Positions 1 to 48,483 of a DNA stretch of 48,483 nucleotides are shown piece after piece. The notes beneath the pieces are model-generated. The model did not search any database. It was not told the origin of the DNA and worked only from the letters and a program-made list of their open reading frames with translations. Source of the stretch: Okeania sp. SIO2C9 (GTDB lineage Bacteria > Cyanobacteriota > Cyanobacteriia > Cyanobacteriales > Microcoleaceae). Position 1 is the first letter of the stretch, and each line of letters starts with the position of its first letter. The stretch spans positions 264,068 through 312,550 of the forward strand of contig NZ_JAAHGO010000012.1 in assembly GCF_010672455.1 (NCBI RefSeq). The letters are read 5' to 3'. A program made the position numbers and the translations under genes.

Positions 1-374
1 GGTTCTAAATTTACTCCATTAATATTTTTCTGAGCAAGTACATAGTCTTTATCTAACCACAATGGAATAAAAGGAGTCAGGAGTCAGGGGTTAGAACTAA
101 TTACTTAAGAGTAGAGGTTTTAAGTCTACTTAATTTATTAATTCCTCAATGATTTATTCTGAATTTTAGCTCTTGTACCTTACCAATATGTCTTTTGAAC
201 TCCCTTGAAAGTTATAACTCTAACTATCTACATAGATTTCTTACTCAAATTCTTTTTCGATCAAAAATCTAATTGACTAAATCATAGTATCTAATTCTCA
301 ATCTTTACTTCCTTGTCAATTCCAGTCAGAATTTCTATGATTTATTAATTGTCCAGAAAGGAAATTGCTGAGTC
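1..374. repeat. Tandem repeat unit 1 (374 bp)
   Basis: First visible unit of a direct tandem array with a period of exactly 374 bp; GGTTCTAAATTTACTCC recurs at 1, 375 and 749. The first ~75 bases of the unit match the last ~75 bases of the repeat-proximal part of the solute-binding protein gene (1279-1353), so each unit carries a copy of that gene's 3' end. Because the window opens inside a unit, the array may continue to the left. Only a few substitutions separate units 1 and 2. Confidence 0.95.
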
Positions 375-748
375 GGTTCTAAATTTACTCCATTAATATT
401 TTTCTGAGCAAGTACATAGTCTTTATCTAACCACAATGGAATAAAAGGAGTCAGGAGTCAGGGGTTAGAACTAATTACTTAAGAGTAGAGGTTTTAAGTC
501 TACTTAATTTATTAATTCCTCAATGATTTATTCTGAATTTTAGCTCTTGTACCTTACCAATATGTCTTTTGAACTCCCTTGAAAGTTATAACTCTAACTA
601 TCTACATAGATTTCTTACTCAAATTCTTTTTCGAGCAAAAATCTAATTGACTAAATCATAGTATCTAATTCTCAATCTTTACTTCCTTGTCAATTCCAGT
701 CAGAATTTCTATGATTTATTAATTGTCCAGAAAGGAAATTGATGAGTC
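375..748. repeat. Tandem repeat unit 2 (374 bp)
   Basis: Second unit of the array, nearly identical to unit 1 (for example TTCGATC versus TTCGAGC, and TTGCTGAG versus TTGATGAG at the end). The near identity suggests recent amplification and makes the copy number vulnerable to assembly collapse. Confidence 0.95.
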
Positions 749-990
749 GGTTCTAAATTTACTCCATTAATATTTTTCTGAGCAAGTACATAGTCTTTAT
801 CTAACCACAATGGAATAAAAGGAGTCAGGAGTCAGGGGTTAGAAGTAATTACTTAAGAGTAGAGGTTTTAAGTCTACTTAATTTATTAATTCCTCAATGA
901 TTTATTCTGAATTTTAGCTCTTGTACCTTGCCAATATGTCTTCTGAACTCCCTTGAAAGTTATAACTCTAACTATCTATATAGATCCCTT
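749..990. repeat. Tandem repeat unit 3, partial
   Basis: Third unit, colinear with units 1 and 2 until about 990, after which about 155 bp of unrelated sequence (987-1145) intervenes. Similarity resumes at about 1146 with ACTCAAATTCTTTTCCGAGC and runs through the end of the solute-binding protein gene to about 1353. That last stretch is therefore the probable parental copy, more diverged than the amplified units. Confidence 0.9.
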
Positions 991-1239
991 ATATCATGTC
1001 TCTCTAAATAACCCCAATAAAAAAAATTTAGGGAGTAAGGAGTAGGGAACAAGAGGAAATTTGTTTGCTCTCCATGACAAACGGAAAAAATATTCTCTCT
1101 CAACAGAATAGCATTTTTATTATGGCTAATTAATGAGACTTGATATTACTCAAATTCTTTTCCGAGCAAAAATCTCAATCATTAAATCATAGTATCTAAT
1201 TCTAAATCTTTACTTCCTTCTCAAATCCAGTCAGAATCT

Positions 1240-2895
1240 CTATGATTTATTAATTGTCCAGAATGGAAATTGCTGAGTCGGTTCTAAACTAACTCCATTA
1301 ATATTTTTCTGAGCAAATACATAATCTTTATCTAACCACAATGGAATAAAAGGAACATCTTCTCCTAATAAATCTTGAATTTCTCTGAAAATACCTTGGC
1401 GCTTTTCTGGGTTTTGTTCTTGACGTTGTTGCTCTATTAATTGATTGATACGATCGCTATAATAAAATGATCCTTGAAATTGGCTAGCTCCTGCTTCGCA
1501 ACCTGTTTCTTCTGAGCCTTTTGTACATTCTAAAAATGGTTGGATATAGTTATCAGCGTCAACAAAATCTCCGTACCAATCTAACATAAAAGTTTGATAT
1601 AGTCCTTTATCTAAATTTTTAAAGGCGGTTGCTGCTTCTACACTATTTAATTCTAATTCCATTAAACCGTCTATTTTTTCTTCTACAGATGCTTTGAGTG
1701 TACTAGCGACTAATTGTCTTTTTGTGGAATTAGATGCATACCAAATTTCTATTTTTGCTGGATTATCTTGAGAATATCCTGCCTCTTTTAATAACTCTTT
1801 AGCTTTGTCAAAATTTCCATCTCCATAATTTTCTTGAAATACTGGTTTATAACCTGCAAATTTATTGGGAATTAGACTATAAATAGGTTCTGATTGCCCT
1901 CGTAAAACTCGTTTATTTAACAAATTTCTGTCAACAATAGCTGCTAATGCTTGTCTCACTGCTTTGTTATCTAATGGTGCTGAATTAAGATTTAAAACTA
2001 TATAATTAACTGTCTTACCATCTGTAGAAATTACTTGCCAACCTTGACGTTCCGATTCTTGTTCTAAGTTATAAATTTGGTCGGTGTCGAGAGATAAATA
2101 AGCTACATCAATAGCACCTGTTTTAAAGGCATTAAATAAATTGGCTGAACTAGAAAATATTTGAATGTCAACTCCTTTATTTTGTGGTTTTTCTCCCCAA
2201 TAATTTTCAAATATATCTAACCGTAAAACATCAGTTCCGTACTCAGCTAATTTGTATGGTCCCGTACCAATAAATGTATCGGGTTTAAATTTATTTTCAT
2301 CTGTTGTATATGCTTGAGGCGAAACAGCACAAAGACCAGAAAATGCTAGTAGAGGAGTAAAAGCAGCAAAGGGTTTTTTTAACTTTATTGTTAACTGATA
2401 TTCTCCCGTAGCTTCTACTGACTCTACTGTATTTGCTAATAAAGAAGAAGGTGGACCTTCATTTTCAATAAAACGTTTTAAAGAAAAGGCCATTGCTTCG
2501 CTGTTGAAGGGAGTACCGTCATGGAATGTTACCCCCTGACGAAGAGGAATTGTATATTCTGTGCCATCTTCGCTAATTTTTGGCATTTCTGTGGCTAGTT
2601 GAGGGACAAGTTCTGTTGTTCCTAACTTGTAACCGTAGAGGCGATCGCCCAAATTATAGAGTAAGTTACCAGATATTACTTCGTAGGCATCTGCTGGGTC
2701 TACGGTACGAGGTTTAAGAGTTGTACCAATTGTAATACGATTTGTTTTGATTTCTGTAGTAGAGGTGTTATTAGGATTATTCTGTGGTTGACTACAACTA
2801 ATAACTAGGAAACAGCAAAGACAAAACAAACTAATAAATTGAATAATTAGCTGTCGGGAACGGTTGACAGAATTAAATAATTGATGTTTGACCAA
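1240..2895 (-). CDS. ABC transporter peptide/nickel-type substrate-binding lipoprotein
   Basis: 551-residue family 5 extracellular solute-binding protein (DppA/OppA/NikA type). It should capture peptides or a related ligand in the periplasm and hand them to an ABC permease. Residues 1-34 form a lipoprotein signal: a basic N-terminus, a hydrophobic stretch and the lipobox LVISC with the lipidated Cys at about 34, followed by a Ser/Asn/Thr-rich linker. The family pattern is visible: a start of mature domain with ITIGTTLKPRTVDPADAYE, then FHDGTPFNSEAMAFSLKRF and GTGPYKLAEY. Length is normal for the family. No permease or ATPase gene is adjacent, so partner genes must lie elsewhere. Its last ~38 codons are the part copied in the tandem array to the left. 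The precise substrate cannot be told. Confidence 0.93.
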   Translation of the reverse strand: MVKHQLFNSVNRSRQLIIQFISLFCLCCFLVISCSQPQNNPNNTSTTEIKTNRITIGTTLKPRTVDPADAYEVISGNLLYNLGDRLYGYKLGTTELVPQLATEMPKISEDGTEYTIPLRQGVTFHDGTPFNSEAMAFSLKRFIENEGPPSSLLANTVESVEATGEYQLTIKLKKPFAAFTPLLAFSGLCAVSPQAYTTDENKFKPDTFIGTGPYKLAEYGTDVLRLDIFENYWGEKPQNKGVDIQIFSSSANLFNAFKTGAIDVAYLSLDTDQIYNLEQESERQGWQVISTDGKTVNYIVLNLNSAPLDNKAVRQALAAIVDRNLLNKRVLRGQSEPIYSLIPNKFAGYKPVFQENYGDGNFDKAKELLKEAGYSQDNPAKIEIWYASNSTKRQLVASTLKASVEEKIDGLMELELNSVEAATAFKNLDKGLYQTFMLDWYGDFVDADNYIQPFLECTKGSEETGCEAGASQFQGSFYYSDRINQLIEQQRQEQNPEKRQGIFREIQDLLGEDVPFIPLWLDKDYVFAQKNINGVSLEPTQQFPFWTINKS

Positions 2896-3468
2896 TTTAA
2901 TTATTTACCTCACTCATAATGGAGCTTCTTATTTTTTCTGAGATAAATTCTACCAAGATTTTAGTTCCTCAGAAAATTATTTAAAATAGTTAGACATCTT
3001 TGGAAAAGAGGGAGTAGGGAGTAGGGAGAAATAACTGATAATTTCTGTACGATAATTGATTTGATTTTTTATTATTGGAGATGTCTATTGCTTCTAAATT
3101 ATGACTTGTTTAGTGCAAGCTCAAAATATTAAAAAGCTTTTCCGTTCCGGAATGCTCCGCAAACAGCAATTCAGCAGCTATAATTCAGATAAAACTAAGA
3201 TAAATGCAATTTAAAAAGGTATTTCAACCCTTCTTCAATTGTCTTGCTTGTAGAATTAGGATATTTCAACCCAAGCTGATAGATAGTTCAACAATTAATA
3301 ATTAATAATTAATAATTAATATAGCAATTCCCATACTGGTAAGGTACAAAATTTTAGCTTTTAGGGAACAGGGAACACCGGATCTGGGAACAGGTATGGA
3401 GAGAATAGAGAACATAATAGAAATAAAGATAGGTGTACCTCATTAGCCTGGGAAACGCTATAATCAAC

Positions 3469-3558
3469 AATTACTTCTTCTTTTCAAGGAGAGGATTGAC
3501 GCTTAAGGAATTTTTTTCTCCTTTATAAGGAGAGACTTTAAACCTTAATTATTCGGTA
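3469..3558. repeat. MITE-like family A, short copy
   Basis: Begins AATTACTTCTTCTTTTCAAG and ends AACCTTAATTATTCGGTA, the conserved ends of a family seen also at 4831, 7747, 9541, 20261, 35519 and 38905. The internal GC-richer segment of the long copies is missing. Confidence 0.7.
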
Positions 3559-3569
3559 AAATTGACATT

Positions 3570-3734
3570 TATAGCGCTGTGCGCAGCTCCGGAAGGCAAC
3601 AGCTCCGGAAGGCAACAGGGAACCCACCCCTCGCCCCTCCCCCTCCCAGGAGGGGAATAAAAAAACGATAATATAAGATTTTAGCTATTTAGCCCCTCCT
3701 GCAATTTGTAAATATACCAGCGCTCATTGCTATA
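3570..3734. repeat. TATAGC-ended dispersed repeat, copy 1
   Basis: Starts TATAGCGCTGTGCGCAG and ends ATACCAGCGCTCATTGCTATA, with short inverted ends TATAGC/GCTATA. A second copy lies at 32406-32535; the two share CTCCTGCAATTTGTAAATAT near the right end. A small non-coding mobile element is likely but not proven. Confidence 0.65.
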
Positions 3735-4069
3735 CATAAAATTATTCTTACTAGATTTGATGACTACCATGAAAATTTCTTGAGAGTATTTGTCACAACT
3801 TCTAATAATAATTTATCTATACATAGGATATAGCAACCCTCAATCATTTGTGATAATTTGATTATTTCTCTATTATTTATATACCCTAAAATTCTAAAAT
3901 ATTTTACAACTGAAATAATATCACTCTATTTATCAATGAACACCATAGTTTTGCTGATGTTAATTCTTATCTAATTTAGAAAAAAATTAAGAATTATCAC
4001 AGACTATGGATAAGTTTAGAGGTTCATGTTTAAAATTGCGATACCATATAGTTTTTACTGGCAAATTCT

Positions 4070-4576
4070 ATGTGTGATTCTCAAAATATCAATAAAAATT
4101 TGAGTGTAGAAGAAGTTTATACTTGTCCTGTATGTTATCATGGCCAGATATCAGCAATGGTTTTAATGGATGCTTTTGCTTGTAACTTCTGTAACCATAT
4201 TTTTACTGCGGATTTGGTAAAGCAATCATTGAAAATAGCGGATAGTTCTTCTCCTTTAAGTTGGCAGTGGAATGGTAGAAATTGGAAAGTCGATTATCCT
4301 AATGCCGAATTGAGTTGGGTAATTAAGTTATTAGCAGTTGCATTTGTAATATTACCAACAACATTAATAGGATTAACGGCTTACTTTTATCCTCCAATAC
4401 CTGGTACTCCTTTGTGTTGGTTACCGAAAGTTTGGACTGGTTTAACTTTTCTATTTCATTTGCTAATTATCGTTAATATTTTCATTGATTATTATCAGTT
4501 TCCAGTCAGGTTATATTTAAAAGCAGTAGGACGGTATTTATGGTTTAGAATTTCAACACAAAATTCTTCTAGTTGA
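4070..4576 (+). CDS. Zinc-ribbon, two-TM hypothetical protein
   Basis: 168 residues, function not recognised. Residues ~18-44 form a zinc-ribbon: YTCPVCYHG, then FACNFCNHIF (two CxxC pairs, 20 residues apart). A Trp-rich stretch (LSWQWNGRNWKVDYP) follows, then two hydrophobic segments at about 83-107 and 122-145 that should span the membrane. A zinc-binding cytoplasmic head on a two-helix anchor is the picture given by the sequence. It stands alone between repeat-filled spacers. Similar short zinc-ribbon membrane proteins are common as conserved hypotheticals in cyanobacteria (from memory; no search was run). The ATG is the first in frame; there is no strong Shine-Dalgarno sequence. Confidence 0.8.
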   Translation: MCDSQNINKNLSVEEVYTCPVCYHGQISAMVLMDAFACNFCNHIFTADLVKQSLKIADSSSPLSWQWNGRNWKVDYPNAELSWVIKLLAVAFVILPTTLIGLTAYFYPPIPGTPLCWLPKVWTGLTFLFHLLIIVNIFIDYYQFPVRLYLKAVGRYLWFRISTQNSSS

Positions 4577-5308
4577 AGAATGAAAAAGTGGATTGGGACT
4601 CAAACACAAACCAATTGTAAATATCGTGCAAAGGGTGGAATATTAAACCCAAAAGAAAAAGATAAATTTCAAGATGCTCAATTGCTGAATCAGACATAAT
4701 TAATGAGCAAGGGATGAAGATATGAGATTTCCAGATGAGTTATGAAGCTGGATTATCATTTTTTACCATACTAAAAACTTGGTAAATTTTTTCATTTTTC
4801 CCTGTTCCCTAAAGTCTTAAATTATCTTTTTACCGAAAAATTAAGGTATAAAGCCTCTCCATTCATGGAGAAAAAAGCGATCGTTTGCGTTTGCGATAGC
4901 ATTCCTTAAGGAAAGCATTCCATAGGATGGGATGGCGAGGTATCCTCGCCATATCCAATCGATCAAGAGAAGAAAAAAATTTCTTTTAACCCAATCCTCT
5001 TCTTTTCAATTCTTTTCAAGGAGAGGTAATTCTAAATTCTCAATTCTTAATTCTAAATTATTGAAACCATTTAAAAAAAAGAATGTGTTTGAATAATCAC
5101 TGTGATTCAAAGACTTTAAAAAAGATGTCTCTTTGACAAAATCGCTAAATTTGAATTGCTATAGCAAAGAATGAGTTGGTTAGGATATAGACTGATAATA
5201 AACCTTAGACAGGGAAATATTTTTTCCACTGTTGCCTGTTGCCTGTTGCCTGTCGCCTATTACCTATTACCTATTTCCTATTCCCCATTCCCTGCTATAC
5301 AAATTATC
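4577..5308. other. Intergenic region, no gene seen
   Basis: Contains the long family A repeat at 4831-5031 and a simple degenerate TTGCCTGTTGCCTG / TTACCTATTACC heptamer repeat at about 5224-5290. No open frame with coding character was found. Confidence 0.7.
4831..5031. repeat. MITE-like family A, long copy
   Basis: About 200 bp, from TACCGAAAAATTAAGG to AAGGAGAGGTAATT. The interior shares AGCATTCC, GGATGGGATGG and ATATCCAATCGA with the copies at 9541, 20261 and 38905. Ends are imperfect inverted repeats. Confidence 0.75.
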
Positions 5309-5956
5309 TTAGCCAAAGATAGCATTAATTAAAACATCAGTTAAATTCATCTTTTCCAAATCATCAATAGTCACAGTATTACAAATATCAAACCTGGCAC
5401 CTATTGTTTGTAATTCATTATCTAATAATTGAAAAAACTTTGTTACTTCAGGCTTATTTCCTACCTGAATAAGTGAAATACCCAATTCTTCATCTTGTTG
5501 CAAATTATTAGCCGCAAAAATTATAATATCCTTGACTCGCTCAGGGTCTTCTATCTCACCTACCGTAACAACTAAGATAGTTTCCCCATTTGGCTTTGCT
5601 GTATTTAAAGCACGTCGCTCAAAATAATTATCAATAGCATCCTTAAGAGCATCTGCTAAATTAGTTTTGCCCGAAGGTTGATTTTCCAGGAAGATATGAG
5701 CTAAGTCGGTGGATGTCACCTGGTCATATCGTTTAAAATAATCTGAAAATAGGTAAACTGTTAGTCCATCTAAATCTAGCTTCTCACATTCACTTGCTAA
5801 TTTGATTACCGACTCTTGCATTAGTTCCCAAGGACTTTTGCCTATGGCAGAGTCAGATAGATACATATCTTTGCTTTTATCGATGATTAAGGTGTAATCA
5901 CGCTGTTGTATAGCAGCACCACCTTCAAGTAACGGGTCCATAATATTGGTCTCCAT
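5309..5956 (-). CDS. vWA-domain protein
   Basis: 215 residues forming essentially one von Willebrand factor A-type domain. After a short N-terminus, the first strand carries a MIDAS-like motif LIIDKSKDM (D26-K-S28-K-D30, where the usual third polar Ser is replaced by Asp), and SGKTNLADAL supplies the conserved MIDAS Thr region. A hydrophobic strand, ETILVVTVGEIEDPE, corresponds to the next metal-proximal strand. No signal peptide, so probably cytoplasmic. It resembles stand-alone vWA proteins of cyanobacteria. Role unknown; possibly a metal-dependent adaptor. The start could also be Met6 (METNIM). It stands alone, with no AAA+ MoxR partner in the window. Confidence 0.85.
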   Translation of the reverse strand: METNIMDPLLEGGAAIQQRDYTLIIDKSKDMYLSDSAIGKSPWELMQESVIKLASECEKLDLDGLTVYLFSDYFKRYDQVTSTDLAHIFLENQPSGKTNLADALKDAIDNYFERRALNTAKPNGETILVVTVGEIEDPERVKDIIIFAANNLQQDEELGISLIQVGNKPEVTKFFQLLDNELQTIGARFDICNTVTIDDLEKMNLTDVLINAIFG

Positions 5957-6605
5957 TATCTTCTCTTACTAAATTGTTAATAGCACCAAAATTTGTTTGT
6001 GCTGACTTAATTTTCTACTGTCTGCGGAAAATGTTTTTATCCATCTGTAGAAACTTCTAAGTTATGATGAGATTATAGTTAGAATTTTGATTTTCCAGTA
6101 AAAATTTACAATTTCAATAGTTCAACATTATATCATCTTGTTGGTAGTTGCATATATTTTTAATTAAGCAGAAAATTTAGATAGAAGCAAACTTTCATTG
6201 ACATCAGCTCTAGGAAAATGTCTCTTCTCCGGAAAAACACCCAATTAAATTGAAATAAAGTAATAGTTGTTTTTAGAGCTTTTATGACGAATTATTGCGG
6301 AACTAACTGAGTTTTTTGTAAGTCTATTTTAGTTAAATACTATAAATTTGTATTATCTGTAACTAATCAGACAAAATGGTACAAATCAAGTCCATTTTAG
6401 TTATGATAGATTAATTAGAGATAGACAAATTAAGTTTAACTAATACTAAATTTTGCAATTCTGCTGTTATATGTAGCCAAGTAGCAGAATAAAATTAAAA
6501 CTTACACTTTTATTTGATCCTGTAGTTCTAGTCATAGTTCTAAAGTGACTGGTTTCCCTACTAATAATCACAAGTAAACCTAGCAATAATAAATGCGTAT
6601 TAACC
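5957..6605. other. Intergenic region, probable promoter space
   Basis: About 650 bp AT-rich divergent spacer between the minus-strand vWA gene and the plus-strand secreted protein. No open frame, repeat or strong hairpin was noticed; it must contain both promoters. Confidence 0.5.
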
Positions 6606-7274
6606 ATGAAATTAAACTCTAAAAATCATAAACCAAATCCAAATGAGCGAGTTGATAAGAAATCACCTCATCCTTTTTTACTAGCATTAATTTTGACTGG
6701 AATATTAGCTGCGGAAGCATATCCCAATCTTACTGAAACAGCAATTGCTGCTGTAAAAGTGCTTCAATCTCAACAATTAGAAACAAATACCAAAACTCAT
6801 TCTACAGCTAATAAATTTGCCAACCTTATCAAGTCTGCAACAGAGACTAAAATCGACTATCAGACAGAAAGTTCTCAACCCTTTTTTCTAAAAAATAAAT
6901 CTATCAATCAGATACTTGCTGTTAGCAAACCTTCCATTAGTCAAAATTTTGATGGTCTAAAAAAAATCAGTAAACCTACCCTAGATAAAGTGGAAAAAAT
7001 TGCCGATAATCACGAAATAATACCTAATAATATAGTTGATGCTGTTCGCGAAGATTTAAGTAATCAAACGGGTATTTTGCCTGAAAATATCAAAGTCACT
7101 CAAGTCAGTCAAGAAACTTGGCCTAATACTTGTTTGGGACTTGCAAATAGTGATGAACTTTGTGGGCAAAGATTAGTAGAAGGTTGGTATATTATCTTGT
7201 CTGATGGTAATGAGACCTGGTCTTATCGTACAGATAATAAGGGTAAATTAATCAGAGTAGAACCAAAAAATTAA
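6606..7274 (+). CDS. Secreted or membrane-anchored hypothetical protein
   Basis: 222 residues, function unknown. A Lys/Asn-rich N-terminus (1-22) is followed by a hydrophobic segment at about 24-48 (FLLALILTGILAAEAYP), an uncleaved anchor or signal peptide. A low-complexity Lys/Ser/Asn region follows to ~140. The C-terminal ~75 residues are a compact domain: VREDLSNQTGILPENIKV, then ETWPNTCLGLANSDELCGQ (two Cys that could form a disulfide), then GWYIILSDGNETWSYRTD. The W-x-CLG...C...GW...W-Y-R-TD pattern is one I associate with small exported cyanobacterial domains of unknown function. The start is the first ATG. Confidence 0.8.
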   Translation: MKLNSKNHKPNPNERVDKKSPHPFLLALILTGILAAEAYPNLTETAIAAVKVLQSQQLETNTKTHSTANKFANLIKSATETKIDYQTESSQPFFLKNKSINQILAVSKPSISQNFDGLKKISKPTLDKVEKIADNHEIIPNNIVDAVREDLSNQTGILPENIKVTQVSQETWPNTCLGLANSDELCGQRLVEGWYIILSDGNETWSYRTDNKGKLIRVEPKN

Positions 7275-7746
7275 ATATAGTTCTCATAAATCGCCTATAT
7301 AATTACCAAATACTTTAAAAAGGAGAAATGGAAATTCCATAAATAGATTGTGTTCCACTACGTTTTGCTACATCAAATGAAATATTTGACAATTGTGGAG
7401 CAATAGCTAAGTTTGGTATTATGAAAATCTATAGACAACTATAGTTAGCTTTAGTAAGTGAAGGAAAACCTTCAAACAGACTTTAGTCTATCTTAAAAAT
7501 GATATAGTTTTAAGAACTGAAGTTTTAATTTGAACAAAAAGGAAATATCTGAAGTATTTAGATATTCTTGTTTCAACAGACTTACTCTATCAGGAGTAGT
7601 TTATGATTAATTTACCTAGTTTCAGCCGATACAAACAAGAATTGTTCAAACCATTGATAACGGTAAAAAAGTAAACTCGAAGCTGCTATTATTTAAAGTT
7701 GAATTTCAGATCTAAGTAGAACATGTTCAACAATTAATAATTAATA

Positions 7747-7842
7747 ATTACCTCTTCCTTTAAAGGAGAGGATTGACGCTGAAGGAAAATTTTTCTTTTT
7801 ATCCCCTTAAAAGGGGAGGCTTTAAACCACAATTTTTCGGTA
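7747..7842. repeat. MITE-like family A, short copy
   Basis: Begins AATTACCTCTTCCTTTAAAG and ends CACAATTTTTCGGTA. Contains GAGGATTGACGCTGAAGG as in the copy at 3469, and CCCCTTAAAAGGGG as an internal palindrome. Confidence 0.7.
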
Positions 7843-7870
7843 AATTTTGGGCGCTATGTATCAAATTAGG

Positions 7871-8204
7871 TAGTGCAGAGCGCAAAGTGTGGGAATGATT
7901 TGATGAATATAGTCCCTAAATCGTGGAAATAATTATGGAATGTCCTCTGTCTGGTGATCATAAACCCCATAAACACGGAAAAACCATTCAACAATGAATA
8001 ATGAATAATGAATAATGAATACAAAGATAACGGTTAGGTTAGCGTACGCGTACTTCCATTGAATTTGGGTTCGCCCGTCGCACAAGATTATACTGCTGCA
8101 CAAAGAGCTGAGTTGGCGTTCGCCCAGCGTTGCGTTACTCTGTATCGCTCCTTGGAGTTGGAACGACCTAATTACTTATCCCACACTTTGCGCTCTGCAC
8201 TACC
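7871..8204. repeat. 334-bp segment bounded by inverted repeats
   Basis: GTAGTGCAGAGCGCAAAGTG on the left and its near-exact reverse complement CACTTTGCGCTCTGCACTAC on the right. The interior has no clear ORF. It could be a non-autonomous insertion or simply a long hairpin. No target-site duplication was established. Confidence 0.55.
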
Positions 8205-8432
8205 GAAAATTGTAAATTAGCTCAAAAGTTTATATTCATTGCCTTTAGGGTTTTTTTGATTAAAAATGCAACGTCTTTTTTTTAGCCTGGTCTACTTAAG
8301 CTAAGTAGTTTGAGTCTGAAGAATTACTTTCAAAAAAATAGTAAATACCGGAAACCTGCAATATTCTTATCTTTAGAGTTATTACTACAGAACTCTCAGA
8401 AGATAGTTGTACAGAAAAATTTAATATTAACA

Positions 8433-8505
8433 TGGAGTTAAGCGGACTCGAACCGCTGGCCCCCTCAATGCCATTGAGGTGCTCTACCAACTGAGCTATA
8501 ACCCC
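8433..8505 (-). tRNA. tRNA-Ala (GGC)
   Basis: The reverse complement folds as a 73-nt cloverleaf: acceptor GGGGTTA/TAACTCC with one G-U pair, D arm GCTCAGTTGGTAGAGC, anticodon stem CCTCA/TGAGG with loop ATGGCAT (anticodon GGC), T arm with GGTTCGAGTCC and discriminator A. CCA is not encoded, as is common in cyanobacteria. Confidence 0.96.
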
Positions 8506-9349
8506 TAATTGCGAATATTTTAGCCTTTTCTCAACTAACTGTTTTTTCCAATTAGTACTCTAACTATACCAGAACTTCTAGATTTTACAGATACCTTATC
8601 AATAATACTTATTTTAAATTAACTTGTATATAATAATATTTGATATTGTTGTCGTATAAAAATTAGCAATTGGCAAATTAATAATGTCTAGTGGTATTTG
8701 TATGACATTTGCATATCTTGGGTTGTACCTCTAGATGACCAGATACATCAAGCCCGGCAATTCCCGGCCAAAGTCGGGAAAACCGTTCATAGCAACGTGA
8801 CGGCAAAACCATCAACGCAGGCGGTATCTCGCAATGCTTCGAGGAAAATCCCCAAAGCGCTATTTTTTGACTTATTTATGGCTAACTCACATGAGTATTT
8901 ATTTTGCGCTTTCTTTTTCAAGACTTGGCAACCATTCGGGATGACTCACGCGTCGGGATCGAAATAACGCGATACTCAGTTGTCAGTTATTTTCCAACTT
9001 CTATCATAACACTATTTTCAGGAAATTGCCAGGGATTATCAAATCTAGTAATGCACCTGTAATAGTTTCGCTATATTTAACTAGAAAAGGAATTAATTTT
9101 TACACTTCTTGAGATTGTGACTAAAGAGATGAAATCTTCTCTCTGTCTGCGTTAAGCATGAGTTATCTTGATCATTTTTACTTCTTTAGTATCGAATATA
9201 TTAACAAAACAATGGATATATTATTAACAGGACTTACCCAAAGACACTATATATAGCGCATACCAATTTAGGAGATTGCTGACGCAAAGCTCCGCTAACG
9301 CTATAATTTTTTCAGCATAACCTTCTAATCAACAAGGTCCGCAGAAAAA
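8506..9349. other. Intergenic region between tRNAs with a GC-rich structured island
   Basis: About 840 bp. An island at about 8740-8960 is clearly richer in GC than its surroundings and contains local hairpins (CCCGGCCAAAGTCGGG near 8772) and a wider inverted repeat AAAGCGC (8855) / GCGCTTT (8907) followed by C and a T tract. An 89-codon open frame crosses it (8698-8967) but shows no recognisable domain. At 9228-9312 lies a dispersed CAGGACTTACCC repeat. Confidence 0.45.
9228..9312. repeat. GGACTTACGCA-type repeat
   Basis: CAGGACTTACCCAAAGACAC then ATATATAGCGCATAC and GATTGCTGACGCAAAGCTCC. A close relative lies at 25584-25680, inside the decayed ISAs1-like element. Paired inverted versions bracket 22031-22120 and 22217-22411. 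Confidence 0.6.
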
Positions 9350-9423
9350 TGGACGTAACAGGACTCGAACCTGTGACCCCTACCATGTCAAGGTAGTGCT
9401 CTAACCAACTGAGCTATACGTCC
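9350..9423 (-). tRNA. tRNA-Val (GAC)
   Basis: The reverse complement folds as a 74-nt cloverleaf: acceptor GGACGTA/TACGTCC, D arm GCTCAGTTGGTTAGAGC, anticodon stem CTACC/GGTAG with loop TTGACAT (anticodon GAC), T arm CAGGTTCGAGTCCTG and discriminator A. No encoded CCA. Confidence 0.96.
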
Positions 9424-10399
9424 AAACTATATTTTAGTATACCAATTCTAGAGCAAAAGTCTAAATTTTATGAGAAACATATAAACAATAACTATTTTTG
9501 ATCTATAAATAAATAAGTATATATTATAAATATGCCTTTGACCGAATAATTAAGGTTTAAAGCCTCTCCTTTCCAGGAGAAACAAGCGGTCGATCTTCGG
9601 AGCGCACCCGTTGGGTGGGATGGCGTTAGGGTTTGCGATAGCATTCCGCCAGGAAAGCGGCTCTGTCAAGAGCTGGTCTCCTCGCAATATCCAATCGACT
9701 CCTGTGAAGAAAATTTTTTCATGATTAGTCAATCCTCTTTTTTTCAAGTAGAGGTAATTAATAATTAATAATTAATAATTAATAATTAATAATTAATAAT
9801 TAATAATTAATAATGGCTTTGTTGCACAAAGAAACCGAATAAGGTAAAAATAACACTGCATGGCACAACAAACCTATTATTAATTGTTGAACCTAGCAGG
9901 GGTATTGTAGTAGATACTGAACTACCCGACTGTAACCTACGCTGTGGGGAGATTTTCTGATTTTAGAGGGGACTGCCGTCTGTTCTTAACTCTACTTTTT
10001 TCGCTATACTAGTGCAGAATGGCGGAAATAACTGACCAGTTACAAAATCCTAAAAGCCTTACCAATCAATACTTCTGACTTCTGACTTCTGACTTGGTGA
10101 CTTCCGCGTAGCGGCACTAGCCTTATCTAAAATATCAATTTTTTTTGAAATGTACAGATATAAAAAATATGAACAAAACTGTAAAAATACTGCTGAGAGA
10201 TTTCAATAAGCAAGATAATCATCATTGGAGTGAGAGTAATGTTTAGTGTCTGTAGCATCAGCAGTCTACCCTATTATTAAAAAACTTGCCAAAAATTCAA
10301 CACCACCGATAAACCAGATATGGCAGTAAATGCAATCTTATTCAACCTAAATATTGACAAAGTTCTCACAAAACGAACAGAATATTCATCATACAAATT
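9424..10399. other. Spacer upstream of the arsenic cluster
   Basis: About 975 bp. It contains the long family A repeat (9541-9759), an extended AATTAAT-type heptamer array at about 9752-9812, and a TTCTGACTTCTGACTTCTGAC repeat near 10072-10092. No arsR-like gene or obvious operator was recognised upstream of the efflux gene. Confidence 0.65.
9541..9759. repeat. MITE-like family A, long copy
   Basis: Runs from ACCGAATAATTAAGGTTTAA to TTTTCAAGTAGAGGTAATT. The interior shares AAGCGGTCGATCTTCGGAGC with the copy at 38905, plus GGTGGGATGG and ATATCCAATCGAC. It is directly followed by the AATTAAT array. Confidence 0.75.
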
Positions 10400-11563
10400 A
10401 TGAGTACAAATTCATCACAAGTAAACACATCTGCGGTGCAAGCAGGGGGTCAACTTAGCTTCTTTGAAAAATATCTTACCGTTTGGGTAGCGTTGTGTAT
10501 CCTCACAGGTATTGCACTAGGGAAAATATTTCCTGGTGTTGCCAGTGCATTAGATGCTATGAGTATTTATCAAGTATCCATACCCATTGCTATCTGTTTA
10601 TTTTTTATGATGTATCCCATCATGGTAAAAATAGACTTTACCCAAACCAGAAATGCAGCTCGCACTCCCAAACCTGTAATCTTAACATTAATCGTCAACT
10701 GGGTAATTAAACCCTTTACCATGGTAGCATTTGCGCAAATTTTCCTCGGTTGGCTATTCCGTCCACTATTAACAGGTACAGAAATATTGCGGGGTACAGA
10801 AGTAGCTTTGGCAGACTCCTACATTGCTGGAACAATATTACTTGGTATCGCACCCTGTACGGCAATGGTATTAATGTGGGGTTACCTTTCCTACAGCAAC
10901 CAGGGACATACATTAGTAATGGTGGCGATTAATTCCTTGACAATGTTGTTTTTGTATGCTCCACTCGGACGGTGGTTACTGTCAGCTAATAATTTAACTG
11001 TGCCTTGGGAAACTATTGTTTTATCGGTGCTAATTTATGTGGGTTTACCTCTAGCTGCTGGAATGTATAGTCGTTACTGGATTTTCAAAAATAAAGGAAA
11101 AGCATGGTTTGAGCGTAAGTTTCTCAAATATTTAAATCCAGTTTCTACTGCTGCTTTGTTGATAACTTTAGTTTTATTGTTTGCTTTTAAGGGAGAATTA
11201 ATTGTAGAAAATCCTTTTCATATTTTGTTGATAGCAGTACCACTATTTCTCCAGACTAATTTTATTTTCTTGATTACTTATGTAGCAGCTCTGAAAATGA
11301 AATTACATTATGAAGATGCTGCTCCTGCTGCTTTAATTGGAGCTAGTAATCATTTTGAAGTAGCGATCGCCACTTCAGTTACTCTATTTGGTTTGAATTC
11401 TGGGGCAGCTTTAGCAACAGTAGTGGGAGTATTAATAGAAGTACCAGTAATGTTGATGTTGGTAGAATTTTGTAAACGTACAGCTTTTTGGTTCCCTCGC
11501 GAACCAGAAAAGGCAACATTAATTGACCCCCGTTGTTATGCGACTCCATTGGTAGGGGAGTAG
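10400..11563 (+). CDS. acr3: ACR3-family arsenite efflux transporter
   Basis: 387 residues with about ten transmembrane segments, as in ACR3-type arsenite carriers, which export As(III) across the plasma membrane using the proton-motive force. The conserved thiolate Cys of the family is present at about residue 153 in [12 protein letters not shown], and the conserved Glu lies in [16 protein letters not shown] near the C-terminus. The N-terminal ~20 residues are hydrophilic and variable. It heads a same-strand series with ArsH, a CX5R phosphatase, GAPDH and ArsJ, which makes arsenic resistance the clear context. Cyanobacteria often label this gene arsB although it is ACR3-type. It is separated from arsH by ~410 bp, so it may have its own promoter. 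Start is the ATG at AAATTATGAGTAC. Confidence 0.96.
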
Positions 11564-11975
11564 GGGAGAACGTTTCACTGAAGTTAGAATTCAGAAGTCA
11601 CAAGTCAGAAGTCAGATTTTATCTACTAAAAACTTTGATAAGACTATAGTTTCGGGCAATTATTTGACATTTAAAGAAGCGAAACTATTTGTGACCAATA
11701 AATAAGGTCTCAAACCTCCCCTTTCAAGGAGATGAAAAAAAATTAATTCAGTATTTCAAGCCTCCTACTGAAGTAGGAGGTACTGATAACTGATAACTGA
11801 AATGACATCCCTACGGAAAACAGTCTCAAATCCTAGTTTGTCGTACCTCATGGGTAAGTCCTGTTTATGAATAAATTGAAACTGCTAATTTAAAATTTGT
11901 TCTTGACAACCTACCACCTAAAACCTAAAACCTACCACCTAAATAAAGCATACACTTTGATAACAGAATTCAGAA
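11564..11975. other. Spacer between acr3 and arsH
   Basis: Repeat-filled: AGTCACAAGTCAGAAGTCAG near 11597, a partial family A end near 11700-11735, and ACCTACCACCTAAAACC repeats at 11905-11945. No ORF. Confidence 0.6.
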
Positions 11976-12599
11976 ATGACAAATTTTGACCATCCTCCAA
12001 GAATTTTATTCCTATACGGGTCTCTGCGCGAACGTTCCTACAGTCGTTTGTTAGCAGAAGAAGCTGCTCGGATAATTACAGAAATGGGGGCGGAAGTGAA
12101 ATTTTTTCATCCCCACGATCTACCTTTACGAGGACGAGTAGAAGATTCTCATCCAAAAGTTCAAGAGTTGCTAGGATTAAGTCAATGGTCTGAAGGGCAA
12201 GTCTGGACATCGCCAGAAATGCACGGTAATATTACAGGTATTCTCAAAAATCAAATTGACTGGATTCCTTTAAGTATTGGTTCAGTGCGTCCAACTCAAG
12301 GAAAAACTTTGGCAGTTATGCAAGTGAGTGGGGGTTCTCAGTCTTTTAATGCAGTTAATAGTCTACGAATTTTGGGCAGATGGATGCGAATGTTTACTAT
12401 TCCGAATCAGTCTTCTGTAGCGAAAGCTTATCAGGAATTTAATGAAGATGGAACTATGAAAGATTCAGCTTATCGCGATCGCGTTGTTGATGTTATGGAG
12501 GAATTGTACAAATTTACATTACTATTACGAAATAAGATTGATTATTTAACAGACCGCTATAGCGAACGTAAAAGTTTGGAGAACAACAGGAAAAACTAA
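11976..12599 (+). CDS. arsH: ArsH, NADPH-dependent FMN reductase / organoarsenical oxidase
   Basis: 207 residues, flavodoxin-like fold. The FMN phosphate-binding loop is [20 protein letters not shown] near the N-terminus, and [20 protein letters not shown] is the family signature around the flavin. It ends in a hydrophilic tail. ArsH proteins are tetrameric flavoenzymes that use NADPH and are known to oxidise trivalent organoarsenicals or reduce quinones and metals; the exact substrate here is not determinable. Its stop is only 2 nt before the ATG of the phosphatase gene, so the two are surely cotranscribed. Length agrees with the shorter cyanobacterial ArsH. Confidence 0.95.
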
Positions 12600-12601
12600 C
12601 A

Positions 12602-13051
12602 ATGGAACAAGAAACGAATCAACCAATAACAGAAAACTTGTGGTGGGTGATTCCAGATAAACTAGCAGGAGTTCGCAAACCAACTGAAGAAGAGTTACCA
12701 GAATTACAGAAACTAGGTATCGGTGCAATAGTCTCTTTGATGGATGACCCTTCTAACTTAGAGCTATACAAACAAGCAAACTTACCTTACTTGTGGTTGC
12801 CTACCAAAGGAGGAACTGCACCAAGTCGGGAACAAATTAAACAACTACAGGATTTTATTGATAGTCAAAACAATGGTGTTATAATTCATTGCAGCAATGG
12901 CAAAAGACGAACAGCTACTGCTCTTGCGGGGTATTTGATTATTTCTGGTTCATCTTATGATGAGGCAATGGAAATTATTTCAACTGCAAATCCAGAAATT
13001 GATTTACGGGAATCTCAAAGTAGCTTTTTACAGACTTTGGCAAAAAATTAA
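12602..13051 (+). CDS. CX5R protein phosphatase (dual-specificity type), candidate arsenate reductase
   Basis: 149 residues with the Cys-dependent phosphatase signature IIHCSNGKRRTATALAGYL: His96, catalytic Cys97 and Arg103 (C-x5-R-T). An N-terminal strand WWVIPDKLAGVRKPTEEEL resembles the start of atypical dual-specificity phosphatases. The place where such enzymes usually carry the general-acid Asp reads LPTKGGTAPS, with no Asp. Coupled to arsH by a 2-nt gap, with GGAGAACAACAGGAAA upstream as a possible ribosome site. In the well-known cyanobacterial arsB-arsH-arsC order this is exactly the arsC place, and some CX5R phosphatase folds (Acr2-type) reduce arsenate. I therefore infer a possible arsenate reductase, but a plain phosphatase is equally possible. 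Confidence 0.85.
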   Translation: MEQETNQPITENLWWVIPDKLAGVRKPTEEELPELQKLGIGAIVSLMDDPSNLELYKQANLPYLWLPTKGGTAPSREQIKQLQDFIDSQNNGVIIHCSNGKRRTATALAGYLIISGSSYDEAMEIISTANPEIDLRESQSSFLQTLAKN

Positions 13052-13303
13052 CTTGTTTAAGAGGTTAAAAAGCTGGATACTATAACGCCATTTGCTCCTA
13101 CAGATAGTGTATTATCTAATAATTTGCTTAAGTCCTGAGCTAGTTAAGAAAAAAGAAAATTTGGTGTTGGTGCATTGTAATGGTAGTGCTTTGTAATTAT
13201 TTTTATTATGAGAAACTACAGTGGGAGCATCTTCTTCCCGTACTATGCTATTCACTATTGCTATGTAAAACTATCGAAAATTTAAAGGAGGAAAAATATA
13301 GCA

Positions 13304-14311
13304 ATGCGTATCGGAATAAATGGATTTGGTCGCATGGGAAGGTTGGCACTGCGTGCAGCTTGGGAATGGCCAGAACTAGAGTTCGTTCACATTAATGAAA
13401 TTAAAGGAGGTACGGCAGCAGCAGCACATTTACTTAAGTTTGATTCTGTACATGGCAGGTGGTCGCCGGAAGTAGAAGCAACAGGCGAACAGGTAATAAT
13501 TGATGGTAAACCTCTTAGTTTCAGTGAATATTCTCAACCAGGTGAGGTGCCTTGGGAAAATTTTGGTGTCGATCTTGTCTTGGAATGTTCTGGCAAGTTT
13601 AGGACTAAAACCACTCTCGAACCTTACTTTCAGCATGGTGTCAAAAAGGTAATTGTGGCAGCACCAGTTAAAGAAGAAGCTTTAAATGTAGTCATGGGTG
13701 TTAACGATAATCTCTATGAACCTGAAAAACATCACTTACTCACGGCAGCTTCTTGTACTACCAACTGTTTAGCTCCAGTGGTAAAGGTGATTCACGAAGG
13801 ATTGGGAATTAAACATGGAGTTATTACTACTATCCATGACAATACTAATACTCAAGTTATTGTTGATGCACCTCATAAAGATTTGCGTCGTGCCAGAGCT
13901 ACAAGTCTTTCACTGATTCCGACTACAACTGGTTCGGCAACAGCGATAACATTAATTTACCCAGAACTTAAGGGTAAGTTGAATGGTTTAGCGGTGCGGG
14001 TTCCTTTGTTAAATGCTTCTTTGACAGACTGTGTATTTGAGGTGGTTCGTCCTACCACAGTAGCAGAAATTAACAGTTTATTGAAAGCTGCATCTGAACA
14101 AGAACCACTGAAAGGAATTTTAGGTTATGAAGAACGTCCTTTAGTTTCTATTGATTATAAAGATGACCCCCGGTCTTCTATTATTGATGCTCTTTCAACA
14201 ATGGTAGTAGATGAGACTCAAGTGAAAATTTTGGCTTGGTATGATAATGAATGGGGTTATGCTAATCGTATGGTAGAGTTAGCTCGAAAAGTTGCTCTGA
14301 GTTTGAAATAG
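13304..14311 (+). CDS. gap: Glyceraldehyde-3-phosphate dehydrogenase linked to arsenic resistance
   Basis: 335 residues, full-length type I GAPDH. The Rossmann start is [18 protein letters not shown]. The catalytic Cys is Cys151 in [11 protein letters not shown], with the activating His at about 178 in [10 protein letters not shown], and the C-terminal motif [13 protein letters not shown] is intact. A strong ribosome site AAAGGAGGAAAA precedes the ATG. In known gapdh-arsJ operons this enzyme uses arsenate to form 1-arseno-3-phosphoglycerate, which ArsJ exports; the location between arsH and arsJ points to that job and not to central glycolysis. NAD(H) versus NADP(H) preference cannot be read safely. 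Separated from arsJ by a decayed toxin-antitoxin pair. Confidence 0.95.
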
Positions 14312-14335
14312 GCATTTCAGTTATCAGTTATCAGT

Positions 14336-14428
14336 TATAGTCATTCTGGTTTAGATTGAGACGAGTTTTTCTTGCTGTGAAAGGCTTTGAGCTGAAAAAG
14401 TGCCCCATTCTTATTCAGAATAACTATA
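14336..14428. repeat. MITE-like family B, copy 1
   Basis: 93 bp with terminal inverted repeats: TATAGTCATTCTGG at one end and CAGAATAACTATA at the other. The interior GGTTTAGATTGAGACGAG is shared with copies at 33144-33237 and, inverted, at 40425-40517. Confidence 0.75.
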
Positions 14429-14480
14429 TCAGTTCTCAGTAATTCTCCTTAGAGACTAATATAGAATCTAGTGAACAGTT

Positions 14481-14555
14481 GTCATTGCGACGATAGGAAG
14501 CAATTTCAGAAGTTAAGGAGATTGCTTTCTTCCACTCCATTCCAGTCGCAATGAC
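14481..14555. repeat. Long palindromic repeat (GTCATTGCGAC family), copy 1
   Basis: GTCATTGCGACGATAGGAAG to TCCAGTCGCAATGAC forms a long imperfect hairpin. A second copy in reverse orientation lies at 17037-17112. Typical of REP-like intergenic palindromes. Confidence 0.8.
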
Positions 14556-14901
14556 TTGGATATAGTAGTTACCCAGATTTTATATAATTACTGGTTTAGT
14601 GTAATAATGATCTAATGAGTAATAACTTATGACTGATAACTGATACCAATTTGAAAACAGAATGTTACGAATAATAAGAGCGATAAAAATACTTTACAGA
14701 AGCTGTCCCTTTGACAAAAAAGAGAATTTCCGACCTAAAAACAGGTATTAAATCTATTCCCATACGACTTCTGAATTGCAGAATTGCTGTTTGCGGAGCA
14801 TTCCGTAGGAAATTCTAAGAAATACCCTAGCTATTTGTAGCAAACATTTATCAAAATGGTATGACAATAAGTTAAATAAATAGGATAAAAAGGATAAAAA
14901 T

Positions 14902-15205
14902 ATGGCTGAAGTTTCTATGACGATGAAAGATATTTTTAAGCACAGAGCAATTCCAATTATAGAGAATTGCCTTGCTACTGATAATTTGTTTGAAAATTTA
15001 GAAAGAGATGAAACGCAATATATTCGATACTTTTCTGAGAAATTGTTCTCTAAAAGAATTACAAGAAATGACTGAAGAAATACTTAGTGATAGAATCAGA
15101 CGTATATTGGGAGGACAAGTATTATTTAGATTACTGAGTGATTTAACACCTAAAGAAATAGAAGATTTTGATGCAGCAATGCGAGATTTGAGGAAAATGC
15201 AGTAA
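14902..15205 (+). pseudogene. VapB-like antitoxin, frameshifted
   Basis: The reading frame opens at ATG 14902 (MAEVSMTMKDIFKHRAIPII) but runs out of frame at about 15030; the continuation is in the next frame as TFLRNCSLKELQEMTEEILS ... IEDFDAAMRDLRKMQ, ending at 15205. Joined, this gives a ~100-residue protein of antitoxin size. Its stop overlaps the next start (TAATG), the usual coupling in toxin-antitoxin pairs. Family assignment rests on this context and on the PIN protein that follows; the DNA-binding region is not recognisable. Confidence 0.6.
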
Positions 15206-15586
15206 TGACATATTTATTAGATCCAAATATTCTAACTCCTCTTATTAAACAAGATTCTAGACTATTGGTTCGCCTTGATGATGTTAATTATAGAAGAGAA
15301 AAACTCTTTATCAGTTGTATTACCTATTTTGAAAGTAAGGGAGGTTTATTAGCAATTAATTCCCAAAAAAAGTTAGCTATTTTGGATGATTTGTGTAAAT
15401 AATGATATCAATATTTTGTTTTTAGACAAGATAGAGATAATTAATATTGCCTCTGGCATTTATGCAAATTTAAGGCAAAAAGGAACACCCATACAAGTTC
15501 CTGATATTGTGATTGCAGCTACAGCAATTCATCACAATCTGGTGTTAGTTTCTAATGATTCAGATATGTTAAGAATTGAAGTTTAA
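15205..15586 (+). pseudogene. vapC: VapC-like PIN-domain toxin, frameshifted
   Basis: Two overlapping frames together make one PIN-domain RNase: MTYLLDPNILTPLIKQ with the first acidic residue (family usually LLDTN), FISCITYFESKGGLLAI with the conserved Glu, then a frame change at about 15396-15402 (...LDDLC|VNNDINIL...) and PDIVIAATAIHHNLVLVSND with the third and fourth acidic sites. The first part ends in TAA at 15402. All the acidic positions survive, so the loss looks recent; a sequencing error is possible. The pair sits between gap and arsJ, as if it had entered the arsenic operon. Confidence 0.8.
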
Positions 15587-15627
15587 CTTGAGAAAATTGG
15601 TTACAATAGTTTAAAGTAATAAAAATC

Positions 15628-16884
15628 ATGGCTTCTACCACAAGTTCTAGTATAAAAAATTATGCCCTAGTCACCCTTGCTTACTGGGGTTTCACCATTA
15701 CTGATGGTGCTCTGCGAATGTTAGTGCTACTCTACTTCTACAAAATTGGTTACTCTCCCCTAGAAATAGCCTTTTTGTTCTTATTTTATGAAGTTTTTGG
15801 CATCTTTACTAACTTTTTCGGCGGTTGGATCGGTTCTCAATTTGGATTAAGAGTAACTCTTTACAGCGGTCTTGCTCTGCAGGTTTTCGCCTTAATAATG
15901 CTTTCATGGGTAAACCCAAATTGGGCACAATGGTTGGCTGTATCTTATGTGATGGTAGCACAAGCATTTTCGGGAATAGCAAAAGACTTAACGAAAATGA
16001 GTTCTAAAAGTGCGATTAAGTTAGTTGTGCCTGAAGATGCTGAATCATCTCTATTTAAGTGGGTGGCAGTATTAACTGGTTCCAAGAATGCTCTGAAAGG
16101 AGTTGGTTTTTTTGTCGGTAGTGCGCTACTGACATTATTTGGATTTGTCAATGCTCTGTGGATAATGGCAGGCGGATTATTTTTAATTCTGTTCACCAGC
16201 ATAATGTTGCCAGAAGACATGGGCAAAATTAAGCAGAAAGTGAACTTTAAAGAACTTTTTTCTAAAAGTGAGGAAATTAATATTCTTTCTGCTGCTCGCT
16301 TCTTTTTATTTGGTTCGCGAGATGTCTGGTTTGTGGTAGGATTACCTGTTTTCCTGGAAGGTACTTTGGGTTGGTCGTTTTATCAAGTTGGTGGATTTAT
16401 GGCTTGTTGGGTGATTGGTTATGGTATTATTCAATCTTTAGCACCGACTCTGATCCAGAAATTTGGTTCTGGCGAGCCACCACAATCGAAAACTATCCAA
16501 TTTTGGACATTTACCTTGACTGGTATTCCTGGAGCGATCGCTCTGGCGCTACAATTAGGTTTACCTGCTAATTTGGTAATTGTTAGTGGTTTGATGCTAT
16601 TTGGCATAGTGTTTGCTTTTAACTCTGCGGTTCATTCCTACCTGGTATTAGCATTTACTGATGATGAAAAAGTGGCTTTAAATGTTGGCTTCTATTATAT
16701 GGCTAATTCTGGTGGTCGTCTTGCAGGTACGGTTTTATCTGGGTTGGTTTATCAGATATTTGGTTTAGTTGGGTGTCTGTGGGTATCGATGTCGTTTGTG
16801 TTAGCAGCAGGTTTAATTTCTTTGAAGTTACCCGATCCTCAACCGAGTCAAGCTATTGCTTGGAAAGCTGGTGGGGGAGATTAA
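15628..16884 (+). CDS. arsJ: ArsJ, MFS organoarsenical efflux permease
   Basis: 418 residues with about twelve hydrophobic helices, a major facilitator. The N-terminus NYALVTLAYWGFTITDGALR MLVL and ARFFLFGSRDVWFVVGLPVF are characteristic of the ArsJ subgroup. ArsJ exports 1-arseno-3-phosphoglycerate made by the neighbouring GAPDH, so that arsenate is removed without being reduced. The gene lies downstream of gap on the same strand but the frameshifted vapBC-like pair separates them, so it may be read through or have its own promoter. Followed by a TTATCAG repeat run. C-terminal tail short and hydrophilic. Confidence 0.93.
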   Translation: MASTTSSSIKNYALVTLAYWGFTITDGALRMLVLLYFYKIGYSPLEIAFLFLFYEVFGIFTNFFGGWIGSQFGLRVTLYSGLALQVFALIMLSWVNPNWAQWLAVSYVMVAQAFSGIAKDLTKMSSKSAIKLVVPEDAESSLFKWVAVLTGSKNALKGVGFFVGSALLTLFGFVNALWIMAGGLFLILFTSIMLPEDMGKIKQKVNFKELFSKSEEINILSAARFFLFGSRDVWFVVGLPVFLEGTLGWSFYQVGGFMACWVIGYGIIQSLAPTLIQKFGSGEPPQSKTIQFWTFTLTGIPGAIALALQLGLPANLVIVSGLMLFGIVFAFNSAVHSYLVLAFTDDEKVALNVGFYYMANSGGRLAGTVLSGLVYQIFGLVGCLWVSMSFVLAAGLISLKLPDPQPSQAIAWKAGGGD

Positions 16885-17147
16885 TCAGTTATCAGTTATC
16901 AGTTATCAGTTATCAGCAGGACTTATGCAGTCAAGTAGGTTGAGTAGAATGATAGTGAAACCTAACCAAATTCCAATTTGAATGGTTTTGTGTTGGGTTA
17001 TTATATCAAATCCGGATAACTACTATACCCAAGTAAGTCATTGCGACTGGAACGGAGTGGAAGAAAGCAATCTCGTGACACCCCTGAGATTGCTTCCTAT
17101 CGTCGCAATGACCGTGGATTTGATATTACTTTTAACTGTTAATTTGA
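16885..17147. repeat. TTATCAG run and GTCATTGCGAC palindrome, copy 2
   Basis: TTATCAGTTATCAGTTATCAG repeats begin just after the arsJ stop, followed by a partial GGACTTATGCA repeat end and the palindromic repeat 17037-17112 (GTCATTGCGACTGGAACGG ... CGTCGCAATGAC), the inverted counterpart of 14481-14555. Between convergent arsJ and the minus-strand gene, these hairpins may serve as terminators. Confidence 0.7.
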
Positions 17148-17498
17148 TTAGCGATCGCATATTGTCAAAATTCCTTTTTCTGAACCTATTGGAGATATAA
17201 ACCCATTTCCTTCTAGTGTTGTTTCCACAATAACTTGACCTGTAGCAGTTATTCGTCTGATTACTATAGGAAGAAATCTGCGAGTATTACAATCAATTTG
17301 CACTCCCATATAAACTTCTCTCATTCCATCTTCGTCTTCCTGGTCGTATTGCTTTAATATTTCTGCTCCCCACAAGTTATCGCCCAGGTATTCAATAGTG
17401 TTCATGTTTATTGATGTTGTGGCTTTACGGTTAGCTCCTACGGGATACCATTCTACCATCCGTTGTGTTATCAGCAGACTTGCAAAAAGTTCAAACAT
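17148..17498 (-). CDS. Surface-adhesin-E-like small protein
   Basis: 116 residues. The pattern VEWYPVGANRKATTSINMNT, then GVQIDCNTRRFLPI and a C-terminal SPIGSEKGILTICDR resembles the surface-adhesin protein E-like family: a W-Y near the start, a Tyr/Asp/Ile-rich strand, an ID-C-x-x-R motif and a PGS..ILxxxC ending. Two Cys (in DCNTR and TICDR) would form a disulfide. Such proteins normally have a longer signal peptide; here the N-terminus MFELFASLLITQRM is short and weak, so the gene may have lost its export signal or start upstream of the reading I can see. Function unknown. Confidence 0.6.
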   Translation of the reverse strand: MFELFASLLITQRMVEWYPVGANRKATTSINMNTIEYLGDNLWGAEILKQYDQEDEDGMREVYMGVQIDCNTRRFLPIVIRRITATGQVIVETTLEGNGFISPIGSEKGILTICDR

Positions 17499-17867
17499 AA
17501 TTAATTCCTCAATAACTAATTAAACAGAAACCAGATTTATCTACGAAATTTCCTGATTTGAAACACAATAATCAGGGGAATAGACCTGATTTCTTCATCG
17601 GTTGCTACTCAAACCCCTCATCCACACCAATATTGTAGTTGTGTTCTTGAATTAGGGTGATATATAGATGTCAGACCAGTAAAGTTTTGACTTTCTCCGA
17701 ACTGATTCTAAAGTTGTTTAGTTGTCGGTTTCTGATAAATTTCTCCTTGTTTCATTACAAACAATATTATGACTATAAATCCTGATATATATAGTAACAG
17801 TCAATCACTACTTTTGCAAACAATTATTTAGGCTAATGTTAGAGAATAAACTTATTGTCCACTTTTG
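17499..17867. other. Intergenic region, nothing recognised
   Basis: About 370 bp AT-rich spacer between the adhesin-E-like gene and the CoaBC fragment. No repeat or ORF was recognised. Confidence 0.5.
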
Positions 17868-18230
17868 TCATCTATTTACCGCATACGGCTCCAAAACAAA
17901 ATCCCACAAATGATGCGCCATCTCTAATTTACTACAAGAGGGAATATCTAACTGCCTACCTTCTGCATCCAGAAAAATTCCCTGATTTGTATTACTGCCA
18001 AAACCTGCACCTTCGCGATCGATAGGGTTAGCAACAATAGCATCTAAATTTTTAACTCGTAATTTCTCCAAAGCAGGGGCAACAATATCTCCAGTCTGTG
18101 CTGCAAAACCAATTAAGTATTGATGAGACTGCTTTAATTTTCCTACACTCCGCCACAATATCCGGTACTGGTGTCAAAGGTAATGAATTTGGTAGCGATC
18201 GCTTGGGCAATTTCTCACTACTATATTCAG
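17868..18230 (-). pseudogene. coaBC: Truncated CoaBC C-terminal fragment
   Basis: Remnant of the bifunctional phosphopantothenoylcysteine decarboxylase/phosphopantothenate-cysteine ligase of CoA synthesis. Recognisable: YLIGFAAQTGDIVAPALEKL, KNLDAIVANPIDREGAGFGS, a metal/nucleotide loop region and the C-terminal SKLEMAHHLWDFVL. Upstream, in another frame, PVPDIVAECRKIK continues the family alignment, so there is a frameshift near 18140. The whole N-terminal decarboxylase half and most of the ligase are absent. Only a TTG could start the open part. An intact coaBC must exist elsewhere in a viable genome. Confidence 0.85.
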
Positions 18231-18286
18231 CTTCAAACTTTTTTACTCATAATATTCCGCTATTTGACAATCTTTTCAGGATTTGA

Positions 18287-18452
18287 AAATTTGTAGCTCT
18301 AAGTTTATGAACCCAAAGTTGCACTAAATTTCGGTTTTGCTCAACCAAGGGATGAATTTTTGTACTTCCTCTTTCTCTATAACTCCTCCCACACTCCCCA
18401 CACTCCCCACACCCCCCACACCCACAAATTCATCCCGCACTCTATGCAACGC
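18287..18452. repeat. Simple repeat CACACTCCCCA
   Basis: About 18390-18425: CACACTCCCCACACTCCCCA followed by CACCCCCCACACCCACA, a short C-rich run just beyond the end of the flavoenzyme gene. The rest of the segment shows nothing. Confidence 0.6.
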
Positions 18453-19655
18453 CTAAATTTCAGAACCTCTAGCTTCTTCAGCTTGAATGGTATCAGGTGT
18501 TAAATGTCGCCATCTAAACCTATGGGAAAATTGATGTGATTTCCCTTCCACAATATCCGCTGCAATTTCTCCTAATAAAGGTGCCATTTTAAACCCATGT
18601 CCGCTGCCACCACTACTCACAGAAAGACCTTGAATTTCTGGATGGTTATCTATCCAGAAGTGTCCGTCAAGGGTATCAGTATATAAACATCTACGAGTAT
18701 ACACCAAAGGTGCATCTACCAATTCGGGGAAAGTTATCTTCAGAAAAGACCGCATCTTCTCTACCTCATTATCTTTAATTCGGCGATCGCTATTTTCGGG
18801 ATGAAGAGGTACACCACTAGAATGTTTAGCTATCTTGACAACACCATATTTAGGCAAAAAAGGAAAACCATACCAACCAGAATTAGAAATATCGGCTGCA
18901 AAAACACTCAAATAGGGCGACGAAAAGTATTTAGGGTTTTGAGGTTTTAACCAAAAAACAGGATGACCAGTGGTTTTCATGTAAGGTTGTAGTTCTGGCA
19001 AAAGATAGGGAGTATTCGCACCTGCTGCTACCAGCGCATGACCACATTCAAAAGTATTTCCCTCTCTAGTTTTGATTCCTTGCAACTTCCCATTTTCCAC
19101 AATCAAACTTTCTGCGGTTTGCCCTTGGTAAATTTCAACACCTAAAGAACAAGCATACTCAGTTAGTTTTTCTACTACCAGTGAAGATTCTACATAACCT
19201 GCTTTCGGATTAAAATTAGCATCTATGTAAACCGAGTTATTCACCATTGGAAAACGTTCTTTAATACTTTCAGCATTCATTCTGTCTGGAGAATAACCAC
19301 TTTCAACGAGATTTTGGTAACTAAACTTTTCAAAGCTGTGGCGATCGCTTTCTATTTTATCTTTACACAGCATTAAAAAACCTACTTCGTGATATAATTC
19401 TTCCCCAAAAAAATCATTCCATTCTTTCCAGCGGTCAATACATATTTCTGCCATGCGGAAATATTCTTTATCTGTACCATATTCCATACGGACAACTTTA
19501 GTAATATCAGTAGAAGCTGCTAGATGATGGGGAATGGTATCTGGGTTAATAACTGCCACTTTATATTTTCTTTTGGCTAATTCTACAACAGCAGTAATAC
19601 CAAAGATGCCGCTACCTACAATTAGAAAATCATATTTTGTATTGGGATTTTTCAT
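18453..19655 (-). CDS. FAD-dependent oxidoreductase, monomeric sarcosine oxidase-like
   Basis: 400 residues of the DAO superfamily. The FAD-binding Rossmann motif is YDFLIVGSGIFGITAVVELA (G14-x-G16-x-x-G19). The C-terminal motif SSGGSGHGFKMAPLLGEIAA is typical of sarcosine/N-methyl amino acid oxidases, and Cys323 in RRCLYTDTLDGHFWID matches the Cys that covalently binds FAD in that family. It should oxidise a secondary or N-methylated amine with O2, giving H2O2; the substrate cannot be told. Neighbours on both sides are gene fragments, so it is a solitary gene. Start is the ATG at MKNPNTKYDF; the 5' spacer is ~140 bp to the methyltransferase remnant. Confidence 0.93.
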   Translation of the reverse strand: MKNPNTKYDFLIVGSGIFGITAVVELAKRKYKVAVINPDTIPHHLAASTDITKVVRMEYGTDKEYFRMAEICIDRWKEWNDFFGEELYHEVGFLMLCKDKIESDRHSFEKFSYQNLVESGYSPDRMNAESIKERFPMVNNSVYIDANFNPKAGYVESSLVVEKLTEYACSLGVEIYQGQTAESLIVENGKLQGIKTREGNTFECGHALVAAGANTPYLLPELQPYMKTTGHPVFWLKPQNPKYFSSPYLSVFAADISNSGWYGFPFLPKYGVVKIAKHSSGVPLHPENSDRRIKDNEVEKMRSFLKITFPELVDAPLVYTRRCLYTDTLDGHFWIDNHPEIQGLSVSSGGSGHGFKMAPLLGEIAADIVEGKSHQFSHRFRWRHLTPDTIQAEEARGSEI

Positions 19656-19795
19656 GAGTTTTTATGAATGTTAAACTGATTATGTTGAAAATATCAATTG
19701 TATAATTTTCCTATACTTAGATTAAGTCAAATTTTGATAATTATTCTACTTCATAGTTAAATTATACTTTCAGCTTCAGAAACAAAATTAAATCT

Positions 19796-20209
19796 TTATA
19801 ATCCTAATTTCACATATTCTTCTTCTCTTTCTATACTGATAGATTTCCTTCCCAATTTTTGAGCGACTACAGATGTAGTAAAAGTTCCTGCAAATAAATC
19901 TATAATTAAATCGCCAGGACAACTACTTGCTCTAATAATTATTCCCAATAAAGCTTCTGGTTTTTGAGAGGGAGGAGTGGCAAATATTAGGTCAATACTA
20001 CTGTCTTTATACACAATTATCTCAAACAGCGATCGCCTCTCCCCAAATATTTTTTTTCTGCAAATTTCCAAATTTTCATTTGCTTTAGGAAGTAGGATAC
20101 AGGGGTATGTTTCTAACATTATGGTTGTGACAAGATAAGAAAGAAAAAAAAGAGAATATACAGCATTCAATCTTTGTGAGGTACACCCAAGCGGGCAAGA
20201 TGCCCGCAC
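19796..20209 (-). pseudogene. DNA methyltransferase C-terminal remnant
   Basis: The last ~65 residues match the end of site-specific N6-adenine/N4-cytosine methyltransferases: PPSQKPEALLGIIIRASSCPGDLIIDLFAG, where functional enzymes read ...DPFAGSGTT; here it is DLFAGTFTT, so the AdoMet-binding glycine has gone. The end GRKSISIEREEEYVKLGL also fits. The N-terminal ~70 residues of the open frame show no family match, and the catalytic DPPY-type motif is absent. A non-functional fragment. (The quoted stretch is positions ~76-105.). Confidence 0.8.
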
Positions 20210-20260
20210 TTAAATATTTAATTATTAATACCTGTACTTCCTTCCTTCTTCCTTCTTCCT

Positions 20261-20456
20261 TACCGAATAATTAACTAATTAATAATTAAATAATTCTGGT
20301 TTAAAGCCTCCCTTTTTAAGGGAAAAAAAGCGGTCGTTTGCGGAGCATTCCGTAGGATGGGATGGATGGGTTTCCTAACCATATCCAATCGACCAAGAGA
20401 AAAGAAATAATATTTCCTTATATTCAATTCCGTAGCGGTTTTAACCAGAGGTAATT
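20261..20456. repeat. MITE-like family A, long copy
   Basis: TACCGAATAATTAACTAATT to CCAGAGGTAATT, with interior AAGCGGTCGTTTGCGGAGC, GGATGGGATGG and ATATCCAATCGACC. A small TAATTAA insertion separates the left end from TTTAAAGCCTCC. Followed by TTATCAATTATCCATTATC repeats at ~20454-20485. Confidence 0.75.
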
Positions 20457-20491
20457 ATCAATTATCCATTATCAATTATCCATTAATGAAT

Positions 20492-20714
20492 TCAAGCTTC
20501 ATCACAAGGCTCAAAATCCAATAAATGGACATAAGGTTCAATTAACTCTGGACGTTGAAAGGCGATCGCTCGTAGTATAACAGAGTCTGGCTCAATTCCA
20601 ATAGCATTAAATTCTTCGCGACTTACTTTGATTTCTATTTCGTAGTAATTTTGTATCTGCTCAGTAAATTGGGGGTAAATAACAGCTTGACAAAATCTAT
20701 GATTATTTAGAGAA
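20492..20714 (-). pseudogene. 5'-truncated hypothetical gene remnant
   Basis: On the minus strand an open frame without any start codon encodes NHRFCQAVIYPQFTEQIQNY, then EIEIKVSREEFNAIGIEPDS and the end VHLLDFEPCDEA, stopping at 20492-20494. Codon use looks coding, including a GCGATCGC octamer read as RAIA. Just upstream an in-frame TGA and a 12-bp perfect inverted repeat (20693-20704 / 20715-20726) replace the expected 5' part. Family not recognised. Confidence 0.5.
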
Positions 20715-20726
20715 AATCATAGATTT
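20693..20726. repeat. Perfect 12-bp inverted repeat
   Basis: AAATCTATGATT, a 10-nt spacer, then AATCATAGATTT. It lies exactly where the remnant gene loses similarity, and may be a scar of a deletion or insertion. Confidence 0.7.
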
Positions 20727-20976
20727 AAGTAAGTTGGCATAAATAAACCAAACTATGTAAAGATAAGTAAATACTAATAATATATCTAATATGAGTGAGA
20801 AAATTTACACATGGGGGCTCGTTAACGCCTAGAGCAAACAACATAGTGCCATAGACAATTTTTTTAAAATGTTTTAATTATTCTCGACTTCCAAAATATT
20901 AGTTTGTGTACTATATTAACTTGGACTGGTTCCGTAAAAACTATCTAAACAGCTTAAATTCAAGCGAAAAAAATCT

Positions 20977-21768
20977 ATGGTGAATCTCTCTTTAGAAACA
21001 ATCAGGGCAAAATTTAGGAGAATATTAATATATGGTATTGGAGTTAAACTTCTTGGATATTATGAAAAGTTAATTCCTAAATATTCCTTGATTGGTGATA
21101 CAGCATTTTTTGACTCTCAACAATTTGACTGGACCACTGAGATAGAAGCAAATTGGGTATTGATTCGGAAAGAATTAGATGAACTCCTCAAATACAGAGA
21201 TAGTTTACCAAATTTCCAAGACATTTCTCCAGACCAAGCTGATTATACTAGCCCTGATGATTTGTGGAAAACATTTTTTATGTATGGGTATGGTATTAAA
21301 TCAGAAAAAAATTGTCAAAGATGCCCAGAAACAACTCGTTTAATCGAAAAAATTCCGGGGATGAAAACAGCATTCTTTTCTATTTTATTACCTGGTAAAC
21401 ATATTCCTGAACATCGAGGTCCCTACAAAGGAGTTGTTCGTTATTTATTAGCATTAAAAGTACCTGAACCAAAAGAAAAATGTCGCATTCGGGTGGGTGA
21501 TGAAACCCGTCATTGGGAAGAAGGAAAAAGTATGATGTTTGATGATTCTTTTCCCCATGAAGCTTGGAATGAAACTGATGGTGTCCGTGTAGTTTTATTT
21601 TTAGACATAATGAGACCAATGCGTTTTCCTCTTTCAGTTTTTAATGAATTATTTATGAAATTAATTGCAATTTCTCCCTATATTCAAGATGCTAATATTA
21701 ATCAGAAACATTGGGCAGACCGTTTAGAAAAATTGTTTGCACAGGAACGTGAAAAAGAGAAAGTTTAA
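20977..21768 (+). CDS. Aspartyl/asparaginyl beta-hydroxylase family protein
   Basis: 263 residues. The C-terminal half is a 2-oxoglutarate/Fe(II) oxygenase of the AspH type: LLPGKHIPEHRGPYKGVVRY with iron ligand His146 in HRG, SMMFDDSFPHEAWNETDGVR with the second ligand His194, and Arg204 ten residues later, which binds 2-oxoglutarate. This two-His arrangement (no Asp ligand) is the hallmark of AspH and LpxO. The N-terminal ~100 residues are family-typical and there is no signal peptide; a weakly hydrophobic stretch at 15-30 might associate with the membrane. It could hydroxylate a peptide or a lipid acyl chain; no neighbour decides this. A Gly-rich repeat run (AGGAAGAAGGAAG) follows the stop. 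Confidence 0.9.
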   Translation: MVNLSLETIRAKFRRILIYGIGVKLLGYYEKLIPKYSLIGDTAFFDSQQFDWTTEIEANWVLIRKELDELLKYRDSLPNFQDISPDQADYTSPDDLWKTFFMYGYGIKSEKNCQRCPETTRLIEKIPGMKTAFFSILLPGKHIPEHRGPYKGVVRYLLALKVPEPKEKCRIRVGDETRHWEEGKSMMFDDSFPHEAWNETDGVRVVLFLDIMRPMRFPLSVFNELFMKLIAISPYIQDANINQKHWADRLEKLFAQEREKEKV

Positions 21769-22454
21769 ATTTGAAGAAGGAAGAAGGAAGAAGGAAGGAG
21801 GAAGGAGGAAAAATATTGCTTTGTCTGAGTTTTAGAGCTTCTCGAATTGTCCTAACCTTTCCTTCTATTATTATTATTGATTGATGCTCTAAGCTAAATT
21901 ATCAACTTGATATTATTGTTTTTTAATTCAGAGGTGAAGTAAGGCGATCGCTATTTTTTTGCTAGAGGTAAACTTTAAATTTTCAGCTCTTTTATATTGA
22001 TAATATTTACTGCCCTTTTTGTTCTAGAAAGGACTTACGCACCAGACTCTACAAATAGGGAGGGCGAATACCATTTGTAGGGGCGAATGGTACTTTAAAA
22101 GTAAATTTGTGTAAGTCCTGCTAGGTATCAAATTTTTTGTATCTCAAATAACAAACAATTTATTAGAAATTATTCATATATATTAGTGCGAGCATCTTGC
22201 TCGCGTCAAGTGAGACGGGGACTTACGCACCAAGCGCCATATATATAGCAACCGCCAAGGCGGTTAGGACAATTAGTGCGAGGATCTTGCTCGCGTCATA
22301 AATCATCATAATCACCCGATGTCCTAACTATAGTAGCGCCATATATAGTAGGGGCGAATGGCATTCGCCCCCTACTAATAGCGTATTGTCTAATAATTTG
22401 CCTAAGTCCTGATTTAATAAAAAACAAAACTAAAAAAATATATTTGGAGCAGTA
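21769..22454. other. Intergenic region with inverted GGACTTACGCA repeats
   Basis: GAAGGAAGAAGGAAGAAGGA repeats at 21772-21808. Two inverted pairs follow: GGACTTACGCACC at 22031 with GTAAGTCC ending at 22120, and GGGGACTTACGCACC at 22217 with CCTAAGTCCT ending at 22411. Both enclose short AT-rich stretches with TAGGGGCGAATGG motifs. Also two copies of GTGCGAGCATCTTGCTCGCG / GTGCGAGGATCTTGCTCGCG near 22186 and 22276, small hairpins. Confidence 0.65.
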
Positions 22455-23969
22455 GTGGGTTACGATTTTGACGCAATAATTATTGGCAGTGGTGCAGGAG
22501 GAGGAACAATTGCCCATACTCTAGCAAAAGCTGGTAAACGAGTTCTGCTCGTGGAACGTGGCCCTAGATTTAGTGATGTTGAAGCCTTTCAAGATGAGCA
22601 ACGAATGCTGATTAATAAAGAAGCTTTTGACGATCGCCAAATTCAAGTAAATGGACGTAGCGCTCAACTTCACATCGCAGGAATATTAGGTGGTGGTACA
22701 TCCCTATATGGAGGAGTACTCATGCGCCCAAGTCCCTACGATTTCCATCCAGGTAAATTTTATGACCAATGGTTACCCCGTCATTTATGGGATTGGCCGA
22801 TCGCCTATGATGATATGGCTCCTTACTTCGACCAGGCAGAAATTTTATTCGGTGTCGCCGGGGATAAGCCACACAAAATGCTGAATATTGGTACGCCAAA
22901 TAATGGTTATCCGGCCACAGTTCCACCACTCGAACCAATTAACCAACAATTAGAAAAAGGTATCAAAGCTGCGGGACTAACTCCTTTTCATCTTGCCTTC
23001 GGTATAAACTTTGATACTTGTCTACGTTGTTCTAAATGTCCTGGTTTTTACTGCCCCAATGAATCTCGTGCTTCTACAGTGATCTGTGCTATTGATCAGG
23101 CAACCCTTAATTACCACCTTAAAGTTCAAACTCTGACAGAGGCAGAATATTTAGTTACTAATACCAGTCAAAAAGTTACTGCTATTCGCCTTCGTTGTCG
23201 CAAAACTGGCAAAGTGGAGGAACTCACTGCCAAAATTTATATTCTGTCTGCTGGAGCATTGGGTAGTCCAGTTATTCTGATGAAGTCTGGTTTAACAGGG
23301 CGTAGTGGACAAGTAGGGCGGAATTATATGTATCATTGTGGTGCTTTAGTGGCGGGATTATTCAAACAATCTACTGGTGGGGCGGATAAATTTATTAAAC
23401 AGTTAGGGTTTACAGACCTCTATCTTGGTTCCAAAGAATTTCCACATAAATTAGGGTTAGCTCAAACTGTACCTATTCCCGGACTTCTTTCTCTACAAGA
23501 AAATTTTCCTGTGCCAATTCCTCAACCTATCGCCGAATTTCTGTTGAAGCGAATGTTAGTAATAACTGGTATTGTGGAAGATTTACCCCAAGAGGAAAAT
23601 CGGATAGAAGTTGGTAAGGATGGGAAAATTCGTCTGTTCCACAAATTTCATTCTTATGATGTTTTCCGTTCTCGGTATTACATGACTAAGTTAAAACGGG
23701 TATTTCGTTCGGCAGGAGCGGTATTATGTTTTGGGGCAATGGGTCATAAGGATGATATTCATACGTCCCACCAAGTAGGTACAACTCGCTTTGGTAAAGA
23801 TCCAAATACATCTGTACTTGACCAAGATTGTCGTTTACATGACCATGAAAATGTCTTTGTTGTGGATGGTGGTTTTATGCCAAATGCTTTGGGTGTTAGT
23901 CCAGCTCTGACTATTGCAGCTAATGCTCTTAGGGTAGGGGATATTATGTTGCAAAAAGCGATAATTTGA
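22455..23969 (+). CDS. GMC-family FAD-dependent oxidoreductase
   Basis: 504 residues. The N-terminal FAD-binding motif is DAIIIGSGAGGGTIAHTLAK, followed by LLVERG. A middle motif, GGGTSLYGGVLMRPSP, and the C-terminal VGTTRFGKDPNTSVLD with VFVVDGGFMPNALGVSPALT are glucose-methanol-choline oxidoreductase signatures. A Cys-rich stretch CLRCSKCPGFYCPNES at about 190 is unusual and could bind metal or form disulfides. The reaction should be oxidation of an alcohol; substrate unknown. The start is GTG at 22455 with TTGGAGC eight bases upstream; no ATG fits better. There is no twin-Arg or Sec signal. Monocistronic to judge from the spacers. Confidence 0.9.
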   Translation: MGYDFDAIIIGSGAGGGTIAHTLAKAGKRVLLVERGPRFSDVEAFQDEQRMLINKEAFDDRQIQVNGRSAQLHIAGILGGGTSLYGGVLMRPSPYDFHPGKFYDQWLPRHLWDWPIAYDDMAPYFDQAEILFGVAGDKPHKMLNIGTPNNGYPATVPPLEPINQQLEKGIKAAGLTPFHLAFGINFDTCLRCSKCPGFYCPNESRASTVICAIDQATLNYHLKVQTLTEAEYLVTNTSQKVTAIRLRCRKTGKVEELTAKIYILSAGALGSPVILMKSGLTGRSGQVGRNYMYHCGALVAGLFKQSTGGADKFIKQLGFTDLYLGSKEFPHKLGLAQTVPIPGLLSLQENFPVPIPQPIAEFLLKRMLVITGIVEDLPQEENRIEVGKDGKIRLFHKFHSYDVFRSRYYMTKLKRVFRSAGAVLCFGAMGHKDDIHTSHQVGTTRFGKDPNTSVLDQDCRLHDHENVFVVDGGFMPNALGVSPALTIAANALRVGDIMLQKAII

Positions 23970-24149
23970 ATTTGTGGCTTCATGGCGATCGCATTTCTCT
24001 AACGATTCCCCAGAACGCGATCGCCGACCCAATTTAACTAAAACTTAAGATTATACAACACTGAGGTCAGCCTCAACAAATGCTCCATTTGTAAACTCAG
24101 CAATTAAGTCATTATTAGCACTTAAAATGAGGGATAGTGCTGTCAGCAT

Positions 24150-25229
24150 TTAATTGTTAGACTCTTCTTTCCGGGAAGATACTCGCTTGTTTAATAGGGT
24201 ACTTCCTGTACCCAGACCAGCAATTACGGTTAGAGCTAGTGTAGAAGTCGGTTCAGGAACAGAAGCAGCTTGGACAAATGGATAAAGGAACTGACGGCCG
24301 CCGTAGTCATCGTTACGCAGTGGGCTTGGATCTCCAATTAAAGCACTTGGAATAAAACTTTCCATCAAAATATCAACGCCAAAGGTATCAATACCGGGGT
24401 CAGCGTTGGGAACATCAAACAGAGATAAAGGTGAAGCTGCCGGATTAAATGGATCAACTAAACCTGCCCATGAATTAGTTAAAGTAGCTAGAGCAGTCTC
24501 GCTGCTACTGCCATCAAAGTTGTCATCAATGAAAACACCAGGATTAATATTGAATTCAACATCTCCTAAGCCGATAGCATGACCAATCTCATGGGTCAGC
24601 AATAACTGGAAGAAATCTAGAGAATAAACGGCTTCAGGATTGTTGTTAAGAGTGATGTCTGCTCCAGAGATGGCACCTCCGCCACTGTAATCTGTAGTGC
24701 CTGAAGTTAGGGTGACATCACCAAAGGAAGCTCTAAAGAAGGCTTCGCCACGTTGTCCCGAATCTCCTGGGTTCCAGAAAGTTCCATCAATAGCTGCTAA
24801 GAGGTCAATCTCGGCTCCTGCGGTATTGACACTGCCTCTGCCAGTACCGACAACCTCTGTTTCCAGGTCAGCCACGAAAAATAAATCCGTTCCTAATCCA
24901 GATACTGGGTCAACCAAAGTCCAGGCATTGAACGCATTTTCAATTGCATTTTGAAACTCAGAGACACTAGGCAGTACATTCCAGCTAAATAAATCTCGGT
25001 AGGCTTGATAGGAGCCGCCTTGTAGTGAATATCGGAGTCCACCATCAAGTGAGCGTTCATTCCCATTAAGTATTCTTGGGTCTGCATCCCATCGAAACCC
25101 TCCAGATAACCCATCATTACCAAAAATAACAGCAGCTTTAGATGGAAGTGGGTTAGTTCCTATCGTAGCACAACTCAAGACAGCACTGGCTGTAGCTATT
25201 GAAAATTTTTTCACAACTTTGTTCAACAT
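24150..25229 (-). CDS. Metallo-PEP-CTERM protein (matrixin-like)
   Basis: 359 residues. A Sec signal peptide spans ~1-32 (VVKKFSIATASAVLSCATIG ... SKAA). A zinc-protease motif, THEIGHAIGLGD, gives His213, Glu214, His217 and Asp223 (HExxHxxGxxD), the third ligand being Asp in place of the usual His, as in some matrixin/snapalysin-like enzymes. The C-terminus is a PEP-CTERM sorting signal: ASVPEPTSTLAL, a hydrophobic helix and a basic tail NKRVSSRK, which directs export and cell-surface/EPS processing by an exosortase. Likely an exported protease or a protease-derived surface protein. The segment between, with ALATLTNSWAG, is Ser/Thr/Asp-rich. Long 5' spacer with an ISAs1-type element. Confidence 0.93.
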   Translation of the reverse strand: MLNKVVKKFSIATASAVLSCATIGTNPLPSKAAVIFGNDGLSGGFRWDADPRILNGNERSLDGGLRYSLQGGSYQAYRDLFSWNVLPSVSEFQNAIENAFNAWTLVDPVSGLGTDLFFVADLETEVVGTGRGSVNTAGAEIDLLAAIDGTFWNPGDSGQRGEAFFRASFGDVTLTSGTTDYSGGGAISGADITLNNNPEAVYSLDFFQLLLTHEIGHAIGLGDVEFNINPGVFIDDNFDGSSSETALATLTNSWAGLVDPFNPAASPLSLFDVPNADPGIDTFGVDILMESFIPSALIGDPSPLRNDDYGGRQFLYPFVQAASVPEPTSTLALTVIAGLGTGSTLLNKRVSSRKEESNN

Positions 25230-25583
25230 GATTAAATTTCCTGAGAAAATTCATTACCTGATATTGTTTCACCGCTCCTCCGGAAATTTATGCAAAAATT
25301 TCTTGCCTCACTAGATAAAAAAATGCCTGAAAAGTCGTGGCAGTATAGAATAAAGAAAATAAAAATCACACAATAAATCAAATCATAATCATTCCTATAG
25401 AGGGATAACCACTTTGCAGTTTTCCCAGGGTCAACGCATCTAATTTTTTTGACAAATGACCAAGAGGTACATTCCGAGAATGGAGACTGTGAGACATCTT
25501 AGCTCACGCTCCACAAACGCTATTTTAGAGCGGACGCGATCATGTCCAACCTTGATCGATAACTGATACGGGAGTTTTTATAG

Positions 25584-25680
25584 CAGGACTTACGCAAAGA
25601 GACTATGTATAGCGTATGCTAAATAGAGCGATCGCTATAATTTTTTAAGCGATTGCTGACGCAAAGCTCCGCTAACGTCT
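25584..25680. repeat. GGACTTACGCA-type repeat
   Basis: CAGGACTTACGCAAAGAGAC, TATAGCGTATGC, a GCGATCGC octamer and GATTGCTGACGCAAAGCTCC; closely related to 9228-9312. It lies inside the ISAs1-like element. Confidence 0.6.
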
Positions 25681-25729
25681 AAAGATTTTGGCCATTGTTA
25701 AAAAAAGGGTAAAAAACACCTATAAAATT

Positions 25730-26054
25730 GCTATTATTTCTCCTTCAGTTATTTGACTTACTGACTTGACCCATGACAAAAAACATTGCTGTAATTGTTC
25801 TGGGTCTAGACGTGCAAAAACTCGTGCAAATGTATCGTTAGATGGAATGCCATTAGGCAGTTCTAAAAAAGTTTTTAGCCATTCATATTTAGACTCACCA
25901 TAAGCTTATCCACCCATGTATCCGCACCACAAATTACAGCACAAATAGTAATTATAATAATATCAATTAATTGATGACGTTTAGTTCTATCTACCCTCAG
26001 GTCTTCTAGTTCATAAAAATACTCATAAATACTCTTTTTTGGCTGGAGTTTCAT
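25730..26054 (-). pseudogene. ISAs1-family transposase N-terminal fragment
   Basis: Starts at ATG 26054: MKLQPKKSIYEYFYELEDLR, then HQLIDIIIITICAVICGADT, which is the conserved N-terminal DUF4372/H-repeat-like region. The frame then closes at about 25895 (TAA). After a shift, ESKYEWLKTFLELPNGIPSN and TFARVFARLDPEQLQ continue the family. Similarity stops after GEIIAI, before the catalytic DGKxLR region. A small deletion near 25900 fused the two pieces out of frame. Confidence 0.85.
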
Positions 26055-26493
26055 TGTTAAATTTTTCTATTATTACTAGGATAATTATCCTAAAAGAAAC
26101 TCTAATATTCAGTTTAATAGTGATTTTTTAAGTATTAATTATGATATTTATTTGATAGTTTTGACGGTTGAAAGTTTGGGTATTTTTTGATAGTAATTTG
26201 AGAAGCGATAGACTTCCAGTCCTCTTTCCTACTGAATGCTACGCAAACGCGATCGCATAGCCTCCATTTGAAATTATCTCCTTGGTCATTTGTCAAAAAA
26301 ATTAGATGCGTTGACCCTGGTGCAGTAGCTTTAGGTTCACGTTATCAAAGGTCTAAATAGACTTAATTTTTTTGCTGTTTAATTTCAGTATAATTAGTGT
26401 AGTAGTTGTGCTTTAGGGACTAAAACACTTATTTTATTGCTCAACAAAGCCCAACTACAAACAAAAACTTGATTATCATCTGCTTACATTAAA

Positions 26494-27561
26494 TTACTCT
26501 GATATTTCAACTCCAACTTGCACCTTTACTTCAACTGCTTCCTGTTGAGATTGTATCAATATTTTGCCAGAATTATGATTGGAAACACCTTCTTGTTTTG
26601 AAATCCTCAAATTCAACTTCTCAGCTAATACATCCCGTTGATTAATCAAATAAATACTAACTAAGGTTAAACCTACTCCCACTGACTGTAACGAACTCAA
26701 AACTTCTCCTAAAAACAAATTTCCAAACAACAAAGCAAAAATTGGAGTTAGAAAAGTTAAAGCACTTAAACTCGTAAGATTTCCAGAAGAAGCAAAATAA
26801 AAGAATAAACCATAAGCGATCGCGCTGCCGAAAATTGCGGCATAACCCATAGCTATCCAAGCATACCCATCAATATTTACCCACTGTCCAGACTCAAACC
26901 CTGCGGAAAGAGCAAGTAATGGAACACCACCTAAAATTAAATGCCAACCAGTTGCCATAACTGGGTCATTATATCTGCAAACCCAACGCACTAATACTGT
27001 TCCTACTGCCATAGATAGAGATGCTAATAACATCAACCATTCTCCACTTTGAAACAGCGCACCTATTCCCAGAGATGCTTCTATTGTTTCTGGATGCAGT
27101 AAACTTCCGATCCATTCATCAGGTAAACCAATTAAACTAATACCAAAAACACCAATACCTAAACCTAACCAACCCCAAAATCTAATTCTCTCTTGAAATA
27201 ACCACAATGATAAAATAGCTACTGCCAGAGGTTGGGAGTCAATCATCACCGAACCCAAACCAGCACCAGTTCTGACTAACCCTTGAGCCAAAAACCCCTG
27301 AAACAAAGCACCATCTACTAAGGCAAATAATAAAATCCACAACCAAGCTATTTTTCCTTGTGGTTGAGGTCTTCCCTGAATCATTCCTACCAGTAACAAT
27401 AATATACCTGCTGGCAATATACGCATTGCTGCCATAAAAAATGGTGTTGTCTGAGGAATAACACCTTTCATCGCTACCATTGCTGTTCCCCAGAAGAAAA
27501 AGGGAGCAATTAATAACAGTGGTGCAAAAGGAAGTTTTGAGTTAGTCAGTTTTAGCTGCAT
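26494..27561 (-). CDS. EamA-family (DMT) transporter
   Basis: 355 residues with two EamA repeats of five helices each (about 12-140 and 170-308). Typical features: FFWGTAMVAMKGVIPQTTPF at the start, PAGILLLLVGMIQGRPQP, and the second repeat ending in LTFLTPIFALLFGNLFLGEVL. Members export metabolites or amino acids; the substrate is unknown. The C-terminal ~45 residues (after LINQRDVL) are hydrophilic, cytoplasmic and Glu/Val-rich. The start is the ATG at MQLKLTNSKL. No operon partner; the spacer upstream carries TTATCAG repeats. Confidence 0.92.
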   Translation of the reverse strand: MQLKLTNSKLPFAPLLLIAPFFFWGTAMVAMKGVIPQTTPFFMAAMRILPAGILLLLVGMIQGRPQPQGKIAWLWILLFALVDGALFQGFLAQGLVRTGAGLGSVMIDSQPLAVAILSLWLFQERIRFWGWLGLGIGVFGISLIGLPDEWIGSLLHPETIEASLGIGALFQSGEWLMLLASLSMAVGTVLVRWVCRYNDPVMATGWHLILGGVPLLALSAGFESGQWVNIDGYAWIAMGYAAIFGSAIAYGLFFYFASSGNLTSLSALTFLTPIFALLFGNLFLGEVLSSLQSVGVGLTLVSIYLINQRDVLAEKLNLRISKQEGVSNHNSGKILIQSQQEAVEVKVQVGVEISE

Positions 27562-27975
27562 AGTTATTTCAGTTATCAGTTATCAGTCATCAGTTAGCCT
27601 CCTATCGGAGGAACTTCGTTATCAGTACCGACCGCTGTTTGCGCAGCATTCCGCAGGAAAGTCAGAGGCACCGAAATACTGAAGTTTAATTTTTCTGTCC
27701 CCTTGTAGAGCTACAGCTCGTGGCGCAGCCAAGGGGAGACTATTGACCCTATTTTTTGGTCATTATTTTAAACATTAATATTAAAATGTTATTTACAAAT
27801 TGTAACAATTTTTCGTAAAAATATGTATGATTAAATTTGTTTAACTAATAATAAGGCAAAATTTCAAAATATTCATTAAATATTATTTAAATTGACAATT
27901 TAAGTATAATATGTTATTAAATTAATTCAGATAACTTGTGCTATGATTAAATTTGACTTTTGACTGAATAAAAGT
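27562..27975. other. Divergent spacer upstream of sppA
   Basis: About 410 bp: TTATCAGTTATCAGTCATCAG near the 5' gene, CCTCCTATCGGAGGAACTT (hairpin near 27599), TTTGCGCAGCATTCCGCAGG fragment, then very AT-rich sequence that should contain the sppA promoter. Confidence 0.5.
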
Positions 27976-28794
27976 ATGATTTGGCCATTTAAGCCTCGGT
28001 ATCGTAAACAAATTGCCCGAATTGAAATTAGTGGTGTTATAGGGAGCGACACCAGAAAACGAGTTTTAGAAGCACTGAAAACGGTAGAAGAAAGAAAATT
28101 CCCTGGTCTGTTACTGAGAATTGATAGTCCCGGAGGTACTGTTGCTGACTCTCACGAAATTTACAATGCCCTGAAAAATTTGCAAGATAAAGTCAAAATT
28201 GTGTCTAGCTTCGGCAATATTTCAGCCTCTGGGGGCGTGTATATTGGCATGGGTTCTCAACATATTGTGTCTAACCCTGGGACAATCACAGGTAGTATTG
28301 GAGTGATTCTGCGAGGTAACAATATAGAACGTCTTTTGGAAAGAGTAGGGGTTTCTTTTAAAGTAGTAAAGTCTGGTCCATACAAAGATATATTAGCCTT
28401 CGACCGAGAAATGACAGATCCAGAAAAGCAAATTCTCCAAGACTTGATTGATAATAGTTATCAGCAATTTGTCAAAATAGTGGCTGAGGCGCGAAATTTA
28501 GCTGTAGAAACTGTCAGAAGTTTTGCAGATGGCCGAATTTTCACAGGGGAACAAGCATTAGAATTAGGAGTGGTTGACCGTTTAGGTACTGAAGAAGATG
28601 CCCGTAAATGGCTTTGTGAACTGATAAAATTAGACCCAGAGAAGACCGAGAGTTGTACCCTCGAAAAACCAAAATCTTTAGTAAGTAAAGTTTTGGGTAA
28701 TAATCAGGTATCATCAAAACTATCGGCAGCTCAAAGTTGGGTAGAATTTGAAGTATCTACCAATGGCTTACCTCTGTGGCTGTATCGACCTTAA
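27976..28794 (+). CDS. sppA: Signal peptide peptidase SppA (short form)
   Basis: 272 residues, a single-domain SppA of the S49 family. LLLRIDSPGGTVADSHEIYN is the oxyanion region, ISASGGVYIGMGSQHIVSNP holds the Ser nucleophile (Ser85), TGSIGVI follows, and the Lys general base is expected in VVKSGPYKDIL (132-137). These enzymes degrade leftover signal peptides in the membrane. The N-terminus (MIWPFKPRYRKQIARIEISG) lacks a clear membrane anchor, like other short cyanobacterial SppA proteins. Followed 37 nt later by aroH on the same strand, so cotranscription is likely. Confidence 0.94.
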   Translation: MIWPFKPRYRKQIARIEISGVIGSDTRKRVLEALKTVEERKFPGLLLRIDSPGGTVADSHEIYNALKNLQDKVKIVSSFGNISASGGVYIGMGSQHIVSNPGTITGSIGVILRGNNIERLLERVGVSFKVVKSGPYKDILAFDREMTDPEKQILQDLIDNSYQQFVKIVAEARNLAVETVRSFADGRIFTGEQALELGVVDRLGTEEDARKWLCELIKLDPEKTESCTLEKPKSLVSKVLGNNQVSSKLSAAQSWVEFEVSTNGLPLWLYRP

Positions 28795-28831
28795 GTTAAA
28801 ATAAAAAGTTGTTGATTGGGAGGATTTTGGC

Positions 28832-29209
28832 GTGGTGTGGCGAGTTCAAGCAATTCGTGGGGCAACTACTGTCTCAGAAAACTCAAAAGAAGCCATTCAA
28901 GAGGCAGTAACGGAACTACTAGATGAGCTAGAGAACCATAATCAAATTGATCCAGGCCAAATTATTAGTACGACTTTCTCTGTAACTCGTGACTTAGATG
29001 CTATGTTTCCGGCAGCGATCGCCCGCCAACGTCCCAACTGGAATAATGTACCTTTATTAGATGTGCAGCAGATGCATGTTGAAGGTAGTTTAGAACGTTG
29101 TATCAGGTTTTTGATTCATGTGAATATGTCAGAAACTCAGGCCAAAAAAATTGTTCATACCTATTTGCGAGGGGCAAAAAATTTGAGACCTGACTGGCAG
29201 AAGGTATAA
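28832..29209 (+). CDS. aroH: Chorismate mutase, AroH type
   Basis: 125 residues, the complete trimeric AroH-class chorismate mutase converting chorismate to prephenate for Phe/Tyr synthesis. Key motifs: VQAIRGATTVSENS (active-site Arg), TTFSVTRDLDAMFPAAIARQ, VPLLDVQQMHVEGSLERCIR and YLRGAKNLRPDW at the end. The start is GTG: GTGGTGTGG offers two tandem GTG codons at 28832 and 28835, and GGGAGG about ten bases upstream serves either. Length agrees with Bacillus AroH. Confidence 0.96.
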   Translation: MVWRVQAIRGATTVSENSKEAIQEAVTELLDELENHNQIDPGQIISTTFSVTRDLDAMFPAAIARQRPNWNNVPLLDVQQMHVEGSLERCIRFLIHVNMSETQAKKIVHTYLRGAKNLRPDWQKV

Positions 29210-29409
29210 AAAAAGACAATAGTCTGTTAAGGATTTTTTTTGCTACGCAACGTTACGCGAATGCAAGCTATTAACTATTAATATTAACTATATCCAATAT
29301 ACTCAAGGGTTACTTTAGCTGTTTAGTGTCACTACACTCATTTTTTTTGATAACCTTTTAAGAAAATAAGCTAGAGTTATTGATAATGCTTACTCTAAAT
29401 TTTTATTAT

Positions 29410-29868
29410 ATGAGAGCGCCATTTTTTGCCAATCTTATTATATCTACCCTTGTTGCCATAGTCACTTGGCTCTGGACTAGCCCTGCTTGGGCAGCAATTC
29501 CAGTTAAGTTATACGATCTAGAATACAAAGAATGTCCCTCTAGTTTAGAAAAAGGAATGATTTCTAGTGGTTCTAGCATGGCAGCTAAGTGTTTTATCAT
29601 AGGTGGTAAAGCCAAAAATTCTTCTGATAAAACTTTATATGATGCTGATGTGTATGGACGTATTTATGATGCTGATAACAATAATGTTATGCAAAATCGT
29701 ACCAGACTTGGGTCAATTGAAGAAGTACCACCAGGTGTCATTGATTTTGAAATCAGAGTTTCCATACCAGCAAATCTACCTACTCCATTGAAACTTAAAC
29801 AGTTTAAATCATCTGGCTTTTCTCATAAAGTTCGGTGGCAAACTATTGAAGAATTTGATGGTTTTTAA
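29410..29868 (+). CDS. Secreted hypothetical protein
   Basis: About 152 residues from this ATG. Signal peptide MRAPFFANLIISTLVAIVTW ending in SPAWA|A. Mature part: IPVKLYDLEYKECPSSLEKG, KCFIIGGKAKNSSDKTLYDA, then GRIYDADNNNVMQNRTRLGS and PPGVIDFEIRVSIPANLP. The AKNSSDKTLYDADVYGRIYD segment has the look of an immunoglobulin-like FxLYD-type domain, in which Tyr-Asp strands follow 'N-x-S-x-x-x-L'. Probably periplasmic or thylakoid-lumenal, two Cys possibly bonded. An upstream ATG (29386) and TTG (29380) are in frame, but would put ten hydrophilic residues before the signal peptide. Function unknown. Confidence 0.8.
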   Translation: MRAPFFANLIISTLVAIVTWLWTSPAWAAIPVKLYDLEYKECPSSLEKGMISSGSSMAAKCFIIGGKAKNSSDKTLYDADVYGRIYDADNNNVMQNRTRLGSIEEVPPGVIDFEIRVSIPANLPTPLKLKQFKSSGFSHKVRWQTIEEFDGF

Positions 29869-30518
29869 TTATTAAAGGCAGGTTGAGTTTTAAGAATTAA
29901 TATCTATTTTCAATCTGCCTCAAAGTTTTTTTCAAATGATAGAATCACTATTTGATAGGTCTTTCAAAATATTATAGATACTAGGGCGTGTAATCAATTA
30001 AGGAGGTTGACATTAAGAGTATAGTATGCTGATGAAGAATAACTACACCAATCATAAAAAAGGACTGCTCTAAATGACTAGACCTTATGGCTTGCGTATG
30101 GGACTAATGGGAACGGATTCAAAATTTTAACTTTCAAACTATTGAGTTTTCTAGGTTCTGGCGTTGGTAGGAGGTGTTTGCCTCTCTCCCTGCGCATTTA
30201 CTAATCTAGCAACTCTACCTTTGAGTGTCAACCCCTTTGAGCAAACTTTTTTATTTTCATGTGAAAAATAATGGCTGGGTATCATCTCTGGCAAGGCTTT
30301 GAAGATTTGAAAATTTATAAAAAAAAATATGAATCGCATTGAAAATCATCTAATTTAAAATGAAGATGTCCCAGAATTTTAGAGCAAGATATAAATATTC
30401 TTATTGATAAGGCCGTATGCTGCACAGGGTATTCTGAAAATATATAAAGTTTCAGGGCACAATCAAATGTCCAAAACATACTTAAGTTTAATGCTATGGA
30501 AATTTAGGAGGAGTCGTA
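29869..30518. other. Intergenic region, nothing certain
   Basis: 650 bp. A minus-strand 62-codon open frame (30151-30339) contains GRVARLVNAQGERQTPPTNA; I take it for non-coding repeat-like sequence. GGCGTGTAATC and short ATGs occur, but no gene is supported. A strong ribosome site at the right end belongs to the TRAP gene. Confidence 0.5.
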
Positions 30519-31073
30519 TTGAAAATACTCCTACGTCTATCTAGGATGATTGATGGTTTGAATGAATTAATTGGACGTCTTACTTATTGGTTAGTCTTAC
30601 TGATGGTCTTAGTTGGTCTTTGGAATGTCATTGGACGCTATTTAGGTAGGAGCATTGGTCAAAACTTAACTTCCAACGCTTTCATTGAAGTTCAGTGGTA
30701 TATTTTTGATCTGGTTTTTCTTCTTGGTGGAGCTTATTGTGTCAAACATAATCAACACGTTCGTGTAGATATTTTTTATGCTCGCTGGAGTCCTAGAAGA
30801 AAAGCTCTAGCTAACTTTATTGGTACGATATTATTTTTAATTCCCTTCAGTCTCATTGTTATTTTTGTTTCTTGGGGAGCTGTTTTAAATTCATGGGCTA
30901 TCCTGGAAACTTCTCCCGATCCTGGTGGGTTACCTCGTTACCCAATTAAGACAATGATTATAGTTAGTTTTGTATTATTGTTTCTCCAAGGAATTTCTGA
31001 AGCAATTAAAAATTTTGCGGTTTTTACAGGCCAACTAACACCCCATAAGGAGTCTGATGAATCTGAGTATTGA
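30519..31073 (+). CDS. TRAP transporter small permease (DctQ-like)
   Basis: 184 residues with four hydrophobic helices, the size and layout of a DctQ subunit. Typical segments are INELIGRLTYWLVLLMVLVG, then FIEVQWYIFDLVFLLGGAYC and HNQHVRVDIFYARWSPRRKA, a Q-W-x-x-D and H-V-R-V-D pattern found in this family. The start is TTG preceded by AGGAGGAG, a near-perfect ribosome site eight bases upstream. The 3' end overlaps the large subunit gene by 17 bp. Together they should import a carboxylate-type solute with Na+ or H+. No periplasmic binding protein (DctP/GtrC type) is in the window. Confidence 0.92.
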   Translation: MKILLRLSRMIDGLNELIGRLTYWLVLLMVLVGLWNVIGRYLGRSIGQNLTSNAFIEVQWYIFDLVFLLGGAYCVKHNQHVRVDIFYARWSPRRKALANFIGTILFLIPFSLIVIFVSWGAVLNSWAILETSPDPGGLPRYPIKTMIIVSFVLLFLQGISEAIKNFAVFTGQLTPHKESDESEY

Positions 31074-32400
31074 ATATGAATGGCTAGGTCCATTAATGTT
31101 TGCAGGAGCACTGGTGCTACTGTCCGTAGGTTACCCTGTAGCTTTTTCTCTGGGGGGTGTCGCCATAATTTTTGGATTAATAGGTATTGCTTTAGAAGTG
31201 TTTGATCCCATATTTATGACTGCAATGCCCCAAAGAATTTTTGGAATTATGGCCAATTATACTTTGTTAGCTATACCCTACTTTATATTTATGGGAGCAA
31301 TGTTGGAAAAGTCCGGTATTGCAGAACAACTCCTGGAAACAATGGGGATACTATTTGGTAAAGTTAGAGGGGGTTTAGCTCTAGCAGTTGTTCTTGTGGG
31401 CGCTCTTTTAGCTGCTACTACTGGCGTGGTTGCTGCCACAGTAGTGGCAATGGGGTTAATTTCTTTACCTATTATGTTGCGGTATGGGTATAATAAAGAA
31501 TTAGCGACGGGTGTTATTGTTGCATCAGGAACTTTGGGACAGATTATACCTCCTAGTGTAGTTTTGGTAGTATTGGCAGACCAACTAGGAATTTCTGTTG
31601 GGGATCTTTTTATTGGCTCTATTTTGCCTGGCCTACTAATGGCAGGAACATTTGCTCTTCATGTTCTAATTGTTGCTTTTATTAGACCAGACTTGGCTCC
31701 AGCTTTACCCTCAGAGGTGCGCAGTCTAGGAGGTAAAGCTATGGGTATTAGGGTGCTAACAGTAATGATTCCACCATTATTATTAATTTTACTGGTTTTG
31801 GGTAGTATATTTTTTGGTATTGCTACACCGACTGAAGCTGGAGCTGTAGGGTGTGTGGGGGCGATCGCTCTGGCTCTGGCCAATGGTCGATTTAGTTGGA
31901 CTTCTTTGAGAAATGTATGTGATGTGACTCTCAAGACAACTACGATGGTGATGTTTATACTTCTTGGATCTACCGCTTTTAGTTTGGTTTTTCGGGGGGT
32001 TGAAGGCGATCGCTTTATGTTTGATTTACTTTCTAATCTTCCTGGGGGGACAGCAGGTTTTTTATTTGTCAGTATGGCAATTGTTTTTTTTCTTGGTTTT
32101 TTTATTGACTTTTTTGAGATTGCTTTTATTGTTGTGCCTTTATTTGTACCTGTTGCTCAACAACTTGGAATTGATTTGGTTTGGTACGGTGTAATATTAG
32201 GGGCTAATCTTCAAGCATCTTTTTTAACGCCTCCCTTTGGTTTTGCACTATTTTACTTACGGGGTGTGGCACCTCCAGAGGTTACTACTGGCGAGATTTA
32301 TAGAGGTGCTATTCAATTTATCTTACTTCAGTTATTGGTATTAGTTATAATTATTTCTTTTCCAGGTATTGTGAATTTTCTGCCATCTTTAAGTAGATAA
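31057..32400 (+). CDS. TRAP transporter large permease (DctM-like)
   Basis: 447 residues, about twelve hydrophobic helices. Family signatures: YPVAFSLGGVAIIFGLIG, NYTLLAIPYFIFMGAMLEKS, GGLALAVVLVGALLAATTGV, LGQIIPPSVVLVVLADQLGI and FIDFFEIAFIVVPLFVPVAQ, ending in NLQASFLTPPFGFALFYLRG. It is close to the cyanobacterial GtrB-like/mannitol-chloroaromatic annotated subgroup. It overlaps the small subunit gene, so translation is coupled. A GCGATCGC site occurs twice inside. The substrate depends on the missing binding protein. Confidence 0.95.
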   Translation: MNLSIEYEWLGPLMFAGALVLLSVGYPVAFSLGGVAIIFGLIGIALEVFDPIFMTAMPQRIFGIMANYTLLAIPYFIFMGAMLEKSGIAEQLLETMGILFGKVRGGLALAVVLVGALLAATTGVVAATVVAMGLISLPIMLRYGYNKELATGVIVASGTLGQIIPPSVVLVVLADQLGISVGDLFIGSILPGLLMAGTFALHVLIVAFIRPDLAPALPSEVRSLGGKAMGIRVLTVMIPPLLLILLVLGSIFFGIATPTEAGAVGCVGAIALALANGRFSWTSLRNVCDVTLKTTTMVMFILLGSTAFSLVFRGVEGDRFMFDLLSNLPGGTAGFLFVSMAIVFFLGFFIDFFEIAFIVVPLFVPVAQQLGIDLVWYGVILGANLQASFLTPPFGFALFYLRGVAPPEVTTGEIYRGAIQFILLQLLVLVIIISFPGIVNFLPSLSR

Positions 32401-32405
32401 AAGTT

Positions 32406-32535
32406 TATAGCGTTGTGCACAGACAACAAGCAACAGGCAACAGCTCATCTGGGGGAGTAAATTGCCGATAGTATAAGACTTTTAGCTATTGGGCACCTCC
32501 TGCAATTTGTAAATATACCAGCGCAAACTGCTATA
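32406..32535. repeat. TATAGC-ended dispersed repeat, copy 2
   Basis: TATAGCGTTGTGCACAGAC to ACCAGCGCAAACTGCTATA, colinear with 3570-3734 and sharing CTCCTGCAATTTGTAAATAT. It separates the TRAP operon from the peptide gene. Confidence 0.65.
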
Positions 32536-32733
32536 ACTTGAAAATCTCTAGCCGAGATATATAGAACTTTTCAGCTCTTTTAACGAATTTTCAAGCAACT
32601 GCTGGAGTTTGAAAATAATTAAAAATTTTTCTCAACTATTGCATAAATCAAGGAGTTTAATATATACTGATTTTCAACTCCAGTTGATATGGAGTTACTG
32701 AGAAAAATATAGCTAAATTTGGAGAAATAAACT

Positions 32734-32925
32734 ATGTCAAGGAGTTTTAATGTTCAGCAAGCTAGGCCTAGTAAAATTCAAATAGAAGTCACAGACATAC
32801 CTGTGTTACAGGGAAAAAACTTGGCATCAGGATTAAACTTTGATGCAGATGGTGGCGACCGTAATTTTGATGCAGATGGTGGCGACCGTAATTTTGATGC
32901 AGATGGTGGCGACCGTCATCATTAA
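32734..32925 (+). CDS. RiPP-like precursor peptide with three NFDADGGDR repeats
   Basis: 63 residues. Residues 1-34 look like a leader: MSRSFNVQQARPSKIQIEVT followed by DIPVLQGKNLASGL. Residues 35-61 are three exact copies of NFDADGGDR, and HH ends the chain. The coding units (32836, 32863 and 32890, 27 bp each) differ at only one base, so they arose by recent duplication. TTTGGAGAAATAAACT upstream of the ATG gives a good ribosome site. Leader plus tandem identical cores is the layout of ribosomally made, modified peptides. The downstream oxygenase and Fe-S protein are candidate modifying enzymes. Asp, Asn, Arg and Phe offer hydroxylation sites. An alternative reading is a DxDGG-type Ca-binding repeat. 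I recognise no named family. Confidence 0.75.
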   Translation: MSRSFNVQQARPSKIQIEVTDIPVLQGKNLASGLNFDADGGDRNFDADGGDRNFDADGGDRHH

Positions 32926-33143
32926 TAGCTAGGTATTCAAGTCTTTTGATTTTTGTTTTGAATATTTAGGGGTTAAGACTTACCTATTTTCCCTATCTTA
33001 ACTAGTCATGTAAGTCTTGAACTGGTGACAACTAAACAGAGCTAACGGTAAAAGCTTTACCCCTGCTTAATAAAAATATTTAGAGTATTGATTTTCAAAA
33101 TTAAGTGTATTATATTTTTTCTTTATACAGCCTAAGAAGCGTT

Positions 33144-33237
33144 TATAGTAATTTCAGTTTAGATTGAGACAAGCGTTTCTTGCCTTGAAAGAGTTTTAGC
33201 GGAAAAAGTGTTTCATTACTTATTTGAAATGACTATA
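33144..33237. repeat. MITE-like family B, copy 2
   Basis: TATAGTAATTTCAGTTTAG to TATTTGAAATGACTATA, with 13-bp imperfect terminal inverted repeats and interior GATTGAGACAAGCG. See 14336 and 40425. Confidence 0.8.
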
Positions 33238-33403
33238 CTAGAGTAAAATAAATATTAAAATACCAAGTAATTTTTTTGTAATATTGTAATATATAGTATT
33301 CATAGTTTCAAAATCTCTTGAAGTACCAAGAGCAACAAGTAAAAAAAATTATTGGTTAGGATTTAGGGTTACAACGTATTCCAGCTTTCTCGAACTTCTA
33401 AAA

Positions 33404-33455
33404 AATACAGAATCAATTTTAGGTAGCTTTATAATATGAGAAAGTTAAGAATTCT
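33404..33455. repeat. 52-bp direct repeat, copy 1
   Basis: AATACAGAATCAATTTTAGG through AGTTAAGAATTCT; identical to 33537-33588, 133 bp downstream. After both copies a similar TTAATAGAAAAAA follows, so a longer upstream segment of the oxygenase gene was probably duplicated. Confidence 0.85.
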
Positions 33456-33536
33456 ATAAAAAACTATGTTAAAAACTTAATAGAAAAAATTATCAATTAC
33501 CTCAAACCTAAAGTATTTAATAAAGCTCTATCAAAG

Positions 33537-33588
33537 AATACAGAATCAATTTTAGGTAGCTTTATAATATGAGAAAGTTAAGAATTCT
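33537..33588. repeat. 52-bp direct repeat, copy 2
   Basis: Identical to 33404-33455. Ends 54 bp before the ATG of the oxygenase, so one or both copies may carry promoter elements (TTATAATAT occurs within). Confidence 0.85.
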
Positions 33589-33642
33589 GGAAAAACCCAT
33601 CCTATAATTATTATCAAAAATTAATAGAAAAAAATCTCGATT

Positions 33643-34803
33643 ATGTCGTGGCTAAAATACTTAATAGAACCATTACCCCAGGAAGAGTTTCTGGAAAACA
33701 ACTGGACAAAGAAAGCGATCGCCATCTCTAGTAAAGGACAGAAAGATTTTACGGACCTTTTTTCATGGGACAAACTCAACCATCTATTGAACTTCCATCA
33801 AATAGAATATCCCGATCTACGTCTTGCATTTGATGGAAAAGTTCTAGAGGCAAAAGAAAATAGAAATCTTACCCAATGGTGTCAGAAAGGTGGGACCTTA
33901 ATCATAGACCAAATTCATCAAAGGATTCCAGAGGTTTCAATGTTGGCCTCAAAACTTAGTTATGAGTTAGGATATCCTACTCAGGTCAATGCTTACTGTT
34001 CCTGGTCTAGTAAACAAGGTTTCTCTCGTCACTACGATACTCACGATGTATTTATTCTGCAAGTAGAAGGAAGCAAACAATGGTATGTCTACACCGACAC
34101 TTTAAAATACCCATTGCCAAATCAGAAATCATCCTCTATTGAACCACCAGAAGAAGAAGCTTATTTAAGTTGTATTTTGCATCCAGGAGATGTACTTTAT
34201 ATACCTCGCGGACATTGGCATTACGCAGTTACAAAAGAGGAACCATCTATTCATCTAACTTTAGGTATTCACGGTAAAACAGGTATCGATCTATTGGAAT
34301 GGTTAATCTGTAAATTACAACACAGAGAAGAGTGGAGAGAAAGTCTACCTTTAAGAGTAGATAATAATTCTTTTAATCTAAGCGTAGAAACCTTAATTCA
34401 AGACTTAGAACAGTATATAAATAATCATAATATTAGCGAAGAATATTATAGCTATTTAGATAGTTTGGGAAAACCTATCTATCAATATGCTTTGCCATAT
34501 CAAGCTGGATTTAATATATTTGCGAATGGTATTGAAACTAAGTTTATAACTCCTCAATTTCAACGTTTAAAAATTTCTCAAATAGCCGAGGGAGAAGATG
34601 AATATAAAATTATAGTTTCTGGTAAAGAAGTATCTCTAAAAGGAGTACCAGAAAAGTGTATTGAAAATTTATTTAGTCGAGAAACATTTACAGGAAAAGA
34701 TGTCATAAATTTACTGCCAGATTATGACTGGGAAATAGATATTATGCCAATGTTATCGAAGTTAGTTAATGAAAAAGTTATTTTTGTAGAACCAGGAGTT
34801 TAA
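33643..34803 (+). CDS. JmjC/cupin-type Fe(II)/2-oxoglutarate oxygenase with C-terminal winged-helix-like domain
   Basis: 386 residues, similar in plan to bacterial ribosomal-oxygenase (YcfD/ROX-type) proteins. The JmjC core is at about 85-215: GFSRHYDTHDVFILQVEGSK gives iron ligands His130 and Asp132, and LHPGDVLYIPRGHWHYAVTK gives the third ligand, probably His193. Residues ~297-386 (QFQRLKISQIAEGEDEYKII ... FVEPGV) form a small alpha/beta domain like the C-terminal winged helix of that family, which in ROX proteins helps hold the substrate. Such enzymes hydroxylate residues such as Arg or His in proteins. Here the repeat peptide upstream is a suggested substrate by position. The domain has been copied downstream four times (34512-36060). 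Start ATG; ribosome site weak. Confidence 0.9.
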   Translation: MSWLKYLIEPLPQEEFLENNWTKKAIAISSKGQKDFTDLFSWDKLNHLLNFHQIEYPDLRLAFDGKVLEAKENRNLTQWCQKGGTLIIDQIHQRIPEVSMLASKLSYELGYPTQVNAYCSWSSKQGFSRHYDTHDVFILQVEGSKQWYVYTDTLKYPLPNQKSSSIEPPEEEAYLSCILHPGDVLYIPRGHWHYAVTKEEPSIHLTLGIHGKTGIDLLEWLICKLQHREEWRESLPLRVDNNSFNLSVETLIQDLEQYINNHNISEEYYSYLDSLGKPIYQYALPYQAGFNIFANGIETKFITPQFQRLKISQIAEGEDEYKIIVSGKEVSLKGVPEKCIENLFSRETFTGKDVINLLPDYDWEIDIMPMLSKLVNEKVIFVEPGV

Positions 34804-34830
34804 ACATGAATACATATATTTGATAATGCC

Positions 34831-35101
34831 ATGGAAACTAAGTTTAAAATCCCTCAATTTCAACCTTTACAAATTTCTCAAATAGCCGGGGAAATATGAA
34901 TATAAAATCATAGTTTCTGGTAAATAAGTATCTATTAAAGGAGTACCAGAAAAGTTTATTGAAAATTTATTTAGTCGAGAAACATTTACAGGAAAAGATG
35001 TCATAAATTTACTGCCAGATTATGACTGGGAAATAGATATTCTGCCCATGTTATCGAAGTTAGTTAATGAAAGAGTTATTTTTGTAGAACCAGGAGTTTA
35101 A
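34831..35101 (+). pseudogene. Domain copy 2, frameshifted
   Basis: Starts ATGGAAACTAAGTTTAAAAT. A deletion at GCCGGGGAAATATGAATA shifts the frame and GGTAAATAAGTATC gives an in-frame stop. The rest of the domain (ENLFSRETFTGKDVINLLPD) is intact in sequence but out of frame. Confidence 0.85.
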
Positions 35102-35127
35102 ACATGAATACATATATTTGATCATCC

Positions 35128-35403
35128 CATGAAAACTAAAAGTTAAAAATACCTCAATTTCAACCTTTACAAATTTCTCAAATAACTGGGGAAGAAGATG
35201 AATATAAAATCATAGTTTCTGGTAAAGAAGTCTCTCTAAAAGGAGTACCAGAAAAGTGTATTGAAAATTTATTTAGTCGAGAAACATTTACGGGAGAAGA
35301 TGTCATAAATTTACTGCCAGATTATGACTGGGAAATAGATATTCTGCCCATGTTATCGAAGTTAGTTAATGAAAGAGTTATTTTTGTAGAACCAGGAGTT
35401 TAA
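35128..35403 (+). pseudogene. Domain copy 3, 1-bp insertion after the start
   Basis: ATGAAAACTAAAAGTTAA stops after five codons because of one extra base pair. Beyond this the frame is open to the normal end FVEPGV. It has the least damage among the broken copies. Confidence 0.85.
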
Positions 35404-35430
35404 ACATGAATACATATATTTGATCATCCC

Positions 35431-35762
35431 ATGAAAACTAAGTTAAAAATACCTCAATTTCAACCTTTACAAATTTCTCAAATAGCTGAGGGAGAAGATA
35501 AATATAAAATTATAGTTTATGTTCAAGAATTAATAATTACTTCTCCTTGAAAAGAAGAGACTTTAAAGCTTAATTATTTGGTAAAGAAGTATCTATTAAA
35601 GGAGTGCCAGAAAAGTTTATTGAAAATTTATTTAGTCGAGAAACATTTACTGGAAAAGACGTCATAAATTTACTCCCTGATTATGACTGGAAAATAGATA
35701 TTATGCCAATATTATCGAAGCTAGTTAATGAAAGAGTTATTTTTGTAGAACCTGGAGTTTAA
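35431..35762 (+). pseudogene. Domain copy 4, interrupted by MITE-like insertion
   Basis: The frame is open from ATG 35431 for about 40 codons (MKTKLKIPQFQPLQISQIAE...) and then enters a ~61-bp insertion (35519-35579), which ends it at TGA. Downstream of the insertion the domain continues GTAAAGAAGTATCTATTAAA as in the other copies. Confidence 0.85.
35519..35579. repeat. MITE-like family A, minimal copy inside domain copy 4
   Basis: TTCAAGAATTAATAATTACT, TCTCCTTGAAAAGAAGAGAC and CTTTAAAGCTTAATTATTTG: both conserved ends of family A with almost no interior. It is absent from the other four domain copies, so it inserted after the duplication, or was selected in this copy. Confidence 0.75.
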
Positions 35763-35784
35763 ACATGAATACATATATTTGATA

Positions 35785-36060
35785 ATGATGGAAACTAAGT
35801 TTAAAATACCTCAATTTCAACGTTTACAAATTTCTCAAATATCCGAGGGAGAAGATGAATATAAAATCATAGTTTCTGAAAAAGAAGTATCTATTAAAGG
35901 AGTGCCAGAAAAGTGTATGAAAAATTTATTTAGTCGAGAAACATTTACTGGAAAAGACGTCATAAATTTACTCCCTGATTATGACTGGAAAATAGATATT
36001 ATGCCAATATTATCGAAGCTAGTTAATGAAAGAGTTATTTTTGTAGAACCTGGAGTTTAA
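35785..36060 (+). CDS. Stand-alone winged-helix-like domain (copy 5)
   Basis: About 91 residues, intact: METKFKIPQFQRLQISQISE, EYKIIVSEKEVSIKGVPEKC and FVEPGV at the end. It is the only downstream copy without a frameshift. An ATG pair occurs at 35785/35788 (a TTG at 35779 is also in frame). Its stop is only 2 nt before the ATG of the ferredoxin-like gene, so it can couple that gene's translation in the way the full oxygenase gene must have done before. It could work as a separate peptide-binding subunit, comparable in size to stand-alone recognition elements of RiPP systems, or have no function beyond keeping the coupling. No clear ribosome site is seen. Confidence 0.65.
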   Translation: MMETKFKIPQFQRLQISQISEGEDEYKIIVSEKEVSIKGVPEKCMKNLFSRETFTGKDVINLLPDYDWKIDIMPILSKLVNERVIFVEPGV

Positions 36061-36062
36061 AT

Positions 36063-37073
36063 ATGAATACATTTTTTTGCGCTGATGCTTGCCGAAAAGC
36101 AAATGAAGATATTATTGGAAGTGGTACAAACTATTCCATATATGTGTTGATAGAGTGCCCTTACCCTTGGGATTATAATGCTTATGAGTCTCGTTATCTA
36201 CCAGAAAATTTAGAGATTTTGATGAGAGAAGTCAGTAAATCTAAGCTTTCAGTCAGATTTTTACTAATCACTCAAAATCAAAATCAAAGACAAAATAATA
36301 GAAAAATTTTAATCTATGAAAAAGAGCAAAGTTCATTTGTAAGTGGTTATAAAAAATATGAATTTGATGTAGAACATCCTGAAAAAATGGCTCCTGTTAT
36401 TCAAAAATATTTAGCAGGAGATAATTCAGATATTAATGCTCAAGAAAATCAAATTAGGGATATGTTAGTTTGTACTCACGGTAGCCATGATAAGTGCTGT
36501 GCTAAATATGGTAATCCGTTTTATATGCAAGCTAAAAAAACTATTTCCGAATTGGGTGTAAAAAATACTAGGATTTGGAAAGCAAGTCACTTTGGTGGCC
36601 ATAGATTCGCACCTACTATGATTGATTTTCCTGATGGTAGATATTATGGGTTACTTGATGGGGAATCTTTTAAATCTATTTTGCTACGAACGGGCAATAT
36701 TAAATTATTAGGTGGTGTATATCGAGGTTGGGGCATTTTACCAACTTGTATTCAGGCATTAGAAAGGGAACTTATGTTCCGCCATGGTTGGGAATGGTTT
36801 GAGTATAAGATTAATTTTTTAGACCTCGATATAAATTCTGATAGAACATTAATTAACACTCAATTAGCTGTAGTTAAACCTGATGGATCTAGATACACTT
36901 GTGAAGGTAGGTTAGTCAAAGATGAAAGTAAAACTATTCAACTCAAAGGTTCCTGCGATGCTACTAATAGTTATGAATTTATAAAGTATTATGTTAGCCA
37001 TATTAATTTCACAATTGAACGGAAAATTACTGAGAAAGTAGTTGTAAATTATCCTCAGAAAAAAGCAAGTTAA
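36063..37073 (+). CDS. Sucrase/ferredoxin-like (thioredoxin-fold Fe-S) protein
   Basis: 336 residues of the Suc_Fer-like family (Apd1/Aim32 relatives), whose thioredoxin-like C-terminal half binds a [2Fe-2S] cluster. Visible: MLVCTHGSHDKCCAKYGNPF with Cys137, Cys145 and Cys146, and KASHFGGHRFAPTMIDFPDG with His176 and His180, followed by GVYRGWGILPTCIQALEREL. The N-terminal Cys pair FFCADACRK is also family-typical. It could pass electrons to a partner enzyme. It follows the domain array by 2 nt and was once directly behind the oxygenase gene, which is strong evidence for a shared task. The 3' end overlaps the convergent GNAT gene by ~47 bp. Confidence 0.9.
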   Translation: MNTFFCADACRKANEDIIGSGTNYSIYVLIECPYPWDYNAYESRYLPENLEILMREVSKSKLSVRFLLITQNQNQRQNNRKILIYEKEQSSFVSGYKKYEFDVEHPEKMAPVIQKYLAGDNSDINAQENQIRDMLVCTHGSHDKCCAKYGNPFYMQAKKTISELGVKNTRIWKASHFGGHRFAPTMIDFPDGRYYGLLDGESFKSILLRTGNIKLLGGVYRGWGILPTCIQALERELMFRHGWEWFEYKINFLDLDINSDRTLINTQLAVVKPDGSRYTCEGRLVKDESKTIQLKGSCDATNSYEFIKYYVSHINFTIERKITEKVVVNYPQKKAS

Positions 37074-37497
37074 AGTACATAAATTGATGGGGTATGTCTA
37101 AAAATTGAAATGGCTCGCCAGTTTCAATAAAACCTATTCTTTTATAGAACTTAGAAGCACTGAGACGAGTCATTACTCTCAAATGTTTTAGTTGTTTTTG
37201 CTTGGCAATTTCAATAATTTTTTTGGTTATAGCTGTTCCTATTCCCTGAAATTGAAATTCAGGCAAAACACAAAGATATGCAATACTTCCTAATTCTTCA
37301 GATATTTCCCGGAGTCTAGCTGACCCAATAATTTGTTGTTTGCAAATAGCAATAATATGTAAAGCACTATCTTCATATTCGTCTTTTTCTGTTCCTATCT
37401 CCATATTTATTGGCGCTCTTAATACTAACCAACGTTGATAATACATTGCATCTTTTTCTTGTTGGTTTTGAATTAAGCGAATCTGAAATTCTCTCAT
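37027..37497 (-). CDS. GNAT family N-acetyltransferase
   Basis: 156 residues. The acetyl-CoA binding motif is VLPEFQFQGIGTAITKKIIE (Q-x-x-G-I/x-G), with SASKFYKRIGFIETGEPFQF as the usual C-terminal FY-x-x-x-GF strand. Two conserved pieces, RWLVLRAPINMEIGTEKDEY and HIIAICKQQIIGSARLRE, suggest a distinct cyanobacterial subgroup. The substrate is unknown. Convergent with, and overlapping, the ferredoxin-like gene, so I do not count it as part of that operon. Confidence 0.9.
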   Translation of the reverse strand: MREFQIRLIQNQQEKDAMYYQRWLVLRAPINMEIGTEKDEYEDSALHIIAICKQQIIGSARLREISEELGSIAYLCVLPEFQFQGIGTAITKKIIEIAKQKQLKHLRVMTRLSASKFYKRIGFIETGEPFQFLDIPHQFMYFNLLFSEDNLQLLSQ

Positions 37498-38141
37498 TTT
37501 TCAAGCATCTTTAATGGGTGTATCTCAATTTTAAATAAAGCCAAAAATTTATCGCTTTTAGGAAACAACTCATCTGGCAACAGGGAATATATAGGAGAAA
37601 GTATGTTTGCAAATATTGAGATGCACCCTCTTTAATTATGGCTTACCGATTAAATTTAAAACCATTGACAGAGTTTGGCTAAAGCCTTTTTGTGGTTGAA
37701 AAAAGGTAAGTATTCAGCCTTCAGCTATCAGCTTAATTAGCTTTAATTGTATAGGTTAAAAACTCAAAACAAGTCTTGCTTGTGTTTCAATTTATGGGTA
37801 GAAAATGTAGTATAAGTTAAACGAATTTTTACTTCATTCATTAAAAAGCTGAGAGCTGACCGCTAGAGAGCTGACCGCTAATAGCTGTTTGCCCAGCAGT
37901 CCGCAGGAAATGCTTACGAAAAAAGTACCAGGTTTCCAGTCCAAAACCCTCAAAAAGTTAGCATAACATAAAAGGCATAATAATTGCAGAAAAATCACTC
38001 TAAAAATTGTTCCAACTACCTCCTAATTAAATGCTATTCTCCGTTCCTCCTAACTACTTTCTACTCCCCCACTCCCCTACTCCCCCAATCCTGAAAAAGA
38101 CTTTATCAGCAAACCCTAATTAAAGGCGATCGCCATTCAGA
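37498..38141. other. Intergenic region, no gene seen
   Basis: 644 bp: TCAGCCTTCAGCTATCAGCT near 37700, AGAGCTGACCGCTAGAGAGC duplication near 37852-37875, a TTTGCCCAGCAGTCCGCAGG fragment, and CTACTCCCCCACTCCCCTAC near 38072. Nothing coding. Confidence 0.55.
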
Positions 38142-38861
38142 TTAAGGCCAAGCAGGATGAGATAATATAGACCCAAACATTCGTACCCCACGCAGTAAAT
38201 TGGATAGAGGCAAATGGCCTTTTGGCGCACTCAAATCCCAAGTAAATTCATTTGGATATCTCGTCCAACTATTGCCATTTTTCCAGCCGATTTTTGGTAG
38301 CAACTTATCCCAATTTTTACCCACGCTTAACCACATTTCTCTCTGTACAGAATATCCAAATTTACCTTCTGAATAAACCAACCACATAGTATTAATAGTC
38401 TGGAAATCTGGAATGGGAATACTATCTACTTCTGAAAAATAAAGCCATTTTCTTTGTACAGCTGCCTCTCCTGCCAATTCACACAATTTTTGCATAGTTA
38501 ATTTATCAGCTTCTAAAAAATCTTGATGAGCTAGTTTTACTTGTATATGACTATAGTCAACATTAGATTCTGATTTTATAGGTACAACTCCCAGAGGAAA
38601 ATTTTTATTTATAAATTCATCAACTTTCGATGAATCTACTTGACGTAAAACTTGGTATATTTTTCCTGAAATTATAGTAGGTGAATCTAATTTTTGCGTT
38701 TGTAAAAATTCCATTAATATTTGCAAACCATCATTCCCTGTTTGTGCCAAAAGAGGAATTACCTGTAACTGTTTTTTTTCAGAACTAGATTCTAATTGAG
38801 ATTGCAGTTCAGCTATATTAAATGAGGGGTTTGTTGTAGAATTAATCCTTGATTCTGTCAT
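38142..38861 (-). CDS. gun4: GUN4, Mg-chelatase regulator
   Basis: 239 residues, full-length cyanobacterial GUN4. The N-terminal helical bundle is at about 16-90 (IAELQSQLESSSEKKQLQVI, LLAQTGNDGLQILMEFLQTQ) and the porphyrin-binding core at about 108-235: LAHQDFLEADKLTMQKLCEL, VDSIPIPDFQTINTMWLVYS, FGYSVQREMWLSVGKNWDKL, and GNSWTRYPNEFTWDLSAPKG. GUN4 binds protoporphyrin IX and Mg-protoporphyrin and stimulates Mg-chelatase in chlorophyll synthesis. The many GUN4-domain proteins of cyanobacteria are fusions; this one has the plain, authentic layout. Monocistronic. Confidence 0.93.
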   Translation of the reverse strand: MTESRINSTTNPSFNIAELQSQLESSSEKKQLQVIPLLAQTGNDGLQILMEFLQTQKLDSPTIISGKIYQVLRQVDSSKVDEFINKNFPLGVVPIKSESNVDYSHIQVKLAHQDFLEADKLTMQKLCELAGEAAVQRKWLYFSEVDSIPIPDFQTINTMWLVYSEGKFGYSVQREMWLSVGKNWDKLLPKIGWKNGNSWTRYPNEFTWDLSAPKGHLPLSNLLRGVRMFGSILSHPAWP

Positions 38862-38904
38862 AAAATTACTGTGTGTTTCAGCTTTTGAAGTTAATTGATA
38901 ATTA

Positions 38905-39073
38905 ACCGAATAATTAAGGTTTAAAGTCTCTTCCTTAAAAAGATAAAAAAGCAGTCGATCTTCGGAGCTTCCCGTAGGGTGGTATGGTGAGGATACCTCG
39001 CCATATCCAATCGACTAAGAGAAGAAAAAATTTTCCTTTTACTCAATCTTGTTCTTGAAAAGAAGAGGTAATT
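38905..39073. repeat. MITE-like family A, long copy
   Basis: ACCGAATAATTAAGGTTTAA to AAAGAAGAGGTAATT, with AAGCAGTCGATCTTCGGAGC and ATATCCAATCGAC inside. Fills most of the gap between gun4 and the rfaE2-like gene; followed by TTAATTATTAATTATTAATT. Confidence 0.75.
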
Positions 39074-39102
39074 GTTAATTATTAATTATTAATTGTTGAA
39101 AA

Positions 39103-39609
39103 CTATTTATTGTGTAAAATACGATTAATAATTCTAGTAGTGGAAGTAGAAACCTCTATTTGAATTAAAGAAATTTTACCACCATATTCGATAATTTTTG
39201 GTGCTTCTGGTAATGTTTCAACCGAATAGTCCCCACCCTTAACATATATATCAGGTTTAAGTCGTTCTATCAGATGAGTAGCAGTCGTTTCATCAAACAT
39301 GACGACTCCGTCCACTGGTTTCAGAGCGACTAAAACTTCTGCCCGTTGGTCTTGGGGGATAATTGGCCGCACAGGATATCCCGATTGTTGTGGCTTAATT
39401 GTTTGTACTGATCGGTCGCTATTTAACCCTACTATTAGCGAGCGTCCCAAAGATTTAGCTGCCCATAAATAGCGAATATGTCCTGCATGAAGTAGATCAA
39501 AGCATCCATTTGTAAATACTAAAGGTCGCCAATCAGTTGGTTGAAAATTGATTGTCTGTTCTAGTTCAATTAAATTGTACAAACCAGAAATTAGTTTTTG
39601 GGAGTCCAT
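39103..39609 (-). CDS. RfaE2/HldE-type nucleotidyltransferase
   Basis: 168 residues. Cytidylyltransferase-like fold: LVFTNGCFDLLHAGHIRYLW has the HxGH nucleotide-binding motif, then VGLNSDRSVQTIKPQQSGYP, PVDGVVMFDETTATHLIERL and DIYVKGGDYSVETLPEAPKI, and STSTTRIINRIL provides the C-terminal ISTT-like motif. It matches the adenylyltransferase that activates D-glycero-beta-D-manno-heptose 1-phosphate (or a similar sugar phosphate) for LPS/surface polysaccharide. The kinase half of HldE is absent, so it is a stand-alone RfaE2. Starts 16 nt after the response regulator gene, which is read first; probably one operon. Confidence 0.92.
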   Translation of the reverse strand: MDSQKLISGLYNLIELEQTINFQPTDWRPLVFTNGCFDLLHAGHIRYLWAAKSLGRSLIVGLNSDRSVQTIKPQQSGYPVRPIIPQDQRAEVLVALKPVDGVVMFDETTATHLIERLKPDIYVKGGDYSVETLPEAPKIIEYGGKISLIQIEVSTSTTRIINRILHNK

Positions 39610-39625
39610 TCTTTAATATTTATCT

Positions 39626-40321
39626 TTATGCTTGACCTTCATTGACATTTTGTTCAGTAGGTACTTGATATCCATGTTCAAACGCATAACGAACTAACTG
39701 GGAGCGATTTTCTAAATTTAGCTTTCTCATTATTTTACTCAAATGAGTTTGTACAGTTCGAGGACTAATAAATAGGCGATCGCTGATCTGTTTATTTGTC
39801 AAACCTTGAGCTACTTCCCAAAAAACTCTTTCTTCTGCTGGTGTTAGAGGTAGTGGTTCGGGAATTTCCTGAGATTTTGTTGTTTGAACTAGATTCTTTT
39901 CAGTAAGCTTTTTCATTTCCAGATGAACACGACGGGAACGGTCTAATTGAGCCTCAATTTTTGCTACCAATTCTCGCATTTCAAATGGCTTATTTATATA
40001 ATCATCTGCTCCCATAGATAAACCCACAATTCGGTCTTCTAACTCTCCTTTACTCGATAGAAATATAAATGGTACTAATTGACCCAAATCACTAGAGCGT
40101 AAACGTTGACAAAATTCCAAACCATCCATTTGCGGCATCATTATATCAGAAACAATTAAATCCGGATTTAATTGTTCTAACATTGATAGTGCATCTAAAC
40201 CAGAATTTGCATCTTTGACCTCATATCCTTGTAATTCTAGATGTCGTTTTAATAGAATTCTTAAGCTGTCTTCATCATCTACTATTAGTATTTGTTTCTT
40301 GTTCTCAATGTTATCGTTCAT
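39626..40321 (-). CDS. Response regulator, REC plus LuxR-type HTH (NarL/FixJ class)
   Basis: 231 residues. Receiver domain ~10-125: ILIVDDEDSLRILLKRHLEL with the acidic pair, phospho-acceptor Asp59 in DLIVSDIMMPQMDG, and Lys111 in DYINKPFEMRELV. After a ~35-residue linker comes the LuxR HTH: LTPAEERVFWEVAQGLTNKQ, ISPRTVQTHLSKIMRKLNLE. It is a DNA-binding regulator; the Ycf29-like cyanobacterial group has this layout, but I do not assign a name. No histidine kinase is beside it. Followed by the rfaE2-like gene, which it may co-express with. A GCGATCGC octamer lies in the HTH. Confidence 0.93.
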   Translation of the reverse strand: MNDNIENKKQILIVDDEDSLRILLKRHLELQGYEVKDANSGLDALSMLEQLNPDLIVSDIMMPQMDGLEFCQRLRSSDLGQLVPFIFLSSKGELEDRIVGLSMGADDYINKPFEMRELVAKIEAQLDRSRRVHLEMKKLTEKNLVQTTKSQEIPEPLPLTPAEERVFWEVAQGLTNKQISDRLFISPRTVQTHLSKIMRKLNLENRSQLVRYAFEHGYQVPTEQNVNEGQA

Positions 40322-40424
40322 TGCTGACTTAATCCTCCTCGTTTACCCATTCATACTAGAATAATATCTTGTTATATTTATTTATTTTTACATTAATTTT
40401 CTACTTTTAATATGATATAGTAGA

Positions 40425-40517
40425 TATAGTAATTTCAAATAACAATGAAACACTTGTTCTGCTAAAAGTATTTCAATGAAAGAAACCCTTGTCTCAATCT
40501 AAACTGAAATGACTCTA
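40425..40517. repeat. MITE-like family B, copy 3 (inverted)
   Basis: TATAGTAATTTCAAATAAC to CAATCTAAACTGAAATGACT; the reverse complement aligns with 33144-33237, including GTCTCAATCTAAACTG. Confidence 0.78.
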
Positions 40518-40882
40518 TTTGTGATTTTCATTAGTATTTTTTTGTAGACTGTAGTTTTTACCATTATTTCTGGTTTTTAACAATTACTGAATCAATTAAT
40601 TTTTTTGAGATTTGTATTTAACTTAATACGAAATCTTACCTGATTTATTTGAACATTAGTATAAAAAAGTCAATATGATAGGTTTGAAGATCAAAAATCA
40701 AACTGTTAAAATAAGCTTAGTCAAGTAACAAAATTGGGTCTTGTAAAGAATGGTAGTAATTTGGCCTATTTCTAGACCATTATTACACAATATATACTTC
40801 AGTACCATCAATTTCTAAATAATAGTGATAGATAAATCCTGATAGATTCTTTGTAAACTCTGCGATAATGTTAAAGACAGAG

Positions 40883-40927
40883 AGTTACAGCTAATAGCTA
40901 AAACATATTTTAGCTATTAGCTGTAGT
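40883..40927. repeat. Strong inverted repeat
   Basis: CAGCTAATAGCTAAAA, a short loop, then TTTTAGCTATTAGCTG. A ~16-bp stem upstream of hpsJ; a possible attenuator or insertion end. Confidence 0.65.
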
Positions 40928-40997
40928 AGAGTGCATCCTCAGAAATTAAGACCCGCTATACCCAGTGAACGATAATTTTATAACTTAGTAAAATGCC

Positions 40998-41831
40998 ATG
41001 AAAGCAACAAACATTCGTCAATATTCCTCCATAGCTGCTAGGACTCTTACTGTAGTAGGGATAATTATGATTTTGTCTTCTCTACTTGACTTTGTAGTAT
41101 TGTCAATTCCTTTCAATATAAGTAGTAGAGCATGGCAAATTGGTCTAGTGACACAGTTAGTTGATCGAGGAATTATTCCTATGGTAGGAATGGCCCTATT
41201 ATTTACAGGCTATTGGGTAAACAGTAATTCTGGCCTTCAAGATAACTCCACATCCTCTATATTAGATTTGAGATTTTGGGGACTTTTACTAGCGAGCTTA
41301 TTAGGACTAATATATTTGTTACTATTTCCTCTACATTTAAATAATACTCGTCTAGCTCGGGCAGAGGCCATTGAACGAATAAATCAGCAAGCAAATACAG
41401 CTGAAACACAATTAGAAGCTCGTGTCAGTACCAGCGAATTTCAAAATCAGATACAACAAAGGCAAAGTCAATTAAAAAATCAATTTAGTACATTATTAGG
41501 AGATGAAACTAGGCTGAATGAAGCATTAGAAAATGAACAATTATCAGAGCAAGTGAAAAGCTTGTTAGAACAATCAAAAGAAAATCCTCAAATTATAGAT
41601 GAATTTCTCAATCGTCAGGCACAACAATTACCAGCTCAACTTTTAACTAGAATTCGTACTCGCAAGCAAGAATTAGAAGAACAAGCTAACAGCAATTCTT
41701 TTAAATCAAGTGTTAGAACAGGTTTTAGCAGCTTACTTTTAGCAGTAGGCTACATTATGATTGGTTGGACAGGTTTAAAAAATATGGGAATTATTAAAGG
41801 TAAAGGACGTCGCCAAAATCCTGCTAGATAG
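40998..41831 (+). CDS. hpsJ: HpsJ-like membrane protein
   Basis: 277 residues. Four likely membrane helices: ARTLTVVGIIMILSSLLDFV, GIIPMVGMALLFTGYWV, FWGLLLASLLGLIYLLLFPL and a C-terminal SLLLAVGYIMIGWTGL. Between the third and the last lies a long Gln/Glu-rich coiled coil (about 120-245; ARAEAIERINQQANTAETQL, RIRTRKQELEEQAN). This layout matches the HpsJ family, named for the hormogonium polysaccharide locus of filamentous cyanobacteria. The neighbour downstream is a glycosyltransferase on the same strand, which agrees with an exopolysaccharide role. The ATG at AATGCCATGAAAGC is chosen. Confidence 0.85.
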   Translation: MKATNIRQYSSIAARTLTVVGIIMILSSLLDFVVLSIPFNISSRAWQIGLVTQLVDRGIIPMVGMALLFTGYWVNSNSGLQDNSTSSILDLRFWGLLLASLLGLIYLLLFPLHLNNTRLARAEAIERINQQANTAETQLEARVSTSEFQNQIQQRQSQLKNQFSTLLGDETRLNEALENEQLSEQVKSLLEQSKENPQIIDEFLNRQAQQLPAQLLTRIRTRKQELEEQANSNSFKSSVRTGFSSLLLAVGYIMIGWTGLKNMGIIKGKGRRQNPAR

Positions 41832-42056
41832 TTAATTGAATGCAAAATAATATCTCATAATATTTAGAGTATTTAGAGATAAAAACTTTAAATAATTTGG
41901 TAAATTAGGTAGGGCAGTAAGAGCTAATTTTGACCAGTAAGGATTTAAGTTGAAACTTGCTTGATCGCAATGATCAACGCCCTACCTTTGAATATCATAA
42001 TTTCATTTCCGCATTTACCAACTTAATAACAAAGAGCAGTTACTAAAATTTACCGA

Positions 42057-42935
42057 ATGTTCTCAATTTATATACTGACTTACAACGAAGAGATAGATAT
42101 CGCGGCTTGTATTGAGTCAGCAATGTTGTCAGATGACATTATAATAGTAGACTCCTTAAGTAGCGATCGGACTGTAGAAATAGCAAAATCTTATAATGTA
42201 CGGATAGTTCCACATAAATTTGAAAGCCATGGAAAACAACGAACATGGATGCTACAGGAAGTTCCTACAAAATACGAATGGGTCTATATCCTAGAAGCAG
42301 ATGAACGAATGACCCCAGAATTATTCAACGAATGCCTAGAAGTAATAAAAAGTCAAGAATATATTGGGTATTATGTTGCGGAGCGAGTGTTATTTATGGG
42401 GAATTGGATTCGTAATAGTACACAATATCCCCGCTACCAGATGCGCTTATTTCGTAAAGACAAAGTATGGTTTACCGATTATGGTCATACAGAAAGAGAA
42501 GTTTGTGACGGTCCCACAAGTTTTTTGAAAGAAACTTATCCCCACTACACCTGCAGCAAAGGAATTTCTCGGTGGATAGAAAAGCACAATCGCTATTCTA
42601 CAGATGAAGCAGCAGAAACAGTTAGACAACTAGAAACAGGAAACGTATCTTGGAAAAATCTATTTTTTGGAGCTTCAGAAGTAGATAGAAGACGTGCCCT
42701 CAAAGATTTTTCCTTACGGTTGCCCTTTAGGCCAGTAATTCGCTTCATATATATGTATATTTTCCTGAAAGGATTTCTTGATGGCCAAGCAGGATTGGCT
42801 TGGTGTACCTTGCAAGCTTTCTACGAATATCTCATACTAATTAAAGTCTGGGAAATGAAAAATATGCCTGTACCATCATTAACTTCAGTCATCGATGCTA
42901 ATTCATCAAAAGTAGAAATAGAGGCACAAGGGTGA
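42057..42935 (+). CDS. Family 2 glycosyltransferase (WaaE-like)
   Basis: 292 residues. GT-A fold start FSIYILTYNEEIDIAACIES, then DDIIIVDSLSSDRTVEIAKS and WVYILEADERMTPELF, where EADE takes the place of the DxD metal site. FMGNWIRNSTQYPRYQMRLF and the C-terminal hydrophobic/amphipathic helix near FIYMYIFLKGFLDGQAGLAW are common to WaaE/KdtX-type LPS-core and exopolysaccharide glycosyltransferases. The sugar donor and acceptor are unknown. Lies 225 bp after hpsJ, same strand. Confidence 0.92.
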   Translation: MFSIYILTYNEEIDIAACIESAMLSDDIIIVDSLSSDRTVEIAKSYNVRIVPHKFESHGKQRTWMLQEVPTKYEWVYILEADERMTPELFNECLEVIKSQEYIGYYVAERVLFMGNWIRNSTQYPRYQMRLFRKDKVWFTDYGHTEREVCDGPTSFLKETYPHYTCSKGISRWIEKHNRYSTDEAAETVRQLETGNVSWKNLFFGASEVDRRRALKDFSLRLPFRPVIRFIYMYIFLKGFLDGQAGLAWCTLQAFYEYLILIKVWEMKNMPVPSLTSVIDANSSKVEIEAQG

Positions 42936-43439
42936 AACATAACTTAACCATTGGAACAACTGTTGCTTGCTAGAGCTTAAAAACGTAGACTATCCAAGAC
43001 TTATATCTACAAAATGTCTATGTTTTTATGCCATTAATTTGTGTTATTATCACATACGTCTGCTAAGACCAGAGGATTTTAGCAACGATTATGGAGTGTT
43101 TTGCACTCGACTTTTCATCTCTGATGAAAACCCTAGAGGGAATCCTAAACTCAATGTGTTTGAGCGGAACATTAACCTTCTTTGCCAGTAGACTTATGGA
43201 CAGGTGAGTCGGAAAATCGCTCTTAGTCACCGATGAAGAGCGTGTCTAGGATTATCTAGATTTTTAGAAGGTGCTAAATAGCTATAGTGATTAAGTTGTT
43301 GAGTTTACTGATTATATTATGTAGCCCCACCCACAAAGGCTGATTAATAACTTGAGTATTGCAAGGTAAATCAAAATTAATAGTTAATATTCCCCAGTAA
43401 ACATCGTAAATCTACACAAAACCTAAATAAATTTAAAGT
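42936..43439. other. Spacer before dxs
   Basis: 504 bp. Contains a small hairpin CGCTCTTAGTCACCGATGAAGAGCG near 43217-43241. A 74-codon open frame with a TTG start (42967-43191) has no family features and is rejected. Probably the dxs promoter and leader. Confidence 0.55.
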
Positions 43440-45347
43440 ATGCATCTGAGCGAAATTTCTCATCCTAACCAGTTGCACGGTCTTTCAATTCATCAATTAG
43501 AAGAAATTGCTAGACAAATAAGAGAAAAACATCTAGAAACCGTTGCTACAAGTGGAGGACATCTAGGTCCTGGATTAGGAGTAGTAGAACTGACCCTGGG
43601 TCTCTACCAAACTCTCGATCTTGATCGGGACAAAGTCCTATGGGATGTCGGCCACCAAGCTTATCCACACAAAATTATCACAGGCCGATATCACAATTTC
43701 CATACCTTGCGGCAAAAAGATGGGGTGGCAGGTTATCTAAAACGTTGTGAAAGCAAATTCGACCATTTCGGTGCAGGTCATGCTTCTACAAGTATCTCTG
43801 CTGCTTTAGGAATGGCCTTGGCTAGAGATATGAAAGGAGATAATTTTAAGGTAGCAGCAATTATCGGTGATGGTGCTCTAACTGGTGGTATGGCCTTAGA
43901 AGCCATTAACCATGCAGGTCACTTACCTAAAACTAATATGCTGGTAGTGCTAAATGATAATGAGATGTCCATCTCTCCTAATGTGGGAGCTATTTCTCGC
44001 TATCTTAACAAAATGCGCCTCTCTCCACCAATCCAGTTTCTTAAAGATAACTTAGAAGAACAATTCAAACATATTCCCTTTGTAGGTGAAACCTTTACAC
44101 CAGAAATGGAAAGGCTCAAAGAAGGGATGAAGCGTTTGGCAGTATCAAAAGTGGGAGCAGTTATTGAAGAATTGGGCTTCACTTATATTGGTCCTGTTGA
44201 TGGACATAACTTAGAAGAACTAATTACAACTTTCAAGCAAGCTCACGAAATTCCTGGGCCTGTATTAGTTCATGTTTCTACAACTAAGGGTAAAGGATAT
44301 GCGGTGGCAGAAGAAGATCAAGTCGGTTATCATGCTCAAAATCCCTTTAATCTAGCTACTGGCAAAGCTTTACCAGCAAACAAGCCAAAACCTCCCAAAT
44401 ACTCTAAAGTTTTTGCCCATACCTTGGTGAAACTTGCCGAAAATAATCCTAAAATTATCGGTATTACTGCTGCCATGGGAACTGGTACCTGTCTGGATAA
44501 ACTTCATGCTAAGTTGCCAAAACAATATATAGATGTTGGTATTGCCGAACAACACGCTGTGACTCTAGCTGCGGGATTAGCTTGTGAAGGGATGCGGCCT
44601 GTGGCAGGTATTTACTCGACTTTCTTGCAACGAGCTTATGACCAAATTATCCATGATGTTTGTATTCAAAAGTTACCTGTTTTCTTCTGTTTAGACCGCG
44701 CTGGAATTGTGGGAGCTGATGGCCCTACTCACCAGGGAATGTATGATATTGCCTATTTACGTTGTATCCCTAATATGGTAATCATGGCGCCTAAAGATGA
44801 GGGAGAGTTACAACGGATGGTGGTGACAGGGATTGACTATACAGATGGTCCTATTGCCATGCGGTATCCTCGTGGTAATGGTTATGGTGTGCCATTAATG
44901 GAAGAGGGTTGGGAAGCTATTCCTATTGGAAAAGGTGAAATTCTGCGGAATGGTGATGATGTTTTGATATTGGGATATGGTTCGATGGTACATCCTGCCA
45001 TCCAAACTGCGGAAATTCTCAGCGAACATGGTATTGCAGCTACAGTGGTAAATGCTCGTTTTGTCAAGCCTTTGGATACCGAATTAATTTTACCTTTGGC
45101 ACAACGTATTGGACAAGTTGTGACTATGGAGGAAGGCTGTTTGATGGGTGGTTTTGGTTCAGCAGTTACGGAAGCATTGATGGATAATAATGTGCTTGCA
45201 CCTGTGTTACGTTTGGGTGTACCGGATAAGTTGGTAGATCATGCTAAACCTGATGAGTCGAAGGCTGATTTGGGTTTGACTCCCTCGCAGATGGCAGAAC
45301 GTATTTTGCAAAGTTTTAAGTCGAAGTTATCCACTGTTAACGTTTAA
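43440..45347 (+). CDS. dxs: 1-deoxy-D-xylulose-5-phosphate synthase
   Basis: 635 residues, full length. The first and rate-setting enzyme of the MEP pathway, making DXP from pyruvate and glyceraldehyde 3-phosphate with thiamine diphosphate. Motifs: [55 protein letters not shown], the ThDP-Mg motif [20 protein letters not shown], then [20 protein letters not shown] (with the catalytic Glu) and [20 protein letters not shown], ending in [20 protein letters not shown]. Nothing unusual. Supplies carotenoids, phytol and quinones. Confidence 0.98.
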
Positions 45348-45434
45348 TATTTTTGTGGGAAATTCTTGAATAGTAGGGACGTTCCATGGAACGTTCCTAT
45401 ACTGCTCTAACCACATGAAAACCACTATAATCTT
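45348..45434. terminator. Palindrome after dxs, possible terminator
   Basis: TAGGGACGTTCCATGGAACG followed by TTCCTATACTG: an ~11-bp stem centred on CCATGG. A relative, TTGTAGGGATGTTCTATGG ... ATATCCCTACAA, lies at 47605-47636. The stem lies 27 nt after the dxs stop. Confidence 0.5.
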
Positions 45435-45925
45435 TCAATCATTAAGATTCTGAATTTGGCTAATTAACCAACTATATATTTGACTACGACCATTTGTCCG
45501 ACACCGACGCAACGCCTCTTCAAGTAAAATTGAGTTTTTCATGGAGCATTCGCTTGCTACCAATATCATCAGAAAAAGACGTTTTGGCAATTTCAATTAC
45601 TAGATCGGGAGGTGAATAAACATCTAGATCGACAATAGTTGTATCGGGGGGAATAATTTCTGCGTTTTCGCCAATGTAGAATGCCAGGTCTGGTTGTGCT
45701 TCACCTTCCCCAATTTTTCGCAAAGAACAGTTGGTGAGTCCTACTAAAGGGATATCTTTGATGCCACTGAATAAAGCTACGGCATATCCAATAGAGAAAT
45801 TATCATAGGAATGGTCGCACACCCTGGGGTTTCATTTCAATTCTTAGTTCCCCATTGTGATCATAGCATTTAGCTTCTTCTGGTTCTCGAATAGTTTGAA
45901 TGTACTCGTCCCAAGTAGCTGTTAC
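45435..45925 (-). pseudogene. Uma2-family endonuclease, broken
   Basis: On the minus strand, in successive frames: VTATWDEYIQTIREPEEAKC and HNGELRIEMKPQG (about 45925-45830), then YDNFSIGYAVALFSGIKDIP, EAQPDLAFYIGENAEIIPPD and YSPPDLVIEIAKTSFSDDIG (45822-45520), then LLEEALRRCRTNGRSQIYSW and LISQIQNLND (to 45435). Together they cover most of a Uma2 (DUF820, PD-(D/E)xK-like) protein, but with a frameshift near 45825 and an internal deletion plus frameshift near 45535, where the catalytic EYWIVD-type segment is missing. The 5' end meets the IS605-type element. Confidence 0.85.
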
Positions 45926-47490
45926 CTAAATAACGCGGGAGCATGAAAGCCATCGTCTTTTAAGCGATGGATGAAAGGCAACTCGTCGGATTTTAATCCG
46001 ATGTACTTTATTTGACCGAAAGGCCACGCTGAAGGTCCCCGTGTTTGAACTGGGGGGGATGAAAATCAGGGAGTCGTTTGGACTAGACAAATTTAGTTTT
46101 CCTCTGTTACTATGATTGACAATAAGTTTTCGGTCCGCCCGTTTCAAATGTACTCTTGTCAGCAAGTTTTAGTTGCTCAAAATTCTGAATTAATTGCTAT
46201 CTTAACATTCTTATGTGAACAGTCTCACAAGCTCACTAATATGGGAATATATTATGCCAGGCAACTATATTTTAAGTCTCAAAAAAGCATTGGCAAGTAT
46301 GACTTGGAAAAAGTCTACAAAAAGAACTATCATTACAAAGTTCTATATTCTCAAGCTGCACAACAAATATTGAGAACTGTAGCTGAATCATTTAGGTCTT
46401 ATTATGGTCTGATTATGGCCTATAATGAAGGTAAAATCTCAAACAGACCAAGGATTCCTAACTACAGAAAAAAAGGGGGAATGGCTACAGTTAGTTACCC
46501 CAAGCAAGCATTAAAACTTAAAGGTAATCAAATTAGAGTCCCACTAGGTAATACTTGTAAGCGCTGGTTTGGAGTAGATAGTTTTTTAATTCCAATGCCT
46601 AATAATCTAGCATTTTCTACTCTCAAAGAACTGAGAATATTACCGAGGAATAGATGTTTTTACTATGAATTTGTCTATGAAAAAGAAGTAATAGTTAAAC
46701 CTCAATTACATCAAGAAAATATCTTAGGAATAGACCATGGTGTAAATAATTGGTTGACCTGTGTATCTAATGTGGGTACGAGCTTAATTGTAGATGGTAA
46801 ACATCTCAAATCAATGAATCGTTGGTACAACAAACAGATATCAATTATCAAAGAAAATCAACCGACTGGATTTTGGTCAAATAAGCTAGCTGCCATTACT
46901 GAAATTCGTAACCGCCAAATACGATTTGGGTATAAATAAAGCAGCTAGAATCGTAATTAATCATTGCGCACAAAAATTCTATTGGTACAATTGTATTTGG
47001 TTGGAATAAAGGTCAGAAAAATCAAATAGAATTAGGAAAAAAAAGTAATTCAGAATTTGTACCAATTCCCACAGCTAGACTCAAAGAAAGAATAGCTCAA
47101 TTATGTGAAGAGTATGGGATTCTATTTATAGAAACAGAAGAAAGTTATACAAGTATGGCTTCATTTTTAGATGGTGATGATCTGCCTAATTATGGTGAGA
47201 AACCCAATGATTGGAAACCATCACCGAAAAGAATAAAGCGTGGTTTGTATAGAACAGGTAATAATTGCTTGATTAATGCAGACTGTAATGGAGCTGCAAA
47301 TATCATCACAAAAGTAAGCAGAAAGCTAAGTTTAGACTTAAGCCAACTGTGTAGGGGCACTTTGACTTGTCCCCAAAGAGTGTATCTTTGGTCAGCTAAG
47401 AAGAAACGGAGCAACACGGGTTTACCGGTGTTGCGTAGTATCTGCGCTTGTTTCCCCGTGACTTCAGTCCGGGGAGTAGTCAAACACTTA
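45926..47490. mobile_element. IS200/IS605-type (TnpB-only) element, decayed
   Basis: Hairpin-rich left part 45926-46100 (CCATCGTCTTTTAAGCGATGG; CGTCGGATTTTAATCCGATG) precedes tnpB. The right part has CCCCGTGACTTCAGTCCGGGG (47454-47475) followed by AGTAGTC, resembling the right-end hairpin of IS605-type elements, where the guide (omega) RNA of TnpB is made. No TnpA is present. Boundaries are approximate. Confidence 0.65.
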
Positions 47491-47517
47491 TCTATCGGTA
47501 ATTTGGTTTGGAGGTAA
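46112..47517 (+). pseudogene. tnpB: TnpB (RNA-guided nuclease family), frameshifted
   Basis: The first part (46112-46939) has the RuvC-I motif ENILGIDHGVNNWLTCVSN. Out of frame thereafter: KAARIVINHCAQK, IGTIVFGWNKGQKNQIELGK and PIPTARLKERIAQLCEEYGI (about 46935-47130), then RuvC-II with Glu in LFIETEESYTSMASFLDGDD, and RuvC-III INADCNGAANII. There are frameshifts near 46925 and 46965. The zinc-ribbon CxxC pair is not seen between the RuvC-II and RuvC-III motifs (FLDGDDLPNYGEKPNDWKPS), as in a known Cys-poor subgroup. It lacks a working frame, though all the catalytic residues remain. Confidence 0.88.
47454..47484 (+). ncRNA. Candidate right-end / omega-RNA hairpin of the TnpB element
   Basis: CCCCGTGACTTCAGTCCGGGG hairpin and AGTAGTCAAA directly after tnpB. 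The place and shape agree with right ends of IS605-type elements; the RNA itself is inferred. Confidence 0.45.
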
Positions 47518-47604
47518 TCTATGAATAACCTCAGTTTCTGAGTATGTTAATTATAACTGTTCTTCAAAGAACCAATATATAAATAGATTTTTCCAATAAA
47601 AAAT

Positions 47605-47636
47605 TGTAGGGATGTTCTATGGCATATCCCTACAAT
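47605..47636. terminator. Hairpin between convergent tnpB and PEP-CTERM gene
   Basis: TTGTAGGGATGTTCTATGG then CATATCCCTACAA: a ~12-bp stem. Similar to the palindrome after dxs; may end transcripts from either side. Confidence 0.45.
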
Positions 47637-47674
47637 GGTTGCTCGAAAAGACTGACTATAATTTCTGAAAAATT

Positions 47675-48355
47675 CTATTTACGCTTTAACATTGAACTTG
47701 CACCAACAGCTCCAAATGCTAATAAACCTAAAACTGAAACTGGTTCTGGAGTTGAAGCTTGCTCGTAAACAACGTTGTCAAACCTAAGTCTGTCAACGAA
47801 ACCTTCAACTATCGGACCTTCTAATAACATCTCAGAGAAACTCATGTCTGAAACAAAACCGAAAAATCCGAGTGGGGTATCGGGAATATCAATTGTATCA
47901 GAACCAATTACAAACTGAGTTGTGAAATTGCCCTCAGATACACTTTGAAAGTCAGCACCAAAGGCAGTAATTGGAGAATCAAAATTTAATTCCACCCTTG
48001 AGAATGAAGAAGGAAAAGCAACTACATCAACATTAGGCGTTCCATCTATTACAGTGAATGAAGTATTGATGAAGTTTGCAGTAGGAATTTGAAACAAATC
48101 ATTAATAAGAGTAAAATCCCCTACATCCAAGCTGCTGCCATTGAAGGATGTATCTTCAGTAAAGTCGTTGAAGTCTTCTTCGCTGAAGGAACCAACTGCT
48201 GCTTCCCAGGCAGCGCGGTCTGTAAAAGTAGTAAAGTTTGCAGCTTCAGCAATGCCAGCAGATAAAGTGCTCAAAACAACAGCAGTAGCTAAACTTTTTA
48301 CGGTCTACGACCGTAAAAAGTTGATTGCATTTTTTTTGTTTACTTGACTAACCAT
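47675..48355 (-). CDS. PEP-CTERM protein with amber-interrupted signal peptide
   Basis: The mature region (199 residues from 48274) is a secreted protein beginning AEAANFTTFTDRAAWEAAVG, with a Phe/Asp-rich body like surface PEP-CTERM proteins of unknown function (SRVELNFDSPITAFGADFQS), and ends with the sorting signal ASTPEPVSVLGLLAFGAVGA plus SSMLKRK. The natural start is ATG 48355, with GGAGAG ten bases upstream, giving MVSQVNKKNAINFLRS*TVK SLATAVVLSTLSAGIAEA. Codon 17 is TAG. It is produced by a palindrome at 48292-48322. The only start after it is TTG at 48274, which would leave a useless half of the signal peptide. Either a pseudogene, a readthrough case, or a sequencing artefact. Confidence 0.8.
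48292..48322. repeat. Perfect 14-bp palindrome with 3-nt loop in a signal-peptide coding region
   Basis: AACTTTTTACGGTC, TAC, GACCGTAAAAAGTT. Removing 24 nt would restore NAIKSLATAVV, a normal signal peptide, so the arm looks like an inserted inverted duplicate. Confidence 0.85.
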
Positions 48356-48483
48356 AATAATTACTCTCCATGCAGATGTTGACTTTATTTACAGTAAGTT
48401 AAGTTTCTTTAATTAACTTAACTATGAATATACTGACATAAGCATTTTGTGAGACGCAAGTAGTTATTAATAGTCAATCCACT

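Follow-up and report, generated by a model that had tools for sequence, protein, structure and literature searches.

β-Hydroxyaspartate siderophores are products of nonribosomal peptide synthetases (NRPS), and methanobactin and the bufferins are copper-binding RiPP metallophores. ROX oxygenases, which have a C-terminal winged-helix domain, act on ribosomal proteins. Okeania and Trichodesmium are marine cyanobacteria. PMC4642986 describes Trichodesmium as an organism not believed to make siderophores and lacking known TonB-dependent receptors; the corresponding part of PMC10734445 describes a T. thiebautii MAG with no known siderophore pathway. Domains resembling RiPP recognition elements (RREs) have been reported as fusions to JmjC oxygenases (PF08007), with bacterial homologues in “RiPP-like genomic contexts” (PMC12710340).

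The window analysed here is a 48,483-nt stretch of DNA from Okeania sp. SIO2C9. It contains a real, conserved gene for a RiPP-type precursor with an identified partner, a JmjC_2 oxygenase (Table 1). The translated 63-aa product consists of MSRSFNVQQARPSKIQIEVTDIPVLQGKNLASGL, three copies of NFDADGGDR, and HH. The sequence-only reading had described a 63-codon gene with a good ribosome site, a 34-residue leader, three NFDADGGDR units and a His-His end, all of which we confirmed; the one silent base change that it reported between the 27-bp units is AAC versus AAT in the first codon, and this is the sole difference among the three units. The genome (10.9 Mb, 317 contigs) encodes a single copy of the precursor, the next match having an E value of only 1.15. 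Neither Pfam nor NCBIfam yielded a match to the precursor at E ≤ 1, and the curated precursor models that they include (Nif11/NHLP and other catalogued families) were likewise without a match at this threshold.

Table 1. Features of the precursor–oxygenase region of the window
Feature	Position	Strand	Basis
Conserved promoter block	32613–32668	+	Invariant columns, 12/12 Okeania/Hydrocoleum/Trichodesmium sequences
Invariant TTCTCAACTATTGCATA in promoter block	32629–32645	+	12/12 near relatives
−35-like TTGCAT	32639–32644	+	Within conserved promoter block
−10-like TATACT	32663–32668	+	Within conserved promoter block
Small 5′-UTR hairpin AACTCC...GGAGTT	32676–32696	+	6 predicted pairs, 12 sequences
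Ribosome-binding site GGAG	32721–32724	+	Sequence
Precursor peptide gene, 63 aa	32734–32925	+	ATG start, TAA stop; homologue 5′ of oxygenase, 43/45 loci
Leader, 34 codons, carries conserved RPSKIQIEVTDI	32734–32835	+	Alignment of precursors
Three 27-bp core units (NFDADGGDR)	32836–32916	+	Repeat finding, codon comparison
Core units, counted from Asn codon	32836–32862; 32863–32889; 32890–32916	+	
Tandem repeat, period 27, 100% matches	32839–32916		Tandem Repeats Finder
His-His and stop	32917–32925	+	Sequence
JmjC_2 oxygenase, 386 aa	33643–34803	+	PF08007, 6.5e-28
Oxygenase C-terminal domain, possibly leader-binding (RRE-like)	34537–34800	+	Predicted bbb-aaa order, two low-confidence models
Four tandem C-terminal-domain copies, ~302-bp period	34831–36060	+	Tandem repeat and frame analysis
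C-terminal-domain copies, frame-broken	34831–35101; 35431–35762	+	
C-terminal-domain copy open over domain, its ATG out of frame	35129–35403	+	
C-terminal-domain copy, open 93-aa ORF	35779–36060	+	
Suc_Fer-like protein	36063–37073	+	PF06999, 1.4e-30
Convergent GNAT acetyltransferase	37027–37497	−	PF13673, 3.3e-15

At all six Okeania loci retrieved (L033–L037 and L042), and also at Hydrocoleum and Trichodesmium loci, the same neighbour gene is preceded on its 5′ side by a homologous ORF with this leader; in Okeania sp. SIO2B3, this neighbour gene is 96% identical to its counterpart in the window. This recurrence makes the repeat peptide gene more than a chance feature. The precursors have SKIQ(I/V)EV as a conserved leader motif, followed by one to three copies of a D-x-D-G-G-D core, with N-x-D-[AS]-D-G-[GS]-D-x as the common unit. 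Three identical FDADGGDR units are present in L033–L035 as in the window, and the remaining Okeania, Hydrocoleum and Trichodesmium loci have two or three variant units. Overall, three units occur in the window, L033–L035, L037, L038 and L042, two units in L036, L044, L128, L130–L132 and L134, and a single unit in many other loci (for example NVDADGSDVTNE, NVDSDGGD and FDGDDGSD). The leader-plus-repeat precursor proposed in the sequence-only reading thus holds in outline, with a conserved leader and a core of variable copy number, and the lack of a conserved repeat in relatives, named there as grounds for rejection, is excluded. Two hallmarks of RiPPs are found together: a short precursor with a conserved leader and a separable core, and a modifying enzyme inherited with it (43 of 45 loci; co-occurrence with a precursor profile).

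Among five Okeania sequences (the window and L033–L036), pN/pS was 0.088 for the core and 0.73 for the leader, and core differences summed over pairs comprised 46 silent and 16 replacement changes, with the caveat for both comparisons that the pairs are not independent. The three units of Okeania hirsuta (L034) are separated by silent differences at several sites, yet each encodes FDADGGDR. By these sequence comparisons, the core is more constrained than the leader. A DNA-repeat artefact was rejected because the constraint acts on amino acids.

We identified 28 distinct cores, cut mechanically two residues ahead of the first Asp, which slightly lowers the counts of Asn, Phe and Glu. In this mechanical count, Asp and Gly occur in all 28 cores, Asn in 24, His in 13, Phe in 12, Arg in 11 and Tyr in 5; Cys and Trp occur in none, and 27 of the 28 have at least three acidic residues. 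Two precursors in genome G409 (FDGNDGGADG and FDGADGGKDG) retain three Asp while the adjacent residues vary. Since Asp and Gly are present throughout and Arg, Phe and His in under half of the cores, Asp is the likeliest target and, by elimination, the residue open to hydroxylation in every distinct core. The sequence-only reading had listed Asp, Asn, Arg and Phe as modified residues; Asp stands, and Arg and Phe, missing from most distinct cores, were rejected as general targets. Excision of each nonapeptide, suggested in the same reading, is unsupported because the window proteins scanned included no recognisable protease and many relatives have a single unit. No exporter was recognised beside the window gene. 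A cyanobactin or graspetide was rejected, as neither a PatA/PatG-type protease nor an ATP-grasp ligase was found among the six neighbouring window proteins scanned (31057–38861).

Relatives of the oxygenase were identified in 25 of 59 near genomes (E ≤ 1e-10), 21 of 386 genomes sampled from the phylum (E ≤ 1e-30) and 83 of 388 sampled from the order (E ≤ 1e-60). We compared 93 loci (91 distinct places), of which the 45 most like the window formed the set for synteny; this set omits the duplicates L124 and L163, locus L161, six nested loci without a precursor (L136, L080, L071 and L139–L141), and all clade B, TPR-linked, Nostoc and Streptomyces loci. The JmjC_2 gene is preceded on its 5′ side by a precursor combining the leader motif with an Asp-rich core in 43 of the 45, including L135, which escaped the core pattern scan and was counted from an earlier locus comparison; the two exceptions are L043, cut by a contig end, and L133, which is not cut. 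This result excludes the other outcome that the sequence-only reading had held to be fatal, namely no homologues near an oxygenase or other modifying enzyme. A Suc_Fer-like gene follows 3′ of the oxygenase in 40 of the 45 loci (of the other five, contig ends truncate L038 and L125 but not L133, L134 or L069), and a GNAT gene lies within the fetched stretch in 30. The six nested loci, which belong to the wider clade, have neither a recognised precursor nor Suc_Fer.

A profile built from 16 precursors was searched in the 386 phylum genomes. It matched at E ≤ 1e-6 in 10 genomes, all 10 of which carry the enzyme; seven others gave matches only at E 0.02–0.05, and none of the other 376 genomes gave a strong match. 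Because eight of the 10 had themselves contributed sequences to the profile, what counts in this result is the absence of strong matches in enzyme-free genomes. Eleven of the 21 enzyme-bearing genomes had no strong precursor match, and most of those checked have a peptide of the clade B type.

All 90 enzymes in the alignment, in which two genomes are represented twice, share residues H130, D132, K145 and H193 of the oxygenase. These residues correspond to those of NO66 and give the HxD...H triad and the 2-oxoglutarate Lys of a JmjC_2 oxygenase; by alignment, H130, D132 and H193 are the predicted iron ligands and K145 the predicted 2-oxoglutarate residue. The nearest solved relatives (PDB) are NO66, MINA, YxbC and YcfD, and the match to them ends before the C-terminal domain. 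AlphaFold models had a pLDDT of 33.5 for the whole oxygenase (with nine close sequences) and 50.8 for the C-terminal domain. The bbb-aaa order predicted for this domain is the element order required of RREs, as set out in the relevant part of PMC12710340. Foldseek with the domain model returned nothing at E ≤ 0.001, a PDB profile search with the domain gave only E ≥ 0.086, and Pfam likewise gave no RRE support; the models make an RRE-like, leader-binding domain possible. Domain copies also lie 3′ of the oxygenase gene in several other Okeania and Trichodesmium genomes, with differing copy number. A scan of IMG/VR gave three matches at 31–39% identity.

Upstream of the precursor, TTCTCAACTATTGCATA in the promoter block resembles the FurA consensus AAATAAATTCTCAATAAAT, as quoted from PMC4005646, a likeness that is suggestive only. 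We built a Fur matrix from 59 published sites and ran it on 29 chosen window-type and 13 clade B promoters; no more than 5 of 100 shuffles attained the score of the best site for 9 of the 29 and 1 of the 13, and the Fur-like site was not significant at L079 (68 of 100 shuffles) or L081 (8 of 100). In the 5′-UTR hairpin, two of the six predicted pairs show changes on both sides across the 12 sequences, albeit with a weak structure (whole consensus −5.4 kcal/mol); the compensatory changes distinguish Okeania (AACTCC/GGAGTT) from Trichodesmium (AACTTC/GAAGTT). Rfam had no match in 32300–33700, and promoter and terminator scans scored no better than shuffle level. Of the loci compared, just the 12 nearest have the two TRAP-transporter genes that lie 5′ of the precursor in the window (30519–32400). 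Between the precursor and oxygenase genes, a sequence of roughly 50 bp (AATACAGAATCAATTTTAGGTAGC...) is present in two copies (33408–33465 and 33537–33590). Elsewhere, the window has a 374-bp tandem array of 2.6 copies (1–985) and many 7-bp tandem repeats at intergenic sites.

Using the L079 and L081 proteins as queries, we searched all 93 loci for iron genes; these flank three loci, all in one family (f12; 9 genomes examined, 4 with the enzyme), and the other 90, window included, are without them. At L079 (genome G204), the order is AraC regulator, precursor, JmjC_2, TonB receptor, Peripla_BP_2 protein, MFS and Suc_Fer, and the enzyme groups inside the window's clade (local support 0.993). 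L081 (G409) carries, in an order unlike that of L079, a TonB receptor, binding protein, two precursors, JmjC_2, Suc_Fer, GNAT and MFS. The gene content of L161 (G498) is similar, but the enzyme is matched only in part, no precursor turned up and an NRPS lies ~20 kb away; the linkage of receptor, binding protein and exporter seen at L079 and L081 is weak at this locus. In G508, a 3.3-kb contig carries a precursor, the enzyme and Suc_Fer; this genome (85% complete) has no plug domain and has NIS genes. The 2.2-Mb genome of G409 has a single TonB-receptor plug domain, located 2.2 kb from the enzyme, and a genome-wide domain search of it found neither IucA/IucC nor an NRPS condensation domain. G204 has five plug domains, and the contigs of its NIS genes, NRPS genes and precursor–oxygenase unit carry one each. 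The TonB-receptor, binding-protein and MFS neighbours suggest that in f12 the precursor and oxygenase are the biosynthetic part of a siderophore locus. The iron-responsive Tery_3823–3826 cluster of Trichodesmium was also considered and gave no match; it has lipocalin, TrkA-like, esterase and flavin-monooxygenase domains.

The window genome has no TonB plug domain (the plug-domain search was positive in 3 of 14 control genomes), no IucA/IucC, one Peripla_BP_2 match and 27 condensation-domain matches. A classical TonB-imported siderophore therefore does not fit this organism, and if the window peptide binds iron, either its uptake must differ or it must act inside or at the cell.

We propose that the JmjC_2 oxygenase, whose gene lies 0.7 kb 3′ of the precursor gene, very probably takes the 63-aa peptide as its substrate. 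The leader strand RPSKIQIEVTDI would probably be gripped by the small C-terminal domain of the oxygenase, and the JmjC centre would then hydroxylate Asp in each D-x-D-G-G-D unit, most likely at the β carbon. Asp is a reasonably probable target, and its β-hydroxylation is the likeliest chemistry of the core. Three β-hydroxy-Asp per unit would provide six oxygen donors and hence could hold one Fe(III) per unit, so that the product would most likely be an iron-binding peptide, a ribosomal counterpart of the β-hydroxyaspartate siderophores. The Suc_Fer-like protein, which we take to be a [2Fe-2S] protein, is a candidate redox partner or ferric reductase. Iron as the ligand is a tentative assignment, and more tentative still for the window's own organism. 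The whole model, a JmjC_2-hydroxylated Asp peptide with an iron-binding product, comes close to an even chance without reaching it, and it builds on observed co-occurrence, synteny, conservation of motifs and catalytic residues, and siderophore-type neighbours in one family. Together, these suggest a gene-encoded metal-binding peptide of a kind so far undescribed, possibly a RiPP metallophore, that is, a ribosomal siderophore. Neither the neighbouring JmjC_2 gene nor a possible iron link figured in the sequence-only reading, which was free of annotation.

The peptide could instead be a JmjC_2-modified RiPP whose product is a signal, an antibiotic or a peptide cross-linked by another oxidation. 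This is rather unlikely, although it shares all of the evidence from enzyme–precursor co-occurrence; moreover, Orn is the residue targeted by JmjC enzymes in biphenomycin RiPPs (PMC12707348 and PMC12257519, in the parts concerned), a 2-oxoglutarate-dependent RiPP macrocyclisation is reported in the title of another paper, and genes for RiPP-type ABC transporters or SagB-like proteins lie close to L080 and L071. The siderophore-type genes at L079 and L081, the lone plug domain of G409, and the retention of three Asp where other residues vary argue for a metallophore.

Enzymes of clade B (23 loci, 35–46% identity) are paired with a convergent gene that has no Pfam match and whose motifs read as nucleotidyltransferase-like; none of the 23 loci has Suc_Fer. 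Their peptides, encoded 5′ of the JmjC_2 genes (L052, L053, L054, L084, L144, L157 and others), have DYDQ, NVDQ or DYSRN repeats, look secreted by eye and keep a similar strand (NRLHVEIEDL, IEVEVVNL). At L074, a 466-aa protein with BOF-type repeats (at −2263 from the enzyme) ends in a leader-plus-core module, with the C-terminus NRIQMEITDI...DRDYNYDQPDFDYDHG. On three Streptomyces plasmids (L110, L111 and L112; 3 examined of 83 records with matches), ORFs of 43–52 residues ending in SDGGGTG(K/R)SDGND or SDNTGGKSDMNDT lie directly 5′ of JmjC_2 and aldo/keto reductase genes; these ORFs matched no NCBIfam model, and no Pfam precursor family above its cut-off. Four small ORFs beside other JmjC_2 genes had no NCBIfam match and one Pfam match at E 0.087, below the cut-off. 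ORFs ending in WS(G/S)GEGDDNA lie 5′ of JmjC_2 and Suc_Fer genes at L109 (a plasmid of Nostoc sp. C057) and L160, the latter with two such ORFs. A JmjC_2 enzyme paired with a small Asp/Asn/Gly-rich substrate may represent a general pattern.

BOF proteins and two-component genes have calcium links in other bacteria, and in clade B they are neighbours at 12 and 14–15 of the 23 loci, respectively. Together with the Asp-rich spacing, this favours the alternative already offered in the sequence-only reading, in which the DxDGGD units bind Ca2+ directly, hydroxylated or not, as a small acidic calcium-binding peptide. We consider it improbable: the window precursor matches no Pfam model of a Ca2+-binding repeat, many precursors have one short unit only, and the linkage to the oxygenase, Suc_Fer and TonB receptor is left unexplained. 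That the oxygenase is a ROX-type ribosomal-protein hydroxylase beside an unrelated peptide gene, as its best solved relatives NO66, MINA and YcfD might imply, is highly improbable given the enzyme–precursor co-occurrence and synteny over many genera and the patchy spread in the order and phylum samples, which is unlike that of a housekeeping enzyme.

If the iron-binding model is correct, iron chelators can be encoded in short genes and completed by one oxygenase, and such chelators would be missed by genome mining for NRPS or NIS siderophores. For Trichodesmium, not thought to make siderophores and with no known pathway, this makes an open question directly testable. Its broadest form is a class of ribosomal siderophores in which JmjC_2 makes three β-hydroxy-Asp per unit, a hexadentate Fe(III) ligand, in many cyanobacteria including Trichodesmium, and in which related Asp/Asn-rich peptides take the family to secreted proteins and Streptomyces; this we hold with more doubt than belief. 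Iron aside, the precursor–oxygenase pair is a widespread peptide family whose precursor has no Pfam or NCBIfam model, and no account of the family appeared among the matches listed for literal terms in the open-access literature.

Like the window enzyme, the fusions in PMC12710340 combine a PF08007 oxygenase with a small C-terminal domain, but the sections on them describe no precursor, core motif, cyanobacterial family or iron role. In the biphenomycin system, too, JmjC-type oxygenases (BipG/BpmG and the cupin-like PbsQ) act on a ribosomal precursor; as portrayed in the parts of PMC12707348 and PMC12257519 that treat it, this system has an Orn target, an FRF-type core, and MNIO, arginase and radical SAM partners, whereas the window and its relatives have Asp-rich cores and none of these partners was found among the window proteins scanned. 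The nitrilobacillins, modified by the MNIO PesHI, resemble the proposed product in having β-hydroxy-Asp in a ribosomal peptide; however, the account in PMC13060819 concerns an unrelated enzyme family, a single Asp and a C-terminal nitrile. The ROX oxygenases NO66, MINA and YcfD have the JmjC_2 fold, HxD...H triad and Lys of the window enzyme; they act on ribosomal proteins, whereas the window enzyme's gene travels with a small peptide gene. Methanobactin and the bufferins embody the same idea of a gene-encoded metallophore, with Cys-derived copper ligands instead, and the β-hydroxyaspartate siderophores have the same ligand chemistry as that proposed here, assembled nonribosomally.
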